Shown: positions 1 through 64,000 of the stretch, one piece after another
Position numbering within the stretch: position 1 is the first letter of the stretch
Layout of the letters: each line of letters begins with the position of its first letter
Origin: Curtobacterium sp. A7_M15
Lineage (GTDB): Bacteria > Actinomycetota > Actinomycetes > Actinomycetales > Microbacteriaceae
DNA: 64,000 nucleotides
Reading direction: 5' to 3'
Assembly: GCF_030705415.1 (NCBI RefSeq)
Contig: NZ_JAUZED010000002.1
Location: 1 to 64,000 of the forward strand
The notes under the pieces: generated by a model
Seen by the model: only the letters and a program-made list of their open reading frames with translations
What the model was told of the DNA's origin: nothing
Databases searched by the model: none
Translations under genes and position numbers: made by a program

Positions 1-6
1 CGAAAG

Positions 7-126
7 TGTTCCGGTGGTCATAGCGAGAGGGAAACGCCCGGTCACATTCCGAACCCGGAAGCTAAGCCTCTCAGCGCCGATGGTACTGCAAGGGGGACCT
101 TGTGGGAGAGTAGGACGCCGCCGGAC
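7..126 (+). rRNA. rrf: 5S ribosomal RNA
   Basis: The canonical bacterial 5S sequence is readable throughout: the GGTGGTCATAGCG helix, the CCCGGTCACATTCCGAACCC loop region, AAGCTAAGCC, GCCGATGGTACTGC and GGGAGAGTAGG. The 5' GTTCCGG and 3' CCGGAC ends pair as helix I. The rest of the rrn operon (16S, 23S) must lie just outside the left edge. The ends are set by the terminal helix and may be off by one or two bases. Confidence 0.96.
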
Positions 127-147
127 TTATTTTGCAAGTAGATGTGG

Positions 148-205
148 CCATCGGCCCTCCATCGAGAACTCGTAGGGGAGACCCTCGTTCTCGGGAGGCC
201 GGTGG
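148..205 (+). terminator. Hairpin after 5S rRNA, probable rrn terminator
   Basis: A long imperfect inverted repeat: the left arm (148-169) reads CCATCGGCCCTCC then CGAGAAC, and the right arm (187-205) reads GTTCTCG then GGAGGCCGGTGG. The stem is about 19 pairs with small bulges around a 17-base loop. A moderately T-rich stretch follows. The position 20 bases after the 5S gene fits the rrn operon terminator. No gene is visible between it and the next start at 357. Confidence 0.55.
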
Positions 206-356
206 CTACTTCTGTTTCTGCTGCACGTCGCTCGACTCGTGCGCTCGTTCGTGATGGACTGAGTGCACCGTACGGGTGGCACGTGCGGCGCCAACACACA
301 ACGACACAGCGGACGATCGCCTGAGCGAGTGCTCGGGCACGCGATGAGGAGCAACG

Positions 357-2126
357 GTGGCGAACGACGACGAGCAGCGGCGGAACGACGGCGATCGCGG
401 AGACCGTCGTGGCCGCGACGATCGGGCCCCCCGGGGGAACGGCGGGAACCGTTGGTCGTCCGGTCCGCGGGACTTCGAACGCCGTGAGGGTGAGCGCCGC
501 GATGCTCCCCGCCGCGACGGAGATCGTCCTGCTCGTAGCGGTGGCGCTCCCCGCGACGGCGGTCGTTCGTACCGGGACGGGGACCGACCGTTCCGCGACG
601 GTGGCCGGCGGCCGGCATGGCGCGGTGACCGAGACGAGACGAGTCGTCCTCCTCGCGGTGACGGCCCGCGTGGTTCGGGTCGTGACGGAGATCGTCCGTT
701 CCGTTCGGATCGTCCGGCCCGTGACGGTGACCGTCCGCGTCGTGATGGGGATCGTCCGTTCCGTTCGGATCGTCCGGCCCGTGACGGTGACCGTCCGCGT
801 CGTGATGGGGATCGTCCGTTCCGTTCGGATCGTCCCGCTCGTGACGGGGATCGTCCGCGTCGTGATGGGGATCGTCCGTTCCGTTCGGATCGTCCGGCCC
901 GTGATGGTGATCGTCCGCGTCGTGATGGGGATCGTCCGTTCCGTTCGGATCGTCCCGCTCGTGATGGTGATCGTCCGCGTCGTGGTGGGGATCGTCCGTT
1001 CCGTTCGGATCGTCCCGCTCGTGATGGTGATCGTCCGCGTCGTGATGGGGATCGTCCGTTCCGTTCGGATCGTCCGGCCCGTGACGGCGATCGTCCGCGC
1101 CGCGACGGGGACCGGCCGTTCCGAGGCGGCCAGGACCGCGACCGCGGCGGTCGCGACGATCGGCAGCGCTTCGGCGACGGCAGCCGTCACGCCGGTGCAC
1201 GGTTCGGTGAGGCCTCGCGGGACGACTGGGAGGACCGCGACCCCTACGGCACGAAGTCGATCCGGCCCCGCCACGACGACCCCGAGATCCCCGAGGACAT
1301 CCAGGCCCGCGATCTCGACAAGGTCGCTCGCGCCGAGCTCAAGACGCTCAGCAAGGACAACGCCGACTGGGTCGCCCGTCACCTCGTGGCGGCCGCACTC
1401 CTGGTCGACGAGGACCCGGAGACCGCGAACCAGCACGCACTGAGCGCGGCTCGGCGGGCCGGACGTGTGGGCGTCGTCCGTGAGACGGCAGCCATCACGG
1501 CGTACCGTCTCGGCGACTTCGCGACCGCGCTCCGTGAGCTCCGGACCTACCGACGCATCTCGGGTCGGAACGACCAGCTGCCGATGATGGTCGACTGCGA
1601 GCGGGGCCTCGGTCGTCCCGAGCGTGCGCTCGAGCTCGGCCGCTCGGTCGACCGCGCTTCCCTGGACACCGCCGTACAGGTCGAGCTCGCGATCGCCATG
1701 TCCGGTGCTCGACTCGACCTCGGGAATCCCACAGCCGCACTCGGTGAGCTGGAGATTCCACAGCTCGACCCGTCCACTGCCTACAGCTGGTCTCCCGCGC
1801 TCTACAGTGCTTACGCGGCCACGCTCGAGGAGCTCGGCCGTCAGGACGAGGCCGACGAGTGGTGGGCCCGTGTCGATCGTGCGACCGCGGCCCTGGCCGA
1901 GGCCGCCGACGAGAACGCTTGGGAGACAGTTGATGTGGTCGAGGAAACGCTCGAAGTCGAAGGACCCGCAGACGAGCTCGCCGGAGCCGTCGACGACGAG
2001 CCCGACGCCGAACTCGCCGACGAGCCCGTCGGCGACGAGCCCGACGACGACGAGCCGGCCGGCGACGAACCCGGTGAGATCGACGACGACAACCCCACCG
2101 ACGTCGACGGCTCCGCAGCCGACTGA
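357..2126 (+). CDS. Low-complexity Arg/Asp-rich repeat protein with C-terminal TPR-like domain
   Basis: A 589-residue protein starting at GTG with a GAGGA ribosome site 7 bases upstream. Residues 1-270 are Arg/Asp/Gly-rich and disordered; residues 110-256 hold seven perfect or near-perfect 20-residue repeats (DGDRPFRSDRPARDGDRPRR) plus a partial eighth. Residues about 305-510 form an alpha-helical Ala-rich domain that looks like TPR repeats (alternating helices such as ALRELRTYRRIS, RALELGRSVDRA). The tail (about 520-589) is strongly acidic (DEPDDDEPAGDEPG type). The gene precedes the HAD-tlyA-nadK-recN block. The charge-patterned ends suggest RNA or ribosome association, but the function is unknown. 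Similar repeat proteins occur at this locus in Microbacteriaceae (recollection, not checked). Confidence 0.85.
   Translation: MANDDEQRRNDGDRGDRRGRDDRAPRGNGGNRWSSGPRDFERREGERRDAPRRDGDRPARSGGAPRDGGRSYRDGDRPFRDGGRRPAWRGDRDETSRPPRGDGPRGSGRDGDRPFRSDRPARDGDRPRRDGDRPFRSDRPARDGDRPRRDGDRPFRSDRPARDGDRPRRDGDRPFRSDRPARDGDRPRRDGDRPFRSDRPARDGDRPRRGGDRPFRSDRPARDGDRPRRDGDRPFRSDRPARDGDRPRRDGDRPFRGGQDRDRGGRDDRQRFGDGSRHAGARFGEASRDDWEDRDPYGTKSIRPRHDDPEIPEDIQARDLDKVARAELKTLSKDNADWVARHLVAAALLVDEDPETANQHALSAARRAGRVGVVRETAAITAYRLGDFATALRELRTYRRISGRNDQLPMMVDCERGLGRPERALELGRSVDRASLDTAVQVELAIAMSGARLDLGNPTAALGELEIPQLDPSTAYSWSPALYSAYAATLEELGRQDEADEWWARVDRATAALAEAADENAWETVDVVEETLEVEGPADELAGAVDDEPDAELADEPVGDEPDDDEPAGDEPGEIDDDNPTDVDGSAAD
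684..1124 (+). repeat. 60-bp in-frame tandem repeat (7 copies plus a partial)
   Basis: Seven tandem 60-base units run head to tail from 684 to 1103, with a partial eighth to 1124. Copies are nearly identical at DNA level (differences such as GGCCC/CGCTC and GACGG/GATGG), so codon usage is homogenised and the array is probably recent or under gene conversion. Each unit encodes 20 residues of the disordered segment of the surrounding gene. Copy number is likely variable between strains. Confidence 0.95.
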
Positions 2127-2151
2127 GGCCCCGAAGCCGCCGACTGACGGG

Positions 2152-3129
2152 GTGGACCTGGTCCTCACCGACCTCGACGGCGTCGTGTACCGGGGGCGCC
2201 ATGCGATCCCGTACGCGGTCGAGGCCCTGACCCGTGCGTCGCTGACCGCCCGCGTCGGCTACATCACGAACAACGCCTCACGTCGGCCGGTCGACGTCGC
2301 CGAGCACCTGGAGCGCTACGGGCTCGAGGTGTCCGAGGACGACGTGGTGACGTCGTCGCAAGCGGGCGTCCGGCTGCTCGAGACGCTCGTACCGCAGGGG
2401 TCCACGGTGCTCGTCACGGGCGGCCTCGGGCTGACGAGCATCGTCGAGGCAGCAGGCTTCACCGTGACGTCGAGCGCCGAGGACTCGCCTGCCGCGGTCA
2501 TCCAGGGGTTCTCCCCGGACCTCGGGTGGACGCACCTCGCCGAGGCATCGTTCGCCCTGGCCGACCCGGACGTGCCCTGGGTCGCGACGAACATGGACTG
2601 GTCGATCCCGGTCGAGCGTGGCATCGCGCCCGGCAACGGCACGCTCGTGTCCGCCGTGCACCAGGCCGTCGGCCGGATGCCGGTGGTGGCCGGCAAACCC
2701 GAGCGGCCCATCTTCGACGCTGCCCTGGCACGGTTCGGTGGTGAGCACCCGTTGTTCATCGGCGACCGGCTCGACACGGACATCAAGGGCGCCAACGACG
2801 CCGGCATCCCCAGCGTCCTCGTGCTCACGGGGATCGACAAGGCCAAGCAGGTGCTCGCCGCCGACCAGCGTTCGCGTCCCACGTACATCATCGGCGACCT
2901 CCGCGGCCTGTCCGAGCCCTACCCGGTGACGATCCGGCGGGAAGACCCGGACGGCACCCGCTACGCCACGGTCGGGGACGTCACGGTGGCGATGCGCGGG
3001 CACGTCGTGCGAGTGCTCGACGACGGCGATGCGCTCGACCTGCTCCGTGCCGGGACCGCGCTCATCTGGGAGTCCGGGCTCGCGATCTACGGGCTCGACG
3101 TCGACCCGAAGCTGTACGGCGGCGAGTAG
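2152..3129 (+). CDS. HAD-IIA family hydrolase (NagD/p-nitrophenyl-phosphatase type)
   Basis: 325 residues from a GTG start 25 bases after the preceding gene. HAD motif I is at the extreme N-terminus (LTDLDGVVYRG, nucleophile Asp7, acid/base Asp9). The motif II Thr region (YITNNASRRP) and the C-terminal GDRLDTDIKGAND motif (K/DD box) follow, as expected for subfamily IIA phosphatases. It should dephosphorylate small phosphometabolites in the cytoplasm; the substrate cannot be read from sequence. A longer frame exists upstream but belongs to the previous gene's shadow. It is the first gene of a compact co-directional run ending with recN. Confidence 0.9.
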   Translation: MDLVLTDLDGVVYRGRHAIPYAVEALTRASLTARVGYITNNASRRPVDVAEHLERYGLEVSEDDVVTSSQAGVRLLETLVPQGSTVLVTGGLGLTSIVEAAGFTVTSSAEDSPAAVIQGFSPDLGWTHLAEASFALADPDVPWVATNMDWSIPVERGIAPGNGTLVSAVHQAVGRMPVVAGKPERPIFDAALARFGGEHPLFIGDRLDTDIKGANDAGIPSVLVLTGIDKAKQVLAADQRSRPTYIIGDLRGLSEPYPVTIRREDPDGTRYATVGDVTVAMRGHVVRVLDDGDALDLLRAGTALIWESGLAIYGLDVDPKLYGGE

Positions 3130-3139
3130 CGTGACCGGG

Positions 3140-3349
3140 GTGTCGAACGACGAGCGGGATCCCGAGCGTGACGCCCGGGACGGCGATCAGGACCGAGCAG
3201 TCGCGGACGATGCTGCCGTGACCAGCGACTTCGGGCAGCGGACCGCCGCGGTCGAGTCGCTGCCGCTGGCCGAGCGCGCCGACGCGTTCTCCGCGCTGCA
3301 CGACGAGCTCCGGACCCGTCTGGAGAGCGGCGGCAGCACCGGTGCCTGA
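3140..3349 (+). CDS. Small hypothetical protein in the HAD-tlyA operon
   Basis: A 69-residue soluble, acidic protein (MSNDERDPERD... ending LRTRLESGGSTGA) with a predicted helix around SLPLAERADAFSALHDELRTRL. It has no recognisable domain. A TAGCGT hexamer lies 7 bases before this GTG, which favours it over the alternative GTG at 3131. The stop overlaps the tlyA start by 8 bases, so translation is probably coupled. Small ORFs at this place are common in related actinobacteria (recollection). Function unknown. Confidence 0.7.
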   Translation: MSNDERDPERDARDGDQDRAVADDAAVTSDFGQRTAAVESLPLAERADAFSALHDELRTRLESGGSTGA

Positions 3350-4187
3350 CGAGCACGGCGCCGGCGACGAGACACTGCAGGACGAACGGCCCGTCCGGCT
3401 CGACGCCCTCCTGGCATCTCGGGGCCTCGCGAAGTCCCGGACGGCGGCGTCGAAGCTGATCCAGGACGGCCGAGTGACGGTCTCCGGCACCGCGGTCGTC
3501 AAGCCGTCGGCTCCGGTGCGTCCGTCGGCTCCGATCCACGTCGACGGCGCGGACGCGTGGGTGTCGCGGGCCGCGCTGAAGCTGGTCGGCGCCCTCGACA
3601 CGTTCGGCGTCGATCCGTCCGACCGGGTCGCGCTCGACGTCGGTGCGAGCACCGGAGGCTTCACGCAGGTGCTGCTGAGCCGCGGCGCACGTCGCGTGGT
3701 CGCGCTCGACGTCGGGCACGGCCAGCTCGACCCCGTCGTGGCGCTGGACGCCCGTGTCGTGGTCGTCGAGGGCACGAACGCACGCAACCTCACGCCCGAG
3801 GACTACCTCGCGCTCGATCCTGCGGCCGCCGAGACGAGCCTCGTGGTGGGGGACCTCTCGTTCATCTCACTCCGGCTCGTCCTGCCCGCCCTGGTCGAGT
3901 CGGTCCCCGCCGACGACTTCGTGCTGCTCGTGAAGCCGCAGTTCGAGGTCGGCCGTGGCGGTGTCCGCGAGGGCATCGTCCGTGACCCGGCGCTCCGGAA
4001 CGACGCGCTCATGAACGTCCTCTGGGCAGCGTGGGACCTCGGCCTGGGCACCTCGGGCCTCGCGGCGTCGCCGATCGTCGGCACCCACGGCAACCACGAG
4101 TACCTGGCGCGTTTCCAGCGGGATGTCGGTACCAATCCGACAGAATGGATCGTCCGGGCGACCGAACTGACGGAAGGGACGGCATGA
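3342..4187 (+). CDS. tlyA: TlyA-family rRNA 2'-O-methyltransferase / hemolysin A homologue
   Basis: 281 residues. An S4 RNA-binding domain covers about residues 18-80 (RLDALLASRGLAKSRTAASKLIQDGRVTVSG). An FtsJ/RrmJ-like SAM methyltransferase fold follows, with motif I LDVGASTGGFT at about 98-108, and VVGDLSFISL and VLLVKPQFE further on. Family members methylate the ribose of 16S C1409 and/or 23S C1920 and set sensitivity to capreomycin-type antibiotics. The GTG start overlaps the upstream ORF by 8 bases and the stop overlaps nadK by 4 bases (ATGA), so both neighbours are translationally coupled. Confidence 0.95.
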   Translation: MPDEHGAGDETLQDERPVRLDALLASRGLAKSRTAASKLIQDGRVTVSGTAVVKPSAPVRPSAPIHVDGADAWVSRAALKLVGALDTFGVDPSDRVALDVGASTGGFTQVLLSRGARRVVALDVGHGQLDPVVALDARVVVVEGTNARNLTPEDYLALDPAAAETSLVVGDLSFISLRLVLPALVESVPADDFVLLVKPQFEVGRGGVREGIVRDPALRNDALMNVLWAAWDLGLGTSGLAASPIVGTHGNHEYLARFQRDVGTNPTEWIVRATELTEGTA

Positions 4188-5110
4188 GCGACGACCGGCA
4201 CATCCTCCTGGTGTCCCACACGGGCCGCCGCGACTCGATCGATGCTGCGGTCGAGGTCTGCGACCTCCTGCACGCCGCCGGTCTCGTCCCGGTCATGCCG
4301 TTCGACGAGTACGCCGACATCCGTCGTGCCGAGGCGTCGGTCGGGCAGGTCGACATCCTCGGCGTCGACGTCCAGGCCGACCAGCTCGAGATCGTCATCG
4401 TGCTCGGTGGCGACGGCACCATCCTCCGTGCTGCCGAGCTCGTGCGCGGCACCGGCGCCCCGATCGTCGGCGTGAACCTCGGGCACGTCGGGTTCCTCGC
4501 CGAGAGCGAGCGCGACGGGCTCCGCTCGACCGTGGAGCGCGCGCTGTCCGGCGAGTACCACGTCGAGGAACGCGTCACCCTGCAGGTGGACGTCGTCGTC
4601 GGCAACGAGGTCGTCTACTCGTCCTGGGCGCTGAACGAGGCGACCATCGAGAAGGCATCCCGGGAACGCATGCTCGAGGTCGTGACCGAGGTCGACGGCC
4701 GCCCGTTGTCGTCGTTCGGCTGCGACGGTGTGGTCGTGTCGACCCCGACCGGCTCAACGGCCTACTCGTTCTCTGGGGGCGGGCCGATCGTCTGGCCCGA
4801 CGTCGACGCGCTCCTCATGGTGCCGCTGAGCGCCCACGCCCTCTTCGCGCGGCCGATCGTGGTCGGCCCGGACTGCACCCTCGCGATCGAGGTCCTGCGT
4901 CGCACGAGCGGTGTCGGCGTCCTGTGGTGCGACGGTCGACGCACGCACGACCTACCTCCGGGTGCCCGTGTCGAGGTCCGGCGCTCGCCGGACCCCGTGC
5001 GTGTGGCCCGCCTCAAGGACGCACCCTTCACCGATCGGCTCGTGGCGAAGTTCCAGCTCCCCGTCGCCGGGTGGCGTGGACCGCAGCAGGACGACGAGGA
5101 CACCCTGTGA
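4184..5110 (+). CDS. nadK: NAD kinase
   Basis: 308 residues. ATP-dependent phosphorylation of NAD to NADP in the cytoplasm. The diagnostic GGDGT motif is at residues 75-79 (catalytic Asp77), followed by GVNLGHVGFLAE, the NE motif in LNEATI, and STPTGSTAYSFSGGGP, all characteristic of the NadK/PpnK fold. The start ATG has a strong GGAAGGGA site and overlaps the tlyA stop (ATGA); the stop overlaps the recN start (GTGA). The tlyA-nadK-recN order is classic for Gram-positive bacteria. Confidence 0.97.
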   Translation: MSDDRHILLVSHTGRRDSIDAAVEVCDLLHAAGLVPVMPFDEYADIRRAEASVGQVDILGVDVQADQLEIVIVLGGDGTILRAAELVRGTGAPIVGVNLGHVGFLAESERDGLRSTVERALSGEYHVEERVTLQVDVVVGNEVVYSSWALNEATIEKASRERMLEVVTEVDGRPLSSFGCDGVVVSTPTGSTAYSFSGGGPIVWPDVDALLMVPLSAHALFARPIVVGPDCTLAIEVLRRTSGVGVLWCDGRRTHDLPPGARVEVRRSPDPVRVARLKDAPFTDRLVAKFQLPVAGWRGPQQDDEDTL

Positions 5111-6801
5111 TCGAGGAGATCTCCATCTCCGACCTCGGGGTCATCGGCGAGACCACCCTCGAGCTCGGCCCGGGATTCACCGTGGTGACCGGTGAGACGG
5201 GTGCGGGCAAGACGATGATCGTGACCGCGCTCGGGCTGCTCCTCGGCGCCCGCGCCGATGCGGGATCCGTCCGACGCGGTGCGTCGACCGCCGTGGTCGA
5301 GGGGCGCTGGCACGTCCCCGAGCAGGACGCCGTCGCCGAACGCGTCGAGGATGCCGGCGGCACCGTCGAGGACGGCGAGCTCATCCTGACGCGCACCGTC
5401 TCCGCCGAAGGCCGCAGCCGTGCGACCGTCGGTGGCCGCAGCGCTCCCGTCGCGGTGCTCGGCGAGCTCGCGGACCAGCTGGTCACCGTGCACGGACAGT
5501 CGGACCAGATCCGTCTGACCTCGGCGACCGCCCAGCGTGCCGCGCTCGACGGCTTCGGCGGTCCGGCGCTCGAGAAGGCCCTCGCGGCGTACGTGCGGGC
5601 CTACGACACCTGGCAAGAGCACACCGGCGAGCTCGAGACCCTCACGCGTGACCGTGACGACCGGGTGGCCGAGGCCGAACGCATCCGCGCGGCGTCCGAC
5701 GAGATCGAGGCAGCGGACCCGCAACCAGGCGAGGACGTCGAGCTGGCCGACCGTGCCGAGCGCTTGGGGAACCTCGAGGAACTCCGGTTGTCCGCCGGGC
5801 TCGCGCACGAGGCCCTCTCGAGCGAGTCGCTCGACGGTGCGCACGATGTCGTGGGTCTCGTCGAGTCCGCCCGACGCGCGATCGAGCGGGTCGCGGCGTC
5901 CGACGCCGAACTGCAGCCCGTGCTCGAGCAGCTCACGGAGCTCGGCATCCAGGCGTCCGAGGCCTCTGCGAGCCTGTCGAGCTACCTCGGCTCGCTCGAA
6001 CCCGACGCCGGCCATGACCTCGAACTCATCAACGAGCGGCGGTCCCTGCTCGCCGGCCTCACGCGCAAGTACGGCGAGACCGTCGACGACGTGATCGCCT
6101 ACGGGCAGCGCGCGAGTGATCGGCTGCTCGAACTCGACGGAGACGACGACCGGATCGCAGCGTTGCAGCTCGCGGTCGAGCAGGACGAGCGGACGCTCGC
6201 CGGCGCCGCCGCGGCCCTGACGACGGCACGGACCAAGGCGGCGAAGGACCTCGCCAAGCGTGTCACCGCCGAGCTGAAGTCCCTCGCCATGGCCGGGGCG
6301 ACCCTCGTGGTCGAGGTCTCGGACGCGGGCGACTACCGGCGCCACGGCCGCGACCAGGTGTCGATCCTGCTGCAGCCGCACTCCGGTACCGACCCGCGGC
6401 CGATCGGCAAGGGTGCGTCGGGCGGTGAGCTCTCCCGGGTGATGCTGGCGATCGAGGTGGTCATGGCGGGCAGCACGACGGTGCCGACGTTCGTCTTCGA
6501 CGAGGTCGATGCCGGCGTCGGCGGGGCAGCGGCCATCGAGATCGGTCGTCGTCTGGCGAAGCTCGCCGAGCGCACGCAGGTCATCGTCGTGACGCACCTC
6601 GCGCAGGTGGCGGCGTTCGCGAACAACCACCTCAACGTGGTGAAGGACGCCAGCGGAGCGGTCACGTCGTCGAGCGTGCGCCGCCTCGAGGGCGAGGAGC
6701 GTCTGCAGGAGATGGCGCGGCTCCTGTCCGGGCTCGGTGACAGCGCCAGCGGTATGGAGCACGCGCGCGAGCTGCTCGACGTCGCCGGCCAGAAGGCCTG
6801 A
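5107..6801 (+). CDS. recN: DNA repair protein RecN
   Basis: 564 residues, SMC-like ATPase acting in double-strand-break repair. Walker A GETGAGKT is at residues 29-36. A long central region is predicted coiled coil ([27 protein letters not shown] and onward). The ABC signature [15 protein letters not shown] and Walker [13 protein letters not shown] (Asp465, Glu466) are near the C-terminus, with the switch HLAQVAAFA after them. GTG start in a GTGA overlap with nadK; the usual family length is about 550-590. Confidence 0.97.
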
Positions 6802-6983
6802 CGACGTCGACCCGACGACCCAGGGATGTCGCCGTTCTGGACTGTGCCAGGTTCCGGAGACCGTGGGAGGCCGCCGGACCCGCACGAAGCGCGGAACCTC
6901 GCACACTGCGCCAGGGGAGCCGGCCACGTGCCCGACGCAACGCCCACGGCGAACCGAGGTCGCGCCTCCCGGCAGTTCTGACG

Positions 6984-6998
6984 TACGATGGAATCCCG
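6984..6998 (+). promoter_or_regulatory. -10 element and leaderless start of pyrG
   Basis: TACGAT at 6984-6989 is followed by 8 bases and then the GTG start, so the expected transcription start falls at or next to the first codon. There is no purine-rich ribosome site. The gap between recN and pyrG (6802-6997) shows no other gene; it contains a palindrome-family half site near 6963 (GCGCCTCCC). Confidence 0.5.
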
Positions 6999-8713
6999 TG
7001 GCGGACACTCTCAGCGGCGGAACCAATTCTTCGAACGCGACCCCGAAGGTGACGAAGCAGATCTTCGTGACCGGCGGGGTCGTCTCGTCTCTCGGCAAGG
7101 GCCTGACGGCGGCGAGCCTCGGCAACCTCCTCACGGCACGCGGCCTCAAGGTCGTCATGCAGAAGCTCGACCCGTACCTCAACGTGGACCCGGGCACCAT
7201 GAACCCGTTCCAGCACGGCGAGGTCTTCGTGACCGACGACGGCGCGGAGACGGACCTCGACATCGGGCACTACGAGCGCTTCCTCGACATCAACCTGTCG
7301 CAGGCGGCGAACGTCACCACGGGCCAGGTGTACTCGACGGTGATCGCGAAGGAGCGTCGGGGTGAGTACCTCGGCGACACGGTGCAGGTCATCCCGCACA
7401 TCACCGACGAGATCAAGCGCCGGATGCGCGAGCAGGCGCAGAACGACCCGCAGCCCGACGTGATCATCACCGAGGTCGGTGGCACGGTCGGCGACATCGA
7501 GTCGCAGCCGTTCATCGAGTCGGCGCGGCAGGTCCGCCACGAACTCGGCCGCAACAACGTATTCTTCGTGCACGTGTCGCTCGTGCCGTTCATGAACGCC
7601 TCGGGTGAGCAGAAGACGAAGCCGACGCAGCACTCGGTGGCGGCGCTCCGTTCGATCGGCATCCAGCCCGATGCGCTGGTGCTGCGATCGGACCGCCCGG
7701 TGTCGGACGCGAACAAGCGGAAGATCGCGCTCATGTGCGACGTCGACGAGGACGCCGTGGTGAACGCGGTGGACGTGCCGTCGATCTACGACCTCCCGAC
7801 GCTGCTGAACAACCAGGGCCTCGACCAGGTCATTGTCGACGCGCTCGGACTCGAGGCGGGGCCCGTGGACTGGACGTCGTGGACCCCGGTCCTTCGTGCC
7901 GTGCACGAGCCGAAGAAGGACGTCACGATCGCCCTGGTCGGCAAGTACATCGACCTGCCGGACGCGTACCTGTCCGTCACCGAGGCCCTCCGCGCGGGCG
8001 GCTTCGCGCACGACGCCAAGGTCACGCTGAAGTGGGTCGTCTCCGACGACTGCACGACGCCCGAGGGCGCCGCGAAGCAGCTCGGCGACGTCGACGGCAT
8101 CTGCATCCCGGGCGGCTTCGGCGTGCGCGGTATCGAGGGCAAGCTCGGCGCGCTGCGCTTCGCCCGTGAGCAGGGCATCCCGACGCTCGGCCTCTGCCTC
8201 GGTCTGCAGTGCATGGTCATCGAGTACGCCCGGCACGAGGTCGGACTCTCCGACGCGTCGAGCACCGAGTTCGACCCGGAGACCTCGACGCCGGTCATCG
8301 CGACCATGGCGGAGCAGGTGGACATCATCGCGGGTGGCGACCTCGGCGGGACCATGCGCCTCGGCCTCTACCCGGCGTCGTTCACCGAGGGGTCGCTCGC
8401 GGCCGAGCTGTACGGCGCCCCCGAGGCCTCCGAGCGGCACCGTCACCGCTACGAGGTGAACAACAAGTACCGCCAGCAGATCGCGGACGCCGGCCTGGTG
8501 TTCTCGGGCACGTCGCCCGACGGCACCCTGGTCGAGTACGTCGAGCTGCCGCGGGACGTGCACCCGTTCTACATCGCCACCCAGGCCCACCCCGAGCTGC
8601 GCTCGCGTCCGACGGACGCGCACCCGCTGTTCGCGGGGCTCGTCGGTGCCGCGATCGAGCGGCACGAGGCGTCGAGTCTCTTCGACCCGCAGGAAGAGGA
8701 GCAGGTCGCGTAA
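6998..8713 (+). CDS. pyrG: CTP synthase (glutamine-hydrolysing)
   Basis: 571 residues. It converts UTP to CTP with glutamine as nitrogen donor. The N-terminal synthetase domain begins with [19 protein letters not shown] (residues about 23-41) and contains [21 protein letters not shown] in two parts. The C-terminal class-I glutamine amidotransferase has its nucleophile in LCLGLQ (Cys400) with the His/Glu pair near QAHPEL. Usual family length is 540-570. The GTG start gives about 20 extra N-terminal residues ([16 protein letters not shown]), usual for actinobacterial PyrG. A palindromic element follows the stop. Confidence 0.97.
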
Positions 8714-8791
8714 CGCGAGTGGTCTCGGACGGGAGGCGGGCCCCAACAGCCGGTACCGGCGCACCGCGCTAGCGGGGTGACGGCCGTGCCT

Positions 8792-8823
8792 GGAGGGACG
8801 GTGCCAGCTGGCACCGCGCCTCC
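8792..8823. repeat. Interspersed palindrome, copy 1
   Basis: Arms GGAGGGACGGTGCC and GGCACCGCGCCTCC (12 of 14 pairs) around AGCT, between pyrG and the Nudix gene. It is one of nine full copies in this window of the same GGAGGCGCGGTGCC palindrome. Here it probably acts as the pyrG terminator. Confidence 0.75.
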
Positions 8824-8824
8824 C

Positions 8825-8875
8825 GTCTGCCGTGTGGTCGCGTCTGCCGTGTGGTCGCGTCTGCCGTGTGGTCGC
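8825..8875 (+). repeat. Three perfect 17-bp tandem repeats upstream of the Nudix gene
   Basis: GTCTGCCGTGTGGTCGC is repeated three times without a mismatch, directly abutting palindrome copy 1. The unit starts from the last bases of the palindrome arm (CCGTCTGCC), so the array looks like slippage seeded at the palindrome edge. It lies 28 bases before the downstream start codon and would be in its 5' leader or promoter. Confidence 0.9.
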
Positions 8876-8902
8876 GTCGGGGGCGCGTGCCAGGATGGAC
8901 CG

Positions 8903-9472
8903 GTGACTGACGCACCCATCGCTGACGAACCCGCCTCGTTCGAGGTCACCGAGTCCACGGTCGTGTACGAGGGCGCCGTCTGGGACGTGCGCCGTGACAC
9001 AGTCGCGTACCACGACGACACGATGGTGCGGGAGTACATCGACCACACGGGGGCCGTCGCGGTCTACGCCGAGGACGACGAGGGCCGTGTGCTCGTCATC
9101 CAGCAGTACCGGCACCCGGTCCGTGTGCGCGACTGGGAGCTGCCGGCGGGGTTGCTCGACATGGAGGGCGAGGACCCCCTCACCGCGGCGCAGCGCGAGC
9201 TGGCGGAGGAAGCGGACCTCGAAGCCGACGAGTGGGAGCCGCTCGTCCGCTACAACACGTCATCCGGCGGGAGCGACGAGTCCCTGCAAATCTACCGGGC
9301 CCGGGGCGTCCGATCGACCTCGTCGGCCTTCGACCGCGAAGCCGAAGAGGCCGACATCGTGAAGCGCTGGGTGCCGCGGGCCGAGCTGGTGGAGGCGATC
9401 CTCGACGGACGGTTGCACAACTCCGGGCTCGTCGTGGCAGTGCTCGCGGTGGACGCGCTCGAGCGGCGCTAG
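8903..9472 (+). CDS. Nudix hydrolase, ADP-ribose pyrophosphatase type
   Basis: 189 residues from GTG with an AGGATGG site 7 bases upstream. The Nudix box is AGLLDMEGEDPLTAAQREL then AEEADL: the catalytic REL-EE core is intact. One extra residue lies between the box Gly and the first Glu, a spacing common in actinobacterial ADP-ribose pyrophosphatases. The N-terminal VTESTVVYEGAVWDVRRDTV strand set and QQYRHPVRVRDWELPAG match NudF-type enzymes that hydrolyse ADP-ribose to AMP and ribose-5-phosphate. xerD follows at once. Substrate assignment is by family only. Confidence 0.9.
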   Translation: MTDAPIADEPASFEVTESTVVYEGAVWDVRRDTVAYHDDTMVREYIDHTGAVAVYAEDDEGRVLVIQQYRHPVRVRDWELPAGLLDMEGEDPLTAAQRELAEEADLEADEWEPLVRYNTSSGGSDESLQIYRARGVRSTSSAFDREAEEADIVKRWVPRAELVEAILDGRLHNSGLVVAVLAVDALERR

Positions 9473-9481
9473 CCTCGTGGG

Positions 9482-10489
9482 GTGATCCCGTTCGAGCGTG
9501 CCACGGAGACGTACCTGCGGCACATCGCGATCGAGCGGGGGCTCTCGCAGCACACGCTCTCGGCCTATCGGCGGGACCTGCTGACGTTCGCGTCGTGGCT
9601 CGCGACCGCGCCGGTCGTCGAGTCGGACGGCGCCGACCGCGCGGGGGGATCGGCGGTGCTCGATGACGTCGGGAGGATCGCGCGCGCGGACCTCGCGGGG
9701 TTCGTGGAGCACCTCGCGACCCGGCCGTCCGGTCCGCTCGCGCCGAGGTCGGTGGCACGCATGCTCAGCTCCGTGCGGTCGTTCACCGCGTTCGCCGCCG
9801 GAGAGGGGTGGTTGCAGCTCGACCCCGGCGCCTCCGTGCGGCCGCCGAAGGCTCCGATGCGGCTGCCGAAGGCGATCTCCGTGCACGACATGGAGCGGTT
9901 GCTGGCGGCGGCTGCTCCGTCCGACGCCGCTGACGACCTGGCCGGACTGCGGGACCGTGCGCTGCTCGAACTGCTCTACGCCACGGGTGCGCGCATCTCA
10001 GAGGCGGTCGGGTTGTCGGTGGACGACGTGACCACGCTCGCGGACGACTCCGCTCCGGAGGCCGACGGGCTCTCGGTCGTCAAGGTCACGGGCAAGGGCA
10101 ACAAGCAGCGTGTGGTGCCGCTCGGCAGCTTCGCGCGGGCGGCGATCGACGCCTACCTCGTGCGGGCGCGGCCGGTGTTCGCGGCGCGGGGAGCGTCGAC
10201 GCCGGTGCTGTTCCTCGGGGCCCGCGGGGCGCGACTGTCGCGGCAGAGTGCGTGGCTCGTGATCCAGGCGGCAGCGGCCCGTGCGGAACTGTCCGAGCAC
10301 GTGTCGCCGCACACGTTCCGGCACTCGTTCGCGACGCACCTGCTCGAGGGGGGAGCGGACGTGCGTGTCGTGCAGGAGCTGCTCGGGCACGCGAGCGTGG
10401 CGACGACGCAGATCTACACGATGGTGACGGCGGACATGCTGCGGGACGTGTACCAGACGGCGCACCCGCGGGCGCGGCGCGCTTCCTGA
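9482..10489 (+). CDS. xerD: Tyrosine recombinase XerD
   Basis: 335 residues. An N-terminal SAM-like core-binding domain ([29 protein letters not shown]) carries an insertion around residues 40-80 ([17 protein letters not shown]), so the protein is about 30 residues longer than the usual 300. The catalytic set is complete: Arg171 (TGARISE), His277 and Arg280 ([15 protein letters not shown]), His303 (LLGHASV) and Tyr312 (TTQIYT). It resolves chromosome dimers at dif with XerC. A TAGCCT hexamer overlapping the Nudix stop lies 6 bases before the GTG, so it may have its own leaderless promoter. The 150 bases after it are GC-only low complexity with GGGAGC repeats. Confidence 0.95.
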
Positions 10490-10643
10490 GCCTGGCGCAG
10501 GGCGCGGGCGCGGGAGCGGGAGCGGGAGCGCGGCGCCGGGGCGCGTTCAGTGAGCAGAAGTGGTCGGATCGCCGCCGTGGACCCGACCCTCACTCGGGGC
10601 GGACGGAACGCACACGCAGGCGCGGCGGGAGCGCGGGCAGGCG

Positions 10644-11090
10644 TCAGAACACGTGGAACTGCGCGGACGCCGCCACGGCAGCCGTCGCCACCGCGACGAC
10701 CAGGGCGCTCGCCGAAGCACTCCGCGCCAGCACGCGCCAGCCTCCGGTCGCGCCGGGCCGCACGACGCCGAGCAAGCCCGCGACGATCGCGGCCGCGCTG
10801 ACGCCGCCCCACGGGTTCACGACCACCGAGGCCACGGCGAGCACCACCGCCAGCGTCGAGAACGCACTGAACCGGTGGACGCCGGAGCCTCCGGACGCCC
10901 ACGAGCGGGTCCGGATCGCCGCCGACTGCACCGAGAAGGACGGACCGACGGGTGCCACCACCACGGGGACCATCGGCTCGATCCGGCTCGGCAACACTCG
11001 CGTCGCCGCGCCCCACGCGCTCCCGTCCCACCAGCGCAGGCGGCTCGCGTCCTGCGGGTCGGGGAACCAGCCGGCGGCCGGCAGTGTCAC
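10644..11090 (-). CDS. DUF2510 domain membrane protein
   Basis: 148 residues from GTG preceded by GAGGAG. The N-terminus is the short DUF2510 module (LPAAGWFPDPQDASRLRWWDGSAWG), a Trp-rich motif widespread in actinobacteria. A linker and two hydrophobic segments follow (about residues 80-105, FSTLAVVLAVASVVVNPWG and AAIVAGLLGVV; and about 120-145, SASASALVVAVATAAVAASAQ). Predicted cytoplasmic N-terminal motif with a membrane anchor; function unknown. A longer open frame upstream is an artefact of GC-rich sequence. Confidence 0.8.
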   Translation of the reverse strand: MTLPAAGWFPDPQDASRLRWWDGSAWGAATRVLPSRIEPMVPVVVAPVGPSFSVQSAAIRTRSWASGGSGVHRFSAFSTLAVVLAVASVVVNPWGGVSAAAIVAGLLGVVRPGATGGWRVLARSASASALVVAVATAAVAASAQFHVF

Positions 11091-11188
11091 GGGGTGCTCC
11101 TCGGGGTGCGGGGGAAGGTGCACCCCGAACGCTACGGGAGCGCGGGGACCGGTCACAGTCCCAGCCCGGGTGTCGGCAGGAAGGAGGA

Positions 11189-12220
11189 CTACGCCGGGAC
11201 GGGCGCCGCGTCCACCTCGCGCATGACGTCCTTCACCGACGCGAGCAGCCGGGCGTTGAAGTCGACACCGAGCTGGTTCGGCACCGTCACGAGCACGGTG
11301 TCGGCAGCCCGAACGGCCCGGTCGGCTGCGAGCTCGGCCACGAGGTCCTCGGGCGTCCCGATGTAGGACCGGCCGAACCGTGCGAGCCCACCGTCGAGGT
11401 GCCCGACCTGGTCCTGCCCCTCGACCTGCGCGCGGACGCCGAAGTAGTGCCGCGACTCGTCGTCGATGATCGGGATGATGCTCCGGGACACCGACACCCG
11501 AGGGGTCCGCTCCCAGCCAGACTCGGCCCACACCCGCCGGAAGCGCTCGATCTGCTCGGCCTGCAGCTCGTCGAACGGCACGCCGGTGTCCTCGGTGAGC
11601 AGGGTCGAGGACATGAGGTTCATGCCCTGCTCGGCCGTCCACTCCGCGGTGGCGCGGGTGCCGGCACCCCACCAGATGCGCTCGCCGAGCGAGTCGGAGA
11701 GCGGGAAGACCGGCAGCGACCCGACCGAGCCGGTCATCTGCGGGTTCGCGTTCGCCATCGGTTCGCCGGCGATGGCCCGGCGGAACACCGAGGTGTGCGC
11801 CCGCGCCATCTCGCCGCCGTTCTCGTCGGAGGCGTCCGGCACGTAGCCGAACTGCTGGTAACCGGCGAGGGCGGTCTCGGGTGATCCCCGCGAGACGCCG
11901 AGCTGCAGTCGACCACCGGAGATGAGGTCGGTCGCTGCCGCCTCCTCCGCCATGTACAGCGGGTTCTCGTAGCGCATGTCGATGACGCCGGTGCCGATCT
12001 CGATCCGGCTGGTCCTCGCGGCGATCGCGGAGAGCAACGGGAAGGGCGCCGCCTGCTGGGGTGCGAAGTGGTGGACGCGGAAGTACGCGCCGTCGACGCC
12101 CGCCTCCTCGGCGGCGACCGCGAGGTCGATCGCCTGCACGAGGGCTTCGCGGCCGCTGCGCACCTTCGACCCCGGCACGTCGCGCCAGTGTCCGAACGAC
12201 AGGAACCCGATCTTCGTCAT
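11189..12220 (-). CDS. LLM-class flavin-dependent oxidoreductase
   Basis: 343 residues with a bacterial luciferase-like (TIM barrel, FMN-dependent) fold: N-terminal MTKIGFLSFGHW, FRVHHFAPQQAAPFPLLSAIAARTSRIEIGTGVIDMRYENPLYMAEEAA, SGGRLQLGVSRGSPE, and the C-terminal FGRSYIGTPEDLVAEL. Such enzymes are flavin-dependent monooxygenases or oxidoreductases of unknown substrate. A distant paralogue lies at 22395-23411. It is divergent from the DksA-like gene at 12277. Confidence 0.9.
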   Translation of the reverse strand: MTKIGFLSFGHWRDVPGSKVRSGREALVQAIDLAVAAEEAGVDGAYFRVHHFAPQQAAPFPLLSAIAARTSRIEIGTGVIDMRYENPLYMAEEAAATDLISGGRLQLGVSRGSPETALAGYQQFGYVPDASDENGGEMARAHTSVFRRAIAGEPMANANPQMTGSVGSLPVFPLSDSLGERIWWGAGTRATAEWTAEQGMNLMSSTLLTEDTGVPFDELQAEQIERFRRVWAESGWERTPRVSVSRSIIPIIDDESRHYFGVRAQVEGQDQVGHLDGGLARFGRSYIGTPEDLVAELAADRAVRAADTVLVTVPNQLGVDFNARLLASVKDVMREVDAAPVPA

Positions 12221-12276
12221 GTCGATGCGAACGCATCCGCCGGCACGGGCATTCCGAGCCGACTACGGTGTCCGGC

Positions 12277-12609
12277 ATGGACGACCCCCGGCAGGCACTG
12301 GTCGCGGAGCGGGCGCGCAACGAGCGGCTCCTCGCGGACGTCGAGCGGAGCATGCGGGACGTCAGTGACGCTCGGCAGGACGCCAACTCCGACGACGAGC
12401 ACGACCCCGAGGGTGCGACCCTCGCGTGGGAGCGCGGCTCGCTCGGCGCCGTGCGGGACGACGCCCGCGAGCGGATCCGGTTGGTGGACGCCGCGCTCGC
12501 GCGGCTCGACGCCGGGACCTACGGCCGCTGCGCCGTGGGCGGGGAGCCGATCCCGGAGGCGCGTCTCGCCGCCGTCCCGTGGGCCGCGACGTGCGTGGCG
12601 CACGCGTGA
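12277..12609 (+). CDS. DksA/TraR-family zinc-finger-like protein with degenerate finger
   Basis: 110 residues. An N-terminal helical coiled-coil segment (ALVAERARNERLLADVERSMRDVSDARQ), then the conserved LAWERGSLGAVRDDARERIRLVDAALARLDAGTYGRC. The C-terminal finger reads CAVGGEPIPEARL...TCVAHA. The family motif is CxxCG...CxxC; here the second Cys is Gly and the fourth is His, so only two of four cysteine ligands remain. A TACGGT hexamer sits 7 bases before the ATG, pointing to a leaderless transcript. It may bind RNA polymerase's secondary channel like DksA, but that is inference. Confidence 0.85.
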   Translation: MDDPRQALVAERARNERLLADVERSMRDVSDARQDANSDDEHDPEGATLAWERGSLGAVRDDARERIRLVDAALARLDAGTYGRCAVGGEPIPEARLAAVPWAATCVAHA

Positions 12610-12633
12610 CGCGCCTCCTGGCACTCACCGTCT

Positions 12634-12673
12634 GACGGGAGGCGCGGGTCGGCCCCGCCACGCGTCTCCCGTC
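12634..12673. repeat. Interspersed palindrome, copy 2 (compound)
   Basis: Arms GACGGGAGGCGCG and CGCGTCTCCCGTC (12 of 13 pairs). An extra half element, GCGCCTCC at 12611-12618, can pair alternatively with GGAGGCGC at 12638-12645, so two mutually exclusive hairpins are possible. It sits between the DksA-like gene and the next co-directional gene. Confidence 0.7.
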
Positions 12674-12742
12674 GTCCGGGACGCACCGCACGCCCACCGC
12701 GCGCGCCGCGGTTTCCCAGCCGCGCGCCCTACATTGCGGCAC

Positions 12743-13186
12743 ATGGAAGGCGACCCGAACGACCGGACCGACGCGGTCGAACGCGCCGAGACGCCGCACC
12801 GGCGGTTCCAGTGGTTCCACGATCTCCGCGCCTGGATCCACGCGCGTCCGCACCTGCACCTCTTCTACAAGGTGCTCGTCGGGATCGTCGGCGGACTCGT
12901 CGTCGTGATCGGGCTGATCCTCGTGCCGCTGCCCGGGCCGGGGTGGCTGGTGGTGTTCATCGGGTTGACGATCCTCGCGAGCGAGTTCCACTTCTTCCAC
13001 CGGATCATCACGTGGCTCCGCGCCCAGCTGCACCGCTTCTGGGACTGGGCGAAGGCACACGGGCCGCAGTGGCTCCGGAACGCCGCAGACCGCGGCAAGG
13101 CGGACGTCGACGCGGCGCACACCGGTGCCGCGCGGACGGTCGGGGTGCGCCGGCGCGGCGCGAAGCGGGCACGTCCCGGGCACTGA
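12743..13186 (+). CDS. TIGR02611-family membrane protein (PGPGW motif)
   Basis: 147 residues. The N-terminal cytoplasmic part is followed by two hydrophobic segments around the signature ILVPLPGPGWLVVFIGLTILASEF (about residues 50-85), diagnostic of TIGR02611/PGPGW proteins. An amphipathic region (ITWLRAQLHRFWDWAKAHGPQWLR) and a basic tail follow. The role is unknown. TACATT ends 7 bases before the ATG with no ribosome site, which fixes this start and implies a leaderless mRNA. Confidence 0.88.
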   Translation: MEGDPNDRTDAVERAETPHRRFQWFHDLRAWIHARPHLHLFYKVLVGIVGGLVVVIGLILVPLPGPGWLVVFIGLTILASEFHFFHRIITWLRAQLHRFWDWAKAHGPQWLRNAADRGKADVDAAHTGAARTVGVRRRGAKRARPGH

Positions 13187-13216
13187 CGCACCGGGCGCGG
13201 GCCCCGCGGACCCGTG

Positions 13217-14473
13217 CTACTCGGCGGACGCCACCCGGACCGAGCCGGTGCAGGTGCGCTCGAGCACCTCGGCGGCCTGCTCCTCGACGGCGGCGGCGTC
13301 ACGCGACACGAGCTGCAGCACGAGGGCGACGACCGCCGCGAGGACGATGAACGCGCCGTACCCGGCGATGACCGGCACGAGGCCGACGGTCGGTTCGAGC
13401 AGTCCGCCCACCACGGCCGGCACGCCGAACGCCAGGTAGCTCACGACGTAGATCGTGGAGAGCAGGCCCGCACGGTGCGTCGGCGCGGCCGTGGCCAGGA
13501 GCATCCGGAGCGGTGCCTGGAACCCGGCGCCGAAGCCGACCCCGGCGATCGCACTGCCGACGACGAGCCCCGGCAGGGAGTGCGCCATCACGAACGCCAC
13601 CGTGACGATCGGGCCGAGCACGAGGGCGACGAGGCCGATCATGACCGCGCGACGGGCGTCCGTCCGCTGCGTCGCGAGGCCGGTCAGCGCGCCGACCCCG
13701 GTGACGACGGCGATGAGTGCACCGGCTGCGAAGTGGTTCGTGATGCCGAAGACCGCGCCGAGCGCCGAGGGGACGAGGGACAGGAACATCCCGCCGAGGG
13801 CCCAGCTCGCGATGAGCGATCCGGCGACGCTGCGGAACAGGCGGCGCGAGGACCGGGGCACGCTGATGCGGGGGACGAGCGAGCGGAGGGCGCCCGGGCG
13901 GGGCGTGACCCGCTCCGGGACGACGACGAGCGCGATCACCATGAGGACGAGCAGCGCACCGAAGACGACGTACACCAGCTGTTCGGGCGCGGGGCCCCAC
14001 TGCACGAGCGCGCCGCTCGACATGGCCCCGGTCGCGAGGGCGATCGGCGGGATGACGCCGTTCAGGACCCCGGCCAGGTTCGGGAAGCGCTCGAGGGAGT
14101 TGTCGATGAGCGCCGCTCCGAGGGCGCCGATGAGCAGCCCGACGGAGACGCCCTGCACGATGCGGTCCACGATGAGCGCGCCCACGCCGTCGGCGACCGC
14201 GAAGAGCCCGAGCGACAGGGCGACGCCGAGCCCGCCGACGACGAGCACCGGCTTGCGCCCGACGTGGTCGGACAGGCGCCCGGCGACGAGCAGGCTGGCC
14301 AGGAGGCCGGCGACGTAGATGGCGAACACCCCGGTGAGCATGAGCGGGGTGAGGTGCCACTCGGCGGCGTACACGGGGTAGATGGGCGAGGGGACCGCCG
14401 ACGAGGCGACGGACACGAGGAGCATCGCCGCGAGGATCCAGAACCCCGCGACCGACCGAGCTGACTGCGCCAT
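13217..14473 (-). CDS. MFS transporter, probable drug/metabolite exporter
   Basis: 418 residues with about 12 hydrophobic segments. The motif-A loop GRLSDHVGRKPVLVVGG after TM2 and the N-terminal VASSAVPSPIYPVYAAEW are typical of drug:H+ antiporter-like MFS proteins. GGAAGG precedes the ATG. It is divergent from the ArsR-type regulator at 14571; two palindromes sit over its promoter (-35 TTGCGT at 14528-14533 and -10 TACGAA at 14505-14510 on the minus strand, 17-base spacer), so it is probably repressed by that neighbour. The inducer and substrate are unknown. Confidence 0.88.
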   Translation of the reverse strand: MAQSARSVAGFWILAAMLLVSVASSAVPSPIYPVYAAEWHLTPLMLTGVFAIYVAGLLASLLVAGRLSDHVGRKPVLVVGGLGVALSLGLFAVADGVGALIVDRIVQGVSVGLLIGALGAALIDNSLERFPNLAGVLNGVIPPIALATGAMSSGALVQWGPAPEQLVYVVFGALLVLMVIALVVVPERVTPRPGALRSLVPRISVPRSSRRLFRSVAGSLIASWALGGMFLSLVPSALGAVFGITNHFAAGALIAVVTGVGALTGLATQRTDARRAVMIGLVALVLGPIVTVAFVMAHSLPGLVVGSAIAGVGFGAGFQAPLRMLLATAAPTHRAGLLSTIYVVSYLAFGVPAVVGGLLEPTVGLVPVIAGYGAFIVLAAVVALVLQLVSRDAAAVEEQAAEVLERTCTGSVRVASAE

Positions 14474-14493
14474 GAGCGCCCCTTCCGAATCAA

Positions 14494-14540
14494 GTACGAA
14501 TGCATTCGTACAGCACCCGGCTGTACGACGCAAGTCGTAC
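14494..14540. promoter_or_regulatory. Two palindromic operators between MFS exporter and ArsR-type regulator
   Basis: GTACGAATGCATTCGTAC (14494-14511) is a perfect 18-bp palindrome. GTACGACGCAAGTCGTAC (14523-14540) has perfect 7-bp arms. The two share the GTACGA half site and their centres are 29 bp apart, close to three helical turns. The first covers the exporter -10, the second its -35 and also the -35 zone of the regulator (whose -10 is TAGCGT at 14558-14563). One repressor dimer pair could therefore silence both directions. Confidence 0.8.
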
Positions 14541-14570
14541 TGTGAGCACAACGGTGGTAGCGTCCCGTCC

Positions 14571-14945
14571 ATGCCCGCGACCGTGGATGCTCCCGAACAC
14601 CTGCCGCAGCCGTCCGTGGCCGAGATGGACCTGCCGGTCGTCATGGACGCCCTGAGCGACCCGATCCGGCTCGCGATCCTGCACCGCTACCTCGTCGACG
14701 CGGCCGGCGGCATCCGCAGCTGCGGGTGGGTCGGCATCGACCGGCCGAAGTCCACGCTGACCCACCACTTCCGCGTCCTGCGCGAGGCCGGGCTCCTCGA
14801 ACAGCACCAGGAGGGGCTCACCCGGTCGAGCCGCGTCCGCATCGAGGACGTCGAACAGCGGTTCCCCGGGCTCCTCGACCTCGTGTTCGCGTGGGAGGTC
14901 CCCGCGGCCCTCATGCGGGCCGACCTCGCTGACGGAGCCGCGTGA
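14571..14945 (+). CDS. ArsR/winged-helix transcriptional regulator
   Basis: 124 residues. An HTH core VMDALSDPIRLAILHRYLVD...KSTLTHHFRVLREAGLLEQHQEGLTR is the standard ArsR winged helix (recognition helix KSTLTHHFRVLREAG). No metal-binding ELCVCD-type motif is present, so it is more likely a small-molecule or redox sensor. A cysteine occurs in RSCGWVG. It starts 7 bases after TAGCGT (leaderless) and overlaps the methyltransferase start by 4 bases (GTGA). It is likely the repressor of the divergent exporter and of its own operon. Confidence 0.88.
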   Translation: MPATVDAPEHLPQPSVAEMDLPVVMDALSDPIRLAILHRYLVDAAGGIRSCGWVGIDRPKSTLTHHFRVLREAGLLEQHQEGLTRSSRVRIEDVEQRFPGLLDLVFAWEVPAALMRADLADGAA

Positions 14946-16513
14946 GCGCCGACGCCGTGCACGCACTCCCGACGATCGTCGCGGACGCCACCGTCGCCGA
15001 CGCGCTGCGCCGTGACCTGACCGACGCCGGCTTCACGGTCGAGCGGGTCGACGCACTGTGGGGTGCCGAGGCCGCAGCGTCGCTGCACCGGGGCTCGCGC
15101 GTCGCAGCGCTCCGGGCACTCGCAGCGCGCGGCACGACCCCGCTGAGCACCCTCGCGACGCTCTTCGTGCTGGGGCTCCCGGTGCCGCGCGCCGACGCCG
15201 AGGCCGCGTTCCCGGCCGCGAGCATCACCGCCGTCGCGGCAGCGGGACTCGTCCACATCGACGCCGACTCCGTCACGCCGACCGTCGACCTCCGTCCCTA
15301 CGCCTTCGTCGACGACCTCGGCGCCGGCAGCTGGTGGATCGTCTCCGACCTCGGTGAACTGGCGCTCGGCACCGCCCTCGGCGAGGAGCACGTCCTCGGC
15401 ATCGGCGGTGCCACCACGACGCTGTCCGGCCTGCAGGTCCCCGTGCCCGTTGGTCGGGTGCTCGACCTCGGCACGGGCTGCGGCATCCAGGCGATGCACG
15501 CCCGACGTTTCGCCGACGAGGTCGTCGCCACCGACATCTCGCGCCGCGCGCTCGAGATCGCCCGGTTCAACGCGCAGCTCAACGGCATCGACGGCATCGA
15601 GTTCCGCCTCGGTTCGCTGTTCGAGCCGGTCGCGGGGGAGCGCTTCGACCGCATCGTCTCGAACCCGCCGTTCGTCATCACGCCCCGCAGCGAGGGCGTC
15701 CCCGCGTACGAGTACCGCGACGGCGGCATGGTGGGCGACGCGCTCGTGGAGACCGTCCTGACCGGTCTCGGGGACCACCTCGAACCCGGCGGGACCGCGC
15801 AGCTGCTCGGCAACTGGGAGTACCACTGGGGCACGGACGGGCTCGATCGCGTGCGGTCCTGGTTCGAGCGCGCCGACGCCGACGGTCCCGGGCTCGACGC
15901 GTGGGTCGTCGAGCGGGAGCGGCAGGACCCCACCGCCTACGCCGAGACGTGGATCCGGGACGGCGGGACGAAGCCCGGCACGGCGGAGTTCGACCGCCTG
16001 GTCGGCGCCTGGCTCGACGACTTCGCGGACCGTCGGGTGACCGGCGTCGGCTTCGGGTACGTCGTGGTCCGGAAGCCGGAGGCGGGAGGCGCGGCGCACC
16101 TCCGCCGCTTCGAGCGCGTCCCCGAGACGCTCGGCTCCAACCCCGCGGGGCTCGGCGCGACCGTCGCGCGGGTCCTCGACGCGGCCGCGTGGCTCGCCGC
16201 GCACGACGACGTCGCGCTCGCGGCCGCCCACCTCGCGGTGGCCGGCGACGTCACCGAGGAGCGGTACTACTGGCCGGGCAACGACGACCCCACCGTGATG
16301 ACGCTCGTGCAGGGCGGTGGGCTCGGCCGTCGCGTGGACGCGGACACCGCGCTCGCCGCGTTCGTCGGGGCGTGCGACGGGGAACTGTCGGTGGCCGCGA
16401 TCGTCGGCGCCCTCGCGCAGATCACCGGGGTGGACGAGCAGGCGCTCGCCGCCGACCTGCTGCCGGCGGCGCGCGACCTGGTGCTCGACGGCCTGCTCGT
16501 CCCGGCCGCCTGA
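14942..16513 (+). CDS. HemK-like class-I SAM methyltransferase
   Basis: 523 residues. The N-terminal third is an alpha-helical domain of unknown fold. The methyltransferase small domain follows: motif I VLDLGTGCGIQA (Leu174-Gly179) and the NPPF catalytic tetrapeptide (Asn241-Phe244), which in HemK/PrmC and N6-adenine or guanine methyltransferases positions an amide or amino nitrogen. The C-terminal 200 residues (YYWPGNDDPTVMTLVQGGGLGR...) form an actinobacteria-type extension. The substrate is not predictable: a protein glutamine, rRNA base or small molecule are all possible. It is translationally coupled to the ArsR regulator. Confidence 0.87.
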   Translation: MSADAVHALPTIVADATVADALRRDLTDAGFTVERVDALWGAEAAASLHRGSRVAALRALAARGTTPLSTLATLFVLGLPVPRADAEAAFPAASITAVAAAGLVHIDADSVTPTVDLRPYAFVDDLGAGSWWIVSDLGELALGTALGEEHVLGIGGATTTLSGLQVPVPVGRVLDLGTGCGIQAMHARRFADEVVATDISRRALEIARFNAQLNGIDGIEFRLGSLFEPVAGERFDRIVSNPPFVITPRSEGVPAYEYRDGGMVGDALVETVLTGLGDHLEPGGTAQLLGNWEYHWGTDGLDRVRSWFERADADGPGLDAWVVERERQDPTAYAETWIRDGGTKPGTAEFDRLVGAWLDDFADRRVTGVGFGYVVVRKPEAGGAAHLRRFERVPETLGSNPAGLGATVARVLDAAAWLAAHDDVALAAAHLAVAGDVTEERYYWPGNDDPTVMTLVQGGGLGRRVDADTALAAFVGACDGELSVAAIVGALAQITGVDEQALAADLLPAARDLVLDGLLVPAA

Positions 16514-16516
16514 TCC

Positions 16517-17380
16517 TCAGGCGCGGTGGTCGCGCCAGCTGTGTTCGGGGGCGTAGCCCAGCAGCTCGCGGGCCTTCTCCGACGAGAGCAGCGAGCTGAC
16601 GCCGTCGATGTCCGCGCGACGCTCGATGTCCGGGACGTACCGCTCGACGAGCTCGATCGTCGGGGTGTCCATGACGGTGTCCGGGCTGGCGATCACGAAC
16701 GCCTCGAACCCGGTGAGCTCGGCCTCGAGGGCCTTGCGCACGGCCTGGGCGCCGTCACGGGAGTCGATGTACGACCAGAGGTTGAACGTCTTCGCCTCGG
16801 GGTCCGCGTCCCACGGGAACGACGGGTAGTCGGTCTCGTCCATCACGTTCGAGAAGCGCAGACCGATCATCTTCAGCTCCGGGTCCCACCGGGTGAAGTG
16901 GCGGGCCATCTCCTCCTCCACCGCCTTGCCGAGCGAGTACGACGACTGCGGGCGGACCGCGAACTCCTCGTCGACGGGCAGGTACGGCGGGTGGTGCTCG
17001 CCCATCGGGATGCCGAGCAATGTCTCGCTCGACGCCCAGACGACGTTCCTGATCTTCGCGGCGCGTGCGGCGTGGAAGACGTTGATGGACGACGTCACGT
17101 TGTTGGTGATGAGCGCGACGTCCGGCACCTGCCCGGGAGCCGGGACCGCGGCGAGGTGCACCACGGCGTCGACGTGGTCGTACCGGTCGTCGATGCCGAG
17201 CAGGACGTTCAGCACCTGGCCGTGGTCGGTGAGGTCGGTGCGGACGAACTGCACCCGTTCGGGCTTGTCGGGAGAGGGCACCCGGTCGATCACGACCACG
17301 TCGTACCCGTGCTCGTCGAGGTCGCGGACCACCGCTCGCCCGAGCTTGCCGCTGCCGCCGGTCACCACTACACGCGTCAT
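16517..17380 (-). CDS. NAD(P)-dependent sugar epimerase/dehydratase family protein
   Basis: 287 residues, extended SDR fold. The N-terminal VVVTGGSGKLGRAVVRDL binds NAD(P); VVHLAAVPAPG and the catalytic Ser-Tyr-Lys set (ASSETLLG, SSYSLGKAVEEE) are intact. Closest in type to uronate dehydrogenase and UDP-sugar epimerase-like proteins. The start ATG has a GGAG site; a longer frame upstream lacks one. Convergent with the methyltransferase, with only 3 bases between stops. The substrate is unknown. Confidence 0.88.
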   Translation of the reverse strand: MTRVVVTGGSGKLGRAVVRDLDEHGYDVVVIDRVPSPDKPERVQFVRTDLTDHGQVLNVLLGIDDRYDHVDAVVHLAAVPAPGQVPDVALITNNVTSSINVFHAARAAKIRNVVWASSETLLGIPMGEHHPPYLPVDEEFAVRPQSSYSLGKAVEEEMARHFTRWDPELKMIGLRFSNVMDETDYPSFPWDADPEAKTFNLWSYIDSRDGAQAVRKALEAELTGFEAFVIASPDTVMDTPTIELVERYVPDIERRADIDGVSSLLSSEKARELLGYAPEHSWRDHRA

Positions 17381-17483
17381 CGCGTCACTCCACATCGTCG
17401 TCGGTCCGCCCTCGCGGGCTGACTCCATCCTGCCCGGTGTGCGCTGACCCGGCCAGGCCCTGCCCGTACCCCGCTCAGGCGGG

Positions 17484-18074
17484 TCAGGCGGTGGGGGCGA
17501 CCTGGGCGATCGCGAGCCGCACGACGAGCTCGACGTGCTCCGCCATGTCCCGCGAGGGGTCGAACAGCCACTGGATCTGCATGCCGTCGGACACCGCGAG
17601 CAGCACGCTCGTCAGCTCCTCGACGTCGACGTCGACGCGGAGGCGTCCGTCCTCCTGCATGGCGCGGAAGTCGGACGACAGGTCGCGGCGGCTCCGCTCG
17701 TAGCGCTCGCGGAAGTACTCGTGCGCCGGGTGCTCCGGGTCGGTGGCGGCCGCGGCGGACAGGTTGACGAACATCTGCACGAGCCCGGGGACCTCGGCGT
17801 TGTGCCGCACGATCGCGGCGAGCAGCGCTGCCGGGTCCGGTGCGTTCCAGTCGTGCTGCAGGTCGATCTCGTCGCGGCGACGCAGGATCTCGACCCAGAG
17901 TTCGTCCTTCGAGTCGAAGTAGTGCAGCAACCCCGCCTGCGTCAGCCCGACGGCGTCGGCGATGTCCTTGATGCTCGTGCGACGGAAGCCCTGCGACGCG
18001 ACGAGGTCGAGCGCGGTCGTGAGGATCTCCTCACGCTTCGCGATGCCCTTCGCGTACGAACCCCGTCGTGCCAT
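17484..18074 (-). CDS. TetR-family transcriptional regulator
   Basis: 196 residues. An N-terminal TetR HTH: AKREEILTTALDLVASQGFRRTSIKDIADAVGLTQAGLLHYFDSKDELW (about residues 12-60). The remaining helical domain resembles TetR_C members found beside sugar transporter genes. It starts 6 bases after TACAGT on its strand, so probably leaderless. Divergent from the MFS-GH3 pair; a palindrome in the shared gap (18110-18124) is its likely operator. Confidence 0.92.
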   Translation of the reverse strand: MARRGSYAKGIAKREEILTTALDLVASQGFRRTSIKDIADAVGLTQAGLLHYFDSKDELWVEILRRRDEIDLQHDWNAPDPAALLAAIVRHNAEVPGLVQMFVNLSAAAATDPEHPAHEYFRERYERSRRDLSSDFRAMQEDGRLRVDVDVEELTSVLLAVSDGMQIQWLFDPSRDMAEHVELVVRLAIAQVAPTA

Positions 18075-18109
18075 GGCAGGACTGTACCGCTCCCGATGAC
18101 TCCGCAAGA

Positions 18110-18124
18110 AACCTAGCGCAGGTT
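18110..18124. promoter_or_regulatory. Candidate TetR operator in the TetR/MFS gap
   Basis: AACCT-AGCGC-AGGTT, a perfect 5-bp-arm palindrome, within a looser symmetry AAACCT...AGGTTGGTTT. It lies between the TetR -10 (18081-18086, minus) and a TACGAT -10 for the MFS gene (18136-18141, plus), where a repressor would block both. Confidence 0.6.
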
Positions 18125-18207
18125 GGTTTTCCTGGTACGATGGCACGAGCCGCCGACGAAGGCGTGCGAGTCGCCGATGACGGCGGCGCACCCGAGAAGA
18201 GGTTGCA

Positions 18208-19476
18208 GTGGCCAACGACGCCCTGTCCATCACCGACGCCCCGACCGCAGTCGCCCCCACGCAGGGTCGAGGGAATCCGCTCATGTACTCGCTCGGCATG
18301 CCGATCGCGATGTTCGGGCTCTTCATCGCCCTCCTGCCGCCGGTGCTGGTCGCGATGGCGCTCAAGGTCGCCGAGATCGCGCCGGACAACCAGGCGGGCG
18401 TGCTCGGTCTCGCGCTCGGCATCGGCGCGTTCGCCGCGATGGTCGCCAACCCCCTGGCCGGTCGGTTCAGCGACCGGACCGCCGGGCGCTTCGGCATGCG
18501 TCGCCCGTGGATCATCGGCGGCACCGTGATCGGCTTCGCGGCGCTCGTGGTCGTCGCGACGACGTCGTCCGTCGTGGTGCTCGTGATCGGGTGGAGCGTC
18601 GCGCAGATCGCCTACAACGCGACCATCGCCGCACTCACCGCGGTCCTGCCCGACCACGTCACGCGGTCGCAGCGTGGCCGGGTCGCGGCACTCCTCGGCC
18701 TCGCGCAGAACCTCGCGCTCGTCGGCGGCACGTTCCTCGTGCAGCTCTTCTCGACGTCGGCGACGCAGATGATCGTCCCCGGGGCGATCGGCTCCGCGGT
18801 CGTCGTCCTGTACGCCCTGCTGTTCCGCGACCGTGTGCTCGCGCAGCGACCGACCACGAAGCTCGGGATCGGACAGGTCTTCGGCTCCTTCGTGTTCAAC
18901 CCCGTGAAGCACCCGGACCTCGGTTGGGCGTGGCTCACCCGCTTCATGATGGTCGCCGCGCAGTACACCGCCGTGAGCTACCTGACGTACTTCCTGCGCG
19001 ACGACATCGGGGTCGACGAGTCGAACCTCGCGAACGCCGTGTTCCAGGGCACGCTGTGGAACGTCGTCGGCATCGTGCTGACCTCGCTGGTGGCGGGGTG
19101 GCTGTCCGACCGGCTGGGGCGCCGCAAGCTCTTCGTCGCCGTGGCCGGTGTCGTCGGCGTCGTCGGCCTCGTGCTCATCGCGCTCGCGCCGTCGCTCGGC
19201 ATGGTCCTCGTCGGTGAGTTCGTGATGGGCGCCGGCATGGGCGTGTTCTACGCGGTCGACCTCGCCCTCATCACCGACGTGCTGCCGTCCGACGAGGACA
19301 ACGCGAAGGACCTCGGCGTGGTGAACATCGCGCAGGCCCTGCCGCAGTCGCTCGTCCCCGCGTCGGCACCCGGCGTCATCGCCCTCACCGGCGGCTACAG
19401 CGGCTTCTTCATCACCGGAGCGGCGGTCGGCCTGCTCGGCATCGTCTCCGTCTCCCGCATCCGCGGCGTGCGCTGA
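18208..19476 (+). CDS. MFS transporter, probable glycoside/sugar importer
   Basis: 422 residues with 12 predicted TM segments. Motif A-like NPLAGRFSDRTAGRFGMRRPWIIGG follows TM2, and GWLSDRLGRRKLF is the second-half equivalent. The overall pattern (MRRPWIIGG, ALTAVLPDHVTRSQRG) resembles sugar/cation symporter-like MFS proteins. GTG start with a GAGAAGAGG site. The GH3 gene follows after 29 bases, so it probably imports the glycoside that the GH3 enzyme hydrolyses in the cytoplasm, under TetR control. Confidence 0.88.
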   Translation: MANDALSITDAPTAVAPTQGRGNPLMYSLGMPIAMFGLFIALLPPVLVAMALKVAEIAPDNQAGVLGLALGIGAFAAMVANPLAGRFSDRTAGRFGMRRPWIIGGTVIGFAALVVVATTSSVVVLVIGWSVAQIAYNATIAALTAVLPDHVTRSQRGRVAALLGLAQNLALVGGTFLVQLFSTSATQMIVPGAIGSAVVVLYALLFRDRVLAQRPTTKLGIGQVFGSFVFNPVKHPDLGWAWLTRFMMVAAQYTAVSYLTYFLRDDIGVDESNLANAVFQGTLWNVVGIVLTSLVAGWLSDRLGRRKLFVAVAGVVGVVGLVLIALAPSLGMVLVGEFVMGAGMGVFYAVDLALITDVLPSDEDNAKDLGVVNIAQALPQSLVPASAPGVIALTGGYSGFFITGAAVGLLGIVSVSRIRGVR

Positions 19477-19505
19477 CGCACGTCCCCACGAAAGGACCGA
19501 TCACC

Positions 19506-21977
19506 GTGACCATCGTGAACGAGACGACCCGCGCCTCCAGTCCGCTGGCCGAGCGCATCGACGCGCTCCTCGCCCAGCTGACCACCGAGGAGAAGGTGCA
19601 GCTGCTCACCGGACGTGACTTCTGGACCACCTGGCCGATCGAGAAGATCGGCCTGCGTCGCATCCTGATGTCGGACGGGCCGTCCGGTGTCCGCGGTGAG
19701 GTGTGGGACGAACGCGACCCCTCGCTGAACCTGCCCTCCGCGACGGCGCTGAGTGCGTCGTGGGACCGTGCGATCGCGAAGCGCTACGGCGCCGCAGCGG
19801 CCGTCGAGGCCCGGCGCAAGGGCGTCGACGTCGTCCTCGGGCCGACCATCAACCTGCACCGCTCGCCCCTCGGTGGCCGGCACTTCGAGGCGTTCAGCGA
19901 GGACCCGGTGCTCACCGGTGACCTGGCCGCGTCGTACGTGGACGGTGTGCAGGAGAACGGCGTCGCCGCGACCCCGAAGCACTACGTCGCGAACGACTAC
20001 GAGACCGACCGCTTCACCGCGTCGACCGAGGTCTCGGACCGTGCCCTGCGGGAGCTGTACCTGCTCGCGTTCGAGAAGGCCGTGACCGAGGCGCACGCCT
20101 GGGCGGTCATGTCGTCGTACAACTCGATCAACGGCGTCACCGCGTCCGAGAACGACCTGCTCGAGACGCCGTTGAACTCGGAGTGGGGTTTCGACGGCAT
20201 CGTCGTCTCCGACTGGACCGGTGTCCGCTCGGTCGACTCGGCGAAGGCGTCCCAGGACGTCGCGATGCCCGGTCCGAACCAGTGGTGGAGCGAGGGGCCG
20301 TTGCTCGACGCCGTCGAGTCCGGTGCCGTGCCGATCGAGGCCGTCGACCGCAAGGTGCGTCGCATCCTCACCCTCGCCGCCCGGGTCGGTGCGCTCGAGG
20401 GCTTCGAGCCCGTGGCCGCGCAGCCCGTGCACGTCGAGGACGGCGTCGCGTTCGTCCGCGAGGCCGAGGCCGAGGGCACCGTGCTCGTCCGCAACACCGG
20501 GATCCTGCCGCTCGACGCCCCCGCCGTGTCGCGCATCGCCGTCATCGGCCACAACGCCGACCAGGCCCGCACCCAGGGCGGTGGCTCGGCCACCGTCGTG
20601 CCGTCGCAGGTCGTCTCGCCGCTCGACGGGATCCGCTCGGCGTTCCCGGGCGCCACAATCGACTACGCGATCGGTGCCGTCGTGCAGGAGGGCATCGCGG
20701 AGTTCCCGCTGTCCACCATCACCAACCCGGGCACCGGCGAGCCCGGCGCCCGCGTCGCCTTCGTCAAGGACGGCGAGGAGCTGTACGTCGAGGACCGTCG
20801 CGCCACCGCACTGTTCTGGTTCGGCGGCGACGCCCCGACGCGCGAGGCCGATCGGCTCGACATCACCACGACCTACACGTCGCCGTCCACCGGCACGGTC
20901 CGGATCGGCATCGGTGCGGCGGGCCGCTCGCGCATGTGGATCGACGGGGAGCTCCTGCTCGACGAGGACGTCCCGTACGAGGGCGACCAGCTCGGCGCCG
21001 CGTTCCTCAACCCGCCGGCACGCTCGGTGCCCGTTCCGGTGACGGCCGGCCAGGACGTCGCGATCCGCATCGAGTACGACGTCGTCCAGGACGAGGCGCT
21101 CGGCGGAGTGCTCGCGTACCAGTTCGGCACCGAGCCGAGCGACGAGGACCCGTCGGTGCTGATCGACGCGGCCGTCGCCGCCGCGACCGGGGCGGACGTC
21201 GCCGTCGTCGTGGTCGGGACCAACTCGAAGGTCGAGTCCGAGGGCTACGACCGCTCCTCGCTCGCGCTCCCCGGTCACCAGGACGATCTGGTCCGCGCGG
21301 TCGCGGCGGCGAACCCGAACACCGTGGTCGTCGTGAACGCCGGCTCGCCGGTCGAGATGCCGTGGCGGAACGACGTCGCCGCGGTCCTCCTCACCTGGTT
21401 CGGCGGACAGGAGTACGGCAACGCGCTCGCCGACGTCCTGACCGGTGCACGCGAGCCCGGTGGACGCCTGCCCACCACCTGGCCCGTCGCGATGGCGGAC
21501 GTGCCAGTGCTCGACGTCACCCCGGTCGACGGGAAGGTGTCCTACGACGAGGGCGTGCACATCGGCTACCGCGCCTGGCTCCGCGCGGGCACCGAGCCGG
21601 CCTACCCGTTCGGGCACGGGCTCGGCTACACGACCTGGACCATCGACGGTGTCGCCGCGACGCCGACCGTCCGCGAAGGCGACGCGGTCATCGTCACCGC
21701 GACCGTCGCGAACACGGGGAACCGGTCCGGCAAGCACGTCGTGCAGGTGTACGCCTCGCGGGAGTCGTCGGCGGTCGACCGTCCGGTCCGCTGGCTCGTC
21801 GGGTTCGCGCCCGTGCGGCTCGGCGCGGGTGAGTCCACCGAGGTCTCGATCGAGATCCCGGCGCGGGCCTTCGCGCACTGGGACGGTGTCTGGACCCTCG
21901 AACCGGGCACGTTCACGCTGCACGTCGGCGCATCGGTGTCGGACGAATCCGGCACCGTGACCGTCCGATCCGCGTGA
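19506..21977 (+). CDS. GH3 family beta-glucosidase with PA14 insertion
   Basis: 823 residues, no signal peptide, so cytoplasmic. The N-terminal GH3 (alpha/beta)8 domain: MSDGPSGVRG, LGPTINLHRSPLGGRHFEAFSEDP in parts, TPKHYVANDYE, and the nucleophile in VVSDWTG (Asp236). A PA14-type insert spans about residues 395-525 (TALFWFGGDAPTREAD, SRMWIDGELLLDED), then the second GH3 domain (VVVVGTNSKVESEGYDR, NPNTVVVVNAGSPVEMPW) and a C-terminal fibronectin-III-like domain (GKHVVQVYASRESSAVDRP). The acid/base residue probably lies in the second domain. Substrate class: beta-glucosides or xylosides. Confidence 0.95.
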   Translation: MTIVNETTRASSPLAERIDALLAQLTTEEKVQLLTGRDFWTTWPIEKIGLRRILMSDGPSGVRGEVWDERDPSLNLPSATALSASWDRAIAKRYGAAAAVEARRKGVDVVLGPTINLHRSPLGGRHFEAFSEDPVLTGDLAASYVDGVQENGVAATPKHYVANDYETDRFTASTEVSDRALRELYLLAFEKAVTEAHAWAVMSSYNSINGVTASENDLLETPLNSEWGFDGIVVSDWTGVRSVDSAKASQDVAMPGPNQWWSEGPLLDAVESGAVPIEAVDRKVRRILTLAARVGALEGFEPVAAQPVHVEDGVAFVREAEAEGTVLVRNTGILPLDAPAVSRIAVIGHNADQARTQGGGSATVVPSQVVSPLDGIRSAFPGATIDYAIGAVVQEGIAEFPLSTITNPGTGEPGARVAFVKDGEELYVEDRRATALFWFGGDAPTREADRLDITTTYTSPSTGTVRIGIGAAGRSRMWIDGELLLDEDVPYEGDQLGAAFLNPPARSVPVPVTAGQDVAIRIEYDVVQDEALGGVLAYQFGTEPSDEDPSVLIDAAVAAATGADVAVVVVGTNSKVESEGYDRSSLALPGHQDDLVRAVAAANPNTVVVVNAGSPVEMPWRNDVAAVLLTWFGGQEYGNALADVLTGAREPGGRLPTTWPVAMADVPVLDVTPVDGKVSYDEGVHIGYRAWLRAGTEPAYPFGHGLGYTTWTIDGVAATPTVREGDAVIVTATVANTGNRSGKHVVQVYASRESSAVDRPVRWLVGFAPVRLGAGESTEVSIEIPARAFAHWDGVWTLEPGTFTLHVGASVSDESGTVTVRSA

Positions 21978-22394
21978 AGTCGTCCGCTTTCCGCGCTGAT
22001 GCTGTGATCATTCAGTAGCATCGATCTGCGCCAGACGGCTGGTTACCGTCGGCGCGCGCACCGAGTACTGGGCCGCCGTGTGAGCGACACGGTCTCCTGA
22101 TCCGGCCGATGGAGCCCTGGCGGTCCTGGTGCGTCCAGAATGCGTCCCCGCGTCCGCGCGGGGGCGCATTCGTTCGTCCGGGACGGATGTGGGCCCGACT
22201 TCCGTCAGCTCCGGAAAAACCCGTGATCGAATGTCATGTTTTTGGTCCACGAACCGCAATCTCGTGTGACAAACCCCGTGGGCGGTGGAACGATGATTGC
22301 ACCATCCCGTGCGGATCAGGAACGAGATGGTCATCCGGCCGGGCTCCCGGGGAGCCTCACCACCACCCGCTGCGGGCCCGCCGGATGCCCCGCA
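21978..22394. other. 417-bp gap without a convincing gene, relatively AT-rich
   Basis: The gap between the GH3 stop and the convergent LLM gene holds one strong hairpin (22138-22171). It also has a stretch with visibly lower GC (22206-22320, including a T5 run and CCGGAAAAACCCG). A promoter-like pair GTGACA and AACGAT with a 17-base spacer is readable near 22266-22295, pointing right and antisense to the LLM gene. Short open frames here (for example 22008-22334 minus) lack a start context or coding bias. A non-coding RNA cannot be excluded. Confidence 0.4.
22138..22171 (+). terminator. Strong hairpin downstream of the GH3 gene
   Basis: GAATGCG-T-CCCCGCG pairs with CGCGGGG-CGCATTC around a TCCG tetraloop: 14 pairs with one bulged T. 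It lies 160 bases after the GH3 stop. No U-tract follows, so it may be a stabilising 3' end or an intrinsic terminator of actinobacterial type. Confidence 0.55.
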
Positions 22395-23411
22395 TCACGG
22401 CGTTCGGACGGCCGGGGCCACGTCCTCGGCGACGATGCGAAGGATCCGTTCGTGCGACGCCACGTCACCGTTCGCGGGCAGGGTGACCACGAGCTCGTCG
22501 GCTGCCTGCACCGCCGGGTCGGCGAGCAGCGCGTCGACGATCGCCGACGGCTTGCCGGAGACCACTCGGCTGAATCGGAACGGCGGGTTGCCCGAGAGCG
22601 GTCGCCCCTCGTCGTCCATGCCGCTCGCGTAGCCGGTGAGGAACTCCTCGTGCACGGCGCGGTCGTGGTCGTCCAGCAGTGGGACGACGATCCTGCCGAC
22701 CGCCACCTTGGGGGTGCGGTCGGGGTGCAGCCGGGCGAACCGCTCGCGGTACGCGGCGATCTGGTCGGCCTGAGCATCGGCGAAGGGTGCGCCTGTGTCC
22801 TCGGTGTTCAGGGTCGAGCAGTGCAGCAGCAGGCCCTTCTCGGCCGTGCGCACCGCGGTCCCCATGCTGCCGCCGCCCCACCACACGCGGTCGCGGAGTC
22901 CGGGGCTGAGGGGCTGCAGCGTCAGGTCGGCGCCGGCCGGGATGCTCTCGTAGCCCGTGCCCGACGTGCCGAGCGGTTCGCCCCGCAGGACCTCGAGCAG
23001 GCGGGACGCACGGGCTTCGGCCTCGTCACGGAAGCTGCGGTCGGACGCCCCGAACACCGGGTCGAGGATCGGGCCGTAGCCCGCGATGCCGGTCGAGATG
23101 CCGAGCTGCACGCGGCCGCCGCTGAGGAGGTCGACCGTGCTGGCGTCCTCGGCGAGCCGGATCGGGTCCTCGTAGCGCATGCCGAGGACCGCGGTGCCGA
23201 AGCCGATCGTCCGGGTGCGCTGCGCCGCGGCCGCGAAGAACGTCATCGGACTGGTCAGGAACGGCTCGAAGTGGCGGCCCCGGACCCAGCCGGTGCCGTA
23301 GCCGAGCGACTCTGCCGTCTCGAAGAGGCGCAGCCCGTCCTCGAGGGCGGCGGCCGCGCCGACCGTGCCGTCGTGGTTCGGGACGAAGGAGAGGAAGCCG
23401 AGTTCGCGCAC
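22395..23411 (-). CDS. LLM-class flavin-dependent oxidoreductase
   Basis: 338 residues, luciferase-like fold: ELGFLSFVPNHD, WVRGRHFEPFLTSPMTFFAAAAQRTRTIGFGTAVLGMRYEDPIRLAEDAS, SGGRVQLGISTGIAGYG, DRVWWGGGSMG. It shares these blocks with the enzyme at 11189-12220 but is clearly divergent. The GTG at 23411 is preceded by TACAGT at 6 bases, so it is likely leaderless. A 30-residue longer frame would translate palindrome copy 3 and is rejected as the start. FMN-dependent; substrate unknown. Confidence 0.9.
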   Translation of the reverse strand: MRELGFLSFVPNHDGTVGAAAALEDGLRLFETAESLGYGTGWVRGRHFEPFLTSPMTFFAAAAQRTRTIGFGTAVLGMRYEDPIRLAEDASTVDLLSGGRVQLGISTGIAGYGPILDPVFGASDRSFRDEAEARASRLLEVLRGEPLGTSGTGYESIPAGADLTLQPLSPGLRDRVWWGGGSMGTAVRTAEKGLLLHCSTLNTEDTGAPFADAQADQIAAYRERFARLHPDRTPKVAVGRIVVPLLDDHDRAVHEEFLTGYASGMDDEGRPLSGNPPFRFSRVVSGKPSAIVDALLADPAVQAADELVVTLPANGDVASHERILRIVAEDVAPAVRTP

Positions 23412-23443
23412 ACGTTCACTGTATGCGGACGCATCCACGTGCG

Positions 23444-23485
23444 GGACGGGAGGCGCGGTGCGGGCCCGCACCGTTCCTCCAGTCC
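23444..23485. repeat. Interspersed palindrome, copy 3
   Basis: GGACGGGAGGCGCGGTGCGG and CCGCACCGTTCCTCCAGTCC (about 17 of 20 pairs). Unlike most copies it lies between two divergent genes, upstream of both the LLM gene and the helicase, so it cannot simply be a terminator for either. Confidence 0.75.
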
Positions 23486-23521
23486 GTCGGTCGGTCACCA
23501 CCCACCTGGGAGGATGGTCCC

Positions 23522-26098
23522 ATGACCGACGTCACCACGCTGCCCCCGCTCGTCGCCGCCCTGCCGGCGGCGGTCGACGGTGTCGTCGACCCGGACGCCG
23601 TCTACGAGGCGTTCGCGGCCTGGGCCGCCGAGGGCGGGCGGCCGCTCTACCCGGCGCAGGACGAAGCCGTGATCGAGCTCGTGTCCGGCGCCAACGTCGT
23701 GCTCTCGACGCCCACCGGCACCGGCAAGTCGCTCGTCGCCGCCGGTGCGCACTTCGCAGCGCTGGCCGAGGGGAAGCGGAGCTACTACACGGCGCCGATC
23801 AAGGCGCTCGTCTCGGAGAAGTTCTTCCAGCTCGTCGACCTGTTCGGCGCACAGAACGTCGGCATGGTCACGGGCGACTCCAGCGTGAACGCCGATGCGC
23901 CGATCGTGTGCTGCACGGCGGAGATCCTCGCGAACCTCGCGCTCCGGCAGGGGCCCGACGCCGAGGTCGACGTCGTCGTGATGGACGAGTTCCACTACTA
24001 CGGAGACCCCGATCGCGGGTGGGCGTGGCAGGTGCCGCTGCTCGTGCTCGAGCGGGCGCAGTTCCTGCTCATGTCCGCCACCCTCGGCGACGTGCAGACG
24101 ATCGCGGACGACCTCTCGCGCCGGACCGGACGACCGACCGCCCGCGTGACCGGGGTCTCACGCCCCGTCCCGCTGTCCTACGAGTACGTGATGACCCCCG
24201 TGCAGGAGACCGTCGAGCGCCTGCTCGAGGAGGGCAAGGCGCCGGTCTACATCGTCCACTTCGCCCAAGCGGCCGCACTCGAACGGGCGCAGGCCCTGCT
24301 GTCCGCGAAGGTCGCGTCCCGCGAACGTCGCGACCAGATCGCCGAGGCCATCGCCGGGTTCCGCTTCAGCGCCGGGTTCGGGCAGACGCTCTCGAAGCTC
24401 ATCCGCGCGGGCATCGGCGTCCACCACGCCGGCATGCTGCCGAAGTACCGGCGGCTCGTCGAACAGCTCGCCCAGCGCGGGCTCCTGCCGGTCATCTGCG
24501 GCACCGACACCCTGGGCGTCGGCATCAACGTACCGATCCGCTCGGTGCTGCTCACCGGCCTGACGAAGTTCGACGGCACCAGGATGCGGCAGCTGTCCGC
24601 GCGCGAGTTCCACCAGATCGCCGGGCGGGCCGGTCGCGCCGGCTACGACACCGAGGGCGACGTCGTGGCCGAGGCACCCGAGCACGACATCGAGAACGCC
24701 CGCGCGGTCGCCAAGGCCGGCGACGACCCGAAGAAGAAGAGCAAGATCAAGCGCAAGAAGGCGCCGGACGGCTTCGTGTCGTGGGGGCAGGCGTCGTTCG
24801 AGCGGCTCATCGCGGCCGAGCCCGAGCCGATGGTGTCGCGGATGCGGATCACGCACGCGATGGTGCTCTCCGTCGTGGCGCGTGGGGGAGACGCATTCGA
24901 GGCCGTGCGGTCGCTCGTCTTCGACAACCACGAACCCCGGTCGCGGCAGCTCGCGATGGCACGGCGAGCCCTGACCATCGCACGGACGCTCATCAACGCG
25001 CGGGTGATCGAGAAGGTCGACGGTTCGTACCGGGTCACGGTCGACGTCGCCCCGAACTTCGCGCTCAACCAGCCGCTGTCGCCGTTCGCGCTCGCCGCGT
25101 TCGAGCTGCTCGACCCCTCCTCGCCGACCTACGCCCTGGACATGGTGTCCATCGTCGAGTCGACCCTCGACGACCCGCGGGCGATCCTCGCGCAGCAGCA
25201 GTTCAAGGAGCGCGGCGAGGCCGTCGCGCGGATGAAGCAGGAGGGCATCGAGTACGACGAGCGGATGGAGCTGCTCGAGGAGGTCACCTGGCCCCGCCCG
25301 CTGTCCGACTTGTTGGACGCCGCGTACGAGGCGTACGCGGCCGAGCAGCCCTGGGTCCTCGACTTCGGGCTCTCGCCCAAGGCCGTCGTGCGGGACATGT
25401 ACGAGCGCGCGATGACCTTCGGGGACTTCGTGCGGTTCTACCAGCTCACCCGCTCCGAGGGACTCGTGCTCCGCTACCTGTCCGACGCGTACCGGACCAT
25501 GCGGCAGACGATCACCGACGAGCAGCGCACCCCCGAGCTCGACGACCTCATCGAGTGGCTCGGCGAGGTCGTCAAGCAGACCGACTCGTCGCTCGTCGAC
25601 GAGTGGGAAGCGCTGCTCAACGGCTCGGTGGCGGAAGCTGCGGCCGAACACGAGGAGATCGCGCCGCCGCAGCCCGCGCGGCTCACCGGGAACGTCCGCG
25701 CCTTCCGGGTGCTCGTGCGCAACGCGCTGTTCCAGCGGGTGCTGCTCGCCGCGGCGGACGACCCCGACGGGCTCGGGCAACTCGACGCCACCAGCGGGTT
25801 CGACCGTTCGGCGTGGGACAACGTGCTCGAGGAGTACTACGAGGAGCACGACGCGATCGGGACCGACGCGGACGCGCGGTCGATGCAGTACCTCGTGTTG
25901 TCCGAGGCCCAGACCGGGGTCTCGGGCTCGGCGCGCGTCTGGCGAGCGCGACAGATCTTCGCGGATCCGTCCGGCGACAAGGACTTCGGGTTCTCGGCGA
26001 CGATCGACCTCAACGCCTCGGACGAAGCCGGGGAGGCCGTGGTCCGGGTCACCGAGATCGGCCGCTTCGACGGGTGGGCCGAGGTGGACGTCGACTGA
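23522..26098 (+). CDS. Ski2-like DEAD/DEAH RNA helicase (DUF3516 type)
   Basis: 858 residues, ATG with GGGAGGATGG upstream. Superfamily-2 helicase core: Q-like LYPAQDEAV, Walker A TPTGTGKS (residues 63-70), Ia APIKALVSEK, Walker B VVVMDEFHYYGDPDRGWAW (DEFH 155-158), motif III LLMSATLGD, and motif VI QIAGRAGRAGYD. A C-terminal domain of about 350 residues, seen in actinobacterial DUF3516 helicases, includes the basic patch DDPKKKSKIKRKKAP and FYQLTRSEGLVLRYLSDAYR, similar to the Ski2/Mtr4 arch-helical region. Expected role in RNA processing or decay. GNAT and small membrane genes follow. Confidence 0.94.
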   Translation: MTDVTTLPPLVAALPAAVDGVVDPDAVYEAFAAWAAEGGRPLYPAQDEAVIELVSGANVVLSTPTGTGKSLVAAGAHFAALAEGKRSYYTAPIKALVSEKFFQLVDLFGAQNVGMVTGDSSVNADAPIVCCTAEILANLALRQGPDAEVDVVVMDEFHYYGDPDRGWAWQVPLLVLERAQFLLMSATLGDVQTIADDLSRRTGRPTARVTGVSRPVPLSYEYVMTPVQETVERLLEEGKAPVYIVHFAQAAALERAQALLSAKVASRERRDQIAEAIAGFRFSAGFGQTLSKLIRAGIGVHHAGMLPKYRRLVEQLAQRGLLPVICGTDTLGVGINVPIRSVLLTGLTKFDGTRMRQLSAREFHQIAGRAGRAGYDTEGDVVAEAPEHDIENARAVAKAGDDPKKKSKIKRKKAPDGFVSWGQASFERLIAAEPEPMVSRMRITHAMVLSVVARGGDAFEAVRSLVFDNHEPRSRQLAMARRALTIARTLINARVIEKVDGSYRVTVDVAPNFALNQPLSPFALAAFELLDPSSPTYALDMVSIVESTLDDPRAILAQQQFKERGEAVARMKQEGIEYDERMELLEEVTWPRPLSDLLDAAYEAYAAEQPWVLDFGLSPKAVVRDMYERAMTFGDFVRFYQLTRSEGLVLRYLSDAYRTMRQTITDEQRTPELDDLIEWLGEVVKQTDSSLVDEWEALLNGSVAEAAAEHEEIAPPQPARLTGNVRAFRVLVRNALFQRVLLAAADDPDGLGQLDATSGFDRSAWDNVLEEYYEEHDAIGTDADARSMQYLVLSEAQTGVSGSARVWRARQIFADPSGDKDFGFSATIDLNASDEAGEAVVRVTEIGRFDGWAEVDVD

Positions 26099-26114
26099 TG
26101 GCTGCGGTGCGCTG

Positions 26115-26621
26115 ATGGCGGTGGTGCGCGAGCTCGGGGGCGCTTCGGCCGATCGTGACGTCGCTGCGCTGCAGGACCTGCTCGAGTCGGTGCCGGACTA
26201 CGCGGCCCGCATCACGGGGTACCCGCCGGGGCGGTCCGACGGGCTCAGCGCGCTGCTGTCGGTGCCGGACGGATTCGATCCGTCGGGCAAGGTCGGCCTC
26301 GGGCTGTGGGAAGGCGGTCGACTCGTGGCGTTCGCGGACGTGCTGCTCGGCTACCCGTCGCCGGGCGTCGCGTACATCGGGCTGCTGATCGTGCGCGGCG
26401 GGTTCCACGGCCGGGGACTCGGGCGGACGATGCACGAGGCCGTCGTCGATCGTGTGCAGCATCCACCTGTCGAGCGCTTGCGCCTCGGGATCGTGGCGAC
26501 GAACGCTTCGGTGGCCGAGCCGTTCTGGCGCGCGCTCGGGTACGCGCCGACCGGGGAGGAGAAGCCGTACCGGTACGACCACCTCGAGAGCACCGTCGCG
26601 CTCTGGGAACGTCCCCTCTGA
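26115..26621 (+). CDS. GNAT-family N-acetyltransferase
   Basis: 168 residues. The acetyl-CoA binding motif GLLIVRGGFHGRGLGRTMHEAVVDRV (R/Q-x-x-G-x-G/A type) is clear, with RLGIVATNASVAEPFWRALGYAPTGE as the following conserved block. It starts 16 bases after the helicase stop and is probably co-transcribed. The acceptor substrate is unknown. Confidence 0.88.
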   Translation: MAVVRELGGASADRDVAALQDLLESVPDYAARITGYPPGRSDGLSALLSVPDGFDPSGKVGLGLWEGGRLVAFADVLLGYPSPGVAYIGLLIVRGGFHGRGLGRTMHEAVVDRVQHPPVERLRLGIVATNASVAEPFWRALGYAPTGEEKPYRYDHLESTVALWERPL

Positions 26622-26689
26622 CGAACGGGTACGTTCGACGCCAGTCCCGGGCCGATCGGCCCGTGGCCAGGAACGAGAGGACCCCCACC

Positions 26690-26941
26690 GTGCGCATCGG
26701 ATCGAGCATCGCCCTGATCGTCATCGGCGCCATCGTGGCGTTCGCCCTGAACATCCAGCTCGCGGGCATCGACCTGCGGCTGATCGGCTACATCCTCATG
26801 GCAGCGGGTGTCGTCCTGCTGATCATCAGCCTCGCGGTGGCGTTCGGTGGGCGTCGGACGACGACCACCACGCGGAGCGGGGTCGACCCGGCATCGGGTG
26901 AGCAGGTCACCCGGCAGGACCGCCGCGACGGGACGTACTGA
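26690..26941 (+). CDS. DUF6458-type small membrane protein
   Basis: 83 residues, GTG with a GAGAGG site. Two TM helices (IGSSIALIVIGAIVAFALNIQLAG and LRLIGYILMAAGVVLLIISLAVAFGG) and a short polar tail (TTTTTRSGVDPASGEQ). The pattern IGSSI-LIVIGAI-AFALN...GYILM-AGVV is the actinobacterial DUF6458 signature as I recall it. Convergent with rnhA. Confidence 0.8.
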   Translation: MRIGSSIALIVIGAIVAFALNIQLAGIDLRLIGYILMAAGVVLLIISLAVAFGGRRTTTTTRSGVDPASGEQVTRQDRRDGTY

Positions 26942-26953
26942 TCGGCGGTTCGG

Positions 26954-27475
26954 TCAGAACAGGGTCGCCGGCGGGGTCGCCTCGGGCAGGGCGGCCGGTT
27001 CGGTGACCTCGACCCCGGGCCAGCCCGGGCCGTGCGGCACCTCGGTGCCCTGCTGGTAGGCGGTCGCCGCACCGCGGGCGCGGACGTCCGCCGCCTCGTT
27101 CATCTCGTGCCCGACGTGCCCGCGGACCCACTCGAAGGTGACCGTGCGGCCCTGCAGCTCGGCGTCGAGCTCCTTGATGATCTCGACGTTCAGCACGGGC
27201 TTGCCGTCGGCCTTGCGCCAGCCCTTCCGCTTCCACCCCGCGAGCCACTCGGTGCACGCCTTGATGGCGTACTGGCTGTCGCACAGGATGTGCAGCGGTT
27301 CCCCGGTGTGCTTCGTGGCGCGGAGCAGCTGGAGGACCGCGGTGAGCTCGCCCTGGTTGTTCGTGGCGTTGGGCCAGCCACCGGCGGCCCAGCGGTCGTC
27401 GTCGACGTACCAGGCCCAGCCGGCCGGGCCGGGGTTGCCGAGGGCTGAGCCGTCTGCTGCGGCGACGATCGTCAC
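26954..27475 (-). CDS. rnhA: Ribonuclease HI
   Basis: 173 residues, GTG start with AGGAGG. It degrades the RNA strand of RNA-DNA hybrids. The catalytic carboxylates are all present: Asp8 (AADGSALGNPGPAGW), Glu43 (NNQGELTA), Asp66 (LCDSQYAI), Asp130 (NEAADVRA), and the His124-loop equivalent VRGHVGHEMNEAAD. A C-terminal tail of about 35 residues is an extension without known domain. The frame continues 17 residues upstream without a ribosome site and is not used. Confidence 0.95.
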   Translation of the reverse strand: MTIVAAADGSALGNPGPAGWAWYVDDDRWAAGGWPNATNNQGELTAVLQLLRATKHTGEPLHILCDSQYAIKACTEWLAGWKRKGWRKADGKPVLNVEIIKELDAELQGRTVTFEWVRGHVGHEMNEAADVRARGAATAYQQGTEVPHGPGWPGVEVTEPAALPEATPPATLF

Positions 27476-27538
27476 GGTGGGACCTCCTGCGTGTGGCGAG
27501 TGCTGGTCAACCGTAACGGACCGCACCCACCCCGGGCG

Positions 27539-28366
27539 TCAGCGGTTCGCGGGGGAGATGTTGAGGGTGGCGTCCTCGTTGAGCCACTTGTCACCGCGGA
27601 GCTCGAGGTAGGGGTTCATCCACTCGAACTGCTCGGGGGTGACGCCGAAGCGCTTCGACACCGTGGTGAGGTCGTCACCGTGCGACACCTCGTACCAGGT
27701 CGGCGTGCCGTCGACGTCCTTCACGTACCCGTACGCACCCGGACGGGCCTTCCCCACGGTCACGCGCAGGTCCGGGTAGGGGTTCGGGATCTTCCACGCC
27801 AACGTGCCGACCGCGAGCACGGAACCGACCCACGGACGGTCCGCGTCGCTGCTGCCGTCGTCGGACGCCTCGGGTACGAGGACGGCACTTGCCAGGTAGT
27901 CCGGCCGGGCGCCGGCGTCGAGCGTGTACGAGTCGGGCGGTCCGGCAGCGGCGTCCCACTCGGTGAAGCCACGGGCCACCGCGTCGTAGCCGTCCTGGAA
28001 CCCGGCGACGCGGTGGCGGAACTGGAGCGACATCGGTTGCGGGTTCGTCGTCCGGTAGTCCGAGAGGTGCACCGTGAACACGCCGCCGGCATCGGCCGTG
28101 ATGCGCACGTGGATCGATGTGTCCCCGGTCTTCGACACGACGTCCGTCTCGGCTGCGACCGTCCCGGCGGGCAGGAGTTGCTCGGGCGTCGGGGAGGCGG
28201 AGGGCGTCGGTCGCTCGGTGGCGTCGGGACCCTGCACGGCGAGCCGGGTCGGGGACGGCACCGGGTCGGGTCCGCTGAACACGGAGCAGCCGGTCAGCCC
28301 GACGGCAGCGACCGCCGACATCAGCACCGCCGCGGTCGTCCGTCCCCTCGTCATCGCTCGTCGCAT
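27539..28366 (-). CDS. LysM-domain lipoprotein
   Basis: 275 residues. A basic N-terminus (MRRAMTRGR), a hydrophobic segment and lipobox GLTGC indicate a membrane-anchored lipoprotein with a Pro/Thr/Ser linker (SPTRLAVQGPDATERPTPSASPTPE). The middle domain is unknown. The C-terminus is a LysM-type peptidoglycan-binding motif (WYEVSHGDDLTTVSKRFGVTPEQFEWMNP). Probable cell-wall-associated surface protein. A GAGGGGG site precedes the ATG. Confidence 0.88.
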   Translation of the reverse strand: MRRAMTRGRTTAAVLMSAVAAVGLTGCSVFSGPDPVPSPTRLAVQGPDATERPTPSASPTPEQLLPAGTVAAETDVVSKTGDTSIHVRITADAGGVFTVHLSDYRTTNPQPMSLQFRHRVAGFQDGYDAVARGFTEWDAAAGPPDSYTLDAGARPDYLASAVLVPEASDDGSSDADRPWVGSVLAVGTLAWKIPNPYPDLRVTVGKARPGAYGYVKDVDGTPTWYEVSHGDDLTTVSKRFGVTPEQFEWMNPYLELRGDKWLNEDATLNISPANR

Positions 28367-28569
28367 GATCCCCCTCGTCCTCGGCAGGCGTCGGACAGTG
28401 CCTGGCTCGCCGCGATCGTAGCGTGGGGTCCGGTCCCGTCCGACGCTCGTGACCAGATCGGTACCGACCGTGCGGGATCGAGCGGTCACGCCCGGCAGAC
28501 CACCGACCGGGGTGCGTCGATCGGACTGCCGGAGACGTCGCTCGGGCAGCGAGGCCTACCTTCGGCCCC

Positions 28570-28908
28570 ATGAGCGACAGCATCCCCGACGTCTCCGGAC
28601 CCGAGGCGTCCGACGACCGTGCCCGCACCGACGCACTCCGCGAGGCAGCGCACCACGAGAGCGCGGACGGCGTCGGGGAGCGGGAGCAGCGCGCGGCCGA
28701 CACCTCGTACAGCCCGTCGAGTGAACGGGAGACCGAGGCGTCGCAGACCTCGCAGCGCGACCGGGCCGACCTCGAAGCCGACGGCATCGACCCGTCCAAG
28801 ATCGTCGCGGCCCCGGGGACGGGCGGCGCGGACGACGCGGGCGACGTCGAGCCCGAGCCCGGCGACCTGCACCTGCCGTGGCAGTCCGAGGAGGACCGCC
28901 GGGGCTAG
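28570..28908 (+). CDS. Small acidic hypothetical protein
   Basis: 112 residues, hydrophilic and disordered in character, rich in Asp/Glu/Ala/Ser, ending GDLHLPWQSEEDRRG. No domain recognised. TACCTT ends 7 bases before the ATG, the same leaderless layout as its neighbours, which supports it as a gene. The last 4 bases overlap the 3' end of the convergent gene. Confidence 0.6.
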   Translation: MSDSIPDVSGPEASDDRARTDALREAAHHESADGVGEREQRAADTSYSPSSERETEASQTSQRDRADLEADGIDPSKIVAAPGTGGADDAGDVEPEPGDLHLPWQSEEDRRG

Positions 28909-29480
28909 CTCGCCACCCGGTCGAGTTCGCGGACGAGCACTTCGCCGTCGCGGACGTCCCAGAAGGCGAACGGCTGCGGGCCGAAAGCGAACGCGTCGAG
29001 ACCCGTGTTCGCGTAGAGGCGTGCCGTTCCGGAACCGCCGACGAACGCCTGGAGCCCGGACGGCTGACCGGTGTTCCACTCGACCGAGCAGTGCCGACGG
29101 TCCTTGCTCCACGAGATGGTCCGGTCGGTGCGGCCCACCGAGACCTCACGCGAGCCGCGGGGCGTGATGACGAGCGCTCGGCGGGACGTCACGGCGTACA
29201 CGGTCGTGCGCTTCCGGTGACCCTTCAGCAGGAACCGTCCGAAGACGAAGAACAGGCCGATGAGGACGAAGACGCCCCCGAAGACGAGGAAGAACACCGG
29301 TGCTCCGGACGTCGCCGCGGTGGCCTCCCAGTACACGGCGAACCCGCACCACAGCAACGAGAACGGCACGAGGAACACGTCCTGTCTCGCGAACAGCTTC
29401 CCCGGATCGCTCGTCCCCGCCCAGTACAGGTGCTCGTCCGGCCGGAGGTGTTCTCGCGCGGTCTGCTGAGGATCGTTCAC
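28905..29480 (-). CDS. Membrane protein with PH-like domain
   Basis: 191 residues. After a short polar N-terminus (REHLRPDEHLYWAGTSDPGKLF) come two TM helices (VPFSLLWCGFAVYWEA; PVFFLVFGGVFVLIGLFFVFGRFLL). A beta-rich domain follows (TTVYAVTSRRALVITPRGSREVSV...FAFWDVRDGEVLVREL) that resembles bacterial PH domains fused to membrane helices (YdbT-like). TACGTT lies 7 bases before the GTG at 29480 (4 before that at 29483), favouring the former start. Confidence 0.75.
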   Translation of the reverse strand: MNDPQQTAREHLRPDEHLYWAGTSDPGKLFARQDVFLVPFSLLWCGFAVYWEATAATSGAPVFFLVFGGVFVLIGLFFVFGRFLLKGHRKRTTVYAVTSRRALVITPRGSREVSVGRTDRTISWSKDRRHCSVEWNTGQPSGLQAFVGGSGTARLYANTGLDAFAFGPQPFAFWDVRDGEVLVRELDRVAS

Positions 29481-29499
29481 CACGAAGAACGTACGCGCC

Positions 29500-30318
29500 T
29501 CAGGACACGGAGTCCGGATGCGACCCCGTGCGCTGCCCCGTCTCGAGCGACGCGATCGCCGCCAGCTCGTCGTCGGTCAGGGCGAACCCGTCGACGTCGA
29601 GGTTCGACCGGATCCGCGAGGGCGTCACCGACTTCGGCAGCACCACCACCCCCTGCTGCACGTTCCACCGCACGAGGACCTGCGCCACGCTCACCCCGTG
29701 GGCGTCCGCGATGGCCGCGAGGACCGGTTCGTCGATGAGTCGCCCGCGTCCGAGTGGGGACCAGGCCTCGGTCACGATCCCGTGCTGTGCGTGGAAGTCC
29801 ATCAGCTCGCGCTGTGGCAGCCACGGGTGCCGCTCGACCTGGTTCACCGCCGGCACCTCGCCCGTCTCGTCGATGAGCCGCTCGAGGTGCGGCACCTGGA
29901 AGTTCGAGACCCCGACGCTCCGCGCACGCCCCGAGGCGCGCAGCTCGACGAGGGCGCGCCAGGTGTCGACGTAGCGGTCGTTCGCCGCGGCCGGCCAGTG
30001 GATCAGGTAGAGGTCGACGGCGTCGAGTCCGAGCCGCTCGAGGCTCGCGTCGAACGCCCGCAGGGTCGCGTCGCGCCCCTGGTGGTCGTTCCACACCTTG
30101 GTCGTCACGAAGACGTCGTCACGGTCGAGCCCGGAGGCGCGGACCGCCTTCCCGACGCCCGTCTCGTTGCCGTACATCTCGGCCGTGTCGACGTGGCGGT
30201 AGCCGGCGTCGAGCGCGAGACCGACGGCCGTCTCGGCCTCGGTGTCGTCGACCTTGTACACGCCGAAGCCGATCGTGGGGATCGATGCGCCGTCGCGGAG
30301 GGGGACTGAGGTGACCAT
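29500..30318 (-). CDS. Aldo/keto reductase (2,5-diketo-gluconate reductase type)
   Basis: 272 residues, complete AKR barrel with NADPH use: IPTIGFGVYKVDD, catalytic Asp/Tyr in HVDTAEMYGNE, Lys in VTTKVWNDHQ, His in LYLIHWPA, cofactor loop VVVLPKSVTPSRIRSNLDV. These match AKR3/AKR5 members that reduce 2,5-diketo-gluconate or aldehydes. An AGGATGG site precedes the ATG. It may be co-oriented with, but is separated by a strong palindrome from, the MFS gene upstream. Confidence 0.92.
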   Translation of the reverse strand: MVTSVPLRDGASIPTIGFGVYKVDDTEAETAVGLALDAGYRHVDTAEMYGNETGVGKAVRASGLDRDDVFVTTKVWNDHQGRDATLRAFDASLERLGLDAVDLYLIHWPAAANDRYVDTWRALVELRASGRARSVGVSNFQVPHLERLIDETGEVPAVNQVERHPWLPQRELMDFHAQHGIVTEAWSPLGRGRLIDEPVLAAIADAHGVSVAQVLVRWNVQQGVVVLPKSVTPSRIRSNLDVDGFALTDDELAAIASLETGQRTGSHPDSVS

Positions 30319-30403
30319 GCACCCATCCTGCCGGTCGTGGCGGGGTGCGCCGCGCCTCCAGGGCTCCTCGCTTTCCTTCCCAGAACAGCTGCGATGGAAA
30401 GTG

Positions 30404-30450
30404 GAATCGGGCGTACCAGGTCGGAACGTTCGACCAGGTACGCCCGATTC
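30404..30450. terminator. 47-bp near-perfect palindrome, terminator of the MFS gene
   Basis: GAATCGGGCGTACC (30404-30417) pairs perfectly with GGTACGCCCGATTC (30437-30450); after one mismatch, GGTCG/CGACC continues the stem to a 7-base loop. It sits between two minus-strand genes, just after the MFS stop at 30492. This sequence is unrelated to the recurring GGGAGGCGCGG family. A third partial GGTAC site (30456-30460) follows on the plus side. Confidence 0.7.
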
Positions 30451-30491
30451 GAGCAGGTACCCCTCGGTGCGGCGCCCAGCGCCCGCGCGCG

Positions 30492-31697
30492 TCAGGTGGG
30501 GATGTTCACCGGCTCGGTGTCGGGGATGGGGCTCGCGTCGCGACCGCGCAGGTCGGGGAGCCAGCGCCTCGTGGCGAGCGGGAGGACCACGCCCGCCGCA
30601 GCCATCACGGCGCCGACCATCATCCCGCCGGTCGCCCCCTGGCTGTCGATGAGGAAGCCGGCGACCGCGGAACCGCCCGCGGCCCCGATGAGCTGGCCGG
30701 TGCCCATCCAGCCGTACGCCTCGGCCGTGTCGGAGAACTTCACCGTCGCCGAGACCGAACCGAACATGACCGCGAGGGCCGGAGCGATGCCGGCGCCGGC
30801 GATCACCAGGGCGAGGCAGAGCCACCAGAAGTTCGTGCCGCCGACCGCCAGCGCGAGTCCGACGAACACGATCGACATGCGCGCCCACAGGGTGTTGCGC
30901 GAGATCGGCAGGTGGCCGAGGGTGAGGCCGCCGATGAGCGACCCGATCGCGAACACGGCCAGGACGATGCCGGCGTTCGGGCTGCCCTCGCCGAAGACGC
31001 TCGTGACGCTCGCCTCGACCGCGGCGCACGCTCCGATGAGGAGCAGTCCGGTGAGGGTGGCCACGACGACCGACGGGCGCTTGAGGACGACACCGAACGC
31101 ACGCTTCGACCGGGGGATGCGGACACGGCCGAGCTCGGGGGAGGCGATGAACCACGCACCGCCGACGACGAGGAACACCATCGCGACGACGATCGCCTGG
31201 ATCGTGCCGATCTGCGTCGCGACGAACGTCGTGATGACCGGGCCGGCGACCCAGATGAGTTCCTGCGCGCTCGCGTCGAGGGAGAAGAGGGGTGTGAGCT
31301 GCGACGAGGTGACCATCTTGGGGTAGATGGTGCGCACCGCCGGCTGCACGGGCGGGACGGCGAGGCCGCCGATGAAGCCGACGACCACGTAGGCCCACAG
31401 CGGCATCACGACGAACGCGATCACCGCCATGCTCGCGAGCGCGACGAGGCTGGTCAGGATGAGCACGGGCCGCATGCCCCAGCTGCCCATCCACCGGCTG
31501 GTGAGCGGACCCGCGATCGCCTGCCCGATGCTCGTCGTCGCGAGGACGAGACCCGCCGCGCCGTACGAGTCGAAGACGTGCTCGACGTGCAGCAGGTACG
31601 CCAGCGACAGCATGCCGAACGGGAAGCGTGCGGTGAGCTGCGCGGCGATGACACGACCCACGCCGGGCGTCTTGAGGAGGGGGCCGTACGTGCTCAC
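30492..31697 (-). CDS. MFS transporter
   Basis: 401 residues, about 12 TM segments (for example VLILTSLVALASMAVIAFVVMPLW, VGFIGGLAVPPVQPAVRTIYP, GLLLIGACAAVEASVTSVF). The second-half SGS/GTNF pattern, LPISRNTLWARMSIVFVGLALAV, resembles exporters of the YfcJ/NarK-like drug class; the substrate is unknown. TACACT ends 6 bases before the GTG (leaderless). Divergent from the nrd operon across a 370-base gap that carries nrd control sites. Confidence 0.86.
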   Translation of the reverse strand: MSTYGPLLKTPGVGRVIAAQLTARFPFGMLSLAYLLHVEHVFDSYGAAGLVLATTSIGQAIAGPLTSRWMGSWGMRPVLILTSLVALASMAVIAFVVMPLWAYVVVGFIGGLAVPPVQPAVRTIYPKMVTSSQLTPLFSLDASAQELIWVAGPVITTFVATQIGTIQAIVVAMVFLVVGGAWFIASPELGRVRIPRSKRAFGVVLKRPSVVVATLTGLLLIGACAAVEASVTSVFGEGSPNAGIVLAVFAIGSLIGGLTLGHLPISRNTLWARMSIVFVGLALAVGGTNFWWLCLALVIAGAGIAPALAVMFGSVSATVKFSDTAEAYGWMGTGQLIGAAGGSAVAGFLIDSQGATGGMMVGAVMAAAGVVLPLATRRWLPDLRGRDASPIPDTEPVNIPT

Positions 31698-31748
31698 GAG
31701 ACGAGTGTACGGACCGGACGGATCGGGCTGTCACCCGTCCGGGGGAGG

Positions 31749-31906
31749 TGTGGAGAGCGAACCACCCGCGACACGCCGACACGCTGATTCCACACATGTG
31801 GATCGACACTGTCCACGGGTGTGGGGAAGTGTCGGTGGTCGGGCGGAGAATGGCGGAATCACGGGCCTCTCCGAGCTGTTCACACTGTGGAGGAGCTTGT
31901 GGAGAA
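31749..31906. promoter_or_regulatory. Cluster of DnaA-box-like sites upstream of nrdHIEF
   Basis: Six sites resembling the DnaA nonamer TTnTCCACA occur in about 160 bases, mostly on the minus strand: CTCTCCACA (31749-31757), CGATCCACA (31797-31805), CTGTCCACG (plus, 31809-31817), TTCCCCACA (31820-31828), TCCTCCACA (31886-31894) and TTCTCCACA (31898-31906). The last differs from consensus by one base. DnaA control of nrd genes is established in E. coli; here it is inference. Confidence 0.4.
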
Positions 31907-31920
31907 CTACACGGCTGTAA

Positions 31921-31966
31921 CACTTCCTCTTGTGGTCGGTGACTCCGCCAGCCACTAGATGTAGTG
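31921..31966 (+). promoter_or_regulatory. Pair of NrdR boxes in the nrd promoter
   Basis: CACTAGATGTAGTG (31953-31966) is a near-palindromic match to the NrdR box (CACTATATCTAGTG-like). CACTTCCTCTTGTG (31921-31934) is a weaker match with the same CACT...GTG ends. The starts are 32 bp apart, about three helical turns, the spacing typical of NrdR box pairs. They lie 100 bases before nrdH, so NrdR-ATP/dATP would repress the operon. Confidence 0.75.
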
Positions 31967-32065
31967 TGGAGGCATCGCAGCGGCCCCTCCCGGAACCTGC
32001 TGCACAGCCCCGCGACACCGGGCACCAGAACCACCACCACAGCATCAGCAGAACCAGGGGAGATC

Positions 32066-32299
32066 ATGGCCGTCACCGTCTACACCAAGCCGTCCTGCGT
32101 CCAGTGCACCGCGACGTACCGGGCGCTCGACAACAAGGGCATCCAGTACGAAGTGCACGACGTCTCCACCGACGAAGCCGCGCTCGAGCACGTCAAGAGC
32201 CTCGGCTACCTGCAGGCGCCCGTCGTCGTCACGGACGACGACCACTGGTCGGGCTTCCGTCCCGACAAGATCGCGACGCTCAGCGCCGAACTCGCGTAG
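32066..32299 (+). CDS. nrdH: Glutaredoxin-like NrdH redoxin
   Basis: 77 residues. The redox motif CVQC (Cys11, Cys14) follows VTVYTKPS, then KGIQYEVHDVSTDEAALEHVKSLGYLQAPVVV and the NrdH signature HWSGFRPDKI. It delivers electrons from thioredoxin reductase to the class Ib ribonucleotide reductase. The AGGGGAG site precedes the ATG. First gene of nrdHIEF. Confidence 0.96.
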   Translation: MAVTVYTKPSCVQCTATYRALDNKGIQYEVHDVSTDEAALEHVKSLGYLQAPVVVTDDDHWSGFRPDKIATLSAELA

Positions 32300-32793
32300 T
32301 TCGACCCACGTCCGCGGGCGGTGACCCGAGCTCGTTCAGGAGGCTCGGATCACCACCGCAGGACACCCACGGTCCGTCTGTCCGCACCTTCTCTCCGGAG
32401 GGGCACCATGAGCCGACTGGTCTACTTCTCGAGCGTGTCCGGGTACACCGCACGCTTCGTCGAGAAGCTCGGCCGCGACGCGGACCGGATCCCGCTCTAC
32501 CCGAACGACCCGTTCCTCCACGTGGACGAGCCGTACGTGCTGGTGCTGCCCACCTACGGCGGCGGCAACGGGCAGGGAGCGGTCCCCAAGCAGGTCATCA
32601 AGTTCCTCAACGACGAACGCAACCGCTCGCTCATCCGCGGCGTGATCGTCGGGGGCAACACGAACTTCGGCGAGGCCTACGGCCTCGCGGGGGACGTCAT
32701 CGCACGGAAGTGCAACGTCCCCGTCCTCTACAGATTCGAACTCTTCGGGACTCCTGACGACGTGTCAGCGGTCAACACAGGATTGGATGCATT

Positions 32794-36013
<3,220 letters not shown>

Positions 36014-36030
36014 GTTCCGCTCGACCGGGG

Positions 36031-36062
36031 AACGCCCCGTTGGCTTCGGCTGGCGGGGCGTT
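36031..36062 (+). terminator. Intrinsic terminator of nrdHIEF
   Basis: AACGCCCCG pairs perfectly with CGGGGCGTT; a GU-rich inner stem closes on TTCG. The 3' arm runs into TTCTTCGTTG. It begins 17 bases after the nrdF stop. It marks the left edge of the accessory region. Confidence 0.9.
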
Positions 36063-36332
36063 CTTCGTTGACGGGCGGAGTCGCTGATGCGGCCGGATAT
36101 CGGGCGCTCATCGAGATTCGTTCCGGACGAGCTCTGTGAGACGTGAAGGCCGTGGAGCGCGTGCCGCGGGAGGCTGTGCCCAATGGAGGACCGGCTATCG
36201 GAACGCGATCGCGGCTGGGAGCGGTAGGGCGACCGGAGGAAGCTGCTCCCAAGACTCGGTAATGGGTCAAGCGGGCCGCGGGGTGGCCCGTGGGCTGCCC
36301 CGTCTAAAACCCGATCGGCTGTCACGAGAATC

Positions 36333-36345
36333 TATACTTCGAGCA
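36333..36345 (+). promoter_or_regulatory. TATACT -10 immediately before the TIR gene
   Basis: TATACT (36333-36338) is the best -10 match in the window and ends 6 bases before the ATG, so the transcript should be leaderless. The rest of the 280-base gap after nrdF (36063-36332) shows no gene, tRNA or clear att-like direct repeat. Confidence 0.6.
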
Positions 36346-37334
36346 TGGCTCACCCGGACCCTCTTCAAAACGCTGGCGCAGCGTACGCAATTGACAACTG
36401 GACCGATGACGATTGGCGCCAGTTCGGCCGTCAGACCGGCACCTCAGACATCATCACCGGTCACTCGCGTCTGTTGCGTTCCCTGAGCTGGAACGATGAG
36501 GACTACCCCGATCACGCACTCACAGTGATGGGCCAGGTGCTCTCCGAAGCTGTGGAGGAAGACTCCGGCGAAGCTGGTCGCATGGAACTCCTTGCCGGAC
36601 TGATGCCGGACCTTCCGGCCTGGATCGAAGAGAACGCCCCTGCGCGAACCAAGCGACTGCTCAGTGACTACCTTGCCGCCCGCGACACGTCAGAGGTTCC
36701 GATCGCATGGCGCGGTGCTTCGTCAGACGAAGCCGCGCCTGAAGAGCCGACCGCGTTCAACTGGGGGCAAGCAGCAGCTGATTTCGTCACCGCCGTTCCT
36801 CAGGTCAACGCGGACCTCGACGACGGCGAGGACGAACAGTTTGATGAGGCCCGAGGTCAAGGAGACTGGCCGCCGTCCTCCCGCCCTGGCGCGACCAAAC
36901 AAGGTCCGATGATCTTCATTGTCCACGGGCACGACGAAGCTGCACGCGACTCGATTCGGATCTTCACACAGAAGGTGACCGGCACACTGCCCATCTCTCT
37001 AGCGGAGGAGGCCGGTAAAGGTCAAACCATCATCGAGAAGTTCGAGAGCTACGGAACGGTAACGTCCTATGTCATCGTATTACTCACCCCGGACGACGTC
37101 GGACAGAAGCTCGCTGACTACCAAGCCGACAAAGATCCTGACCCGCGTGCTCGGCAGAACGTCATCCTTGAGCTCGGCTACTTTATTGGCAAGATCGGCC
37201 GCAGGAACATCATCGTGGTGGACGCCGGGGTCGAGAATCCGTCCGATCTTGCTGGCATTGGCTACGTCCAGTATCCCGAAAACAACTGGAAGGAATCGCT
37301 GCGTACTGAACTCATGTCACTGTCTCAGGAGTAG
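36345..37334 (+). CDS. TIR-like domain protein (PF10137/Cap12-PCTIR type), putative anti-phage NADase
   Basis: 329 residues. The C-terminal 140 residues are a TIR-like domain of the kind annotated as predicted nucleotide-binding protein containing TIR-like domain: MIFIVHGHDEAARDSIRIF, EEAGKGQTIIEKFE (likely catalytic Glu231), VIVLLTPDDVG, QNVILELGYFIGKIGRRNIIVV. Such domains in CBASS (Cap12) and Pycsar effectors cleave NAD. The N-terminal 185 residues are helical (LPDLPAWIEENAPARTKRLLSDYLAAR) with an acidic linker (DDGEDEQFDEARGQ); I do not recognise this domain. No cyclase is encoded nearby, so the trigger is unknown. GC is lower than in flanking genes, suggesting transfer. Confidence 0.88.
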   Translation: MAHPDPLQNAGAAYAIDNWTDDDWRQFGRQTGTSDIITGHSRLLRSLSWNDEDYPDHALTVMGQVLSEAVEEDSGEAGRMELLAGLMPDLPAWIEENAPARTKRLLSDYLAARDTSEVPIAWRGASSDEAAPEEPTAFNWGQAAADFVTAVPQVNADLDDGEDEQFDEARGQGDWPPSSRPGATKQGPMIFIVHGHDEAARDSIRIFTQKVTGTLPISLAEEAGKGQTIIEKFESYGTVTSYVIVLLTPDDVGQKLADYQADKDPDPRARQNVILELGYFIGKIGRRNIIVVDAGVENPSDLAGIGYVQYPENNWKESLRTELMSLSQE

Positions 37335-37340
37335 CGGAGG

Positions 37341-37553
37341 TCAGCTCAGTGGCACCAATGTTGCCGTCACACCGGGCTCGGCGTATGGCCGGAGCGTTTC
37401 GGACACGATCGTAGTCTGAAACCCTCGCGCGACGCGCCATGCCGCCTGATCCTCGAAGGCGTGCCAGGCCGGATCACTCGGCCCCGCCGTATACAGCGCC
37501 GACGACCTCTCCTCGTCCATAACGGAGAGGTCTGCGACGTCCCGTGGAGTCAT
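37341..37553 (-). CDS. Small hypothetical protein between the TIR and OLD genes
   Basis: 70 residues (MTPRDVADLSVMDEERSSALYTAGPSDPAWHAFEDQAAWRV in parts, ending TATLVPLS). Its codon third positions are mostly G or C, unlike random frames here, so it reads like coding sequence or the surviving part of a gene. No domain recognised and no clear ribosome site. It is convergent with the TIR gene (6-base gap). The remaining 155 bases to the OLD gene show nothing else. Confidence 0.4.
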   Translation of the reverse strand: MTPRDVADLSVMDEERSSALYTAGPSDPAWHAFEDQAAWRVARGFQTTIVSETLRPYAEPGVTATLVPLS

Positions 37554-37708
37554 AGCGCGCCAGCGGAGGAGGCTCTTAGTGATCGTGAGCGGGGCCTCGT
37601 GTTGGTGGAGGTAATGGGTGCGCCTGAGCGGGGCTGCCGCGGAAACTTTCTAACGAGTGAGCACGCGACTCCCTCGGGTTTGTCGGTGCGAACCCTTAGG
37701 CTGGGCGC

Positions 37709-39640
37709 GTGAAGCTCAGCGAGGCGCGCGTACGCATGTTCCGAAACGTGATCGACAGCGGGATGATTCGCTTCCAAGACGACGTAACAGCCCTCGTCGG
37801 GAAGAATGAGTCCGGCAAAACGGCACTGCTCATGGCGCTGCACCGATTAAACCCCGCGAACGGCGACCCTGAGTTCGCTGAACAGCAGGACTACCCGCGT
37901 TGGCGGCTAACGAGGGACCGCAAGAACAAAGAGGTTGAGGACGCTCGTCCGATCGAGGCCACCTTCACTCTGGACGAGGACGACCTCGCGGCGGTCGAGA
38001 GCAAGTTCGGAGAGGGCATCCTCCCGCTGAAACAATTCACCGTCTACAAAACCTACGGCGGTACGCGGATGCGTTTGCTGACAGTCGACGAGAAGGCCGC
38101 CCTTGAGCACATGTACTACGTCCTGTCATCCTCCGAAGAGCTGAAGGAACGCCTCGGGTCTTCGGACCTTGTGGATGCTCGTAGTCGCGCATTGTCACTC
38201 ATCGCCGATCTTGAAGGCTCTGAGGACGACGCTGCTTCAGCGCTGACTGCTTCTGCAAAAGAGTTTGTTAACGAGGTAAACGGCCTCATTCCGAAAGGCC
38301 ATATTCTTCGCGGACAAGTGGCTGACTTCCTCGACGAGCGCCTGCCCAAATTCTTCTACTTCAGCGATTACGAGACTCTGCCGTCTCGCATCGACCTGCA
38401 AGCCATCGCAACCGGCGAGGAGACACCAGGGGCATCGGCTAACCAGACTGCTCGGGCCCTGCTTCGACTTGCCGGCGCAGACACTGCCAATGTTCAGGCC
38501 GAGGACTTCGACGCCCGCAAGAGCGAGTTGGAGGCCGCTAGCAATGAGCTGACCCAACAAGTTTTCGAGTACTGGACCCAGAACCCCAACCTCTCTGTTG
38601 AGATCGACGCGGACAAGCAGGTGGTCGGGAACGGGTATAACTCATCAACGGTTCTGCGATACCTCGAGGTTCGGGTAAAGGACAGTCGTCACGGATTCAC
38701 GGGAAGCTTCGGACAGCGTTCGAAGGGGTTCCAGTGGTTCTTCTCGTTTTTCGCCGCGTTCTCTGAATTTGAGGACCTTGGCAATGAGGTCGTGGTGCTC
38801 CTGGACGAGCCTGCAATGTCCCTGCATGGGAAGGCTCAAGCGGACTTTCTGCGGTTTATCAACGAGAGACTCGGCGCGCGGTCACAGGTCGTCTACACCA
38901 CTCACTCCCCTTTCATGGTCGAGCCGAACCGCGTTGAACGAGTCCGCATCGTGGAGGACCGAGGGCCGAAGACCGGTTCCGTCGTGACAGAGGACGTGCA
39001 GTCTGTCGGTGAAGATGCAACCTTCCCGCTCCAAGCAGCTCTCGGCTATGACATCGCGCAGAATCTCCTCATCGGACCGGATAACCTCCTCCTCGAAGGA
39101 GGTAGCGATGACACGTACCTCCGCATCATGTCCGACCACCTTCGATCCCTTGGTCGCGAAGGTCTCGATCCTCGCTGGCGCATCGTGAGCACGCACGGCG
39201 CGACGAACATGCCCGCGTTCGTCTCGTTGTTCGCAGAACTCGACGTTACCCTCCTCATCGATGGCACATCGAAGTCGACAGGCAAGCTCGATACCCTCGT
39301 CCGTGCCAAGGCGTTGCCGCAGAGGAGAGTAATCAGTACGAACCAGTTCGCCTCGATGGAACCCAGCGACATCGAGGATCTCTTTACTCCTGCTGAGTAC
39401 CTGAAGCTCTACAACCCTGCATTCGGGTCCGCTCTGAAGGTGAGCGACCTCAACGGCAAAGACCGCATCATTGCCCGTGTCGGGCGTGCCATTGGGGCAC
39501 AGTTCAAGGAGCACGGTAAGCCCGCCGAATACTTGATGCGCTCGAACGACCGCGCTAAGTTCCTCAGGTCTCTGAGTGAGGGCACAGTCGATCGCTGGGC
39601 GAATCTTTTCAAGTCAATCAACGCGACTCTGTCCTCGTAG
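37709..39640 (+). CDS. OLD-family ATP-dependent endonuclease (ATPase plus TOPRIM)
   Basis: 643 residues, GTG start 6 bases after TAGGCT (leaderless). The N-terminal ABC-type ATPase has Walker A GKNESGKT (residues 31-38), Walker B VVVLLDEPAMSLHG (Asp366, Glu367) and the D-loop/H-loop YTTHSPFMVEPNRVERVRIVED in parts, with an internal helical insert. The C-terminal TOPRIM shows LLLEGGSDDTYLRI (Glu463) and VTLLIDGTSKSTG (Asp518) and then a basic tail. This is the class-1 OLD layout of anti-phage nucleases such as P2 Old and the GajA subunit. No UvrD-like GajB or retron partner is next to it, so it is probably a stand-alone OLD nuclease. Low GC and codon use differ from the core genome. Confidence 0.92.
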   Translation: MKLSEARVRMFRNVIDSGMIRFQDDVTALVGKNESGKTALLMALHRLNPANGDPEFAEQQDYPRWRLTRDRKNKEVEDARPIEATFTLDEDDLAAVESKFGEGILPLKQFTVYKTYGGTRMRLLTVDEKAALEHMYYVLSSSEELKERLGSSDLVDARSRALSLIADLEGSEDDAASALTASAKEFVNEVNGLIPKGHILRGQVADFLDERLPKFFYFSDYETLPSRIDLQAIATGEETPGASANQTARALLRLAGADTANVQAEDFDARKSELEAASNELTQQVFEYWTQNPNLSVEIDADKQVVGNGYNSSTVLRYLEVRVKDSRHGFTGSFGQRSKGFQWFFSFFAAFSEFEDLGNEVVVLLDEPAMSLHGKAQADFLRFINERLGARSQVVYTTHSPFMVEPNRVERVRIVEDRGPKTGSVVTEDVQSVGEDATFPLQAALGYDIAQNLLIGPDNLLLEGGSDDTYLRIMSDHLRSLGREGLDPRWRIVSTHGATNMPAFVSLFAELDVTLLIDGTSKSTGKLDTLVRAKALPQRRVISTNQFASMEPSDIEDLFTPAEYLKLYNPAFGSALKVSDLNGKDRIIARVGRAIGAQFKEHGKPAEYLMRSNDRAKFLRSLSEGTVDRWANLFKSINATLSS

Positions 39641-39790
39641 AGGCGTCGAAAGAGATATGCAGCCCCGCAAGTGTCCACTGCCGTCCTCTCGCGTGCCCCT
39701 TACAAAGAGCAGCTAGCCGCCGCTGTTCCGCTAGAGGATCGGTTTTCGGACAGGGAACGGGTGCTCCTGTCGCCTCCTGCGCCGCCACGG

Positions 39791-40126
39791 TCAGGACTCG
39801 TAGGCTTCGAACTCCCAGTACCCCAACCGGCTGAGCCTTTCTCCGACCTCGTTCCATTCCCGCCCCTCGACCTCCGTGAAGAGCCACTTAATGAAGACTC
39901 GGATCTGATAGGGGTCCCACTTGTCCACGACTGCCATGTGGCGCTCGTGAAGCGGACCTCACCGGTTCAGCTCCCTCGTCATTGAGGCGGGGCTGCGCAC
40001 CCGAAGCCCGCCTGAAGGGGCAGCCATGACGGTGAGCCAGATGTCGACGTCGTTTGGATCCTCGAGCACAACGTCCTCGAGGTCATCGCCGTCGTTCGTC
40101 GAGATGAACCGCACCCGAGCCTTCAT
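39791..40126 (-). pseudogene. Imm8-type immunity protein gene interrupted by an in-frame TGA
   Basis: One continuous minus-strand frame of 112 codons, ATG at 40126 with a GAGGATGACACC ribosome site, broken by TGA at codon 56 (39959-39961). Before it: MKARVRFISTNDGDDLED...EDPNDVDIWLTV...RVRSPASMTRELNR. After it: GPLHERHMAVVDKWDPYQIRVFI...EWNEVGERLSRLGYWEFEAYES. The conserved GRH-type block, the W-E/N-E-V-x-x-R/K-L core and the terminal WEFExY are the Imm8 signature of polymorphic-toxin immunity proteins as I recall it. No toxin gene is adjacent. It is an orphan immunity relic unless the TGA is a sequencing error. The 150 bases to the OLD gene contain nothing recognisable. Confidence 0.72.
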
Positions 40127-40272
40127 GGTGTCATCCTCGCGCTCGCCACGAAAGTCGACACGTGCTGCGATAGCCGATCCCTATACGGAACAGCATCCTC
40201 AGTTCCTGGACCGCACGCCCGAGGCGCCGCAATATCCGAAAGAATCGGCTGAGCTGTCGACGGTGGGGTGGC

Positions 40273-41514
40273 TCATTCATTGCTTGCGTCCAAGTCACCC
40301 GTGGCGTCCTCCGCCTCGGCTAGATGCCACTCGGCACGGGCGACGAGTTCGTCGAAGGTGATTACTTCGGGCTCAAGGAGATTGCGCCGGAACAGTTCGA
40401 AGCTTCTCACCCGGTCCGGAAGCGGCCCTCCCGTAGCTCCGGTCAACTCGGCCTGAGAGCCGAGGACGACGAACGAGCGAGGTCGAAGTATGAACGCACC
40501 AGAACTGAGCAGTTCTCCTTCGGCCGATGTGTCTTGCATAAAGTCGCCGAGATCTCGAGCAGCGAGGTGAGTCGTCTGCTGCACCTGTACGACCGCTCCC
40601 GCCAGCTCTCTGGAGGGCGCGAAGCACCCGGAGCGGTACTCCTCGGCAAGAAGCGCTGTGCGGTGATGCTTGATTTCCGCGAAAACCAGGCTGCGCACGA
40701 TCCCCGCGGACGCTAGCAGCGCATCGACGCGCTTCCCCACGCCCTTGATACTTCTGCCGACAACCGTCTGTTCCAGTTTTCCTTCGTCCCACGACGTGAG
40801 GAGTTGACCGCCGAGCCCTATCCCGAGGACCCAAGGATTCTCTTCTAGGAGCCGTTGCCAAGCCCGCTCAGGGCCGCCAGCGTCTTCCGACGCCGCGTCG
40901 AACTGTTCCGGGACGTCAAGCCAGGTGCGCATCTGCGTAACGACGCTTCGGCGGCGCTGTAGCGCTACGACGTCCTCCGCGGTCGCGTCGGACTCGATGA
41001 GAGATCGAAACCGATCTGGATTGTCAGCGTAGACACGAGCGATAGCGCCGGGGTCTGAGAATACGTCACGAAGCAATTGGTCGTCCACGTACACAGACTG
41101 ATCGCCCTCGATCGGTATCGCGTCGATGGCGCGAAGCGCTTCTAGCAGCGCCATCGACTGGTCTCGGTCAAGCTCGAGCACATTTTCCAACCGCGTCAGG
41201 TCGCCGGAGGTGGGCACGCGTTGGATCCGAATTCTTCGTACAGCGCCGGATTCTCTGGCGACGTGGAGCTGAATTTGCTTACGTCTCCCGGGCGTGGTGC
41301 TGATGACCTGCATGGTCCAATCCCAACCGGCGCCGTCATCAGACTGCACCTCATCGATGACCCGGTGCACGTAGCGCGACGGGTGACCCGCGTCACGCCC
41401 AAACTGGGTGATGAAACTTCGCGAGACATACGTGCGAGTTGGCAGTCTCCCCTCGGCGTACGTGACCTCGTTGGGTAGAGGCGCGTCATCCCAGTTGATC
41501 CTCGGCACACTCAT
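40273..41514 (-). CDS. sduA: Shedu anti-phage nuclease SduA (DUF4263)
   Basis: 413 residues. The C-terminal DUF4263 nuclease core: Glu216 in PERAWQRLLEENPWVLG (the family E...xxNPW helix), Asp264 in KRVDALL, Glu280-x-Lys282 in VFAEIKHH, and the Gln of VVQVQQTTH, together a PD-(D/E)xK active site. The N-terminal 210 residues (RTYVSRSFITQFGRDAGHPSRYV, QLLRDVFSDPGAIARV) are a variable Shedu N-terminal region, probably the sensor. Shedu systems are single-gene anti-phage defences. ATG at 41514 has a close TAGGA; a GTG at 41508 is a possible start. Lower GC than flanking regions. Confidence 0.9.
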   Translation of the reverse strand: MSVPRINWDDAPLPNEVTYAEGRLPTRTYVSRSFITQFGRDAGHPSRYVHRVIDEVQSDDGAGWDWTMQVISTTPGRRKQIQLHVARESGAVRRIRIQRVPTSGDLTRLENVLELDRDQSMALLEALRAIDAIPIEGDQSVYVDDQLLRDVFSDPGAIARVYADNPDRFRSLIESDATAEDVVALQRRRSVVTQMRTWLDVPEQFDAASEDAGGPERAWQRLLEENPWVLGIGLGGQLLTSWDEGKLEQTVVGRSIKGVGKRVDALLASAGIVRSLVFAEIKHHRTALLAEEYRSGCFAPSRELAGAVVQVQQTTHLAARDLGDFMQDTSAEGELLSSGAFILRPRSFVVLGSQAELTGATGGPLPDRVRSFELFRRNLLEPEVITFDELVARAEWHLAEAEDATGDLDASNE

Positions 41515-41843
41515 TCCTACCGCAAGGCGAGCGTGCGGCGCATCCCACTACGAAGACTTAAGACGCAGACGACGGTGGCGAGCTTGGTACGACTTCCATG
41601 TCGCTCGGGGGGGGTGCAGAATCGATCGGTTGTGCACCATCGGTCGGCCCGTCAACTAGGTGCCGGAACTGGCGGTGAAGCCGGCGCCGAGCGACGCATC
41701 GTCCGAGAGCGGAGCGTCATCTGTGACCAGAGCCGTCAAGGACCTCACCCAGCCTGTTCCGAGCGCGGGCGTTCGCTGGTCGACCGCGTAGCGGATCGGA
41801 TGATTGTGCAACCTCGCTCCCTGGCGCTGGCTAAGTTCGTCTC
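41515..41843. other. 329-bp gap without a recognisable gene
   Basis: Between the Shedu start and the next small gene. It contains a G8 run (41601-41608) and short open frames without bias. It should hold the Shedu promoter. No repeats, tRNA or att-like sequence seen. Confidence 0.4.
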
Positions 41844-42044
41844 ATGAAGAGGTTGAGGTTCTGGCGACCGGCGAGCGTTGCGACGGCCTCCCTTGTGCTG
41901 GGTTTGTTTTGCGTGCTGGCGCCGGTACGGACTGTGACTACGACGCACGGGTTCCCGACCTGGATCATCGGCATCGTCCTTCTGGTCGGCGGCGTGGGCC
42001 TGTGGGCCGACGCGCTGATTGGCCGATCACGAGATCGCGATTGA
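41844..42044 (+). CDS. Small two-TM membrane protein
   Basis: 66 residues: basic start MKRLRFWRP, TM1 SVATASLVLGLFCVLAPV, short loop TVTTTHGF, TM2 TWIIGIVLLVGGVGLWADALI, basic end GRSRDRD. TAAGTT ends 6 bases before the ATG, the leaderless layout seen across the window. Function unknown; the approximately 190 bases after it to 42237 show no gene. Confidence 0.6.
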   Translation: MKRLRFWRPASVATASLVLGLFCVLAPVRTVTTTHGFPTWIIGIVLLVGGVGLWADALIGRSRDRD

Positions 42045-42237
42045 GTCGCTCGATTGCCTACGTCACGGTTCGGTGCTCAGGGTCTGTCAGCTTCCGAGTT
42101 TGGCGTCGCTTTCGTGGGTCGGATGTCGATGGTCTGTTGAGGCGCCGACCTACGCTCGACTCAAGACTTCCTAGGGCACAGCGGCGGGACTCGCCGAGGA
42201 GTGCTGCGAGAAAGCGAATGTCCTCGCTGTGGCACCA

Positions 42238-42663
42238 TTACGCTGGCGGTGTCGAGCCTGCTCCCTCGGTGTCATCCGCGCCCGCAGGCCCTGTCCCGGC
42301 CTGATCGAGGTTCTCGTTCGGGTCGCCCATGTCCCCGGTCGCCGCGCCGGCTGCGGACAACCCGAAGTGCTTGTGGACTGCGTTCGCCTCGGCGAGGGAC
42401 AGGGTGTGTTCGGGTCCGAGGGAGGGTGCGGCCTGGATCGCGTCCTTCGTGTACCCGACGTGCAGATCCGTGCCGTCGAGGGTGGCGTCCTCGACCGGGA
42501 CGAGCGTTTGGTGCCTCCCGAGCAGTCCCGTCGCGACGCTGACGTAGGCAGCACTGCCGTCCTCGTCGGAGGGGAACACCTGCGTCACCTTGCCGACCGT
42601 CGCGCCGTCGCGATCACGAACCGTCGCGCTTTCCACCTGATGGATGAGGCCCTTTGAGATCAT
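42238..42663 (-). CDS. PRC-barrel domain protein
   Basis: 141 residues from ATG. A PRC-barrel-like domain (VESATVRDRDGATVGKVTQVFPSDEDGSAAYVSVATG, VPVEDATLDGTDLHVGYTKDAIQAAP), the type found in photosystem H subunits, RimM and stress-response proteins (DUF2382-linked). The C-terminal tail is acidic and Gly/Pro-rich. The frame is open for 130 more codons upstream, but that part lacks coding character and lies opposite a better plus-strand frame. No ribosome site seen. Confidence 0.75.
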   Translation of the reverse strand: MISKGLIHQVESATVRDRDGATVGKVTQVFPSDEDGSAAYVSVATGLLGRHQTLVPVEDATLDGTDLHVGYTKDAIQAAPSLGPEHTLSLAEANAVHKHFGLSAAGAATGDMGDPNENLDQAGTGPAGADDTEGAGSTPPA

Positions 42664-42738
42664 GGGTGTAGTCAACGCCGTCCGCCTGACGCTTCGCGGC
42701 GACGCAATCAGGCGTGTGCCACGCTGCACGAGGTGCGC

Positions 42739-43135
42739 ATGAAGATCACCTCTGTCGCTTACGAGCACGTGGAGTAGCCAAACTTGGTCATCACGAAGAC
42801 GAACGGATCCGTCAGCACCGTTCTGAACGACACGTTCCGCCCGATGGGCGCCCAGACCTGGCGTGCAGGCCCGCCGGCAGTCATCGACCAGCACGGCGAC
42901 TCCTACCTGCAAGCTGGCGGTACGGCCGAGAAGATGAGCGTCGAGCTCCGTCGCCGCGAAAACGACGGTGGGTACCGCCACGACCTCGCCGGGACCATCG
43001 ACGTGCAGGCCGCGCACGAACCGCGGCACCCAGTAGAGCTCCTCACAGCCGACCATGCAGCCGGTGTTCGTGCACTACGTCGAGCCCCCGACCGTTCCCG
43101 AGGGCCACACGCTCCGCGTCAGCGCCGACATGTGA
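42739..43135 (+). pseudogene. Fragmented hypothetical protein gene
   Basis: Coding-biased plus-strand sequence that does not form one frame. MKITSVAYEHVE stops at TAG (42775-42777), then the same frame continues (VITKTNGSVSTVLNDTFRPMG, QTWRAGPPAVIDQHGDSYLQAGG...GYRHDLAGTIDVQ). Near 43040-43055 the coding bias moves to another frame (MQPVFVHYVEPPTVPEGHTLRVSADM, stop at 43135). It looks like a gene of about 130 codons with a nonsense mutation and a frameshift. I do not recognise the family. Confidence 0.4.
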
Positions 43136-43197
43136 GGCCGGGCGCCGCCGTCGCGTTGACGCATGGCGCCCACCTTCCTCGGGGAGCGAGGTCGTCA

Positions 43198-43419
43198 TCA
43201 GCGATCGGGGAAGGATCGGCGGACGGCACGGTGCGCCACCGGGATCGACAGGAGTGCGCCGCCGACGAGCACTCCTGCGGCCACGAGGACGGAGACCGGA
43301 CTGCGGAGCGGGGCAAGACCCATGCTGATCAGGCACCAGGTCACGGTGATCGTTCCGCTGATGATGGTTGGACGCAGCGCTGCTCGATGAGCGATGCGCC
43401 ATGCCGCGTCGCTGGACAT
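43198..43419 (-). CDS. Small two-TM hypothetical protein
   Basis: 73 residues. Two hydrophobic segments (ALRPTIISGTITVTWCLISMGLAPL and PVSVLVAAGVLVGGALLSIPVA) with basic ends (MSSDAAWRIAHR, HRAVRRSFPDR). No clear ribosome site. The hydrophobic pattern and high third-position GC support it. The 215 bases to the next gene contain no feature. Confidence 0.5.
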   Translation of the reverse strand: MSSDAAWRIAHRAALRPTIISGTITVTWCLISMGLAPLRSPVSVLVAAGVLVGGALLSIPVAHRAVRRSFPDR

Positions 43420-43635
43420 CGTGATCCGCGTGCGGACGCCGGCGAGATCGTTCCGAGCCAGCGATCCGCTCGCTGCTCTTCAAGTCAGACAGGTGACGAG
43501 AACCGAAGCACCGACCTCGAGAGACAGCGCGAACACCATTGCTCCATCCATAGGTGCGAAGCTAGTCTTTTGACATCTCAACGGCAACGTTTCAGTTGCC
43601 AACCGGTGTTGTCACGAGGATGGGGAGTCTGCGAG

Positions 43636-43929
43636 ATGTTCGACCTGACCACGGCCGGGAGCGTGAATCCGCTTCTGCCGACAGCGCTGGACGGCGCGAC
43701 GATGAGCATCGCCATCGTCGGATTGGTGCTTGCCCTCGCAGCTCTCGCGTCGCTGCTCGCAGCCTCGTCACCGACAGGGTGGCCCGTGCTCGCCTGGGCC
43801 CTCGTTGTCCTGTTCGTGCCCTTCGTCGGGCCGGTCTCGTGGTTCGCTGCAAGGCGCCGCGAACGGCTGCTGAGATTCCGAGACCTCGACCACACATCAG
43901 GGGAAGGACCTCATGCGGACCCCACATGA
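43636..43929 (+). CDS. PLDc_N-type small membrane protein
   Basis: 97 residues: a polar start (MFDLTTAGSVNPLLPTALDG), TM1 MSIAIVGLVLALAALASLLAASS, TM2 WPVLAWALVVLFVPFVGPVSWFAARRRER. The W-x-L-V-x-L-F-V-P-x-x-G-P-x-x-W-x-A-x-R block is the PLDc_N / phospholipase-D N-terminal-like segment seen in many small membrane proteins. The last 17 bases overlap the following gene, so they are likely co-transcribed. Confidence 0.7.
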   Translation: MFDLTTAGSVNPLLPTALDGATMSIAIVGLVLALAALASLLAASSPTGWPVLAWALVVLFVPFVGPVSWFAARRRERLLRFRDLDHTSGEGPHADPT

Positions 43930-44758
43930 GGCCCCCGGGCTCTGGCGCGCGAGTCTTCGCGTGGCGGACGGCTGGAGAACCGTGCGCGAGCCCCGCGGGC
44001 CGTACGCCACCGCTTCGATGCTCGAGTGGGGGAGCATCGCGAAGGGACTCGTTGGGACGACCGCGTGGCTCACACTCGAGGTCGACCGACCGGTCGCGTA
44101 CTACCTGCCAGGGGTGGCCGACGACGAGATGACCGTGGCTGACCTCGTCCGCCACACCTCGGGGCTGCCGCGACTTCCGGTGACGATGCGTGACAGCCTC
44201 TTCGGCGACCCGTACCGAAAGGCCGTCGGCGTGCCTCTGGATCTCGATACAGCAGTGCCGGTCACGCCACGAGGCCACTTCGTGTACTCGAACCTCGGCT
44301 ACGCACTCCTCGGTGCCGTGCTCGACGAGGTGCACGGCGACTGGTTCGCCGCCGTGCACCATCACGTCCTCGGGCCGGCGGGGATCAGCTCTGCCACGCT
44401 CGTGCCTGCTCGGGCAGAACGAGTGGTGCCGAAGCTCTTCGGTCGTGTGATCAGGCCGTGGGCGCTCGGGGAGTCGTCGTTCGCGGCCGCAGGCGGCGTC
44501 TGGTCCACGTTCGAGGACCTCTGTCGCTATGCCGAATGGGCGCTTGAGCCTGGCGCTCCGCCCTCCCGCACGGTGAGCTGGCAGCGGCAAGGGGCATCGA
44601 CCTGGATCAACGGCGAGGTGCGAGCGGCCGGAGCGGTCGTCGCCAACGCCGCAGGAATCACCGCGGTGGTCCACGCGCTCGCGAAGGCTCCGCATGCGGC
44701 CGATGCGATCGCGACAGCGCTCATCGAGCGGAAGGTGCGGAAGACATCCAACGGCTGA
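43913..44758 (+). CDS. Serine hydrolase, class-C beta-lactamase-like family (short form)
   Basis: 281 residues. The catalytic SxxK is WGSIAKG (Ser41, Lys44), and the second motif is HFVYSNLGYALLG (YSN); the region DLVRHTSGLP is typical of the family. A C-terminal HxG/KTG-like motif is not obvious (VRAAGAVVANAAGITAVVHAL), and the N-terminus before Ser41 is short versus the usual about 60-70 residues. Activity is uncertain; possible roles are a peptidase or esterase. AGGGGAAGGA lies upstream. The stop overlaps the next start (TGATG). Confidence 0.8.
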   Translation: MRTPHEAPGLWRASLRVADGWRTVREPRGPYATASMLEWGSIAKGLVGTTAWLTLEVDRPVAYYLPGVADDEMTVADLVRHTSGLPRLPVTMRDSLFGDPYRKAVGVPLDLDTAVPVTPRGHFVYSNLGYALLGAVLDEVHGDWFAAVHHHVLGPAGISSATLVPARAERVVPKLFGRVIRPWALGESSFAAAGGVWSTFEDLCRYAEWALEPGAPPSRTVSWQRQGASTWINGEVRAAGAVVANAAGITAVVHALAKAPHAADAIATALIERKVRKTSNG

Positions 44759-45222
44759 TGATCGCACGGAAGTCCAGCGCCGCTGGCCGACGCAAGCGCG
44801 AGGGGCTCTCCGCAGCCATCGCTGCTTCGTGCCCTGTCGTCGTCGAGGTTGCGCTCACCAGCGCCTGGTGGGATCGGTTACCCGAACGGAGCGCGACGTC
44901 GTTCGGTCCGGACGGGAGCCCGACCGGGTACGGGAAACCGTTGGGGACAGCGATCCTGCTCGCGGCGTTACAGGGACTGTTCCTCGTGGCGGCTGTCGGC
45001 TCCGCCTTTGCTCGAGACCGTCGCAGAGGTCGCATCTCGTGTGCGGTCACCGCAGGGTTCGTCGCGGTTCTCGCGATGAGCTGGCTGCTCATCGTGGGAT
45101 TGGCGTCTTCGACGTTGAGTCCTCCTGCTTGGTGGCTTCTCGCGGCGGCGCCCGCGTGGGCCGTTGTTCCGTTCTGGCTGCTCCCCCCGCGAGGGACTGA
45201 AAGTGGATCGCTGAGGCAGTGA
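44758..45222 (+). CDS. Four-TM hypothetical membrane protein
   Basis: 154 residues, start overlapping the previous stop (TGATG), so coupled. Predicted TM segments: SAAIAASCPVVVEVALTSAWW, LGTAILLAALQGLFLVAAVGSAF, SCAVTAGFVAVLAMSWLLIVGLA and PAWWLLAAAPAWAVVPFWLL. The arrangement is loosely like DUF1648/SdpI-type proteins, but no signature is certain. Probable right end of the accessory region; a half-copy of the window's palindrome follows at about 45290. Confidence 0.7.
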   Translation: MIARKSSAAGRRKREGLSAAIAASCPVVVEVALTSAWWDRLPERSATSFGPDGSPTGYGKPLGTAILLAALQGLFLVAAVGSAFARDRRRGRISCAVTAGFVAVLAMSWLLIVGLASSTLSPPAWWLLAAAPAWAVVPFWLLPPRGTESGSLRQ

Positions 45223-45320
45223 CCGGGGTCGAGGGGCAGGAGAAGGCGAGGGCGGTACCAACGCAACTTGTCAGCCGGACGACAGCCGCGCCTCCAGGCC
45301 GCCGCGGTGTCTCGCAGTGG

Positions 45321-46370
45321 TCAGCGCGCCGCCGGCACCGCCGCGCCGACGAGCTCCGCCCGCACGATGTCCGCCCCAGCGGACAGCGCACTGAGCTTCC
45401 CGAGCGCCGCCCCCCGCGCCAGCGGCGCCATCCCGCAGTTCGAGCTGGGAATGAGCTTGTCCGCATCCACGAACTCGAGCGCCCGCCGCAGCACCTCCGC
45501 GACCTCGTCCGGCGTCTCGACGACCTCGGTCGCGACGTCGATCGCCCCGAGCATGACCTTCTTCCCCCGGATGAGCTCGACGAGGTCGAGCGGCACGTGG
45601 GAGTGGATGCACTCGAGGGAGACGATGTCGATCGACGACTGCTGCAGCAGCGGGAACGACTGCTCGTACTGCCGCCACTCGGCCCCGAGCGTCTCCTTCC
45701 ACTTGTTGTTCGCCTCGATGCCGTACCCGTAACAGATGTGCACGGCGGTCTCGGCGCGGAGCCCCTCGGTAGCGCGTTCGAGCGCGGCGACGCCCCAGTC
45801 CTGCACCTCGTCGTGGAAGACCGTGAAGGCGGGCTCGTCGAACTGGATGATGTCGACGCCGGCGGCCTCGAGCTCCCGAGCCTCCTGGTTGAGGATCGTG
45901 GCGAACTCCCACGCCAGCTTCTCGCGCGACTTGTAGTGCTGGTCGGAGAGCGTGTCGATCATGGTCATCGGGCCGGGCAGCGCCCACTTGATCGGCCGGT
46001 CGGTCTGCGCTCTGAGGAACGCAGCGTCCTCGACGAACACCGGGGCGGGGCGGCTCACGGCGCCGACGACCGTGGGCACGGCGGCGTCGTAGCGGTCGCG
46101 GATGCGGACGGTCTCCTTGCGCTGCTGGTCGATGCCGTCGAGGTGCTCGATGAACGTCGTGACGAAGTGCTGTCGGGTCTGCTCGCCGTCGCTGACGATG
46201 TCGATCCCGCGGTGCTCCTGCTCGTGCACGGCGGAGCGGAGCGCGTCCTGCTTACCCTCGGCGAGGGCGGCACCTTCGAGCAGCCAGGGGGACCAGAGTC
46301 GTTCGGGCTCGGCGAGCCAGGAGGGCTTCGGCAAGCTGCCGACGATCGAGGTGGGGAGGAGGGAACTCAT
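45321..46370 (-). CDS. mesD: Core-MetE folate-independent methionine synthase (MesD-like)
   Basis: 349 residues, equivalent to the C-terminal catalytic half of MetE only; no N-terminal folate-interacting domain. Conserved MetE blocks: GSLPKPSWL, VSDGEQTR, DIIQFDEPA, the zinc ligands in VHICYGYG (His/Cys), SLECIHS and PSSNCGM. The gene lies 20 bases after the DUF1852 gene in the same operon. Core-MetE paired with DUF1852 (MesX) is described as the MesD-type, oxygen-linked methionine synthase family; that naming rests on this pairing (my recollection). The start ATG lacks a clear ribosome site. Confidence 0.82.
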   Translation of the reverse strand: MSSLLPTSIVGSLPKPSWLAEPERLWSPWLLEGAALAEGKQDALRSAVHEQEHRGIDIVSDGEQTRQHFVTTFIEHLDGIDQQRKETVRIRDRYDAAVPTVVGAVSRPAPVFVEDAAFLRAQTDRPIKWALPGPMTMIDTLSDQHYKSREKLAWEFATILNQEARELEAAGVDIIQFDEPAFTVFHDEVQDWGVAALERATEGLRAETAVHICYGYGIEANNKWKETLGAEWRQYEQSFPLLQQSSIDIVSLECIHSHVPLDLVELIRGKKVMLGAIDVATEVVETPDEVAEVLRRALEFVDADKLIPSSNCGMAPLARGAALGKLSALSAGADIVRAELVGAAVPAAR

Positions 46371-46390
46371 GGAAGTGGCGGTCCAGACGG

Positions 46391-47350
46391 TCAGCGGGCG
46401 GGGACGGGTGCGGCAGCGAAACGGGACAGGAGCGCACCGTGCGGCCGGACGAGGTGCTCCTCGGTCCACCGGCCCTGGGTGATCCCGAGGCGGCTGCGCT
46501 CCTCGCGGTCGTAGGTGACCGGGGTGGGCGTGAAGTCGGTGTGGTCGAGGGTCGGGTGGTAGCTGCTGCCGGCCGGGGTGTTCGCTGCGTAGATCTCCGG
46601 GCGGTAGATCTTCTGGAACGTCTCCATGGTGGCGATCGTGCCGACGAGCTGGAGGTCGGTGTGGTCACCGGTCAGGTCGCCGCGCGTGTAGAACGCGAGC
46701 GGTGCCGACGCTCCGGCGGGTTGGAAGTACCGGACCCGCATGCCCATCCGACCGAAGTAGTCGTCGGTGAGCGAGGAGTGATCGTGCTCGTACTCGGCAC
46801 CGAGGACCGGGTGGACGTACCCGTTCCGGCGGTAGGTCTGGCTCGTCGAGACGCTGATGCAGACGACCGGTTCGGCACCGAACTCCGAGCGGAACGCGGG
46901 GGACTCCAGGAACCGCTGGAAGAGCGCCCCGTGCAGCACGCCGAAGTCGGACGGCAGCCCCTGCGATGACGGCAGCAGCACCGAGAAGTCGTAGTCGCGC
47001 AGGTACGACGAGAAGTTGTTGCCGAGGATGCCGTGGTGGCGCTCGCCGGTGTGCTGGTCGACGATCGTGACGTCGAGCATCTCGAGCAGCGGGAACTCCG
47101 CGTCCGCTCCACCGTCGGTGAACTGCAGCGCGGCCGAGACGATGTCGAGCTCCAGGCGGTAGCGGTCACCGGCAGCCAAGAGGTCGTTCGCGCGACCGTC
47201 GATCATCTCTAGCGCAGCGCGGAGGTTCTCCTGACGGCGCTCGCCGCGCGCCAGGTTGGCGAAGTTCGTGGTCACCCGCGAGGTCTCCGCGGGGGAGTAG
47301 TCCTCGTCGAACCGGGTCCGGGTGATGCTGAAGGTGATCTCGCTCGCCAT
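46391..47350 (-). CDS. mesX: DUF1852 protein (MesX), partner of core-MetE
   Basis: 319 residues. Starts MASEITFSITRTRFDEDYSPAETSRVTTNFANLARGERRQENLRAAL in parts and includes DYDFSVLLPSSQGLPSDFGVLHGALF and HPTLDHTDFTPTPVTYDRE, matching DUF1852. DUF1852 proteins always neighbour core-MetE genes and are reported as required for MesD activity. The promoter with TATTAC lies 30-40 bases upstream on the minus strand. Divergent LysR at 47426. Confidence 0.85.
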   Translation of the reverse strand: MASEITFSITRTRFDEDYSPAETSRVTTNFANLARGERRQENLRAALEMIDGRANDLLAAGDRYRLELDIVSAALQFTDGGADAEFPLLEMLDVTIVDQHTGERHHGILGNNFSSYLRDYDFSVLLPSSQGLPSDFGVLHGALFQRFLESPAFRSEFGAEPVVCISVSTSQTYRRNGYVHPVLGAEYEHDHSSLTDDYFGRMGMRVRYFQPAGASAPLAFYTRGDLTGDHTDLQLVGTIATMETFQKIYRPEIYAANTPAGSSYHPTLDHTDFTPTPVTYDREERSRLGITQGRWTEEHLVRPHGALLSRFAAAPVPAR

Positions 47351-47389
47351 GATGCATCGATCATGGCGGGATCCCGCGGTCATCAGGTA

Positions 47390-47414
47390 ATACCGAGACA
47401 CTATGCGGCGGTAT
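47390..47414. promoter_or_regulatory. Inverted repeat in the LysR / mesX divergent promoter
   Basis: ATACCG and CGGTAT, perfect 6-bp arms 13 bases apart, enclosing CTATGCGGCGG. A second symmetry CTAT-N8-ATAG lies at 47401-47416. The site overlaps the -10 of the LysR gene (TAGCCT, 47414-47419, 6 bases before its ATG), as expected for an autoregulated LysR-type activator. T-N11-A-type content fits the LysR consensus loosely. Confidence 0.55.
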
Positions 47415-47425
47415 AGCCTCGGCCT

Positions 47426-48367
47426 ATGGCCCGGGTCTCGAACGACATCACCCTGCAGCAACTCCGGTACTTCATCGAGGTCGCGACGGAGGGATCGATC
47501 AGCGCCGCGGCCGATCTGCTCTACGTGTCGCAGCCGACCATGTCCGCGGCCATGAAGGACCTCGAGACGCGGATCGGCCGCCCGCTCTTCACCCGCTCGG
47601 CACGCGGGGTCGTGCTCACCGTCGACGGCGTCGAGTTCCTCGGGTACGCCCGGCAGGTCGTCGAGCAGGTGTCCCTGCTCGAGCAGCGCTACGTGGGCGG
47701 GCAGCGCTCCCGCCGGCTGCTCGGGGTGTCCGCGCAGCACTACTCGTTCGCGGTCGAGGCCTTCGTCCGGATGGTCGAGGGGGCGGCTGCGGACGAGTAC
47801 GAGTTCTCCCTGCGGGAGACCCGCACGTGGGACATCATCGAGGACGTCCGCACCCTGCGGAGCGAGGTCGGCATCCTGTACCGCAACGAATTCAACACGC
47901 AGGTCCTCGGGAAACTGCTGCGGGATGCCGGGGTTGTCTTCACGCCGCTCTTCGTCGCCCAACCGCACATCTTCGTCGCCCGGCGGAACCCGCTGGCCGG
48001 GCAGGCGCGTGCGACGCTCGAGGACCTCGCGGACCTGCCTCGTCTCACCTTCGACCAGGGCGCGAACAACTCCTTCTACCTGGCCGAGGAGATCCTGTCG
48101 ACGATGTCGAGCAAGCGCGAGATCCGGGTCTCGGACCGGGCGACGATCTTCAACCTCATGATCGGCCTCGGCGGCTACACGATCTCCACGGGTCTGATCA
48201 GCGACGACCTCGACCCCGAGATCGTGGCCATCCCGCTCGACGTCGACGAGCGCATCGAGATCGGGTGGATCGGCCACGGCTCGGTGCCGCTCACCGTGCA
48301 GGCGCAGGCGTACCTGGACGAGCTGCGGTCGGTGGTCACGAGCTACGGGGTCGAGCCGCTGGGATAG
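47426..48367 (+). CDS. LysR-family transcriptional regulator
   Basis: 313 residues. An N-terminal wHTH: LQQLRYFIEVATEGSISAAADLLYVSQPTMSAAMKDLE (residues 10-47). The effector domain spans about 95-300 (SAQHYSFAVEAFVRMVEG, ADLPRLTFDQGANNSFYLAEEILS). It probably senses sulfur/methionine status for the divergent mesX-mesD operon, by position. The ATG lies 6 bases after TAGCCT (leaderless). Convergent with GH20 across palindrome copy 5. Confidence 0.9.
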   Translation: MARVSNDITLQQLRYFIEVATEGSISAAADLLYVSQPTMSAAMKDLETRIGRPLFTRSARGVVLTVDGVEFLGYARQVVEQVSLLEQRYVGGQRSRRLLGVSAQHYSFAVEAFVRMVEGAAADEYEFSLRETRTWDIIEDVRTLRSEVGILYRNEFNTQVLGKLLRDAGVVFTPLFVAQPHIFVARRNPLAGQARATLEDLADLPRLTFDQGANNSFYLAEEILSTMSSKREIRVSDRATIFNLMIGLGGYTISTGLISDDLDPEIVAIPLDVDERIEIGWIGHGSVPLTVQAQAYLDELRSVVTSYGVEPLG

Positions 48368-48418
48368 GAAGCCGACCGCCCGCGGACGCGCGCCGACCGC
48401 CTGAGCGGTGACCAGCCA

Positions 48419-48456
48419 GGAGGCGCGACGTGCGTCCGGGGGCGGGTCGCGCCTCC
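48419..48456. repeat. Interspersed palindrome, copy 5
   Basis: Arms GGAGGCGCGAC / GTCGCGCCTCC (11 of 11) around a 16-base loop, with CCAGG and CCTGG-like flanks adding pairs. It lies between the convergent LysR and GH20 genes, 50 bases after the LysR stop and 26 bases before the GH20 stop: a bidirectional terminator position. Confidence 0.8.
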
Positions 48457-48481
48457 AGGCCCTCACCGCCACCGCCGAGCC

Positions 48482-49996
48482 TCACGAGTTCGCGACCTCG
48501 ATCATCGCGACGATGTGCGGGCTGCTCCACCGCAGCAGCGCATCGGACGGGGGCGCCTCGAGATCCTCGCCCCAGATCGCGACGGCGGCACCGGACATCG
48601 GGGTGGACAGGCGGGCGCCGGAGTCCCCGTCCCACGCGCGGAGGGACCAGTGCTCGCGGAGGTCGGCCACCGTGTACTCGCTGTCCGACTCGTCGAGGTC
48701 GGTCGGCACCTCATAGAGGTAGTACGAGTTGTAGTTGCGCAGCTCGATCCCCGCCGCCGACAAGTCGCTCGCCGACGCGCGGGTCTGCCGACGTTCGCGC
48801 CGCTCTGCCGGGTCCTCGGTGTCGCCGTCGAAGCTCCAGTACGTGACGTGGACGCGCGGGTCGAGGCGTGCGACGGCCTTCCGGTCGATGCCGTCGTTCC
48901 AGGCCCAGACCTCACGGTTGCCGACCGCGGCCGCCATCGCGTTCAGCCAAGCGACGCGTTCACCGGCGGTGACGTCCGCGCCCCATTCGTCTCCACCGAT
49001 GTGCACGGTGCGGCTGGAGGGGAACGTCGTCGTCACCTCGCTGAGCAGCGCGGCAGCCAGCGCCGAGCTCCCGGGTGCCGACGGGTCGAGCTCGTCGTCT
49101 CCCGATCGGATCCGGTCCACCCATGCCTTCCCGTGTCGGGCCTCGAGCAGCTCGAAGGCGGCGGCCATGTGGCCGGGGGTGTCGACCTCGGGGACGACCG
49201 CGACGCCGCGCTTCGTCGCGTGGGCGGCGATCTGCCGTGCCTGGGCGGTGCTGAGGAACGGACGCCCGGTGACGCGGCTCGTCCAGACGCCGTCGTGCAG
49301 CGTGGCGTTCGCAGGGGTCTGGCCGAGGACGGCGCTCTCGATCCCCACGTTCTGGTCGTCGGTGAGGTGCAGGTGGAGGAAGCGTCCGCCGTGCGCGGCC
49401 AGGAGGTCGATGTACCGCTCGATGAGCGGTACCGGGTAGTACGCACGCGCGACGTCGAGCATGACGCCGGTGTCGGGACGGTCGCGCTTCGCGGCGGTGG
49501 TCCGAACGGTCGCGCCCGAGCGGCGGCAGTTCTCGGCGGAGTAGGGGCCGACGCAGGCGACGACCGCGTACGTGCCGGCCGACGCACGGGAAGGAGCACG
49601 GTGGCTGGTGCGGATCGTCCTGCTCGCACCCGCGCCGAGCTTCGGCACCGTGACGTGCCCGAGTTCGATCCTCGTGCGGCCCGCGGACAGGTACACCCAC
49701 GCGTCGGAGGTCGAGGTGCGCTTCCGAGTGGCGTTCTCGACCGTCAGCACGGTCCGCACCGTGGTGTTCCCCGACGCGCTCGTGCTGCTCGCGGCGACCT
49801 TGGTGACCCGCACCTTCGGGGTGGTCGACGTGACGACGGCGTCGGCAGCGGGCTGCGGGCGCTCGGGTGGTCCGACGAGCGCGTCGACGCCGACGAAGGT
49901 CGCCGCTGCGGTCACGACCGCCAGGGCGATCACCACGGTCCGCCGCGCACGGCGCCGTCCTGACACCGCTCCGCGACCTCGCTCGTCACGTCCCAC
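48482..49996 (-). CDS. GH20 beta-N-acetylhexosaminidase, membrane-anchored or secreted
   Basis: 504 residues from GTG with GAGGGGGG upstream. After a basic stretch (GRRRARR) a single hydrophobic segment (TVVIALAVVTAAATFVGV) acts as signal anchor or signal peptide. Residues about 45-150 form a beta-rich CARDB-like domain, followed by the GH20 catalytic domain: LHLHLTDDQNVG, GVAVVPEVDTPGHMAAAF and the catalytic pair HIGGDEW (Asp336, Glu337), then WAWNDG and VTYWSFDGD. It releases terminal GlcNAc/GalNAc, plausibly from peptidoglycan or chitin fragments. An upstream 12-codon extension of the frame has no ribosome site. Confidence 0.9.
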   Translation of the reverse strand: MGRDERGRGAVSGRRRARRTVVIALAVVTAAATFVGVDALVGPPERPQPAADAVVTSTTPKVRVTKVAASSTSASGNTTVRTVLTVENATRKRTSTSDAWVYLSAGRTRIELGHVTVPKLGAGASRTIRTSHRAPSRASAGTYAVVACVGPYSAENCRRSGATVRTTAAKRDRPDTGVMLDVARAYYPVPLIERYIDLLAAHGGRFLHLHLTDDQNVGIESAVLGQTPANATLHDGVWTSRVTGRPFLSTAQARQIAAHATKRGVAVVPEVDTPGHMAAAFELLEARHGKAWVDRIRSGDDELDPSAPGSSALAAALLSEVTTTFPSSRTVHIGGDEWGADVTAGERVAWLNAMAAAVGNREVWAWNDGIDRKAVARLDPRVHVTYWSFDGDTEDPAERRERRQTRASASDLSAAGIELRNYNSYYLYEVPTDLDESDSEYTVADLREHWSLRAWDGDSGARLSTPMSGAAVAIWGEDLEAPPSDALLRWSSPHIVAMIEVANS

Positions 49997-50047
49997 AGCG
50001 CTGCCCCCCTCACCCCGATCACCAGGCGGCACCCGGCCGCGATGGCC

Positions 50048-50419
50048 TCAGGGTAGCGGGACTCCGGCTGCGGCAGCCGATCCCGGCGTGGACTCCGTGC
50101 CCGCCGGCGGCGCGACCCGCGCCCTGCGCGCGACCGTTCGCTTCCGACGTTCACGCACGAGCACCGCGACGCCGACGCCGTCGAGCACCACGAGCAGCCC
50201 GAGTGCCGCGTGTGCGACCAGCCAGAGCAGCCCTTCGTGCGGGAGCAGCTGCGACGGATCGAACGCACCGGTCGCTTCCGAACGGTCGACGGCCCACTCG
50301 TCCGCCGTCGTGTACAGGGCGAAGAAGGTCAGCAACGCCACGTTGAACAGGACTGCGAGCACCCAGATGCCCGCCACGACGGTGCGGGGCAGGCGTGTGG
50401 GCGCGTCGGTTCGGGCCAT
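50048..50419 (-). CDS. Small two-TM membrane protein
   Basis: 123 residues: TM1 TVVAGIWVLAVLFNVALLTFFALYT, a polar loop, TM2 LLWLVAHAALGLLVVLDGVGVAVLV, basic C-terminus (RERRKRTVARRARV). TACCGT ends 6 bases before the ATG (leaderless), which rejects the longer frame beginning at 50482. It sits 51 bases upstream of GH20 on the same strand. Unknown function. Confidence 0.75.
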   Translation of the reverse strand: MARTDAPTRLPRTVVAGIWVLAVLFNVALLTFFALYTTADEWAVDRSEATGAFDPSQLLPHEGLLWLVAHAALGLLVVLDGVGVAVLVRERRKRTVARRARVAPPAGTESTPGSAAAAGVPLP

Positions 50420-50486
50420 GCCGTCACGGTAGGGGCAGCCGAGGTCGCCGTGGTCGTGAGGACGCCACGGGTGGATGAGCATCCGG

Positions 50487-50990
50487 TCAGCGGCGCTCGC
50501 CGAACTCGGTGAGGACGAGGTGCTGGTGTCCGTCGACGAGCTCGCGGCTCACGTCGAGGTGTCCGGCATGGGTGGCGGTCTCGGTGATGACGTGCGCCAC
50601 GGTCTCGAGCAGGCTCCGGTTCGGTGCCCACGGGTACAGCGACAGCGCCCGTGCGGGCGGGAGCGCGTCGAGAGGCGTGGTCTCGATGACGTGGTCGGAG
50701 GACGCGGCCGCCGCCTCGTACTCGTCGATGACGTGGCGGGCACCGGGGCATGGCGTCGGGTGCCACACCTCGTCGTCCGTGGGCAGGTCGAGTTCCTCGC
50801 CGGACGCCACCCCGCGGAACCAGAACCGCTCGACGTCGAAGGTGAGGTGGCGGACCATCCCGAGCGGAGACCAGCCGGACGGCACGGTCGATCGGGTGAG
50901 CGCGGGCTCCGGGAGTCCGTCCAACGTGCTGAGGACGCGACGCCGCTGCTCGCGCAGCGTGGAGAGCAGGACCCGCTGCAGCTCGGTCAT
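50487..50990 (-). CDS. DinB/DUF664-family protein
   Basis: 167 residues. The DinB four-helix fold is marked by MTELQRVLLSTLREQRRRVLSTLDGLPEPALTR, PSGWSPLGMVRHLTFDVERFWF (first metal His) and ETVAHVITETATHAGHLDVSRELVDG (the HAGHLD motif with the two further histidines). The family binds a metal ion and includes thiol transferases of bacillithiol/mycothiol type. The function here is not known. The start ATG lacks a clear ribosome site. Confidence 0.85.
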   Translation of the reverse strand: MTELQRVLLSTLREQRRRVLSTLDGLPEPALTRSTVPSGWSPLGMVRHLTFDVERFWFRGVASGEELDLPTDDEVWHPTPCPGARHVIDEYEAAAASSDHVIETTPLDALPPARALSLYPWAPNRSLLETVAHVITETATHAGHLDVSRELVDGHQHLVLTEFGERR

Positions 50991-51207
50991 GGTCCCAGGA
51001 TCCAGGGTGGTCGCGTGGATCGGCAAGGGCCCGGCACCAGGTCGTCGGTCTGGAGGCGCGGCGAGCGCCCGGCAGGAGGGTCGCGTCACTGCCGGGTACG
51101 GTCCGTTCCTGAACGATCCGTCATGTTCAGAACGCGGCGGTCGGCACGGGCCTGCTCTACGGTCGGGATCGGGGCTCGACGTCCCCGTCGACCCCGAGGA
51201 GCGCACC

Positions 51208-51780
51208 ATGTCGTCCACGACCCCGCCGGGCTGGTACCCCGATCCGTCCGGTCAGCACGGCACCCGGTGGTGGGACGGCACGCAGTGGACGGTGCAGGTC
51301 GGCCCGCCGCCCTCGCAGATGCCCCGTCCGCGTCTCCCCGACGACGTGCCGACGGACACGGTGTTCATCTGGGTGCTCGCGCTGCTCCCGCTGATCTCCC
51401 TGCCGATCAGCTTCCTCTACCAGCCGCAGATGCGGTACGAGGTCGGTCCTGGAGGCTTCCGGACCGTTGACCCCAGCTCGATCTACACCGCCGGCTACTT
51501 CCTGCTGCAGGCCTTCTCCGTGCTCCTGTACGCCGCGAACGTCGTGCTCGCGTTCTTCGACCACCGGGTCCTCCGACGACGTGGCGTCGTCCGACCGTTC
51601 TCGTGGCCCTGGGCGTTCCTGTCACCGATCGTCTACGTGATCGGCCGGTACGTCGTCGTCCGCAAGGTCGCACCGGGACGGCCCATGTGGCCGCTGTGGA
51701 TCAGCATCGCTGTCTCCGTCATCGGCATCGTCGTCGGGATCGGTCGGGCCGTGGCGGCGTTCCAACAGGTGCTGCCGTAG
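51208..51780 (+). CDS. DUF2510 domain membrane protein
   Basis: 190 residues, CGAGGAG upstream. The N-terminal DUF2510 motif TPPGWYPDPSGQHGTRWWDGTQWTVQVG is followed by four hydrophobic segments (FIWVLALLPLISLPISFLY, FLLQAFSVLLYAANVVLAFF, WPWAFLSPIVYVIGRYVVV, LWISIAVSVIGIVVGIGRAV). Unknown function; typical actinobacterial membrane protein. It is paralogous in its first 30 residues to the protein at 10644-11090. Confidence 0.82.
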   Translation: MSSTTPPGWYPDPSGQHGTRWWDGTQWTVQVGPPPSQMPRPRLPDDVPTDTVFIWVLALLPLISLPISFLYQPQMRYEVGPGGFRTVDPSSIYTAGYFLLQAFSVLLYAANVVLAFFDHRVLRRRGVVRPFSWPWAFLSPIVYVIGRYVVVRKVAPGRPMWPLWISIAVSVIGIVVGIGRAVAAFQQVLP

Positions 51781-51890
51781 CCGCCTCCCGTCCGTCGGCG
51801 GTGACGTGTCGTCGCGGGCCCGGGCAGGCCAGTTAGCATTGCCCGACCCGGCGCTCGGTCGCGGGCGAGATCCCAACCACGGGAGGCAAC

Positions 51891-53069
51891 GTGAACGGCC
51901 CAACGCGGAACACTGAGCGCCGACGCCGTCGAGGAGCTGTGCGGGTCGTCGCCGGCGTGGCCGTCGCGCTCGTGGCGATGGTCGTCTCCGGGTGTTCCAC
52001 GGACACGACCCCGAAGGTCGCCGAGCCCCTCGCGACCTGGAACGCGGCCGTGGCAGACCGAGCCGACGAGCCCGCGAACTGGGTCGCCCTGGGGGACTCG
52101 ATCACCGAGGGGCAGGGTGCCTCCGCCCGCTCGACCCGGTGGATGGACCTCGTGCTCGACGGACTCCGAACGGAGCACCCGACCGACGGGGTCACCGGTG
52201 GGGACGGGTACCTCCCGGCACAGTTCGCCGTGTACGGCCCGGACTCGACCTGGGGTGACTGGGCGACGGCGCGCACGGGGGAGAGCCAGTTCGACACGAC
52301 CGCGCCCGACCTCGGCTACCGGTCCGTCGCCATGCAGGCGGGCGCCTCGCGGACGTACGCCTTCACGGGCACGGGGATCGACATCTGGTGGGCGCGCTAC
52401 CCCGGCTCCGGCGACTTCACCTACAGCGTCGACGGGGCAGCGCCCACGACCGTCGCCACGACGGGGACCGCCAGCACCGGGACGGTCACCGAGGTGGACG
52501 GTCTGACGAGCGGGCAGCACACGGTGACCGTCACCGCCGTCACGCCGTTCTCCCTGCTGGGGTTCACGGTCTTCGACGGCGACCGGGACGCGGGGATCCA
52601 TCTCTACGACTCCGCGCACTCCGGGTCGACGATCGCGACCTTCACCGAGGACCAGGAGGGCTTCCTGACGGCGATGCGTCGTGCTGCGCCGGACCTCATC
52701 ACGATCACGTTGGGTGGCAACGACGCGTCGAAGCTCACCCCCGAGGAACTCGGTACGCAGTACGTGGCCTTCCTGAAGGCCCTCGCGGCGCTCCCCACGA
52801 AGCCCTCGCTGCTCGTGATCGGCGAGTTCACCCCGGCCTCGGGCATGACCGACGGCATGGCGGACCCGTGGTCGACGTACCTCGCCGAGATCGAACACGC
52901 TGCGGCGAAGGGTGGCGCTGCCTTCGTCGGCATGGCGGACACCTTCCCCGAGGCCGACTACTCCGGGACGGGGATCTACTCGACCGACGGCATCCACCCG
53001 AACGACTCGGGACAGCGGCGGATCGCGAAGCTCGTGCTCGCCACCCTCGCGGCGCACGAGGACGACTGA
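51891..53069 (+). CDS. SGNH/GDSL-family lipoprotein hydrolase with inserted beta domain
   Basis: 392 residues, GTG with GGGAGG upstream. Signal RRRRRGAVRVVAGVAVALVAMVVSGC with lipidation at Cys35. The GDSL motif is VALGDSITEG (Ser70). A beta-rich insert (residues about 130-230, RTYAFTGTGIDIWWARYPGSGDF) resembles an N-terminal carbohydrate-esterase extension. The block III GGND (ITITLGGNDASKL) and C-terminal DGIHPND complete the SGNH triad. Probably deacylates cell-wall or polysaccharide substrates outside the membrane. A decayed copy of its last third lies at 54099-54179. Confidence 0.9.
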   Translation: MNGPTRNTERRRRRGAVRVVAGVAVALVAMVVSGCSTDTTPKVAEPLATWNAAVADRADEPANWVALGDSITEGQGASARSTRWMDLVLDGLRTEHPTDGVTGGDGYLPAQFAVYGPDSTWGDWATARTGESQFDTTAPDLGYRSVAMQAGASRTYAFTGTGIDIWWARYPGSGDFTYSVDGAAPTTVATTGTASTGTVTEVDGLTSGQHTVTVTAVTPFSLLGFTVFDGDRDAGIHLYDSAHSGSTIATFTEDQEGFLTAMRRAAPDLITITLGGNDASKLTPEELGTQYVAFLKALAALPTKPSLLVIGEFTPASGMTDGMADPWSTYLAEIEHAAAKGGAAFVGMADTFPEADYSGTGIYSTDGIHPNDSGQRRIAKLVLATLAAHEDD

Positions 53070-53117
53070 CGGACGGGAGGCGCGGTGCCAGCAGGTACCG
53101 CGCCTCCCGTCCGTCAG
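53066..53117. repeat. Interspersed palindrome, copy 6
   Basis: Perfect 21-bp arms from 53066 and to 53117 with core CGGGAGGCGCGGT, 10-base loop. It starts inside the SGNH stop codon region (gene end 53069), so the 3' end of the mRNA is this hairpin: a clear terminator position. Confidence 0.9.
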
Positions 53118-53295
53118 TGAGCCCGACATTGTGTGCTGCCGGTGACGAGTGTCAGTGCGGACGCGCCGTCCTGCGCAACGCGACGGAACGTCGTCGACGC
53201 AGCGGTTGCCGCAGCTCGTTGCCGGATCACGCGGTCTCTCGTGTCCAGCTTTGCTACGGTTTCCGTGTTTGATGTTCTACACAACGGAGTGTGAA

Positions 53296-53808
53296 GTGAA
53301 TCTTCGTCGTCGCGGCTTGACGGTCGCTGCAACCCTGAGTGCTGTCCTCTCTGGAATGACTCTTGCCGCCCCCGCCTCTGCGGAGCCTGCTTCTGCGGCA
53401 GACGGTTCGGCAGTCTCGGTCACGTACTTCGACGCCGGTGGCCGGGAGCTGCCCGTCCCGCGATCTGGAGTGTTGCCCAGAGCTGCTTCGACCGTTCGCG
53501 TGTGCGCACCGAAGCGCTGCGTGACGGTCAACACGTCGCGCTACTGCCCCAACAGCCAGTCGAAGTGTGGGTCGAAGTACACCCGCTTCAGCGGAGCGTA
53601 CTGCTCACCGTCGGTGGGGTGCTTCACGCTCCGGGGCGTGAACTACTTCGCTGCTCGAGGGCCACTGCCGACACCCAAGCAGCAGCAGGCGATCGCGCAG
53701 TGCACGCTCAGCATCGGGGGATCGATCCTCTCGGCAAGTGCAGGCGGACCGATCGGGTTGACGATGTCCGGTGTCGGTATGACCGTGTGGGGGTGTGCAT
53801 CCGTATGA
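53296..53808 (+). CDS. Secreted 8-cysteine protein, bacteriocin-like
   Basis: 170 residues. A classical signal peptide (MNLRRRGLTVAATLSAVLSGMTLAAPASA, cleavage after Ala29), a short polar pro-region, then a cysteine-rich domain with Cys70, 75, 84, 91, 103, 109, and a Gly-rich hydrophobic C-terminus with Cys136 and Cys167 (IGGSILSASAGGPIGLTMSGVGMTVWGC). Eight cysteines would make four disulfides. The hydrophobic glycine-rich end looks like secreted pore-forming or bacteriocin proteins, but I do not recognise a family. GGAGTG precedes GTG. Followed with a 4-base ATGA overlap by a two-TM protein. Lower GC than neighbours. Confidence 0.75.
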   Translation: MNLRRRGLTVAATLSAVLSGMTLAAPASAEPASAADGSAVSVTYFDAGGRELPVPRSGVLPRAASTVRVCAPKRCVTVNTSRYCPNSQSKCGSKYTRFSGAYCSPSVGCFTLRGVNYFAARGPLPTPKQQQAIAQCTLSIGGSILSASAGGPIGLTMSGVGMTVWGCASV

Positions 53809-53987
53809 GCAAGGCGACTGCTGCAAGCCCGATCGCCTTCGTCGTCCTCGGACTGGCGATTGCCACGGTCGGGCTCTGGGCCCTCGTGATCGAGCGAGTC
53901 GCCTTCGGTGTCGGCATGCTCGTCTTCGCCGTCGGGCTGGTGCTGACCGGCCTCTTCCGTTTCCGGATGCGTCGTCGACGCGGCTGA
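53805..53987 (+). CDS. Small two-TM protein coupled to the secreted Cys-rich gene
   Basis: 60 residues: TM1 PIAFVVLGLAIATVGLWALVIE, TM2 VAFGVGMLVFAVGLVLTGLFRF, with a basic end RMRRRRG. ATGA overlap with the secreted gene means strict translational coupling. Position and size fit an immunity or secretion-accessory protein for that product (inference). Palindrome copy 7 ends the unit. Confidence 0.7.
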   Translation: MSKATAASPIAFVVLGLAIATVGLWALVIERVAFGVGMLVFAVGLVLTGLFRFRMRRRRG

Positions 53988-53990
53988 GCG

Positions 53991-54032
53991 GGACAGGAGG
54001 CGCGATGAGCTCTGGTGTCGCGCCTCCTGTCC
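53991..54032. repeat. Interspersed palindrome, copy 7
   Basis: Arms GGACAGGAGGCGCGA / TCGCGCCTCCTGTCC (15 of 15) around a 12-base loop, 4 bases after the small protein stop. Same family core as the other copies but with CAGG for CGGG. Terminator position. Confidence 0.85.
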
Positions 54033-54098
54033 TGAGCGCTGTCCCTGCACCCAGCCTCGATCAACGGGTCGTTCCCCGAGGTGCGATCGGGACGAGGT

Positions 54099-54179
54099 GA
54101 TCTCCTCATCACGATCGCGCTGGGCAACGACGCGTCGAAGCTCGTGCTCGTCACTCCGGCGGCGCGCGAGGACGACTGA
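54099..54179 (+). pseudogene. Remnant of the SGNH gene, two pieces fused at microhomology
   Basis: The frame reads DLLITIALGNDASKL then VLVTPAAREDD and a stop. The first part matches DLITITLGGNDASKL of the SGNH gene (DNA 52692-52736) and the second matches KLVLATLAAHEDD plus stop (53028-53069). The junction is at the shared AAGCTC, so about 290 bases between were lost. Eight or more substitutions show it is not recent. Confidence 0.75.
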
Positions 54180-54208
54180 CCAGCCCGCCCGGGGGTCACG
54201 GGTCTGCT

Positions 54209-54905
54209 TCAGCGCGGCAGTTCGGCGATGAACGTCGAGACGACGGACGCCGCGTCCGGGTGGTCCTGCGGTCGGTGTCCGTGACCGTGCAGCGTGACGC
54301 GGCGGGCCTCGGGAACCGCAGCCGCGATCGTCTCGTACTCCTCGTGCCACCCGCCGGTCACCACGAGGACCGGGACGCCCACGGCGGTCGGGGTGTCGAG
54401 TGACCACGGCCCGGGGAGCATGCGCTGGCGCTCGGCGGCGCGCACCGCATCCGGCGTGACCGGAGGGTCGGCCGGGCCCCCCCGTGAGGGCAGCGGCGAA
54501 GGCGGCACCGAACGCCACGGCGTCGAGGTCCGGTGCCGCATCGAGCACCGGCTGCACGCGGGCGATGTGGGCCTCGATCGCGGTGTGACCGCGGGCCAGG
54601 GCGTAGGCACCCGGTTCGAGCAGGACCAGGCCGGCGACGTGGTCCGGTCGTCGGGCAGCTGCCCGCATGGCGACGGGTCCGCCGAACGAGTGCGCGACCA
54701 CGACGGCGCCCGGCGGGCAGGCGGCGACGAGGGCGGCCTCCCACGCGTCCTGGTCGAACGGGACGACGTCGTCGTCCCCGTAGCCGGGCATGACCGCGAA
54801 CCGGGAGCCGGGCAGCTCGGCGGCCATCGGCCAGGCCCGTGCGGTCGATCGGTTCGACGCGTGCAGGAACACGATGGCGTGGTCGGTCGTCCGCTCATCC
54901 CCCAT
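54209..54905 (-). pseudogene. Alpha/beta hydrolase with a frameshift in a G7 tract
   Basis: The N-terminal half is in one frame (MGDERTTDHAIVFLHASNRSTARAW, nucleophile elbow AHSFGG) and the C-terminal half in another (PVLVVTGGWHEEYETIAAAV, LHGHGHRPQDHPDAASVVSTFI with the catalytic His). The switch is at a run of seven C on the plus strand (54477-54483). Removing one base restores a continuous protein of about 230 residues. Either a homopolymer sequencing error, phase variation or an inactivated gene. TAGCGT lies 6 bases before the ATG. Confidence 0.8.
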
Positions 54906-55054
54906 GGCGCCACGCTAGCGCTCCCGATCAGTGGACGTCAGCGCTCGACCGGCACCACGAGGGAAGCGACTCTTGACTACGTAGACAATCCCGTGGTTAC
55001 CTGTCTCCCACACCCGGAACCCCGGGCGCGGAACTGCAGCGAAGGAGCTGGCAC

Positions 55055-56116
55055 ATGAGCGACACTGCCCCCGTCCGCCGCCTCCGCCCAGCCTCCATGA
55101 CCGACGTCGCCGCGCTCGCCGGTGTCTCCCAGAAGACCGTTTCCCGCGTGGTGAACGACGAACCCCACGTCACCGAAGCCGTCCGCGCCAAGGTCGAGGC
55201 AGCGATCGCGGAACTCGGGTTCCGCCCGAACGCCGCCGCCCGTTCCCTCAAGTCCCAGCGCTCCCGCCGGGTCGGGCTCATCACGATCGGCACGAACCTG
55301 TACGGCCCGACGGCCATGCTCACCGGGGTCGAGCAGGCCTGCCGCACGAACGGCTACAGCCTCGCCGTGGTCCGCACGGTGGCCGCGACCGCCGAGGAGC
55401 TCCAGCCCGCGGTGGACTCGCTCATCGGCCAGGACGTCGAGGCGATCGTCTTCTCCGAGCCGGTCGAGAACCAGATGGACCAGCTCCACATCCCTCCGGG
55501 CGTGACCGTCCTGACGCTCGGCCCGCCCGACGTCGCCGACCGCGAGAACACCCTGGCCGTCGGACTCGACGAGACCGGAGCCGCGTTCGCCGCGACGGAC
55601 CACCTGTTGGCCCTCGGTCACGAGACGGTGTGGCACATCGCCGGACCGGGGAACTGGACGTCGAGCCAGCGTCGCGAACGCGGGTGGCGTGCGGCACTGC
55701 AGGACGCCGGCGTCGCCGAGCACGAACCGGTCGAGGGGGACTGGTCGCCGCAGAGCGGCCACGACGCGATGCGCGCCCTGCTCGCCCGTCCCGACGTGAC
55801 CGCCGTGTTCGTGGCGAACGACCAGATGGCGATCGGCGCGATGTCCGCCATCCAGCAGGCCGGGCTGTCCGTCCCGCACGACATCAGCATCGTCGGCTTC
55901 GACGACATGCCGATCGCCGCGTTCCTGCCCGTTCCCCTCACCACGATCCGCCAGGACTTCGACGAGGCCACCCGCCTCGCGATGCACCGCCTGTTCCGCA
56001 CGCTCGACGGCCACCCGCCGGCCGAGCGTCACCGGATGCTCCCCGGTCAGCTGATCACGCGCGCCACCAGCGCGCCGCCATCTCCGGGACGGCGGCACCT
56101 CCGCCCCGCCGACTGA
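55055..56116 (+). CDS. LacI-family transcriptional regulator
   Basis: 353 residues. The N-terminal HTH MTDVAALAGVSQKTVSRVVNDEPHVTEAVRAKVEAAI (residues about 15-50) with hinge RSLKSQRSRRVGLI; the effector domain of the periplasmic-binding type ends with DISIVGFDDMPIAAFLPVPLTTIRQDF. GAAGGAG upstream. Located directly before the ABC-GH42 operon on the same strand, so its likely operator is 56155-56166 and the inducer a beta-galactoside or arabinoside. Confidence 0.93.
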   Translation: MSDTAPVRRLRPASMTDVAALAGVSQKTVSRVVNDEPHVTEAVRAKVEAAIAELGFRPNAAARSLKSQRSRRVGLITIGTNLYGPTAMLTGVEQACRTNGYSLAVVRTVAATAEELQPAVDSLIGQDVEAIVFSEPVENQMDQLHIPPGVTVLTLGPPDVADRENTLAVGLDETGAAFAATDHLLALGHETVWHIAGPGNWTSSQRRERGWRAALQDAGVAEHEPVEGDWSPQSGHDAMRALLARPDVTAVFVANDQMAIGAMSAIQQAGLSVPHDISIVGFDDMPIAAFLPVPLTTIRQDFDEATRLAMHRLFRTLDGHPPAERHRMLPGQLITRATSAPPSPGRRHLRPAD

Positions 56117-56154
56117 TCACCCGACGGGAGGCGCGGCTCGCCGCCGCCCCGTGA

Positions 56155-56166
56155 GTGAGCGCTCAC
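56155..56166. promoter_or_regulatory. Candidate LacI-family operator upstream of the ABC operon
   Basis: GTGAGCGCTCAC is a perfect 12-bp palindrome with the central CG typical of LacI/GalR operators (compare GAGCGCTC of CebR/CytR-like sites). It lies 56 bases before the substrate-binding protein start. Confidence 0.7.
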
Positions 56167-56221
56167 GCGCGCTCGCCTCCACACCCGCACCCACCTCGAC
56201 GACGACGTCAGGAGACGACAC

Positions 56222-57613
56222 GTGACCCCCGTACCAACCCGACCCGGCACGACCGCCGCAGCCGCGCCTCCCGAACGGAACGGAAGTCGGGCACCCAGTC
56301 GACGCGACCTGCTCCGCTGGGGTGCCGCCGCTGGCGGAGCCTTCGCCCTCAGCGGCCTGCTGGCCGCCTGCTCCCCGCAGTCCACCGCAGCCGTCCGCTC
56401 CGGACGTGCCGACCTGGCGTTCTGGACGCACGACCCCGGCTACGAGAAGTTCTTCACCCAGGCGCTGCCGGTCGCCGACCGGAAGTCCGACTTCCGCTTC
56501 GCACTCGACATCACGACGATCGCGGCTGCGGACATCCCGACGAAGCTCATCGCCCAGGCCGTCGCGGGGACGGGGACACCGGACGTCGCGGGGCTCGAGA
56601 TCGGCGCCTTCTGCCGGATGCTCCGCGGCGACATCGCGAAGGAGCTGCTCGTCGACCTGTCGTCCTCGGTCGCGTCGCGGAACGACGACCTGATCGGCGC
56701 GCGGCTCACGCCGTTCTCGAAGGACGGGCACCTGTACGCGCTCGACTCGGACACTCCCTTGTGCGTGTACTACCACCGCGCCGACCAGTTCCAGGCCCTC
56801 GGCATCCCCGACGACCTGACGACGTGGGAGGAGTACATGGAGCTCGGGGCGAAGCTCAACAAGCGCAAGGGCGTCTCGCTGCACGCGGTCGCGGTCACCG
56901 ACCCCGGCGGCACGCTGCAGAGCTACCAGATCCTGCTGCTCCAGCGCGGCGGCGACCTGTACGACGAGGACGGCGGCATCGCCATCCAGACCCCGGAGGC
57001 GGAACGGACCCTGCAGTTCCTCGTCGACGGCGTGCAGTCCGGGGCGATCGCCACGGTCGCCGACATGTACGGGCCGAGCCTGCAGTCCGGGCTGAAGGGC
57101 GGCACGATCCTGGGCGTCGACATGCCCTCCTGGTACGCCAGCTACGGCATCAAGCCGAACGTCCCCGAGCAGGAGGGGAAGTGGCGGGTCCGGAACCTGC
57201 CGCGGTTCGCCGGCGGCGGCAGCACGACGAGCGTCGGCGGTGGGACCGGGTTCGCGGTGCTCCGCGACAAGCCGCTGACGAAGGCGGGGATCGACCTCGT
57301 GCTCGCGGCGTACCTCGACCCGGACCAGCAGGTGAAGCGGTACCAGGACCTCGGGTACCTGCCGACGCTGCGTTCGGTCTACGACGACCCGCGCCTCGCC
57401 GCGATGAGCGACCCGTACTTCGGCGGTCAGCAGCTGTTCGGCGTGTACAAGTCCGTCGTCGACGACGTCCCGTCGCAGCACCAGAGCGCCGACGCAGCGA
57501 TCCTGCAGACCGTCCTGAGCGGCTACGTCATCAAGGCCTACAAGGGCCAGATCACCCCGAAGCAGGCGCTCGACGCCGCTGCGGCCGACTTCCGCGGCCA
57601 GACCCGCGCCTGA
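56222..57613 (+). CDS. Sugar ABC transporter substrate-binding lipoprotein
   Basis: 463 residues, GTG with AGGAG upstream. The signal has a twin-arginine-like motif (SRRDLLRWGAAAGGAFALSGLLAAC) with a lipobox LLAAC. The mature part is a family-1 extracellular solute-binding protein (TPDVAGLEIGAF, TWEEYMELGAKLNKRKG, GGTLQSYQILLLQRGGDLYDEDG). It would bind oligosaccharide and pass it to the two permeases behind it. No ATPase gene lies in the operon, so a shared MsiK-type ATPase is inferred. Confidence 0.93.
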   Translation: MTPVPTRPGTTAAAAPPERNGSRAPSRRDLLRWGAAAGGAFALSGLLAACSPQSTAAVRSGRADLAFWTHDPGYEKFFTQALPVADRKSDFRFALDITTIAAADIPTKLIAQAVAGTGTPDVAGLEIGAFCRMLRGDIAKELLVDLSSSVASRNDDLIGARLTPFSKDGHLYALDSDTPLCVYYHRADQFQALGIPDDLTTWEEYMELGAKLNKRKGVSLHAVAVTDPGGTLQSYQILLLQRGGDLYDEDGGIAIQTPEAERTLQFLVDGVQSGAIATVADMYGPSLQSGLKGGTILGVDMPSWYASYGIKPNVPEQEGKWRVRNLPRFAGGGSTTSVGGGTGFAVLRDKPLTKAGIDLVLAAYLDPDQQVKRYQDLGYLPTLRSVYDDPRLAAMSDPYFGGQQLFGVYKSVVDDVPSQHQSADAAILQTVLSGYVIKAYKGQITPKQALDAAAADFRGQTRA

Positions 57614-57625
57614 GGAGGACTCCCG

Positions 57626-58570
57626 TTGTCCACATCCACCGCCACCGGCATCCCGGTGTCCGCCACGACGGCCGATCCGCCAGCACGGCGACGACGACTC
57701 AACACGAACGGCGGCAGCGCACCGTACCTGTTCATCGCGCCGTTCTACGTGCTCTACGGCCTCTTCATGATCGTCCCGGTGCTCGCCGCCGTGTACCTGT
57801 CGCTCACCGAGTGGGTCGGTCTCGGCACCCCGAACTGGATCGGGCTGTCGAACTACGCGAACCTGTTCCGCGACACGAGCTTCGGCACCGCCCTGGTGAA
57901 CTCGCTGATCTACACGCTCATCGCCGTGTTCGTCATCGTGCCGGTCTCCCTGCTCGTCGCGCAGGCGCTCAACGCCAAGGGGCTGCGCGCCCGCGACCTG
58001 TTCCGCGTGACGTTCTTCATCCCGATGGTGCTGTCGCCGATCGTCATCGCGCTCATCTACAGCCTGGTGTTCGACACGAACTACGGGCTGCTGAACGCCT
58101 CGCTCAAGGCGCTGTTCGGGCTGCCGAACACCGACTGGCTCGGGGACCCGACGCTCGCGAAGGTCGCGATCGGGTTCGTGCTCCTCTGGCGCACGGTCGG
58201 GTACCTCACGATCTTCTTCCTCGCGGCGCTCCAGAACGTGTCGCCGGAGCAGTACGAGGCCGCGTCGCTCGACGGGGCGGGCGCGTTCCGGAAGTTCACG
58301 AACGTGACCCTGCCGGAGATCCGCCCGGTCACGAGCTTCGTCGTCGTCACGTCGTTCATCAGCGCCGCGCAGCTCTTCGACGAGCCGTACCTGCTGACGA
58401 AGGGCGGCCCGGGCGAGGCCACCCTGTCCGTCGCCATGTTCATCTACCGCGCCGCGTTCGAGCGACAGCAGTTCGGGTACGCGGCCGCTGCCGGTGTCGT
58501 CCTGTTCGTCATCGTCTTCGGTGTCAGTCAGATCCTCAACCGCGCACTCGCCATCGGGAGGGACGCATGA
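57626..58570 (+). CDS. Sugar ABC transporter permease
   Basis: 314 residues, TTG start with GAGGAGG 9 bases upstream. Six TM helices; the EAA loop reads EQYEAASLDGAGAFRKFTNVTLPEIRP (contact site for the ATPase). MalF-type. The ATGA overlap with the next permease means translational coupling. Confidence 0.93.
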   Translation: MSTSTATGIPVSATTADPPARRRRLNTNGGSAPYLFIAPFYVLYGLFMIVPVLAAVYLSLTEWVGLGTPNWIGLSNYANLFRDTSFGTALVNSLIYTLIAVFVIVPVSLLVAQALNAKGLRARDLFRVTFFIPMVLSPIVIALIYSLVFDTNYGLLNASLKALFGLPNTDWLGDPTLAKVAIGFVLLWRTVGYLTIFFLAALQNVSPEQYEAASLDGAGAFRKFTNVTLPEIRPVTSFVVVTSFISAAQLFDEPYLLTKGGPGEATLSVAMFIYRAAFERQQFGYAAAAGVVLFVIVFGVSQILNRALAIGRDA

Positions 58571-59475
58571 CCGCCACCACCGACCGCCCCACGACCCGGG
58601 CCGTCACGACCGCCGGCCGCCGCGCACCACGGTCCGGACCCCCGCGCACCCGCGGGTGGGTCGCCCGCCGCGGACTCCTCTACGCCACCCTCATCGCCCT
58701 GCTGCTCGTGTTCGTGTTCCCGCTGCTCTGGGCCCTGTCGGGCTCGTTCAAGCGGCGCGGTGACATCTTCGCGACGCCGCCGTCGCTCATCCCGAACCCG
58801 GCGACCACCGAGAACTACACGAACCTGCTGTCGACCCAGCCGTTCTGGGCCTGGTTCGGCATCAGCGTCGGGACCGCCCTCATCGCCACGGTCGTGTCCG
58901 TCTTCGTCTGTGCGATGGCCGGGTACGGCTTCGCCAAGTTCCGGTTCCGGGGCAAGCGCGTGCTGTTCGCGGTGATGTTCTCGTCGCTGTCGGTGCCGTT
59001 CGCGGTGATCCTCGTGCCGCTCTTCATCCTGGTGGTGAAGTCCGGGCTCACGAACCCGTGGTTCTCGCTCGTCGTGCCGTGGGTCGCACCCGCGTTCGGC
59101 ATCTTCATGATGCAGCAGTTCATCGTGCAGGCGATCCCGGACGAGATCATCGAGGCCGCCCGCATCGACGGCAACTCGGAGTTCGGCACGTTCAGACGCG
59201 TGGTGCTCCCGTTGCTCCGGCCGTCCCTCGGCGCACTCGCCGTGTGGAGCTTCCTGCAGAGCTACAACTCGTTCCAGTGGCCCCTGGTCCTGTTGTCCGA
59301 CTCGAACCAGTACACCCTGCCGCTCGGCCTCAACGCGATCTTCGCCTCGGAGAACCGCTCGTACGACCTCGTCCTCGCCGGCGCCGTGCTCGCGAGCGTC
59401 CCGACCATCCTCGTGTTCCTGCTCCTCCGGAAGCAGCTGCTCGACGGTCTGACGGCCGGCGCTGTGAAGGGCTGA
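58567..59475 (+). CDS. Sugar ABC transporter permease
   Basis: 302 residues, MalG-type. Six TM helices (LLYATLIALLLVFVFPLLWALSGSF first), EAA loop DEIIEAARIDGNSEFGTFRRVVLPLLRP. Overlaps the previous gene by 4 bases; ends 3 bases before GH42. A large spurious frame (56155-59475) ends in this gene; only the segment from this ATG is real. Confidence 0.93.
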   Translation: MTATTDRPTTRAVTTAGRRAPRSGPPRTRGWVARRGLLYATLIALLLVFVFPLLWALSGSFKRRGDIFATPPSLIPNPATTENYTNLLSTQPFWAWFGISVGTALIATVVSVFVCAMAGYGFAKFRFRGKRVLFAVMFSSLSVPFAVILVPLFILVVKSGLTNPWFSLVVPWVAPAFGIFMMQQFIVQAIPDEIIEAARIDGNSEFGTFRRVVLPLLRPSLGALAVWSFLQSYNSFQWPLVLLSDSNQYTLPLGLNAIFASENRSYDLVLAGAVLASVPTILVFLLLRKQLLDGLTAGAVKG

Positions 59476-59478
59476 GGC

Positions 59479-61620
59479 ATGACCCACGACCACGCACCCT
59501 CGAACGGAGCACCCCGCACCATGCAGCACGACCGCGTCCTCTTCGGCGCCGCCTACTACCACGAGTACCAGCCGACCCCGCGGCTCGACGAGGACATGCG
59601 CCTCATGCAGGAGGCCGGGTTCTCGGTCATCCGCGTCGGCGAGTCCGTCTGGAGCACCTGGGAGCCGGAGAACGGCCGCTTCGACCTCGAGTGGCTCGCG
59701 CCGGTGCTCGACGCGGCCCACGAGCACGGCATCCGGGTGATCCTCGGGACGCCGACCTACGCCGTGCCGATGTGGCTCGCGCGGATCGTGCCGGAGATCA
59801 ACGTCCGCCGACGCACCGGCGGCGAGGCCATGGGCTGGGGCGCCCGCCAGGAGATCGACTACGCCCACCCCGCGTTCCTGTTCCACGCCGAGCGGGTCAT
59901 CCGGAAGATCGTGGCCCGGTACGCCGACCACCCCGCCGTGATCGGGTACCAGGTCGACAACGAGCCGGGCAACGAGCTCATCGCGAACCCCGAGGTGTTC
60001 CAGCGGTTCGTCGACCACCTGCGCCACACCTACGGGAGCGTCGAGCGGCTCAACGAGGAGTGGGGGCTGACCTACTGGTCCCACCGGCTCTCGACCTGGG
60101 CGGACCTGTGGACCCCGGACGGCAACGCGCAGCCGCAGTACGACCTCGCGTGGCGGCGGTTCCAGGCCTCGATCACGACGGACTTCATCGCGTGGCAGGC
60201 GTCCGTCGTGCGGGAGTACTCCCGCGAGGACCAGTTCGTCACGACGTGCATCGCCTACGAGCGGCCCACCGTCGAGGACGACGTGCTCACCCGTGCCCTC
60301 GACGTCACCGCCGGCAACCCCTACTACCGGATGCAGGACGCGCTCGAGCTGCCGAACACCGAGGAGCCGGCGCAGTTCTGGACCTCGTCCGGCGCGTGGT
60401 CGATCGTCGCGTCCGGAGACCGGATGTACGGGTCGAAGCAGGCGCCGTTCCTCGTCACCGAGACGAACGCGCAGGCGATCGGGTTCTCGTGGATGAACGA
60501 ACCGGCGTACGAGGGGCAGTGGCGCCAGGCCGCGTGGGCACTCGTGTCCCGCGGTGCCGCGATGATCGAGTACTGGCACTGGCACACGCTGCACTACGGG
60601 GTCGAGACGTACTGGGGCGGGGTGCTCCCGCACTCGCAGCAGCCCGGCCGGACCTACGCGGAGATCGCCCGGATCGGCGCAGAGTTCGCCCATGCGGGTG
60701 ACCGGGTCGCCGGGCTCCGCCCGCACGCCGACGTCGCCCTGCTGTTCTCGAACGAGTCCAAGTGGGCGTTGAACGAGCACCCGGCCCTCGGGGACGGCAC
60801 GGAGCCCGACCGCCGCTCGTGGCAGACGGTCCACGACGCCTTCGCCCGCGGCGTGTTCGACGCCGGACTCCAGGCGAACACGGTGCACCCGTCGCAGGTG
60901 TTCGACCGCGACCCGGCGTCCGTCGTCGCGGAGCGCCCGGTCCTCGTCGCGGCCGCGTTCACGATCGCCACCGACACGCAGCTGCAGTGGCTCGCCGCCT
61001 ACGCCGAGGCCGGCGGGCACCTGGTCGTGGGGATCCGCACCGGGTACGAGGACGAGGAAGCGCGGGCCAGGCTGGAGCGCAAACCCGCCTTCCTCGACGT
61101 CGCGGCCGGTGTCCACTACGACGAGTTCAGCAACCTCGGCCGCCGGGTGCCGATCACCTCCGGGGCGGCTGCTGCGGAGCACGGGTTCTCCGTGCCGGCC
61201 GGAGCCGCGGCGACCCGGTGGGCGGACGGTCTGCTCGTCGACGACGCCGATGTGCTCGTCGAGTACGACCACCCGCACTTCGGGCGGTTCGCCGCGGTGA
61301 CCACGCGGGTGCACGGTGCCGGTCGCGTGACCTACGTCGGGACCGTCCCGGACCCGGCGCTCGCGGCTGCGATCGCCGACTGGGCGGTCTCGCGGGAGAA
61401 CGGAGCTCCGGGCTGGCGTCCCCAGACCGACACGCAGTCGGTGCAGAGCTCGGTCAACGGCCGCGGGGAGACCGTGCACGTCGTGCACAACTGGTCGTGG
61501 GCGCCGAGCGCCTTCCAGGTGCCGGTCGCGGCGGAGGACGTCCTCGACGGCACGGCGATCGCCGCCGGTGCCGAGCTGTCGCTCGGCCCGTGGGACGTGC
61601 GGGTGCTGGCCGTCCGGTAG
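59479..61620 (+). CDS. GH42 beta-galactosidase
   Basis: 713 residues, no signal peptide, so cytoplasmic. The GH42 TIM barrel: FGAAYYHEYQPTPRLDEDMRLMQEAGFSVIRVGESVWSTWEPENGRFDLEWL in parts; acid/base Glu162 in YQVDNEPGNE and nucleophile Glu328 in LVTETNAQ. The trimerisation domain and C-terminal beta domain follow (VALLFSNESKWAL, VVHNWSWAPSAFQVP). It hydrolyses beta-galactosides (or alpha-L-arabinopyranosides) taken up by the ABC transporter. Start 3 bases after the permease stop, so co-transcribed and LacI-controlled. Palindrome copy 8 closes the operon. Confidence 0.96.
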   Translation: MTHDHAPSNGAPRTMQHDRVLFGAAYYHEYQPTPRLDEDMRLMQEAGFSVIRVGESVWSTWEPENGRFDLEWLAPVLDAAHEHGIRVILGTPTYAVPMWLARIVPEINVRRRTGGEAMGWGARQEIDYAHPAFLFHAERVIRKIVARYADHPAVIGYQVDNEPGNELIANPEVFQRFVDHLRHTYGSVERLNEEWGLTYWSHRLSTWADLWTPDGNAQPQYDLAWRRFQASITTDFIAWQASVVREYSREDQFVTTCIAYERPTVEDDVLTRALDVTAGNPYYRMQDALELPNTEEPAQFWTSSGAWSIVASGDRMYGSKQAPFLVTETNAQAIGFSWMNEPAYEGQWRQAAWALVSRGAAMIEYWHWHTLHYGVETYWGGVLPHSQQPGRTYAEIARIGAEFAHAGDRVAGLRPHADVALLFSNESKWALNEHPALGDGTEPDRRSWQTVHDAFARGVFDAGLQANTVHPSQVFDRDPASVVAERPVLVAAAFTIATDTQLQWLAAYAEAGGHLVVGIRTGYEDEEARARLERKPAFLDVAAGVHYDEFSNLGRRVPITSGAAAAEHGFSVPAGAAATRWADGLLVDDADVLVEYDHPHFGRFAAVTTRVHGAGRVTYVGTVPDPALAAAIADWAVSRENGAPGWRPQTDTQSVQSSVNGRGETVHVVHNWSWAPSAFQVPVAAEDVLDGTAIAAGAELSLGPWDVRVLAVR

Positions 61621-61632
61621 GCGACCACTGCG

Positions 61633-61674
61633 GGACGGGAGGCGCGGTGCCGGTCCGCACCGCGCCTCCCGTCC
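61633..61674. repeat. Interspersed palindrome, copy 8
   Basis: Perfect 18-bp arms from 61633 and to 61674, core GGGAGGCGCGGTGC / GCACCGCGCCTCCC, 6-base loop. Lies 12 bases after the GH42 stop and 17 before the SDR stop: bidirectional terminator position. Confidence 0.93.
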
Positions 61675-61691
61675 GCCCTGTACGACCGGCC

Positions 61692-62513
61692 TCAGTCCAC
61701 ACCCCACCGCGGATCGAGGCGGTAGTCCTCGATCCGTCGGTCGAGCGCGGCCCGGACCTGGCCGGGGGCGTCCTCGCCCACGAGGGCGCGGAAGCGGCGG
61801 TCGTCGGGATCGGCGACGTGCGCCAGGACCGCCGCGGCGACGCTCTCGGGGGCACTGCCACCCCCGGTGCCGGTGGACGGCCACGGCACTTCGGGCGTCC
61901 CGAAGAGGTCCGTCCGCAGGTCGTCGTAGACGGCATCGGGGGCCGCGAATCGCATGCTGCCGGTGGCCCATCCGGTGTCGATCGCCCCTGGTTCGACGAT
62001 CGACGTGCGGATGCCGAACGTGGCGACTTCGGCGCTCATCGCCTCGGTCCACCCCTCGAGCCCCCACTTCGCCGCGTTGTAGAGGCCGAGGGTCGGCATG
62101 CTCCCGACGGCGCCGACCGTCGACACCTGCACGATGTGCCCCGCAGCCTGACGGCGCATCACGGGGATGACCGCCTGCGAGAGCCAGAGTGGCCCGAGGA
62201 GGTCGGTGTCGATGATGTGCCGCACCTCGGCCTCCCCGACTTCCTCGACGGCACCGATCAGACCGTGGCCGGCGTTGTTGACCAGGACGTCGACGCGCCC
62301 GAACTCCGCGACCGCAGCGTCCACGGTCGCTCTGGCTGCCGACCGGTCCCGAACGTCGAGCACCAGGGTGTGCAGGTGCGCGTGTTCGGGCAGCGTGTGC
62401 TCGCCACGGACGGTCGCGACGACGCTGTGGCCCTCCGCGAGCGCTGCGAGCGTGAGCGCGCGGCCGAGACCGCGGGCGGCTCCGGTGATCAACCAGACCT
62501 GGCGATGACTCAT
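61692..62513 (-). CDS. Short-chain dehydrogenase/reductase
   Basis: 273 residues, classical SDR: cofactor motif LITGAARGLGRAL (TGxxxGxG), NNAGHGL, catalytic Ser in VQVSTVGA and YNAAKWG (Tyr-x-x-x-Lys). The TAGGGT -10 lies 7 bases before the ATG (leaderless) and a palindrome covers it. Divergent TetR gene at 62571 likely represses it. The substrate is unknown. Confidence 0.93.
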   Translation of the reverse strand: MSHRQVWLITGAARGLGRALTLAALAEGHSVVATVRGEHTLPEHAHLHTLVLDVRDRSAARATVDAAVAEFGRVDVLVNNAGHGLIGAVEEVGEAEVRHIIDTDLLGPLWLSQAVIPVMRRQAAGHIVQVSTVGAVGSMPTLGLYNAAKWGLEGWTEAMSAEVATFGIRTSIVEPGAIDTGWATGSMRFAAPDAVYDDLRTDLFGTPEVPWPSTGTGGGSAPESVAAAVLAHVADPDDRRFRALVGEDAPGQVRAALDRRIEDYRLDPRWGVD

Positions 62514-62520
62514 GCGCCCG

Positions 62521-62563
62521 ACCCTACTCCGAACGAGACGCACCGTCTCATTCCGAGTAGGAT
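62521..62563. promoter_or_regulatory. Symmetrical divergent promoter with 37-bp palindromic operator
   Basis: 62524-62560 is a 37-bp palindrome: arms CTACTCCGAACGAGACG and CGTCTCATTCCGAGTAG (15 of 17 paired) around CAC. The outer ends overlap the -10 of each gene: TAGGGT (minus, 62521-62526, 7 bases before the SDR ATG) and TAGGAT (plus, 62558-62563, 7 bases before the TetR ATG). A TetR dimer (or two) at this site would block both promoters. Confidence 0.85.
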
Positions 62564-62570
62564 CGGGCAC

Positions 62571-63167
62571 ATGGCAAGTCGACGCACCCGAGCACGGGTG
62601 CACGAAGCGGTGCTCGGCCTCGTCGCCGAGGTCGGGTTCGCGAAGCTCACCATGGAGGGCATCGCCGCGCGCGCAGGCGTGGGGAAGCAGACGCTCTACC
62701 GGACCTGGCCATCGACGGCGGCGATCGTGTTCGACGCCCTCCTCGCGCGGAGCGAGACGGTCGACGGTGTGGTCGTCGTGTCCGACAGCGGGGACCTTCG
62801 GTCCGATCTGCTCGTCCTCGTGCAGGAGACGATCCGCGAGCTGACCTCGCCGACCAGCGAACCGCTGTTCCGGGCGGTCACGGCAGCGATCCAGTCCGAC
62901 GTCGAACTCGCTCGCGAGTACCGCGAACGGCTGCTCGAGCCGCAGGTCTCGGCCGTCGCGCTGCGCCTCGAGCGCGGCGGCGTCACGGATCCGGCGGGAG
63001 CAGCAGAGCTCCTCCTCGGTCCGGTCCTCCATCGCTGGCTGCTCCGGAACGGCGCGTTCACGGACGGGTGGACGATTCGGCACGTCGACCGCGTGCTCCT
63101 CGGCGTGCAGCAGGGCCACCCCGAGGGTGCGGGCCGCTCAGGGAGGGGCCCGCACGACGCTCGCTGA
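62571..63167 (+). CDS. TetR-family transcriptional regulator
   Basis: 198 residues. HTH: VHEAVLGLVAEVGFAKLTMEGIAARAGVGKQTLYRTWPS (residues about 9-47), then a TetR_C-type helical domain (LRSDLLVLVQETIRELTSPTSEPLFRAVTAAIQSD). Leaderless start 7 bases after TAGGAT. Located opposite the SDR; probably represses both through the palindrome between them. Confidence 0.92.
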   Translation: MASRRTRARVHEAVLGLVAEVGFAKLTMEGIAARAGVGKQTLYRTWPSTAAIVFDALLARSETVDGVVVVSDSGDLRSDLLVLVQETIRELTSPTSEPLFRAVTAAIQSDVELAREYRERLLEPQVSAVALRLERGGVTDPAGAAELLLGPVLHRWLLRNGAFTDGWTIRHVDRVLLGVQQGHPEGAGRSGRGPHDAR

Positions 63168-63190
63168 TCGCGGTATCGACATCGAGCACA

Positions 63191-63234
63191 CGGACGGGAG
63201 GCGCGGTGCCCGCCGACATCGCGCCTCCCGTCCG
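63191..63234. repeat. Interspersed palindrome, copy 9
   Basis: Arms CGGACGGGAGGCGC / GCGCCTCCCGTCCG (14 of 14) around a 16-base loop with further partial pairing. Lies 23 bases after the TetR stop and 3 before the stop of the next convergent gene: bidirectional terminator position. Confidence 0.9.
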
Positions 63235-63237
63235 CCG

Positions 63238-63921
63238 TCAGGTCGCCGTCGAGCCGCCGGCTCCCGTCGTCGTCTCGGGCAGCCCGCTGGCCCAGTGCCG
63301 GATCTCGTCCTCGTCGAGTTCGGAGATGCCGTGGTGGACCGGGAGGGTGACCAGGTCGACGACTGCTCCCACGGCACGCAGCCGCTCCGCCGTCAGGAGC
63401 CCGTCGCCGGGTGCACGGCGTTCGTCGTAGCGGGCATCGAGCACCAGCACCGGGGAGGCGGACCCGCGGCCCACCGGTCCGGAGCGGAAGGGCGGCTGCG
63501 GCCGGATGAGGACGCCCGCTGTGAAGCGGTCCGGACGCAGCTCGAGGAGCGCCGCCGCCGCGATCGCGCCGTTCGAGAATCCGAGCACGATGCGACGAGC
63601 GGTCGGCGCGAGCGCTGCTTGCCCGTGGTCGACGGCGTCGATGAGCAGGGGGGTGCGTTCGCGGAGGTCGTCCTCGTCGAGTGACCGGTCAGGGCGGCGG
63701 CGGAAGTGCGCGTAGCCCTCCGCGGTCCGCTCCGTGCCGCGGATCGCGATCTTCTGGGCGTCCGGCGCGAGTCGGTCGGCGAGGGGGAGGAGGTCGGTCT
63801 CGTGACCATCGGAACCGTGGAGCAGCACCCACGTCGTGTCGCTCGGCTGCGGAGTCGTGGGGACCGAGAGCACGAGCTCCGTGCCGAGCGGCGATCGCAG
63901 CGAGCGTGTCGACGAGTGCAC
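63238..63921 (-). CDS. Alpha/beta hydrolase (phospholipase/carboxylesterase type)
   Basis: 227 residues from GTG. Family blocks: VLLHGSDGHETDLLPLADRLAPDA (oxyanion region), the nucleophile elbow LGFSNGAIAAA (GFSNG; Ser), VLVLDARYDERRAPGDG (Asp) and VTLPVHHGISELDEDEI (His in HHGI). This is the YpfH/carboxylesterase-2 type. The CATGAT hexamer lies 6 bases before the GTG. Acts on small esters; substrate unknown. Confidence 0.88.
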   Translation of the reverse strand: MHSSTRSLRSPLGTELVLSVPTTPQPSDTTWVLLHGSDGHETDLLPLADRLAPDAQKIAIRGTERTAEGYAHFRRRPDRSLDEDDLRERTPLLIDAVDHGQAALAPTARRIVLGFSNGAIAAAALLELRPDRFTAGVLIRPQPPFRSGPVGRGSASPVLVLDARYDERRAPGDGLLTAERLRAVGAVVDLVTLPVHHGISELDEDEIRHWASGLPETTTGAGGSTAT

Positions 63922-63959
63922 GGGTCGATCATGCTCTGCCGCGGACCTCCGCTGCCAGG

Positions 63960-64000
63960 TCAGACGATCGTGCTGCCCCCGTCGACGAGGAGCTCGCTGC
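63960..64000 (-). CDS. C-terminal fragment of a short-chain dehydrogenase (continues outside)
   Basis: Only the last 13 codons are in the window: SELLVDGGSTIV then stop. This matches the usual C-terminus of classical SDR enzymes (VDGG-x-x-I). The gene begins beyond the right edge; nothing more can be said. Confidence 0.6.
   Translation of the reverse strand, partial: SELLVDGGSTIV

What the first reader, a model, noticed from the sequence alone, without database searches (positions are those of the whole stretch)
53296..53987. Two-gene unit: secreted 8-cysteine protein and coupled two-TM protein
The secreted product has a signal peptide, eight cysteines and a Gly-rich hydrophobic C-terminus ending in WGC. 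The second gene overlaps by ATGA and encodes only two TM helices and a basic tail. Size, coupling and isolation between two palindromes resemble a bacteriocin plus immunity module. I do not recognise either family, so it could be an undescribed one.
Basis: partly seen in the sequence, partly recalled or inferred. Interest (0 to 1): 0.7.

Follow-up and report, generated by a model that had tools for sequence, protein, structure and literature searches.

The report
Free-standing membrane toxin with its antidote
Two overlapping genes in an actinobacterium probably make a small secreted toxin aimed at other bacteria's membranes and a tiny membrane protein that protects the maker; relatives carry the same, so far unnamed, toxin part as the exchangeable tip of giant RHS toxins.

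Summary
In detail: a 170-aa apparently Sec-secreted 8-Cys protein (53296-53808) and a 60-aa two-TM protein (53805-53987, ATGA overlap) between two palindromes. The secreted protein has no Pfam, NCBIfam or PHROG match, nor a significant PDB one.

The last ~70 residues (Y-C-x2-S-x-G-C...C...C) are a mobile domain, intact at 12 loci found here. In two Curtobacterium genomes it sits right behind the RHS core of ~1,100-aa proteins, the place of polymorphic-toxin tips; twice in one Leifsonia genome as short tip cassettes (one keeps an RHS-core end); otherwise in free-standing secreted proteins, one on a phage contig. A small membrane-protein gene follows at 11 of 12; Frigoribacterium lacks it.

More widely, 30 RHS genes of the genus carry ~25 unlike, short, Gly/Ala-rich, mostly two-Cys tips; 26 of 30 are followed directly by a two-TM ORF (controls: 1 of 86).

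Best reading: a diffusible, disulfide-rich, membrane-permeabilising bacteriocin built on an RHS-type tip, with a two-TM immunity protein, working like Tse5/Tsi5. Killing, pore formation, disulfides and protection are inferred, not shown. New variant of a known kind.

The parts
53296..53808 (+). Secreted toxin gene A: 170 aa, GTG start, GGAG-like ribosome site just upstream (53286-53289)
53296..53382 (+). Probable Sec signal peptide, residues 1-29 (by eye)
   Evidence: sequence
53503..53571 (+). N-terminal four-Cys module of the free-standing form (C70, C75, C84, C91; VCAPKRCV...YC...CG), shared by the four free-standing 8-to-10-Cys homologues and absent from RHS tips
   Evidence: alignments A4 and A7
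53581..53805 (+). Shared toxin domain (~70 aa; invariant Y, C, S, G, C, G, C, C across 12 aligned loci), equivalent to RHS C-terminal tips; hydrophilic Cys head, then Gly-rich hydrophobic C-terminal half
   Evidence: RHS position
53805..53987 (+). Gene B: 60-aa two-TM protein, probable immunity protein, overlapping A by ATGA
53068..53115 (.). Upstream palindrome (probable terminator of the preceding SGNH-type hydrolase gene)
53989..54034 (.). Downstream palindrome (probable terminator of the pair), 76% like the upstream one over 42 bases
54104..54180 (+). Degenerate copy of two pieces of the upstream hydrolase gene (52694-52736 and 53026-53070), a possible scar of the insertion or of a duplication

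Best explanation
A is a free-standing, Sec-exported antibacterial toxin and B its immunity protein. A's C-terminal ~70 residues are a toxin domain that elsewhere is the exchangeable tip of RHS proteins. Proposed mechanism: A leaves through Sec and loses its signal peptide; its cysteines pair outside the cell (four in the N-terminal module, four in the domain); the Gly-rich C-terminal half inserts as a helical hairpin into the cytoplasmic membrane of nearby competitors, probably close actinobacterial relatives, and depolarises it; B, a two-TM protein in the maker's membrane, blocks insertion or assembly of its own toxin. In RHS proteins the same domain is delivered from a large carrier; in gene A the carrier is replaced by a signal peptide and a small Cys-rich module. 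Shown by sequence: the genes, their coupling, the shared domain, its place behind the RHS core, the recurring small membrane-protein neighbour. Inferred: export, disulfides, toxicity, membrane target, protection.
For: (1) Gene A alone as query found RHS proteins in two of the other genomes of the genus, matching residues ~100-167, E 1.1e-5 and 2.8e-5 per genome, 66 genomes searched. (2) In the 1,104-aa protein the RHS core (TIGR03696) ends at residue 1036 and the domain fills the rest. (3) The small-gene neighbour recurs at 11 of 12 intact loci, ten with two segments at the set hydropathy cut and G319 with one (two at a laxer cut). (4) Profile A3, which held no member of subfamily II, found that subfamily at E 2.3e-9, 7.0e-9, 1.5e-6 and 3.7e-5; profile-profile E 6.3e-10. 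(5) Toxin and neighbour similarities correlate over 10 loci, r 0.68, 0 of 20,000 permutations; over 8 without the near pairs r 0.60, p 0.003; linked inheritance alone would also give this. (6) The carrier genus-wide: 30 RHS loci, 26 followed within -40..+60 bases by a 45-120-aa two-TM ORF, against 1 of 86 codon-bias-selected genes; 30 tips are 51-108 aa, 21% Gly and 17% Ala, with 96 glycine-zipper matches against 56 (sd 7.7) in shuffles. (7) Precedent: Tse5 is an RHS effector whose C-terminal part makes membrane pores and whose immunity protein Tsi5 has two predicted TM regions (PMC9637101, passages).
Against: No activity data. The Frigoribacterium homologue has no small TM gene. AlphaFold models of the mature protein and of the domain are poor (mean pLDDT 53.7 and 51.4), so the helical hairpin is only hinted at. 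The window's C-terminal half has no 19-residue stretch above hydropathy 1.3, so spontaneous insertion is uncertain, and only 2 zipper matches lie in it. Two-TM proteins look alike by composition: gene B against its nearest counterpart is 31% identical. The TM test is a simple hydropathy scan; the 86 control genes were chosen by codon bias while the 30 test loci were not. Broader controls gave 8 of 153, 13 of 239 and 15 of 286, most of those hits being RHS genes that my filter failed to set aside.
Confidence: 0.8

Rival explanations
1. A toxin-immunity pair, but the toxin does not make pores: it binds a membrane or cell-wall target (for example lipid II or a transporter), and B shields that target.
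For: The free-standing forms have a compact Cys head and only moderate hydrophobicity in the window copy; subfamily II ends in a conserved FW[DN]xTSRFR-like polar tail rather than a hydrophobic one.
Against: Tips of the same carrier family are Gly/Ala-rich with glycine zippers, and two-TM immunity fits a membrane-inserted toxin, as in Tse5/Tsi5.
Confidence: 0.12
2. A is a small secreted Cys-rich protein acting on plants or fungi, or an envelope protein, and B is its export or assembly partner.
For: Small Cys-rich secreted proteins often act on hosts (general knowledge), and members of this genus are commonly plant-associated (recalled). One homologue lacks B.
Against: The domain sits at RHS tips, each followed by its own unlike small membrane protein; no cell-wall or effector family matched.
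Confidence: 0.06
3. Chance neighbours: a secreted protein of unrelated function next to a small membrane protein.
For: Small two-TM ORFs are easy to find in GC-rich DNA; the pair in G747 is 47 bases apart.
Against: 11 of 12 intact loci in several genera, three with the same 4-base overlap; control rate 1 of 86.
Confidence: 0.02

Closest known systems
Tse5 / Tsi5 (Pseudomonas aeruginosa RHS effector with pore-forming C-terminal part; PMC9637101, passages seen)
   Same: RHS-borne C-terminal toxin, small immunity protein with two predicted TM regions, no enzyme fold expected
   Different: Tse5 is a type VI effector of a Gram-negative bacterium; here the carrier is an apparently Sec-exported RHS protein of an actinobacterium, and the window copy has no carrier at all. 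Sequence relation to Tse5 was not tested.
CDI ionophore toxins and CdiI (PMC11630599, abstract and passages)
   Same: Large polymorphic set of membrane-depolarising C-terminal toxins with highly variable cognate immunity proteins
   Different: CdiA carrier with entry domains that use inner-membrane receptors; predicted five-helix bundles; here ~70 aa with paired Cys
Glycine-zipper toxins: EsxX and TelE (PMC12744356, passages); CdzC/CdzD with CdzI (PMC5380434, passages)
   Same: Small Gly-rich membrane-active toxins with membrane immunity proteins (CdzI: three predicted TM domains)
   Different: Type VII or type I export and no conserved Cys pattern reported in the passages seen; here apparently Sec export and a strict Y-C-x2-S-x-G-C motif
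Tox-WTIP, Imm-CdiI and Imm17 of the polymorphic-toxin census (PMC3482391, table passages)
   Same: Tox-WTIP: pore-forming toxin class with two membrane-spanning helices, RHS carriers; Imm-CdiI and Imm17: two TM helices
   Different: Tox-WTIP has RxxR and Wx[ST]IP motifs and is listed for proteobacteria; those motifs are not in gene A by eye
WapA of Streptococcus suis (PMC12704120, abstract)
   Same: RHS polymorphic toxin of a Gram-positive exported by Sec
   Different: Much larger carrier with sortase partner; other tips

Membership tests
RHS polymorphic toxin systems | Variable toxin tip directly behind a conserved RHS core | tested here: met
   Met for the domain: Curtobacterium L024, core TIGR03696 to residue 1036 of 1104; about 25 unlike tips behind one core type in 30 loci
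RHS polymorphic toxin systems | The window protein itself carries an RHS core | tested here: not met
   170 aa, no RHS or other family match; gene A is a free-standing relative, not an RHS protein
RHS polymorphic toxin systems | Immunity gene directly downstream | tested here: met
   Position and type met at 11 of 12 intact domain loci and 26 of 30 RHS loci; that it gives immunity is untested
RHS polymorphic toxin systems | Toxicity of the tip and specific protection | not testable with these tools
   needs expression and competition assays
Tse5/Tsi5 | Sequence homology to Tse5-CT or Tsi5 | not tested
   those sequences were not fetched; no Pfam, NCBIfam or significant PDB match for the domain
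Tse5/Tsi5 | Immunity protein with two predicted TM regions | tested here: met
   Tsi5 statement from passages
Glycine-zipper pore formers | GxxxGxxxG-type motif in a membrane-inserting helix | tested here: inconclusive
   Enriched over the 30 RHS tips (96 against 56, sd 7.7) but the window domain has 2 matches and was not tested alone
Secreted bacteriocin | Export signal | tested here: inconclusive
   signal peptide seen by eye in A and its free-standing homologues; no prediction program run
Any curated family (Pfam, NCBIfam, PHROGs) | Match to gene A above cut-off | tested here: not met
   0 families at E up to 10 in Pfam and NCBIfam, 0 at E up to 1 in PHROGs; gene B only sub-threshold hits

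The most novel reading that the evidence does not exclude
Actinobacteria of this family run a large, undescribed arsenal of short, cysteine-pinned, Gly/Ala-rich membrane toxins, each with its own tiny two-TM immunity protein, that move between three vehicles: RHS proteins with a Sec-type signal sequence, free-standing secreted bacteriocins with an added Cys-rich module (the window pair), and a phage genome carrying the pair as a moron-like gene.
Probability: 0.6. Interest if true: 0.78.

Novelty: new variant of a known kind. Interest (0 to 1): 0.68.

Why it matters
If true, it adds a new toxin domain to the polymorphic toxins, shows a tip freed from its RHS carrier and turned into a diffusible secreted bacteriocin, and suggests how tips and immunity genes travel (a phage contig carries a pair). 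It makes a simple test possible: one tip fold in two vehicles, with some twenty-five natural sequence-unlike tip/immunity pairs in one genus for specificity studies. Such pairs could also offer narrow-spectrum agents against actinobacteria.

Tried and rejected
Single-protein scan of 84,980 species genomes: no relative; the domain profile then gave five loci. Plasmids and phage records by tblastn with gene A: no match. Class (394 genomes) and phylum (149): only the window itself, so the family looks confined to the order in this sample; those searches scored a capped number of candidates per genome. Genus Rathayibacter 1 of 15, family of G747 1 of 47.

Rows dropped from the family count as chance: G039 (signal-peptide region only); weak rows other than G233, G320, G098, G319 and G417 (L008, a 522-aa phosphate-binding-like protein by eye, and L007, L009 looked at; the rest not read one by one); G515 (read, motif not found); G073, G176, G234, G249, G289 (E 0.0018-0.0064; four looked at without the motif, G234 not looked at). 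G363 (L042) is a broken remnant of the toxin beside a two-TM gene and is not in the 12 intact loci.

A Pfam family for the partner: only scattered sub-threshold hits to unlike membrane families. NF038396 (E 0.0024, 17.6 bits, cut-off 40) not pursued. Fold searches were not run because both models are of low confidence. The broader control was spoiled by RHS genes that escaped my filter; it is reported as it came out.

Empty-site comparison in relatives: not done, see below.

Full report
What is there. Gene A (53296-53808, +) encodes 170 aa from a GTG with GGAG upstream; gene B (53805-53987, +) encodes 60 aa and overlaps A by ATGA. A begins with an apparent Sec signal peptide (by eye) and has eight cysteines at 70, 75, 84, 91, 103, 109, 136 and 167. 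B has two hydrophobic segments and a basic tail. Palindromes bracket the pair at 53068-53115 and 53989-54034. The pair is single-copy in its genome.

No known family. Gene A matched nothing in Pfam or NCBIfam at E up to 10, nothing in PHROGs at E up to 1, and nothing significant in the PDB (best E 2.4 for A, 0.079 for the domain profile). Gene B gave only sub-threshold hits to unlike membrane families.

The domain. Searching 66 genomes of the genus with A alone found, beside itself, two RHS proteins whose last ~70 residues match A residues ~100-167 (E 1.1e-5 and 2.8e-5). Searching 398 genomes of the family with mature A found a 182-aa secreted homologue, 49% identical over 108 residues (G233; E 1.1e-26), which is Rathayibacter sp. 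VKM Ac-2856 (L023). A profile (A1) then found loci in Leifsonia shinshuensis and Frigoribacterium among 84,980 species genomes (five loci in all), one in another family of the order (G747, E 2.2e-9) and one on an IMG/VR contig (L031, 54%). A profile without the Frigoribacterium sequence (A3) found a second subfamily: G098, G319, G107 and G320/Frigoribacterium at E 2.3e-9 to 3.7e-5 (hhalign E 6.3e-10). Twelve intact loci align with eight invariant columns, Y-C-x2-S-x-G-C, G, C and C. Of 394 genomes of the class and 149 of the phylum only the window's own matched.

Three vehicles. (i) RHS tip: in Curtobacterium sp. GC_Cur_3 (L024, 1,104 aa, apparent signal sequence) the RHS core TIGR03696 covers 953-1036 and the domain is the remaining 68 residues; Curtobacterium sp. 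VKM Ac-1395 (L025, 1,100 aa) is alike. In Leifsonia (G417) it sits in two cassettes: a 205-aa frame that keeps the end of an RHS core and a shorter one of 115 aa in which I did not look for a core. (ii) Free-standing secreted, subfamily I: window, Rathayibacter, L031 and G747, with an extra four-Cys module VC.P..C...C...CG in front of the domain. (iii) Free-standing secreted, subfamily II: G098, G319, G107, Frigoribacterium, four Cys and a FW[DN]xTSRFR-like end. L031 is carried by a phage: six proteins from another part of the same 46.7-kb record include a DNA polymerase, primase, exonuclease and sigma factor by PHROGs; the pair lies on the + strand among small genes mostly on the - strand, as morons do. 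The one terminase family that I asked for was not found in the record.

The partner. A small membrane-protein gene follows at 11 of 12 intact loci: gaps -4 (window, Rathayibacter, phage), +1 (two Leifsonia copies), +7, +8 (the two Curtobacterium RHS genes), +13, +15, +16 (subfamily II) and +47 (G747); ten have two segments at hydropathy 1.6, G319 has one (two at 1.3). The twelve are not independent: the two Curtobacterium RHS loci and the two Leifsonia copies are near relatives. Frigoribacterium has no TM-bearing ORF of 30-160 aa within 1.3 kb upstream or 2.2 kb downstream. G363 is a broken toxin remnant beside a two-TM gene. Rathayibacter has a second, apparently orphan, homologous two-TM gene 445 bases upstream of the toxin ORF (L023 4993-5217). 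Toxin and partner similarity matrices correlate (Mantel r 0.68, 0 of 20,000; r 0.60, p 0.003 without near pairs), as cognate or merely linked genes would.

The wider repertoire. The 179-aa RHS core of L024 gave 68 matches in 39 of 66 genomes of the genus; loci were returned for 30, and I analysed all 30 (two of them are the loci above). Their tips are 51-108 aa, fall in 25 clusters, have 2 (22), 3 (1) or 4 (7) Cys, 21% Gly, 17% Ala and 96 glycine-zipper matches against 56.2 (sd 7.7) in 2,000 shuffles. 26 of 30 are followed within -40..+60 bases by a 45-120-aa ORF with exactly two TM segments; 29 of 30 within +150. Of the four misses, L060 and L061 have four-TM ORFs instead, L058 a two-TM ORF at +137, and L080 has an interrupted core and no clear partner. 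Control: 1 of 86 codon-bias-selected genes. A looser control gave 8 of 153, 13 of 239 and 15 of 286, most of those hits being RHS genes of the test set that escaped my filter. The window's own genome has such RHS loci on contigs 151, 30 and 2, the second with several two-TM genes in a row.

Mechanism. A short, Gly-rich, Cys-paired tip with a two-TM partner and no catalytic motif points to a membrane-inserting toxin; Tse5/Tsi5 is the direct precedent (PMC9637101, passages), CDI ionophores the precedent for polymorphism (PMC11630599, abstract and passages), EsxX/TelE and Cdz for glycine zippers (passages). AlphaFold gave low-confidence models (pLDDT 53.7, 51.4) with two C-terminal helices, which I count only as a hint.

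Novelty. Paper searches: RHS/polymorphic toxin/immunity/TM, Curtobacterium with Rhs and toxin (0 papers), glycine zipper with Rhs, bacteriocin with Curtobacterium, Rhs with Actinobacteria and Sec, Microbacteriaceae with Rhs. In these listings I saw no description of this domain or of two-TM immunity in these bacteria; the library is open-access only and most listed papers were seen only as listings. The toxin-immunity logic and RHS tips are known; the domain, its free-standing disulfide-rich form and the size of the genus repertoire appear new.

Noticed in passing
L053-L082 (RHS loci of the genus): About 25 unlike short Gly/Ala-rich RHS tips, 26 of 30 with a two-TM ORF directly downstream: a large candidate arsenal of membrane toxins.
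   Followed up: partly
window 54104-54180: Degenerate copies of two pieces of the upstream hydrolase gene lie just behind the pair, and the two palindromes are 76% alike over 42 bases: possible scar of insertion or duplication.
   Followed up: partly
L031 (phage contig) 4752-5428: Toxin/two-TM pair on the + strand amid small genes mostly on the - strand of a phage contig with DNA polymerase and primase: moron-like.
   Followed up: partly
L023 4993-5217: Apparently orphan two-TM gene homologous to the Rathayibacter partner, upstream of the pair.
   Followed up: no
L084 (window genome contig 30): RHS tip followed by several small two-TM genes in a row, like an immunity array.
   Followed up: no
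window 26115-26621 and the following 92-aa ORF: The only control gene of 86 with a two-TM ORF directly downstream; not examined.
   Followed up: no
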